Below, piece after piece: positions 1 through 14,954 of a stretch of 14,954 nt of DNA. Location: positions 1 to 14,954 of the forward strand of contig CANGMV010000004.1 of the NCBI GenBank assembly GCA_947454745.1, in the 5' to 3' direction. Source of the DNA: Bacteroidota bacterium (lineage in GTDB: Bacteria; Bacteroidota; Bacteroidia; Chitinophagales; Chitinophagaceae). The notes beneath the pieces were generated by a model. The model had not been told where the DNA came from, did not search any database, and was given only the letters and a program-made list of their open reading frames with translations. The translations under genes and the position numbers were made by a program. Position 1 is the first letter of the stretch. Each line of letters opens with the position of its first letter.

Positions 1-579
1 ATGTTAAAAATCCAAGAAGAACGTGTTACCATGAGCATTTATGACTTTGCTTTAAAAGGTAAACATAATGCCTATAATACAATGGCAGCAAGCATTGCAG
101 CTACTACTTTAGGTATTCGAAAGGAAAAAATTCGCGAAGCGGTAAGCAATTTCCATAGCTTGGAACACAGAATGGAATTTGTAGCTACTGTCCGCGGTGT
201 TGATTTTATCAATGACAGTAAGGCAACGAATGTGAACAGCACTTGGTATGCTTTAGAGAGTATGCAAAAGAAAACCGTTCTTGTTATTGGCGGTGTCGAC
301 AAAGGAAATGATTACTCATTAATTGCAGAACTAGTAAAAGAAAAAGTGAAAGCAATTGTATGCATGGGTACTGACAATAAGAAAATAATAGAATTTTTTA
401 AAGATATCGTTCCTGTAATTGTGGAAGCGGACAGTGCTAAAAAAGCAGTTACAGAGTCATTTAAGATTGCTGAAAAAGGGGATGTAGTCTTATTAAGTCC
501 TGCATGTGCGAGTTTTGATTTATTTAAAAATTATGAGGACAGGGGTCGTCAATTTAAAGAGTCTGTAAAAGAATTATAA
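1..579 (+). CDS. murD: MurD, UDP-N-acetylmuramoylalanine--D-glutamate ligase (C-terminal part)
   Basis: This is the C-terminal part (192 residues) of the cytoplasmic ATP-dependent ligase that adds D-glutamate to UDP-MurNAc-L-alanine in peptidoglycan precursor synthesis. Full MurD is about 450 residues, so the N-terminal UDP-binding domain and the ATP P-loop lie left of the window. The ATG at base 1 is an internal methionine and not a start. Visible Mur-ligase features are GKHN (residues 20-23, end of the central ATPase domain), LEHRMEF (54-60), NDSKATN (71-77, typical of MurD), a GG-DKG segment near 97-102, SPACASFD (166-173) and DRGRQF (180-185). The NDSKATN and SPACASFD motifs separate MurD from MurC, MurE and MurF. 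The stop lies 2 bases before the ftsW start, which fits co-transcription with the division genes. Identification is firm; only the N-terminus is unseen. Confidence 0.96.
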   Translation: MLKIQEERVTMSIYDFALKGKHNAYNTMAASIAATTLGIRKEKIREAVSNFHSLEHRMEFVATVRGVDFINDSKATNVNSTWYALESMQKKTVLVIGGVDKGNDYSLIAELVKEKVKAIVCMGTDNKKIIEFFKDIVPVIVEADSAKKAVTESFKIAEKGDVVLLSPACASFDLFKNYEDRGRQFKESVKEL

Positions 580-581
580 TC

Positions 582-1910
582 ATGTTTAATCAAAATACGG
601 ACAAATTATTTTCGCAGATGCCAACGATAAGTGGCGTTAAGGAGCATTTGGATCAAAGAACCAGAGGTGATAAATACATATGGGGGTTGGTACTTGTATT
701 GTCGCTTGTTTCTATATTGGTAGTATATAGTGCAACAGGTTCCTTGGCTTACAAATCGCTTAGCGGAAATACGAGTAAGTTTTTGTTTAAACAAATGGGT
801 TTTACAATGGTTGGCCTGGTACTTATTTTTGCATTACACCGAGTGAACTATACTATGTTCTCCCGTATTGCATCTATTTTATATGCTTTATCTATTCCTT
901 TATTAATTTATACTTTATTTTTTGGAGCCAAAATTAATGATGGAAGTAGGTGGATCAAATTGCCAATCATTCACTTGACATTCCAAACAAGTGATTTGGC
1001 AAAGTTGGCTTTGTTTATGTTTATCTCAAGAACATTGAGTAAAAAGCAAGAAGTAATTAAGGATTTCAAAAAAGGATTTTTACCCGTTATTATTCCAGTA
1101 TTAATTACCTGCGTATTAATCATGCCCGCGAATTTGTCGAATGCACTTTTAACGGGTGCGACTTCGTTATTATTAATGTTTATTGGGCGTGTCAGTTTAA
1201 AACATATTGGTTTAACTATTTTGCTGGCAATGGTTCCAGTGTTGATTTTAATCAGCGTAGCAATGGCTACACATAAAGCGGGCAAAGTATCGAGTAATGA
1301 GGAGGATAAACCCGTTGTAGCTGAGAAAGCAAAAATATTTGTTCGTTTTAATACATGGGTAAGTCGTATTCAAGACTTTATGTATCCCAATGAAAAGGAA
1401 GTACCTTATCAAGTGCAACAGGCTAAAATTGCTATTGCGAATGGAGGTATTTTGTTTGGCCTTGGCCCGGGTAACAGTCGTCAAAGAAACTTTTTACCAC
1501 AAGCGTATAATGACTTTATCTATTCCATTATTATTGAAGAATATGGATTAATAGGAGGTGCTTTTATCATGTTTGTATATTTAGTATTCTTATTTCGATG
1601 CATAAGAATATTCCGAAGATGTCCTTATGCTTTTGGCGCCTTCTTGGCATTAGGATTAAGCTTTACGCTCATTATACAAGCCATTGCAAATATGGCCGTG
1701 AATGTAAATTTAGTACCTGTAACAGGGGTGACATTGCCTTTGGTGAGCATGGGTGGTAGCTCGTTTATTTTTACTTGTTGTTCCATTGGATTGATATTGA
1801 GTGTGGCAAGAAACGTTGAGCAGTTAGAAGGTAAAGCACCTGAAGAAACTGAAATTGAAATTCCTGAAGAAACTGAAACAGATCAAAATCCAATCCCAAG
1901 TAATGCCTAA
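582..1910 (+). CDS. ftsW: FtsW, septal peptidoglycan glycosyltransferase (SEDS family)
   Basis: This is an integral inner-membrane SEDS polymerase that makes septal glycan strands from lipid II, working with a class B penicillin-binding protein. The 442 residues contain about ten hydrophobic segments. The family signature begins at N374 (NVNLVPVTGVTLPLVSMGGS), as is typical of FtsW/RodA. D311, in the YNDFIYSIIIEE loop after LGPGNSRQ, aligns with the catalytic aspartate known as Asp297 in E. coli FtsW. A charged insert of roughly 20 residues (around 229-250) sits before that loop. The C-terminal tail of about 25 residues is acidic (repeated EET/EIPEE). Its position between murD and murG supports FtsW rather than RodA. 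The start at 582 lies 2 bases after murD, and the last 8 bases overlap murG. No Shine-Dalgarno sequence is seen. Confidence 0.95.
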   Translation: MFNQNTDKLFSQMPTISGVKEHLDQRTRGDKYIWGLVLVLSLVSILVVYSATGSLAYKSLSGNTSKFLFKQMGFTMVGLVLIFALHRVNYTMFSRIASILYALSIPLLIYTLFFGAKINDGSRWIKLPIIHLTFQTSDLAKLALFMFISRTLSKKQEVIKDFKKGFLPVIIPVLITCVLIMPANLSNALLTGATSLLLMFIGRVSLKHIGLTILLAMVPVLILISVAMATHKAGKVSSNEEDKPVVAEKAKIFVRFNTWVSRIQDFMYPNEKEVPYQVQQAKIAIANGGILFGLGPGNSRQRNFLPQAYNDFIYSIIIEEYGLIGGAFIMFVYLVFLFRCIRIFRRCPYAFGAFLALGLSFTLIIQAIANMAVNVNLVPVTGVTLPLVSMGGSSFIFTCCSIGLILSVARNVEQLEGKAPEETEIEIPEETETDQNPIPSNA

Positions 1911-3015
1911 ACAATTACGAATCATAATAGCAGGTGGCGGCACTGGAGGGCATATCTTTCCAGCGATTGCTGTTGCCCAGGCGATACAAAAAATACAGCC
2001 AAGTGCTGCTATTTTATTTGTTGGGGCGAGTGGTAAAATGGAAATGGAAAAAGTGCCACAAGCAGGGTATAAAATAATAGGTTTAACCATTGCAGGATTG
2101 AATCGATCCAATATGTTTAAGAATTGGAATTTGCCTTTTAAATTAATAAAAAGTTTTTTTCAAGTTCGACAAATATTTAACCAGTTTAAACCCAATGCTG
2201 TATTTGGTGTAGGAGGGTATTCAAGTTTTCCAGTTTTGAAATTTGCACAAGCAAAGCATATTCCCACATTTATACATGAGTCAAATGCATTTGCAGGAAA
2301 GTCTAATCAATGGTTAGGAGCCAATGCAACTAAAATATTTACAGGCACCAAAGGAATGGAGGCGTTTTTCCCGGCAGAAAAAATTCAAGTGACAGGTAAT
2401 CCAGTTCGACAAAATATAATTGAAGCGGCTTATAGTAAAGAAGCAGCTTTATTAAAATTTGGTTTAATGCCGAATCGTAAAACGGTATTAATCATAGGAG
2501 GAAGTTTAGGAGCTGCTTCTATAAATAAAGCAATTCAAGATCATTTGGAAACCTTTGCAAATGATGCTATTCAGTTAATTTGGCAAACGGGTAAGCCGAA
2601 TGCGTTGGCTTATGCAAAATCGGCTGAGTCTTTTTCCAATGTTTTCGTGGATTCGTTTATCGATGATATGAGTGCTGCATATACTGCTGCAGATATAGTG
2701 GTGAGCCGATCGGGTGCGATGGCGGTTGCGGAAATTTGCATAACGGGTAAGCCTGCTGTTTTTGTGCCTTATCCATTTGCTGCAGAGGATCATCAAACAT
2801 TTAATGCCATGCAATTGGTAAAAGAAAATGCAGCATTAATGGTAGCGGATAAAGAGGTAAGTGTAAAGTTATTGCCTACCATTTTGCAAATGGTAAAGGA
2901 TGATTCAATGACCATTCAAATGCAAAATAAAATAAAATCTTTTGCATGGCTCGATGCAGACAACGTAATTGCGGAGTCGATTCTACATTCAGTTGAAAAT
3001 TCAAATTCCTTATAA
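1903..3015 (+). CDS. murG: MurG, UDP-GlcNAc:lipid I N-acetylglucosaminyltransferase
   Basis: This is a peripheral inner-membrane GT-B glycosyltransferase (370 residues) that adds GlcNAc to lipid I to give lipid II, the substrate of FtsW. The N-terminal domain shows the glycine loop GGGTGGH (residues 11-17), GVGGYSSFP near 102-110, and HESNAFAGKSN from H125. The C-terminal UDP-GlcNAc-binding domain shows GGSLGA (199-204), WQTGK, SRSGAMAVAE (268-277) and AAEDHQTFNA starting near 293. An in-frame ATG exists upstream at 1855, but it would put 56 bases inside ftsW and add 16 lysine- and glutamine-rich residues ahead of the first beta strand. The ATG at 1903 gives the normal MurG length and N-terminus (MPKQLRIIIAGGG). 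It overlaps the ftsW stop by 8 bases, suggesting translational coupling. Confidence 0.96.
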   Translation: MPKQLRIIIAGGGTGGHIFPAIAVAQAIQKIQPSAAILFVGASGKMEMEKVPQAGYKIIGLTIAGLNRSNMFKNWNLPFKLIKSFFQVRQIFNQFKPNAVFGVGGYSSFPVLKFAQAKHIPTFIHESNAFAGKSNQWLGANATKIFTGTKGMEAFFPAEKIQVTGNPVRQNIIEAAYSKEAALLKFGLMPNRKTVLIIGGSLGAASINKAIQDHLETFANDAIQLIWQTGKPNALAYAKSAESFSNVFVDSFIDDMSAAYTAADIVVSRSGAMAVAEICITGKPAVFVPYPFAAEDHQTFNAMQLVKENAALMVADKEVSVKLLPTILQMVKDDSMTIQMQNKIKSFAWLDADNVIAESILHSVENSNSL

Positions 3016-3026
3016 AATAGTTTTAC

Positions 3027-4388
3027 ATGAATCCGTTAACCAATATCAAAAACATTTACTTTATAGGCATCGGCGGGATTGGTATGAGTGCACTAGCTAG
3101 GTATTTTAATACCCAGGGTGTTATAGTTTCGGGTTATGATAAAACACCAACTGCTTTAACCGACGATTTAGTAAAAGAAGGGATTAAAATTCATTTCGAA
3201 GACGATATCAATCAAATAGATAAAGCAGCAACAGTAGTGGTATATACGCCCGCTATTCCTGCTTCACATAGCGAGTTGAACTATTGCAAGGACAATGGGT
3301 ACAATGTAGTAAAGCGAAGCGATGTATTAAATTGGATTACCGAAAATGCATTTACCATTGCGATAGCAGGTACCCATGGAAAAACAACGACTACTTCCAT
3401 GACTGCACATATTTTACGTCATTCCGGTTATGGTTGTAATGCATTTCTAGGAGGCATTGCTTCTAATTATGGCACCAATTTTTGGAGTCATGAAAAAAAT
3501 GTAGTGGTAGTGGAGGCAGATGAATATGATAGAAGTTTTTTAAAGTTAGCACCTAATATTGCTGTAGTTACTGCCGTAGACCCCGACCACTTAGATATTT
3601 ACGGTACTCCAGAGGAAGTATTAAAAGCATTTGGACAGTTTACGGATAAGATTAAAAATGGTGGAACGCTGATCCAAAAAATGGGAACCGAATTTTCAAT
3701 TGATGCGACTAATAAAAAGGTGTTCACATATGGTTATGATAAAGACAATGCTTCTTATCACACAGCAAATTTAAAAGTGGTAGATGGTTCTTATTTATTT
3801 GATGTAGTGCATCCTGCTGGCATGATGAAGGATGTGGTATTGAATATGGGTGGATTACACAATGTAGAGAATGCAACTGCAGCAATAGCGATTGCACTTA
3901 CATTGGGTATTGAAGAGCAAAAAATAAAAGAGGCAGTTGCTGCTTTTAAAGGAGTGAAACGCCGTTTTGAATACAAAGTAAAAACAGCGAACCAAGTTTT
4001 GATCGATGATTATGCGCATCATCCGGAGGAATTAAATGCTTTAATTAGTGGAGTCAGAAGTTTGTATCCTAATGAAAAAATGGTACTTATTTTCCAGCCA
4101 CATTTATATAGTAGAACACAGGATCAAGCAGCTGGATTTATGGAAGTAATGGATAAAGCCGATGAAGTTATTTTATTGCCTATTTATCCTGCAAGAGAAT
4201 TGCCAATCGAAGGCGTAACAAGTGATATGTTGTTGGCAGGAATGAAATTAGCGAAAAAGCAAGTTATGAGTAAAGAAGCCTTGTTGCAATGGGCTGCTCA
4301 TAACAAGGACAAGGTGGTGGTAATGGCAGGTGCAGGAGATATTGATGTTTGCATTAATCAAGTTCAAGAAATATTTACCCAATTATAA
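3027..4388 (+). CDS. murC: MurC, UDP-N-acetylmuramate--L-alanine ligase
   Basis: This is the cytoplasmic ATP-dependent ligase that adds L-alanine to UDP-MurNAc, the first peptide step of peptidoglycan synthesis. At 453 residues it has the usual length. The N-terminal Rossmann-like domain opens with GIGGIGMSALARYF. The ATP-binding loop is GTHGKTTTT from G115. The central domain shows EADEYDRSF (163-171) and a DPDHLDIYG motif. The GGLHNVENA segment closes the ATPase domain. The C-terminal domain has GVKRRFEY, DDYAHHPEE (327-335) and FQPHLYSRT. The DDYAHHP motif and the GIGGIGMS opening are specific for MurC over MurD/E/F. It starts 11 bases after murG, and its stop shares one base with the ftsQ start (TAATG), so ftsQ is probably translated by re-initiation. 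Confidence 0.97.
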   Translation: MNPLTNIKNIYFIGIGGIGMSALARYFNTQGVIVSGYDKTPTALTDDLVKEGIKIHFEDDINQIDKAATVVVYTPAIPASHSELNYCKDNGYNVVKRSDVLNWITENAFTIAIAGTHGKTTTTSMTAHILRHSGYGCNAFLGGIASNYGTNFWSHEKNVVVVEADEYDRSFLKLAPNIAVVTAVDPDHLDIYGTPEEVLKAFGQFTDKIKNGGTLIQKMGTEFSIDATNKKVFTYGYDKDNASYHTANLKVVDGSYLFDVVHPAGMMKDVVLNMGGLHNVENATAAIAIALTLGIEEQKIKEAVAAFKGVKRRFEYKVKTANQVLIDDYAHHPEELNALISGVRSLYPNEKMVLIFQPHLYSRTQDQAAGFMEVMDKADEVILLPIYPARELPIEGVTSDMLLAGMKLAKKQVMSKEALLQWAAHNKDKVVVMAGAGDIDVCINQVQEIFTQL

Positions 4389-5470
4389 TGAAGCGCTGGA
4401 AATACATATTAGAAAGGGTTTTGTGGTCTATTGCTGCTATAGGACTGGTAGTGCTTTTTGTATTTGCTTGGCAGGCAAAATCGGTAAAGAAATGTACAGG
4501 CATTCAAATTGAATTAGCAGGTACTGCATCGGGGTACTTGTTTATGGATGAGAAGGAAATTATGCGACTTATTAATGAACAAGGTGTGCATGTGGGAACA
4601 CCGGTTGGCAGTATTAATTTAAATAAAATTGAGCAATCCTTGGCACAAACCCAATGGATTGCAAAAACAGATATTTACTTAGACAATCAACAACAATTGC
4701 AAGTAAAAATTGAACAAAGAATTCCTATAGCAAGAGTTTTTACCGCATCGGGCAATTCGTTTTATATTGATAATGTGGCACAAAAGTTACCACTAAGAAA
4801 TTTATCTGTGATGCGCTTGCCGGTATTCACAGGCTTCCCGTCGGATCAAGAAAAATTAGCAAAACCAGATAGTTTGCTACTACAAGACATACTTCATTTT
4901 GCAAAAATCATACAACAGGATAGTTTTTATATGGCCCAAATAGCGCAGGTAAATATTGCGGCGAACGGTGACTTTGAAATGATACCAACTTTGGGGGATC
5001 ATCTTGTATTGATTGGTTCCATGGAAAATATCGAAGACAAATTGAATCGTTTGTATACATTTTACAAAAAGGTTTGGATTCCATCAGGTATTAATGCTTT
5101 TCAGGTGTTGGATGTTCGATTTGATCATCAAATAGTAGCCCTTAAAAAAGGGATGCAGCCTATTCAATATGCTCCTGGAGCTTTGCCTTTTATTCAACTA
5201 GGAAATATTGCAGATTCTACATTAAAAGCAGATACAGTTAAAGTAGGAAAACCTGTCCCAGTGGCAGCCGTAAAAACCGATAGTGTTGTTAAACCAGTAG
5301 CGGTTCCACCTGTAGTTGTAAAAACAAAGCCAGCTGCAAAAATTGTGAAGCCAGTAGCTAAAAAAACAAGCCCAAAGCCAAACAATAAAGCGAACAATAA
5401 ATCGTTAAATAAAATGAAGAAGACTGCGAAGGCAATTTTGCCTAAAAAGCCTGCTTCCAACAACAACTAA
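4388..5470 (+). CDS. ftsQ: FtsQ/DivIB-type cell division protein with basic C-terminal tail
   Basis: This is a bitopic inner-membrane division protein; in known systems FtsQ links the early division ring to the late septal synthesis complex. The assignment rests on position (between murC and ftsA) and architecture: a short cytoplasmic N-terminus, one membrane helix at about residues 8-28, then a POTRA-like segment (about 38-105) and a beta-rich periplasmic region up to about 260. FtsQ proteins are poorly conserved, so motif evidence is modest. Unusually, the last 79 or so residues (from D282) form a low-complexity tail rich in lysine, proline, valine, alanine and finally asparagine, which would lie in the periplasm. 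It overlaps the murC stop by one base. A 48-base spacer separates it from ftsA. Confidence 0.88.
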   Translation: MKRWKYILERVLWSIAAIGLVVLFVFAWQAKSVKKCTGIQIELAGTASGYLFMDEKEIMRLINEQGVHVGTPVGSINLNKIEQSLAQTQWIAKTDIYLDNQQQLQVKIEQRIPIARVFTASGNSFYIDNVAQKLPLRNLSVMRLPVFTGFPSDQEKLAKPDSLLLQDILHFAKIIQQDSFYMAQIAQVNIAANGDFEMIPTLGDHLVLIGSMENIEDKLNRLYTFYKKVWIPSGINAFQVLDVRFDHQIVALKKGMQPIQYAPGALPFIQLGNIADSTLKADTVKVGKPVPVAAVKTDSVVKPVAVPPVVVKTKPAAKIVKPVAKKTSPKPNNKANNKSLNKMKKTAKAILPKKPASNNN

Positions 5471-5518
5471 ACAACGGATCAACGAAATAACAACTAATCA
5501 ACTTAAAAACTATAAGAA

Positions 5519-6919
5519 ATGAGTCAGCACGATTCTCCTATCATTGTAGGCTTAGACATTGGAACTACTAAAATTGCAGCCATTGCAGGTCGCAAAAACG
5601 AATTTGGTAAACTAGAAATCTTAGGATTTGGACGCGCCAATAGCAATGGAGTACAACATGGCCAAGTGTTGAATATTGACCAAACTATTAAAGCGATTCA
5701 GCAAGCATTGGAAAATTGCCAAAAAAGCAATCCTGATTTAGAAATCAACGAAGTATATGTAGGTATTGCAGGTCACCATATTAAGAGTTTACAAACTCGT
5801 GGTGATATGGTAAGACAGGATGCTGAAAACGAAATTCAAGCTTGGGAAATTGAACAATTAATCAATAACCAACGTAAAACCTTTATTCCAGCTGGAGATC
5901 AAATTATTGATGTGATCCCTCAGGAGTTTTATGTGGACAATAACCCAAATGTAAAAGAGCCAGTGGGTGTGAACGGTGTAAAAGTGGGTGCAAATTTCTT
6001 GATTTTAACAGGAGATAGAAATGCAATCCGCAACATTAACCGTTCGGTTGAAAGAAGTGGTTTAACAACAAAGGATTTGGTTTTACAACCTTTGGCATCG
6101 GCTAGTGCGGTAATGAGCGATGTAGATTTGGAAGCAGGTGTTGCTATTTTGGATATTGGTGGTGGTACAAGTGACCTTGCTGTATTTTATGATGGCATTT
6201 TAAAACATACTGCTGTGATTCCTTTTGGTGGTGAAAATATTACACATGATATCCGTTTAGGATTGGGTGTGTTAAAGAGCCAGGCCGAAGCGATGAAAGT
6301 ACAGTTTGGTAGTGCTTTAGCCGACGAAGCAAAAGCAAATGCCTATGTGACTATTCCTGGTTTAAAGGGAATGCCTGCAAAAGAAATAAGTGTAAAGAGT
6401 TTGGCTGGAATTATCCAGGCAAGAATGAGTGAAATCTTAGATTTTGTAACATATCATTTAAAGCAGGTAGGTTTAGATAGCCGTATGTTAAATGGTGGTA
6501 TCATTTTAACAGGTGGAGGCTCACAATTAAAGCACTTAATTCAGTTAACAGAATATACAACAGGCTTAAATGCTAGAGTGGGCTTGCCTAATGAGCATTT
6601 AGCGCCCAATCATATCGACGAATTAAAGAAACCAATGTATTCAACATGTATTGGTTTGATATTAAAAGGCTATAACGATTACGAGCAAAATTATAAGGTA
6701 TTTACAGAAACCTATAAGAAGGTGGAAGTGCCAAGAGCATTGACCGTGGAAGCGCCTATAAAGCAAGCTGCACCTCAACAATCTGGCTTTAAGGCAGAAC
6801 CTGCTCCGACTACTTTAACAGCTGAACAAATCGAAAAAAGAAAGAGCAAATTCTGGGATCGTTTCAAAACTAATTTAATAGAAATTTTTAGTGAAGAAGA
6901 CGATAAATTATTGCCATAA
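5519..6919 (+). CDS. ftsA: FtsA, actin-like membrane anchor of the FtsZ ring
   Basis: This is a cytoplasmic actin-family ATPase that tethers FtsZ polymers to the inner membrane and recruits later division proteins. In its 466 residues the phosphate-1 loop is GLDIGTTK (11-18). The FtsA-specific 1C domain follows (about 80-165, including DVIPQEFYVDN), then the phosphate-2 motif LDIGGGTSD (211-219), the GGENIT segment, and the adenosine motif LTGGGSQL. The last 24 residues (443-466, SKFWDRF...IEIF) form an amphipathic helix with aromatic and basic residues, as expected for the membrane-targeting sequence. A proline/alanine/glutamine-rich linker of about 40 residues precedes it, which explains the length above the usual 420 or so. 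It lies directly upstream of ftsZ with a 106-base spacer. The start at 5519 has an A-rich leader and no Shine-Dalgarno sequence. Confidence 0.97.
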   Translation: MSQHDSPIIVGLDIGTTKIAAIAGRKNEFGKLEILGFGRANSNGVQHGQVLNIDQTIKAIQQALENCQKSNPDLEINEVYVGIAGHHIKSLQTRGDMVRQDAENEIQAWEIEQLINNQRKTFIPAGDQIIDVIPQEFYVDNNPNVKEPVGVNGVKVGANFLILTGDRNAIRNINRSVERSGLTTKDLVLQPLASASAVMSDVDLEAGVAILDIGGGTSDLAVFYDGILKHTAVIPFGGENITHDIRLGLGVLKSQAEAMKVQFGSALADEAKANAYVTIPGLKGMPAKEISVKSLAGIIQARMSEILDFVTYHLKQVGLDSRMLNGGIILTGGGSQLKHLIQLTEYTTGLNARVGLPNEHLAPNHIDELKKPMYSTCIGLILKGYNDYEQNYKVFTETYKKVEVPRALTVEAPIKQAAPQQSGFKAEPAPTTLTAEQIEKRKSKFWDRFKTNLIEIFSEEDDKLLP

Positions 6920-6936
6920 AATTACCCACATTATGG

Positions 6937-6965
6937 TTATAAAATTTCTACCTAAAATTTTATAA
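6937..6965. repeat. AT-only inverted repeat upstream of ftsZ
   Basis: Perfect 11-base arms TTATAAAATTT (6937-6947) and AAATTTTATAA (6955-6965) flank a 7-base loop in the ftsA-ftsZ spacer, 60 bases before the ftsZ start. It could be an operator-like site, a weak transcript-end hairpin, or simple AT-rich coincidence. It lacks the G/C-rich stem of a strong terminator, so some readthrough from ftsA to ftsZ is likely. Confidence 0.4.
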
Positions 6966-7025
6966 ATAGAGTAATTTCGACGATACTAACAACTAACTGT
7001 ACTAACCCATTTAAAAAACAAAAGA

Positions 7026-9041
7026 ATGATTCAATTTGACTTACCCAAGCAAAAATCATCCATCATCAAAGTCCTAGGCGTTGGTGGTGGCGGTAGTAAT
7101 GCCGTGAATTTCATGTTTCATCAAGATATTGAAGGTGTAGATTTTATCATATGTAATACCGATTCTAAAGCCATTGAACAAAGTCCTGTTCCTAATAAAA
7201 TTCAATTAGGGCCCCATTTGACGCAAGGATTGGGTGCGGGTGCTGATCCTTCGGTTGGGAAATTAGCAACTGAAGAATCTTTAGAAGAAATCAAAAAAAT
7301 ATTAGAGGTGAACACCAAAATGGCTTTTATCACAGTCGGAATGGGCGGTGGTACTGGTACAGGTGGTGCACCTATTATTGCAAAAATTTGCAAGGATTTA
7401 GGCATTTTAACAGTGGGTATTGTTACCACTCCATTTGGCTTTGAAGGACCACGTCGTCAAAAACAAGCCGAAGAAGGTATCAATCAATTAAAGCCATTGG
7501 TAGACACTTTATTGGTGATTTCAAACGACAAATTGCGTGTGCAATATGGTAATTTGAAAATGAAGGAAGCATTCACTAAAGCAGATAATGTATTGGCAAC
7601 TGCTGCAAAGTGTATCACGGATGTAATTAATAGTCGTGGTCATATTATTGTAGACTTTGCTGACGTTTGTACTGTAATGAAGAATGGCGGTGTCGCAATT
7701 TTAGGTAAAGCTGAAGTGGAAGGAGATAATAGAGCACAAAGAGCGATTGAAGAAGCCTTAAATTCACCATTGTTAAATGACAATGATATTAAGGGAGCAA
7801 AATGGATTTTATTAAATATCAATAGTGCCGAAGGTGATTTTGAATGTAGCATGGACGAATTGGAAACAATCAGCACTATTTTACGTGAGCGCACTGGTGA
7901 GCATAGTGATGTTATTATGGGTAGTGGTTATGATGATACCTTGGGTGAGAAAATTGGTATCACATTAATTGCAACTGGCTTTGAAGGAAAAGATCCATTC
8001 AAAAAAGAAGAACCAAAACAGGAAGAAGCACCCATCGAAGAAAAAGTAGTAATGACATTAACTACCGAAGCACCAGCTACAAAAGCATCGGAAGATAATT
8101 CACCTTCTTTTAATTTTGGAGGGCATACAGCAATGGAAAATGAAACTCAATTTGTTTTAGATACAGCGGTTGAACTTCCAGTTGCAGAAGAGAACGTGGC
8201 AGTGATTGATGAAAGTAAAAATGAAGATGCTGCAGAATATGCTAGCTTAACAATTGAGGCTGCTGAAACATTAGAAGCTTTGAATTTGACTCCTACATTA
8301 ATAGTTGAGGAGCCAATAATTGTTTCCAATGTATTCGTGGAAGCTCCCGTAGCTGAAGAGACTTTGGCTGATTATACTTTTGAGGAAACACCAGCTGAAA
8401 GTGCAGATGTATTTGAATTAAATATGGAGGCTGAACCAACAGTAGATTTTGCATCTGCATTTGTGTTAAGCAAGCCAACTAATATTTATGCCGAAGCGAA
8501 CGAAGAGAACGCGCCAGCGTTCGATGAAAGCGAAAATGTAAATGCGTTCGATGAAAGCGAAAATTTAAATGCGTTCAAAGAAATAGTGAATGAAGTTGCT
8601 CCAGTAGTGGAAGCACCTGTTGTAGAAGCAGAATTGCCCGCTGAAAATTTCCAAACATCATTTAGAGTTGCTATCGAAGAAGAGCCAACAATGCAGTTGG
8701 TAATGCGTGAGGAAGAGCATGTGCATACAAATGATAATGGAAGAAAAACAAACACGCAAAATTTTGATATGCCTTTAGATGATTCTGAAGAGCAAAGAAG
8801 AAAGGTGCGTGAGCGTATTCAAAAATTAAGAAATTTATCTTTCAATATTGGTAATGGCAACGACCCAAGCGCAGAGTTTGATGAAGTGCCTGCTTATGTT
8901 AGAAGAAACATGGATTTGTTTGGTAATACTTTAGCTTCAGTTGAAAACTATTATAGCAAGTACACTGTCGAACAGGATGAAAATAACCAAACGCAAATCT
9001 CAACCATCAATACATTCTTAGATGGCAAGAAGCCTGATTAA
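7026..9041 (+). CDS. ftsZ: FtsZ, tubulin-like division GTPase with very long C-terminal linker
   Basis: This is the cytoplasmic GTPase that polymerises into the division ring. The GTPase core is residues 1 to about 323. It has GGGGSNAV near 20-27, the tubulin signature GGGTGTGG (107-114), PFGFEGPRR (136-144), and the T7 loop VDFADV with catalytic aspartates D210 and D213. The core is followed by an acidic, low-complexity linker of about 295 residues, rich in glutamate, alanine, valine and proline. E. coli has a linker of about 50, so this is exceptionally long. A basic segment EEQRRKVRERIQKLRNLSF precedes the conserved tail peptide DEVPAYVRRN (619-628), which binds FtsA. A further 43 residues follow the peptide. 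The total of 671 compares with about 380-450 in most bacteria. A strong terminator follows 32 bases after the stop, so ftsZ ends the cluster. Confidence 0.97.
   Translation: MIQFDLPKQKSSIIKVLGVGGGGSNAVNFMFHQDIEGVDFIICNTDSKAIEQSPVPNKIQLGPHLTQGLGAGADPSVGKLATEESLEEIKKILEVNTKMAFITVGMGGGTGTGGAPIIAKICKDLGILTVGIVTTPFGFEGPRRQKQAEEGINQLKPLVDTLLVISNDKLRVQYGNLKMKEAFTKADNVLATAAKCITDVINSRGHIIVDFADVCTVMKNGGVAILGKAEVEGDNRAQRAIEEALNSPLLNDNDIKGAKWILLNINSAEGDFECSMDELETISTILRERTGEHSDVIMGSGYDDTLGEKIGITLIATGFEGKDPFKKEEPKQEEAPIEEKVVMTLTTEAPATKASEDNSPSFNFGGHTAMENETQFVLDTAVELPVAEENVAVIDESKNEDAAEYASLTIEAAETLEALNLTPTLIVEEPIIVSNVFVEAPVAEETLADYTFEETPAESADVFELNMEAEPTVDFASAFVLSKPTNIYAEANEENAPAFDESENVNAFDESENLNAFKEIVNEVAPVVEAPVVEAELPAENFQTSFRVAIEEEPTMQLVMREEEHVHTNDNGRKTNTQNFDMPLDDSEEQRRKVRERIQKLRNLSFNIGNGNDPSAEFDEVPAYVRRNMDLFGNTLASVENYYSKYTVEQDENNQTQISTINTFLDGKKPD
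8517..8576 (+). repeat. 27-base tandem repeat inside ftsZ linker
   Basis: Two units (8517-8543 and 8544-8570) differ at only one base (GTA versus TTA), and a partial third unit begins at 8571 (GCGTTC). Each unit encodes AFDESEN(V/L)N in frame. The near identity at the DNA level points to a recent slippage or unequal-crossover duplication. The unit length is a multiple of three, so the FtsZ frame is kept. Confidence 0.93.
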
Positions 9042-9073
9042 ACTTGTTTTTATAGTACAGTTGATTTAGTTGT

Positions 9074-9102
9074 AACCCTCACCCGAAACGGTGAGGGTTT
9101 TT
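9074..9102. terminator. Rho-independent terminator after ftsZ
   Basis: A perfect 10-base-pair stem AACCCTCACC (9074-9083) and GGTGAGGGTT (9090-9099) closes a 6-base loop CGAAAC. The final stem bases run into TTTTT (9098-9102). It lies 32 bases after the ftsZ stop and marks the end of the division cluster transcript. The A residues flanking the left arm are too few for a convincing terminator on the other strand. Confidence 0.93.
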
Positions 9103-9135
9103 GTTTAGTATAATTCTACAAAGCTTATTATAACC

Positions 9136-9144
9136 TATCTTTGC
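9136..9144 (+). promoter_or_regulatory. Bacteroidota-type -7 promoter element (TATCTTTGC)
   Basis: TATCTTTGC matches the TAnnTTTG -7 consensus known for Bacteroidota primary sigma factors. It lies just after the ftsZ terminator and 3 bases before the ATG of the epimerase-like gene, so the mRNA would have a very short leader. No good TTTG -33 element is seen at the expected spacing (about 9113-9117), which lowers confidence. Confidence 0.55.
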
Positions 9145-9147
9145 CAT

Positions 9148-10065
9148 ATGCAAACAGTACTCATTACAGGCGGGACGGGCATGGTAGGACAGTCACTCAC
9201 CAATTATTTAATTGAGAGAGGATATGAAGTTATTGTACTAACAAGATCAGAGAAGCGGTCGAGTCGCTTGCATTTGAGTTATGCTGTTTGGAATATTGAA
9301 AAACAATATATTGATCCTATAGCCTTAAAAAAGGCCGATATTATTGTTCATTTAGCAGGTGAAAGCGTAGCTACCAAAAGATGGACCAAGCAAAGGAAGG
9401 AAGCCATTTTACAGAGTAGAGTGCAATCAGGGGCATTGCTGGTAAAAGCATTAAAAGAAAATGAGCATAAAGTAAAAACAGTTATTTCAGCTTCGGCCAT
9501 TGGTTGGTATGGTCCCGACAATGAACAAAGTCTAAAAGAAGGTTTTACAGAAATTGACCCAGTTGATGCTTCATTTTTAGGGGACACCTGTAAACAGTGG
9601 GAGGAAAGTGTATATCCAATCAAAGCGCTTGGTATAAGAATGGTCACGCTTAGAATCGGCATTGTATTAAATAAGAGAGGCGGAGCCTTACTTGAATTTA
9701 TAAAACCCGCTAGGCTTGGAGTAGCAGCTATTTTAGGTAACGGAAAGCAAATAGTGAGTTGGATCCATCAACAAGACCTTAATGGTATTATTGAATTTGC
9801 GATTCAAAATCCTGCCATAAATGGTGTCTTTAATGCAGTTGCTCCTGAACCTATAGACAATCAATCACTTACGCTACAAATTGCAGCTAAATATCATTCT
9901 TGGTATTTTAAGGTGTATGTACCCGAATGGGCACTCAAGATATTATTAGGTGAAATGAGTATTGAAGTACTTAAAAGTGCCAAAGTTTCATCTCACAAAT
10001 TACAAAAAGCGCAATTTTCATTTCAATTTCCCTCCATTTCTGCTGCCTTAGACAATTTGTTATAG
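9148..10065 (+). CDS. TIGR01777/YfcH-family NAD(P)-dependent epimerase-like protein
   Basis: This 305-residue cytoplasmic extended short-chain dehydrogenase has the usual family length. The N-terminal Rossmann fold shows the glycine motif TGGTGMVG (7-14) after a hydrophobic strand. The family-typical HLAGES-(x)3-RW stretch follows (near 70-80), then SASAIGWYGP, LGDTCKQWE, and RIGIVL with GGALL. The C-terminal part (from about residue 255, PEWALKILLGEMS) matches the DUF1731-type tail of this family. The E. coli relative is YfcH. No specific substrate is established for most members, so only nucleotide-dependent oxidoreductase or epimerase activity can be inferred. It is transcribed separately from ftsZ (terminator plus its own -7 element), and nothing in the context ties it to division or to the downstream operon. 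Confidence 0.9.
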   Translation: MQTVLITGGTGMVGQSLTNYLIERGYEVIVLTRSEKRSSRLHLSYAVWNIEKQYIDPIALKKADIIVHLAGESVATKRWTKQRKEAILQSRVQSGALLVKALKENEHKVKTVISASAIGWYGPDNEQSLKEGFTEIDPVDASFLGDTCKQWEESVYPIKALGIRMVTLRIGIVLNKRGGALLEFIKPARLGVAAILGNGKQIVSWIHQQDLNGIIEFAIQNPAINGVFNAVAPEPIDNQSLTLQIAAKYHSWYFKVYVPEWALKILLGEMSIEVLKSAKVSSHKLQKAQFSFQFPSISAALDNLL

Positions 10066-10398
10066 GGTATTTTGTTCCTTTTCCCACATTAACATGTTAT
10101 AACCGGTACACCAAATTGAATATGTAATATATTTCATATTCATTAATGTATTATATATCAATGTAATACAAGAGTTAACTAGGTAATGAAAATTTCTTAC
10201 TAGAATTATTTCTTCACATTAAAATGTGATGTTACATTACGTTATAAAATAATAACTCGATTTAGTCATGTATAAGTAGTTGGTTATTAGAATTAGCTCT
10301 GCGGTACAATCAAAGTTCCGGAGTGCTCTGACAAGAAACCACTGCTTCCAAATGGGGAAATCGATAATTACTTACGTGATATAAAAAAATAACCTAGT
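10066..10398. other. 333-base AT-rich intergenic region upstream of the motor-like operon
   Basis: No credible gene is seen. The left two thirds is extremely AT-rich with several short inverted repeats: TAACATGTTA (10090-10099), TCACATT-AA-AATGTGA (10214-10229), and a hairpin CTAGgTAA...TTACTAG (10179-10203, one bulged G). ATGTAATA occurs twice (10122-10129 and 10161-10168). From about 10296 to 10360 the base composition becomes clearly GC-richer. No TAnnTTTG promoter element was found in front of the next gene, so its promoter is unassigned. Confidence 0.6.
10293..10367 (-). other. GC-richer island: possible gene relic (minus strand) or structured leader
   Basis: Read on the minus strand, a 24-codon stretch ends in a stop (TAA, complement of 10293-10295) and reads like a protein C-terminus, finishing SGFLSEHSGTLIVPQS. 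An in-frame stop lies just upstream (complement of 10368-10370) and there is no start codon, so this is not an intact gene. Read on the plus strand it would lie in the leader of the GldL-like gene. The AGTG/CACT and GGA/TCC complementarities (10321-10350) could form a modest stem. Neither reading is proven. Confidence 0.25.
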
Positions 10399-11883
10399 AT
10401 GATGAACAAAGGGACTAGCGCTAAAAAATTAGATATTCTTAACCTATTCTATAGTTTAGGTGCAGTAGTTATTTTGCTTGGTGTAATTGCAAAATTACTT
10501 GAATGGGAGGTACAAGACATATTTATGACTGTAGGTCTTACGATGGAAGCAATTGTATTTGGCGTTTCATCTATTAAGTATATTAACAAGGATCAAAGCA
10601 TAGAAAAAACAGAATTTGTAGTTGATAATCAATTCCATCATGAAGAGATTGCAGTAGCACCGTTTGAAACGGAGAAAGTAAATGATCAACTCATACATAG
10701 CTATGTGTTACCTCAAACTTTTCAACAAGATGAAGTACTTCCATTTAATTCAAAATCCTTCCCCCAATCGGATAGTACACATCAAATTAATGTTCCTACC
10801 GAACAATTTGCCCCAGATTTATTATGGCAGTTGGACAAGTTGGGCATTATTTCGTTCCCAAAAGATATTTTTTACCAACCTGAATGGGTTAGTTTAAATG
10901 AACAAGAATACCAGATGGTTTCACAATTATTTCTAGACCTTTTTGGTAAAAAAGTAGTACCTCAAAAAAATATACCACTATTAAAGTCCTATGAGATACG
11001 CTTACCAGAGTCGGGAATTGGGGAACTTGTTATTGAGCAGCCAGTAGCGCTTACAAACGATGCTTTGAAAGTGTTATTAATGGCATTTAAGCCTTATAGA
11101 TACAAGGGCTTCTTTGATCAATTTGTACTTTATAATGAGGGCGATGTAAATTATATAAGATCTGCTAATACAAATGAAATTCAAGTATATGTAGGAGAGC
11201 ATGGGGCCTTAAACAACTATTGTAGACTATTCCATGCAAATGAATTGGTTGTTAGCCCTGCTTTAGATTTTTTAGCTCCATTTATTAAGATGAAGAATGA
11301 AATCTTACTTGATTATATCATTAAAAGATTTGACAAGCATAATTGGAAGGCTTATGAGTTAATGGTACAGATTCTATTTGATAAAAATGATCCAACTAAA
11401 ATATTCTTTTTAGATAAATTAAAATCAGTGGAATATGTGAGTGATGATAAAGATTCCATTAAAATCGTTCAAAATGTAATTCAGTTATTGGCAAGTTTTA
11501 CTAATAAAAATGTTGCTAAAGATATATTTGGTAAGCTATTAATTATTCCGCAGATAGGAATGAGAGATTTTAGGTTAGAAGAAAGATTGAATTTTTCTGG
11601 TTTAAAAGTGTCCGTTACCGAAGACAAATACTTTGAATTAAATGACCTTTTTAATAGCGTATATCTTAATAATACCGAAATTTTCAACCAGTTGCTAGAA
11701 AAGCTAATTGCTTTGAAGTTTATTAGTAATGATATTGTAGCTGATTTGTTTAATGCGAACCAAGAGGATACAGTTAAAGAAATTTTCAATAAGTACACCA
11801 ATTATATTAACAAATACCAGGTAACCCCCAGTGCCCTGCAATTGGAATTTGCTTTACTAAGTAAACAAATTTTAAGTAAATAA
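10399..11883 (+). CDS. Divergent GldL-like motor stator protein with enlarged cytoplasmic domain
   Basis: This is an inner-membrane protein of 494 residues. Two membrane helices (about 14-32 and 41-60) match GldL/PorL, the stator ring of the proton-driven type IX secretion/gliding motor. The pattern FYSLGAVVILLGVIAKL and GLTMEAIVFGVSS aligns with GldL. Y18, K32 and E50 match the residues I recall as Tyr13, Lys27 and proton-path Glu49 in Flavobacterium GldL. Known GldL is about 215 residues. Here the part after residue 65 is about 430 residues: a charged, glutamine-rich linker (65-145), a mixed alpha/beta region (about 145-300) and a helical C-terminal region (about 300-494). I recognise no family in it, and the usual short coiled GldL tail is not evident. 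Either ATG at 10399 or 10402 could start it. A GldM-like gene follows after 18 bases, as in gldL-gldM operons, but no gldK lies upstream. Confidence 0.8.
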   Translation: MMNKGTSAKKLDILNLFYSLGAVVILLGVIAKLLEWEVQDIFMTVGLTMEAIVFGVSSIKYINKDQSIEKTEFVVDNQFHHEEIAVAPFETEKVNDQLIHSYVLPQTFQQDEVLPFNSKSFPQSDSTHQINVPTEQFAPDLLWQLDKLGIISFPKDIFYQPEWVSLNEQEYQMVSQLFLDLFGKKVVPQKNIPLLKSYEIRLPESGIGELVIEQPVALTNDALKVLLMAFKPYRYKGFFDQFVLYNEGDVNYIRSANTNEIQVYVGEHGALNNYCRLFHANELVVSPALDFLAPFIKMKNEILLDYIIKRFDKHNWKAYELMVQILFDKNDPTKIFFLDKLKSVEYVSDDKDSIKIVQNVIQLLASFTNKNVAKDIFGKLLIIPQIGMRDFRLEERLNFSGLKVSVTEDKYFELNDLFNSVYLNNTEIFNQLLEKLIALKFISNDIVADLFNANQEDTVKEIFNKYTNYINKYQVTPSALQLEFALLSKQILSK

Positions 11884-11901
11884 GAACTCAATAAGTTTTA
11901 T

Positions 11902-13299
11902 ATGGCAGCAAATGGGAATGGAGCAGATTTAAAGAGAGCGCAAATAGTTACTTTACTGTATATCATATTTGTGTGCTTTTCAGTATTGAATATTAAAATT
12001 TCCATATTGGATTCAAACTCTTATTCTATTAAGTCATTCGAGATATTAGATAAAGAAAATCGGAAAAAAATTGACTTGAGTAATACCATTATTCAGAATA
12101 ATTTAAGTCAGATAGACTCTACAGCAAAAGGACATCAATTCTTGTTAATTAGAACTAGGTTAAATACAAGTTATAATAAAGTAAACGGCATATTGGATTT
12201 AATTAATTCGGAGTTTAAGAAGAAAGGTAAAAACTTGGAAACTGAATTTAATAAACGAAATCTGATTGAAAAAATATTAAAAAGCGAACAAGGGCTCCCC
12301 GTAATTAAGAAAGATTTATTTGATCTGTCAAAATACATCAATGAATCTCCTTACAAAATACCTTCTTACTTAGAAGATTTTGTGCCTATTGCAGATAGCA
12401 TTGTAAACTTTAAGGGGAAAAAGCAATTATGGGACTCCTATTTATTCTTGCATAAGCCAACAGCAATGAGTTATATGCAGTTGGTTAGAATAAAATTACT
12501 TATAACCCATACTCAGTTATTATATCAAGAGGCTGCATTGAAAGAGATTGGTTATTTACCCACTTTTTTCTCAAAGAAAAACCCCGAGTTGTATGAGGTT
12601 AAAAATAATGTTAAGTCAATAACGGAAGAAGCTAAAAAACCGATAGTGAATGCAACTACGGTTGAAGTAAAAAATACTAAAACCAGTGATATTGTTATAG
12701 ATGATATATTTAATAAGATCTTAAAAACAATTCATACTGAAAATATATTTGCTGGGTTAAATACAGTTTTGTTCAGTGATTTTGATTTTGAAATGGGAAA
12801 AGACGTTGATGTTGAAATAACACCAAAGGTAAACGTTTCAAATACCAATAACAGTTTCGTAGCTAATTTCAACAGGGTAGGTGAGTATAATCTAAAATTC
12901 TACGATTTAAGGTCAGGAACAAGAAAACTTCTATTCGAAAAGAAACTAACAGCCAATAAATTACCAGATCCAATATTGAGAGTAAAAGGCGAAAACCTGG
13001 GTAATTTCAATATAAGCACGAAGGATCTTATTAGTTCAGAAAGATTAGAAGCCAGCTTATACATTAATAATTTAAACTACTTCCCAGGAAGAATCAATAG
13101 TTATAGAGTATTAAGGGTACATGGCGGCTTAGATGCTGAATCAGTGATAAATTATGGGGAGATTTTCCAATCTAATACACAAAGATTGATTGCTAGTATT
13201 GAAAAGAATGACTACATCATTTTTGACAATATAAATGTTTCATTAGTAGATGGAACTTCAAGAAAACCACCCCCAATAATGTATAAAATCATCAATTAA
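11902..13299 (+). CDS. Divergent GldM-like periplasmic shaft protein
   Basis: This is a 465-residue bitopic inner-membrane protein, slightly shorter than GldM (about 515). A short cytoplasmic N-terminus leads into one helix (about 13-31). KR-(x)7-Y-(x)2-F-(x)6-N aligns without gaps with the GldM start, with R12 at the place of motor Arg9, then Y20, F23 and N30. Residues 45-220 are helical and include a W177...HKPTAMSYMQLVR...ALKEI segment resembling the helical D1 domain of GldM. A polar linker (about 222-270) is followed by beta-rich domains. The D2 start resembles ENIFAGLN (280-287). A PDP linker lies at 355-357, and the C-terminus (DYIIFDNINVSLVDGTSR) matches the GldM fourth domain. In the known machine, GldM dimers cross the periplasm and transmit proton-driven rotation to GldK/GldN. 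The next gene starts 12 bases later. Confidence 0.8.
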   Translation: MAANGNGADLKRAQIVTLLYIIFVCFSVLNIKISILDSNSYSIKSFEILDKENRKKIDLSNTIIQNNLSQIDSTAKGHQFLLIRTRLNTSYNKVNGILDLINSEFKKKGKNLETEFNKRNLIEKILKSEQGLPVIKKDLFDLSKYINESPYKIPSYLEDFVPIADSIVNFKGKKQLWDSYLFLHKPTAMSYMQLVRIKLLITHTQLLYQEAALKEIGYLPTFFSKKNPELYEVKNNVKSITEEAKKPIVNATTVEVKNTKTSDIVIDDIFNKILKTIHTENIFAGLNTVLFSDFDFEMGKDVDVEITPKVNVSNTNNSFVANFNRVGEYNLKFYDLRSGTRKLLFEKKLTANKLPDPILRVKGENLGNFNISTKDLISSERLEASLYINNLNYFPGRINSYRVLRVHGGLDAESVINYGEIFQSNTQRLIASIEKNDYIIFDNINVSLVDGTSRKPPPIMYKIIN

Positions 13300-13311
13300 A
13301 TATTTTAATAA

Positions 13312-14954
13312 ATGAAGCAACTATATTTACTTTTATTGCTAATGACTTGTGCAAGTTCATTTGTTATTGCGCAGGATACTATTTCTGGTAATTATGAGGA
13401 TTTAGTAATTGCCAAGGGAAGGCATATTATTAATACAATGGTCATTGTTAATAATAGCTTAAAGGTGGATAGTGGTGCCAAAGTGGAATTCATAGATAAT
13501 GGTACTTTAATTTGCGGAGGTCTTGTTGAAATGATTGGTAATAAGTATGACATTGAATTTTATGGTAAGAAAAATGCGGAAGGGGTTGGATTAATCATTA
13601 ACAATAGCAATGAAAGAAGTGTTTTAATTAATAATGTAGTTTTTAGAGGCCTACAAATGCCTTTGTATTTTGATTTTGGTTGGAAAAGAAACTTGGTCTC
13701 CATTACCCATAGTAAATTTGAAAAAAATGTGGGTAAAGTATCCTTATTGCAGGTTTTGAATACACCATTCGGCATAAATGATTCTTTATATGTTCAGTTT
13801 GAACTATCTGATAATATATTTTCAGATAACAAAGCGCCATTGTATTTTGAAGACTTAAAAAGTGATCAAATACATTTCGATATTAATCAGAATGTATTTA
13901 TAAACAATATGATATATGGTTCAAAGACTTATAATATTTCGAACAATATGTTATACGGTCGACTTGATCAAATGTATAAAAAGTTTACACCTACAATTGA
14001 GAGAAATAGTTTCATAAATAACAATTTAATGGACATCTTAACCGATACGATCGTTCATTTGGCCAATATGGGTATTTATGGAACTGAAAAAATGATCATT
14101 TTTAAGAATAACTATTGGGGGGATAATAACAAGTATAAGGTATATGAAGGCATATATGATCAGGAGAAGAATTATGCATTGCCAAAAGTAATTCTAGAGC
14201 CATTTTTGAATCTCCCTTTAAATAATTTGCATGCACATGTTTATAAGATTTTCAATGCAAGGACGGGGAATGAAATTCAAGATACTATTTCACGTATCAA
14301 TGCAATTACATCCTTTACATTTAGGAGCAATAGGCTGATTGATTATTCTAACATGACAATTAAATACGTAAATCTAAAAAACGACACTACATTAATAGAA
14401 ACCGAAGCGCGTGTTAAATATAACTTAACCGTGATGGACAAAAATAATATTAAAGTAGATTTATTAGAACCAAACACCTTTAGTAAAATCGGTGGTTATT
14501 TTCTTTTTCAAAACATGATTGATCCTGAATTTATTCCAATTTCAGATATTAAAATAGGGTATAAAAAGTATTTAGTTAAATATTATTTACAAAAAGTAAA
14601 AATTGATTCTTTGAACAATTTGAAGGGAATGAATGATATTTCAATTAATAAAATTTCCACAACGCCCTTATTTAAAAAATATTTTGAAATTTCAATTAGT
14701 ACAGGAGGCGCAATGTTTACAGGGAGTGTTAGTTCACCCTCCATTTTTGCAAATGAGGTAACCTTAAATAATAGCATTATTGGCAGTTATCATTTTAGTC
14801 GTTCATTAAGTACGTCTCTTATGTTCTCTTATTTTACACTGGGTAATATTGATTCAAGGTCTACTAACTTAGAAGAAGTAGCTAGAGGCTTTCATTTTAC
14901 TACAAAGATGATGACGCTAACCCCAATTGTTCAATTTCGAATTTCTGAAAGCGA
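13312..14954 (+). CDS. Secreted beta-helix protein fused to PorG-like outer membrane barrel (3' end missing)
   Basis: The frame is open for 547 codons to the window edge. A signal peptide (residues 1-20) has a basic start, a leucine core and a VIA|Q cleavage site. Residues about 25-275 show repeating short strands with asparagine ladders, such as LSDNIFSDN, INQNVFINN, ISNNMLYG and IERNSFINNN, ending in NNYWGD (266-271). This is typical of right-handed beta-helices. A beta-rich region of about 180 residues with no recognised family follows. From Y457 onward, FEISISTGGAMFTGS, then IIGSYHFSRSLSTSLMFSY, then a GNIDSRSTN...RGFHFTTK stretch resemble the amphipathic strands of PorG/DUF6089 outer membrane barrels. 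PorG is the type IX secretion protein that holds the GldK/GldN ring to the outer membrane. It lies 12 bases after the GldM-like gene, so it is probably co-transcribed. The PorG similarity is judged by eye. Confidence 0.7.
   Translation, partial: MKQLYLLLLLMTCASSFVIAQDTISGNYEDLVIAKGRHIINTMVIVNNSLKVDSGAKVEFIDNGTLICGGLVEMIGNKYDIEFYGKKNAEGVGLIINNSNERSVLINNVVFRGLQMPLYFDFGWKRNLVSITHSKFEKNVGKVSLLQVLNTPFGINDSLYVQFELSDNIFSDNKAPLYFEDLKSDQIHFDINQNVFINNMIYGSKTYNISNNMLYGRLDQMYKKFTPTIERNSFINNNLMDILTDTIVHLANMGIYGTEKMIIFKNNYWGDNNKYKVYEGIYDQEKNYALPKVILEPFLNLPLNNLHAHVYKIFNARTGNEIQDTISRINAITSFTFRSNRLIDYSNMTIKYVNLKNDTTLIETEARVKYNLTVMDKNNIKVDLLEPNTFSKIGGYFLFQNMIDPEFIPISDIKIGYKKYLVKYYLQKVKIDSLNNLKGMNDISINKISTTPLFKKYFEISISTGGAMFTGSVSSPSIFANEVTLNNSIIGSYHFSRSLSTSLMFSYFTLGNIDSRSTNLEEVARGFHFTTKMMTLTPIVQFRISES

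Follow-up and report, generated by a model that had tools for sequence, protein, structure and literature searches.

A GldL- and GldM-like gene pair followed by a beta-helix/PorG-type fusion gene: a candidate accessory motor in a Sediminibacterium-like bacterium

The question raised by this locus is whether a GldL- and GldM-like gene pair that lies without gldK or gldN, and that is followed by a gene for a beta-helix/barrel protein, encodes the ordinary motor of the type IX secretion system (T9SS) or a distinct machine. The window (the whole stretch of DNA that was analyzed) is one complete contig of 14,954 bases, C4, from a MAG of 1.30 Mb (58% complete, 222 contigs). Bases 1-9041 are filled by a cluster of genes for division and the cell wall (ftsW, murG, murC, an ftsQ-like gene, ftsA and ftsZ, with the end of a Mur-ligase gene in front), after which come a DUF1731 epimerase gene, a gap of 333 bases and the three genes of interest, termed GldL2, GldM2 and bhx. 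The ORF map placed these at 10399-11883 (494 aa), 11902-13299 (465 aa) and 13312-14952 (547 aa, open at the contig end). The gaps between them were 18 and then 12 bases, as a first-pass annotation had described. The coordinates of the trio stop at 14954 because the contig ends there. Neither gldK nor gldN was found within the window. The features referred to below are as follows.

10066..10398, + strand: intergenic gap of 333 bases between the epimerase and GldL2 genes (ORF map)
10399..11883, + strand: GldL2, 494 aa (Pfam GldL_N; AF2 model; top PDB matches GldL/PorL over the TM hairpin)
10546..10548, + strand: codon of the invariant TMH2 glutamate, window residue 50 and P0121 residue 49, which aligns with GldL E49
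11902..13299, + strand: GldM2, with an N-terminal TM helix, a predicted periplasmic shaft and a D4-like tip (Pfam, profile-profile comparison, length)
11935..11937, + strand: codon of Arg12, invariant and placed at the start of the GldM2 TM helix (same R-Y-N spacing in canonical GldM)
12958..13296, + strand: C-terminal D4 domain (tip) of GldM2 (Pfam GldM_4th; hhalign to the canonical D4)
13312..14954, + strand: bhx, truncated at the contig end, with 547 of 701 residues present (complete copy P0165; NCBIfam; AF2 model)
13372..14211, + strand: predicted right-handed parallel beta-helix, P0165 residues 21-300 (model)
14239..14649, + strand: predicted Ig-like domain (310-415) and connecting helix (417-446) (model secondary structure; Ig label assigned by eye)
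14680..14954, + strand: first part of the predicted 8-stranded PorG/OmpA-type barrel, P0165 residues 457-699 (model)

The trio probably has its own promoter upstream of GldL2. The Bacteroidota promoter consensus is TTTG/TAnnTTTG; this pattern had no match in 10066..10398, where no promoter was identified, and across the window it matched at chance level only. A GldM2 homologue with 74% identity (P0021) is labelled Sediminibacterium sp., and the host genus was taken as Sediminibacterium or close kin. A passage in PMC9258536 says that Sediminibacterium is mobile by gliding.

Sequence and predicted structure of the three proteins

GldL2 exceeded the Pfam GldL_N cut-off (2.9e-12; 47 bits against 24), and a profile of its family (alignment A2, comprising 31 of the 44 GldL2 proteins found) matched the GldL structure 7sau in the PDB at 3.4e-7. 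In the AF2 model, which is numbered after P0121 (one less than the window ORF), two TM helices (ca. residues 12-61) were followed by a low-confidence linker (59-138) and a folded, mostly helical C-terminal domain (139-492) that is predicted to be cytoplasmic and is not seen in canonical GldL. The top PDB matches of this model were GldL/PorL, over the TM hairpin. The hairpin carries the conserved TMH2 glutamate, which was E in all 31 rows of A2 and whose motif could be aligned to 7sau; the role of the corresponding residue, E49 of GldL, is taken from a portion of PMC8986121. Against the GldL equivalog of NCBIfam (TIGR03513), GldL2 scored 39.6 bits, below the cut-off of 68.3.

As a single protein, GldM2 matched Pfam GldM_4th over residues 355-463 at 2.2e-4 and 22.3 bits, under the cut-off of 24.6; the score was 24.8 bits in the genome scan and 30.9 bits for a relative (L040), and the cut-off was passed by GldM2 proteins of relatives. 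Its D4 was aligned by hhalign with the canonical D4 over 107 columns (5e-15, probability 98.4). The tip of PorM, also D4, contacts PorN, according to a section of PMC12421860. The N-terminal TM helix of GldM2 bears an arginine at its head: R12, Y20 and N30 were invariant in all 23 rows of alignment A1 (23 of the 120 GldM2 homologues listed), and their counterparts in canonical GldM, R8, Y16 and N26, were invariant in 8 of 8 rows of alignment A4. By profile alone the helix was matched weakly, with residues 10-38 paired with 6-34 by hhalign (probability 22.6, E 9e-4) and an E of 0.11 against PorM in the PDB. D1 and the middle part gave no profile-level detection against canonical GldM, and the length of the protein suggests that it is about one Ig domain shorter. 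The score against the GldM equivalog (TIGR03517) was 16.7 bits, below the cut-off of 180. A cysteine at residue 25 (coding region 11902-13296), within the TM helix, was also present in 23 of 23 rows.

The GldL_N and D4 profile matches ruled out the absence of any GldL/GldM relationship, and the GldL-like and GldM-like labels of the first-pass annotation were upheld by these profile searches.

The third protein was examined through P0165, a complete copy of bhx (701 aa) that is 100% identical over the window part. In its model, a signal peptide is followed by a right-handed beta-helix, an Ig-like domain, a helix and an 8-stranded barrel. The beta-helix running into a PorG-like barrel that had been proposed for this gene was thus recovered, although only the start of the barrel (from ca. 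14680) falls inside the window. The assignment of an 8-stranded outer-membrane barrel is based on the AF2 model and on OmpA-type matches. P0165 matched the NCBIfam PorG model NF052316 over residues 457-647 (1.3e-9) with 38.1 bits, below a 130-bit cut-off that was exceeded by any protein in only 4 of 22 genus genomes, and Pfam DUF6089 was passed by all three full-length bhx relatives tested. An even-stranded barrel places an N-terminal domain in the periplasm as a general rule; bhx is modelled with such a barrel, so its beta-helix would be periplasmic and would face GldM2. Within the beta-helix, Cys68 (P0165 numbering) was conserved in 38 of 38 rows of alignment A3 and may be structural or may link the protein to a partner. 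The C-tail cysteine of PorG bonds to GldK; a cysteine was found in the last 20 residues of 0 of 38 bhx proteins. This observation does not decide the matter for bhx, because most of the PorG-like tails read in the genus lack one as well (10 of 12; the other two have one).

A canonical motor in the same genome and in the genus

Contig C209 of the same genome carries canonical gldL, gldM and gldN in order. Their products scored 88.8, 293.4 and 119.1 bits, respectively, against equivalog cut-offs of 68.3, 180 and 85.9. The curated cut-offs were passed by the C209 pair and failed by the window pair. By sequence, then, the window pair is a diverged paralogue of the type IX GldLM and is distinct from the ordinary motor, as had been proposed; the second, canonical set that was sought is the one on C209, with no gldK found over the cut-off. 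C209 ends just upstream of gldL. Canonical GldK was over its cut-off in 20 of 22 genus genomes chosen by the analyst for the GldK and PorG checks (19 of these 22 carry GldM2), the present genome being among the two without it, and a separate PorG-like protein was found in all 22. GldN was matched in 93 of 101 genus genomes; 92 had one match, and the present genome had two, both partial. A second full GldN copy was never seen across the 101 genomes. Canonical GldN was present in 23 of the 26 genomes with GldM2, and genome scans placed it away from GldM2.

The reading in which the window pair is the ordinary type IX motor, with gldK and gldN merely located elsewhere, draws on the homology of the three proteins to GldL, GldM and PorG. 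It is refuted by the C209 set, unless C209 is a contaminant of the MAG, and the same pattern in relatives, where GldK and a separate PorG-like protein are the rule in the genomes checked, argues against contamination. We consider this reading hardly credible.

The operon and its distribution in relatives

In relatives, the trio forms the start of a conserved operon. Apart from the window, 28 loci with GldM2 (G126 counted once) and two with bhx only (G113 and G049:C343) were read; their genes were labelled by the best BLAST match to reference loci (E up to 1e-5), and Pfam was applied to representatives only. Its genes encode GldL2, GldM2, bhx and a lipoprotein, in many cases AraC regulators, and then a small protein with a sorting tail for the T9SS as well as giant repeat proteins. 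Of 26 loci extending beyond GldM2, 25 had bhx directly after it (G043 copy b did not), and the lipoprotein gene came next after bhx in 22 of 24 loci (not in G043 copy a or G049:C343), with a lipobox visible by eye in 18 of the 19 lipoprotein starts printed. The small protein with a C-terminal T9SS sorting domain (CTD) and at least one repeat ("fibre") gene were found in 19 of the 20 loci long enough to show them, some of the fibre genes counted being cut by contig ends. The exception was G049:C343, in which bhx was present and no lipoprotein, CTD or fibre gene was called in the 4.5 kb after it. In the smallest form (G126), GldL2, GldM2, bhx, the lipoprotein, the CTD protein and one 2,486-aa protein are followed by unrelated genes. 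In five loci (the window, G027, G031, G047 and L037) the operon is found downstream of ftsZ and the epimerase gene, and in the rest it occupies other sites; its order is thus kept at varying chromosomal positions. A search for GldK by phmmer (E up to 10) found none in 26 of the GldM2 loci read and recovered both canonical control loci; GldN was likewise absent by phmmer from these loci, in a set that held no positive control for GldN. The earlier statement that gldK and gldN are missing from the locus therefore holds for the window, and that for GldK extends to the 26 loci searched in relatives.

Two of the small CTD proteins were tested with Pfam and matched Por_Secre_tail (1.3e-7 and 4e-10); the others were assigned by BLAST. 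The complete fibre-type proteins ranged from 612 to 3,572 residues. An N-terminal motif is common to many of them, signal peptides were assigned by visual inspection, and a 26-residue period was found in three of the five tested. No known T9SS tail was present on any of the three giant proteins whose ends were checked, and a PHROGs search returned no tail-fibre match, only one weak unknown family. AraC-type genes, with neighbouring membrane AraC regulators, were common in the operons and absent from the minimal G126 form. In the present MAG no continuation of the operon was found with the sole probe used, the AraC protein of G027, and the window stops inside the third gene; hence no fibre gene was seen in this genome.

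Several further features of these loci were recorded. An ORF of at least 10,011 residues adjoins the operon in G019:C6 (from 25968; L059, L067); its first 3,344 residues contain 16 PATR repeats. Secreted proteins of ca. 510 aa with the FGE-sulfatase fold and a GGRGVR-type end motif occur in tandem, next to a Laminin_G protein, in five loci: G006:C13 (L061:1177-6054) and the corresponding places in G008, G019:C19, G044 and G007 (two, at a contig end). The GldK search of the loci gave no match to these proteins. In G055:C23:1239-2665, GldM2 is broken by an in-frame TAA, possibly a sign that the copy is in decay. In G006, a third GldM form consists of two half-length ORFs with a relationship to canonical GldM (G006:C14:15947-16938, L078).

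GldM2 (profile A1, E up to 1e-12) was found in 26 of 101 genus genomes. The survey of the order that the first-pass annotation had called for yielded it in 2 of 298 genomes, both in this genus, and in none of the 287 order genomes outside it; the trio is not spread across the Chitinophagales genomes surveyed. A bhx protein with the beta-helix part (403 bits or more) was present in 27 of the 101 genus genomes, i.e. all 26 with GldM2 and, among the 75 without it, only G113, whose contig begins inside bhx (Fisher 2.9e-23, with the relatedness of the genomes ignored). Several bhx copies in this survey were cut by contig ends, and the remaining matches to the bhx profile (87 bits or less) were to the barrel only and mostly PorG-sized. 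Of the 26 GldM2 genomes, 24 are of 2.6 Mb or smaller, in a genus that ranges to 4.5 Mb. The two larger ones, G043 and G049, are those with divergent forms. G049 has a short GldL2 (225 aa; 62.7 bits against TIGR03513, cut-off 68.3) followed by GldM2; ahead of the pair are genes for a 3,994-aa protein and a PorP/SprF homologue, and bhx is on another contig. In G043, bhx follows one copy, and a 1,586-aa PKD/CHU_C protein follows the other, which has no bhx after it. These forms resemble intermediate steps from the canonical motor to that of the window, and they link the GldLM2 pair with giant surface proteins a second time. Elsewhere in the phylum, G682:C1 (L143:6615-9129) encodes a compact GldL-like protein (205 aa), a protein that is GldM-like by position (356 aa) and a 218-aa product.

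Candidate mechanism, rival explanations and known systems

We give even chances to an accessory motor and coupler: a diverged, proton-driven GldLM paralogue that would serve a giant surface-fibre system and would be coupled to the outer membrane through a periplasmic beta-helix. By homology to GldLM, five GldL2 and two GldM2 subunits would form a rotating, proton-driven motor in the inner membrane; the GldM2 shaft would cross the periplasm, and its D4 tip would push on the beta-helix of bhx, which would stand in for separate GldK, GldN and PorG parts. That the tip couples directly to the beta-helix is a good inference from the predicted periplasmic placement and the co-occurrence of the two proteins, and it is the simplest account, because no GldK or GldN paralogue was found beside the motor and the barrel carries a large predicted periplasmic domain. 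The force would serve the giant repeat proteins encoded downstream, most likely by moving or deploying them as surface fibres, and the canonical T9SS would export at least the small CTD-bearing partner. The "stand-alone" machine of the first-pass annotation was not supported as worded: canonical T9SS parts are in the genome, and the operon of relatives encodes a T9SS-tail protein and giant secreted proteins, so that the accessory machine probably cooperates with the T9SS. Somewhat short of even, in our judgment, is a self-contained, proton-driven trans-envelope machine that evolved from GldLM within one freshwater genus and drives giant surface fibres directly via bhx with no GldK/GldN ring or track; the locus would then hold a type IX motor that had been duplicated and given a new task, so that fibre movement is set apart from general T9SS secretion.

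The same parts might instead form a dedicated export motor, in which GldLM2 and bhx supply the energy for releasing the giant proteins across the outer membrane, by way of SprA or some other pore, with no later movement. Since the ends of the three giant proteins checked gave no match to a known T9SS tail, the motor might serve export. Very long cargo is also encoded in the operon, together with a PorG-type barrel and a protein bearing a CTD, SprF is unlabelled in the main form, and PorG is described in part of PMC12635249 as indispensable for type 9 export, with a proposed role in transmitting force to the translocon. Nevertheless, no translocon gene was noticed in passing among the operon genes, and the G049 pair is grouped with SprF and a giant protein, an arrangement like that of a gliding locus. 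An 8-stranded barrel is, moreover, too narrow to be an export conduit. An export motor is therefore on the unlikely side, if a serious contender.

Less probable again is that GldLM2 acts as an alternative pillar that drives the GldKN ring or track of the canonical motor, with bhx as an additional track-bound carrier. The D4 fold, which in PorM binds PorN, is kept in GldM2 and could engage canonical GldN, given the presence of GldN in most GldM2 genomes; GldK, too, is present in nearly all genomes checked. A shaft with one Ig domain fewer, as judged by length, would have a shorter reach, however; the strict partner of GldM2 is bhx, not GldN, and the scores fall well short of the equivalog cut-offs. 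A static tether or sensor derived from GldLM would accommodate the new 350-residue domain in the GldL2 model and the AraC-type genes of many operons, but invariant motor residues are unexpected in a dead motor and the AraC genes are missing from the minimal G126 operon, which leaves this possibility very remote.

Compared with GldL/PorL-GldM/PorM of F. johnsoniae and P. gingivalis, the accessory motor favored here shares the TM hairpin with the essential glutamate position, the spacing from the TM-helix arginine, the D4 tip and the L-M gene order. It differs in the additional 350-aa domain predicted for GldL2, in the apparent shortening of GldM2 by about one Ig domain, in missing the equivalog cut-offs, in having no adjoining gldK or gldN and in existing beside a canonical pair. 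With PorG (DUF6089), bhx shares significant sequence homology and, in the model, an 8-stranded outer-membrane barrel, whereas this barrel is fused behind a beta-helix and an Ig-like domain and lacks the C-tail cysteine in all 38 proteins. PorG and SprF ride a GldK-containing track through disulfides in the current model, as outlined in part of PMC12635249. As in the SprB/SprF gliding adhesins, motor genes are linked to genes for giant secreted proteins, and G049 includes a PorP/SprF homologue; in the main form, by contrast, bhx would be the carrier in place of a labelled SprF, and in the three giant proteins with checked ends no CTD was found.

Type IX secretion and the movement of adhesins are both bound up with a single GldLM motor in F. 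johnsoniae (PMC8986121 and PMC12635249), which makes these two functions hard to separate. A second motor with its own outer-membrane coupler and giant cargo would, if real, be a natural separation of secretion from movement and the simplest version of a linkage from shaft tip to outer membrane to fibre. The 5:2 motors MotAB, ExbBD-TonB, TolQR-Pal and AglRQS are one family reused with different envelope partners (in part from a passage of PMC9389320). The locus resembles them, by description, in the reuse of a motor with a new envelope partner and differs in that its motor is GldLM-derived; GldLM, like MotAB and ExbBD, could then be duplicated and re-partnered.
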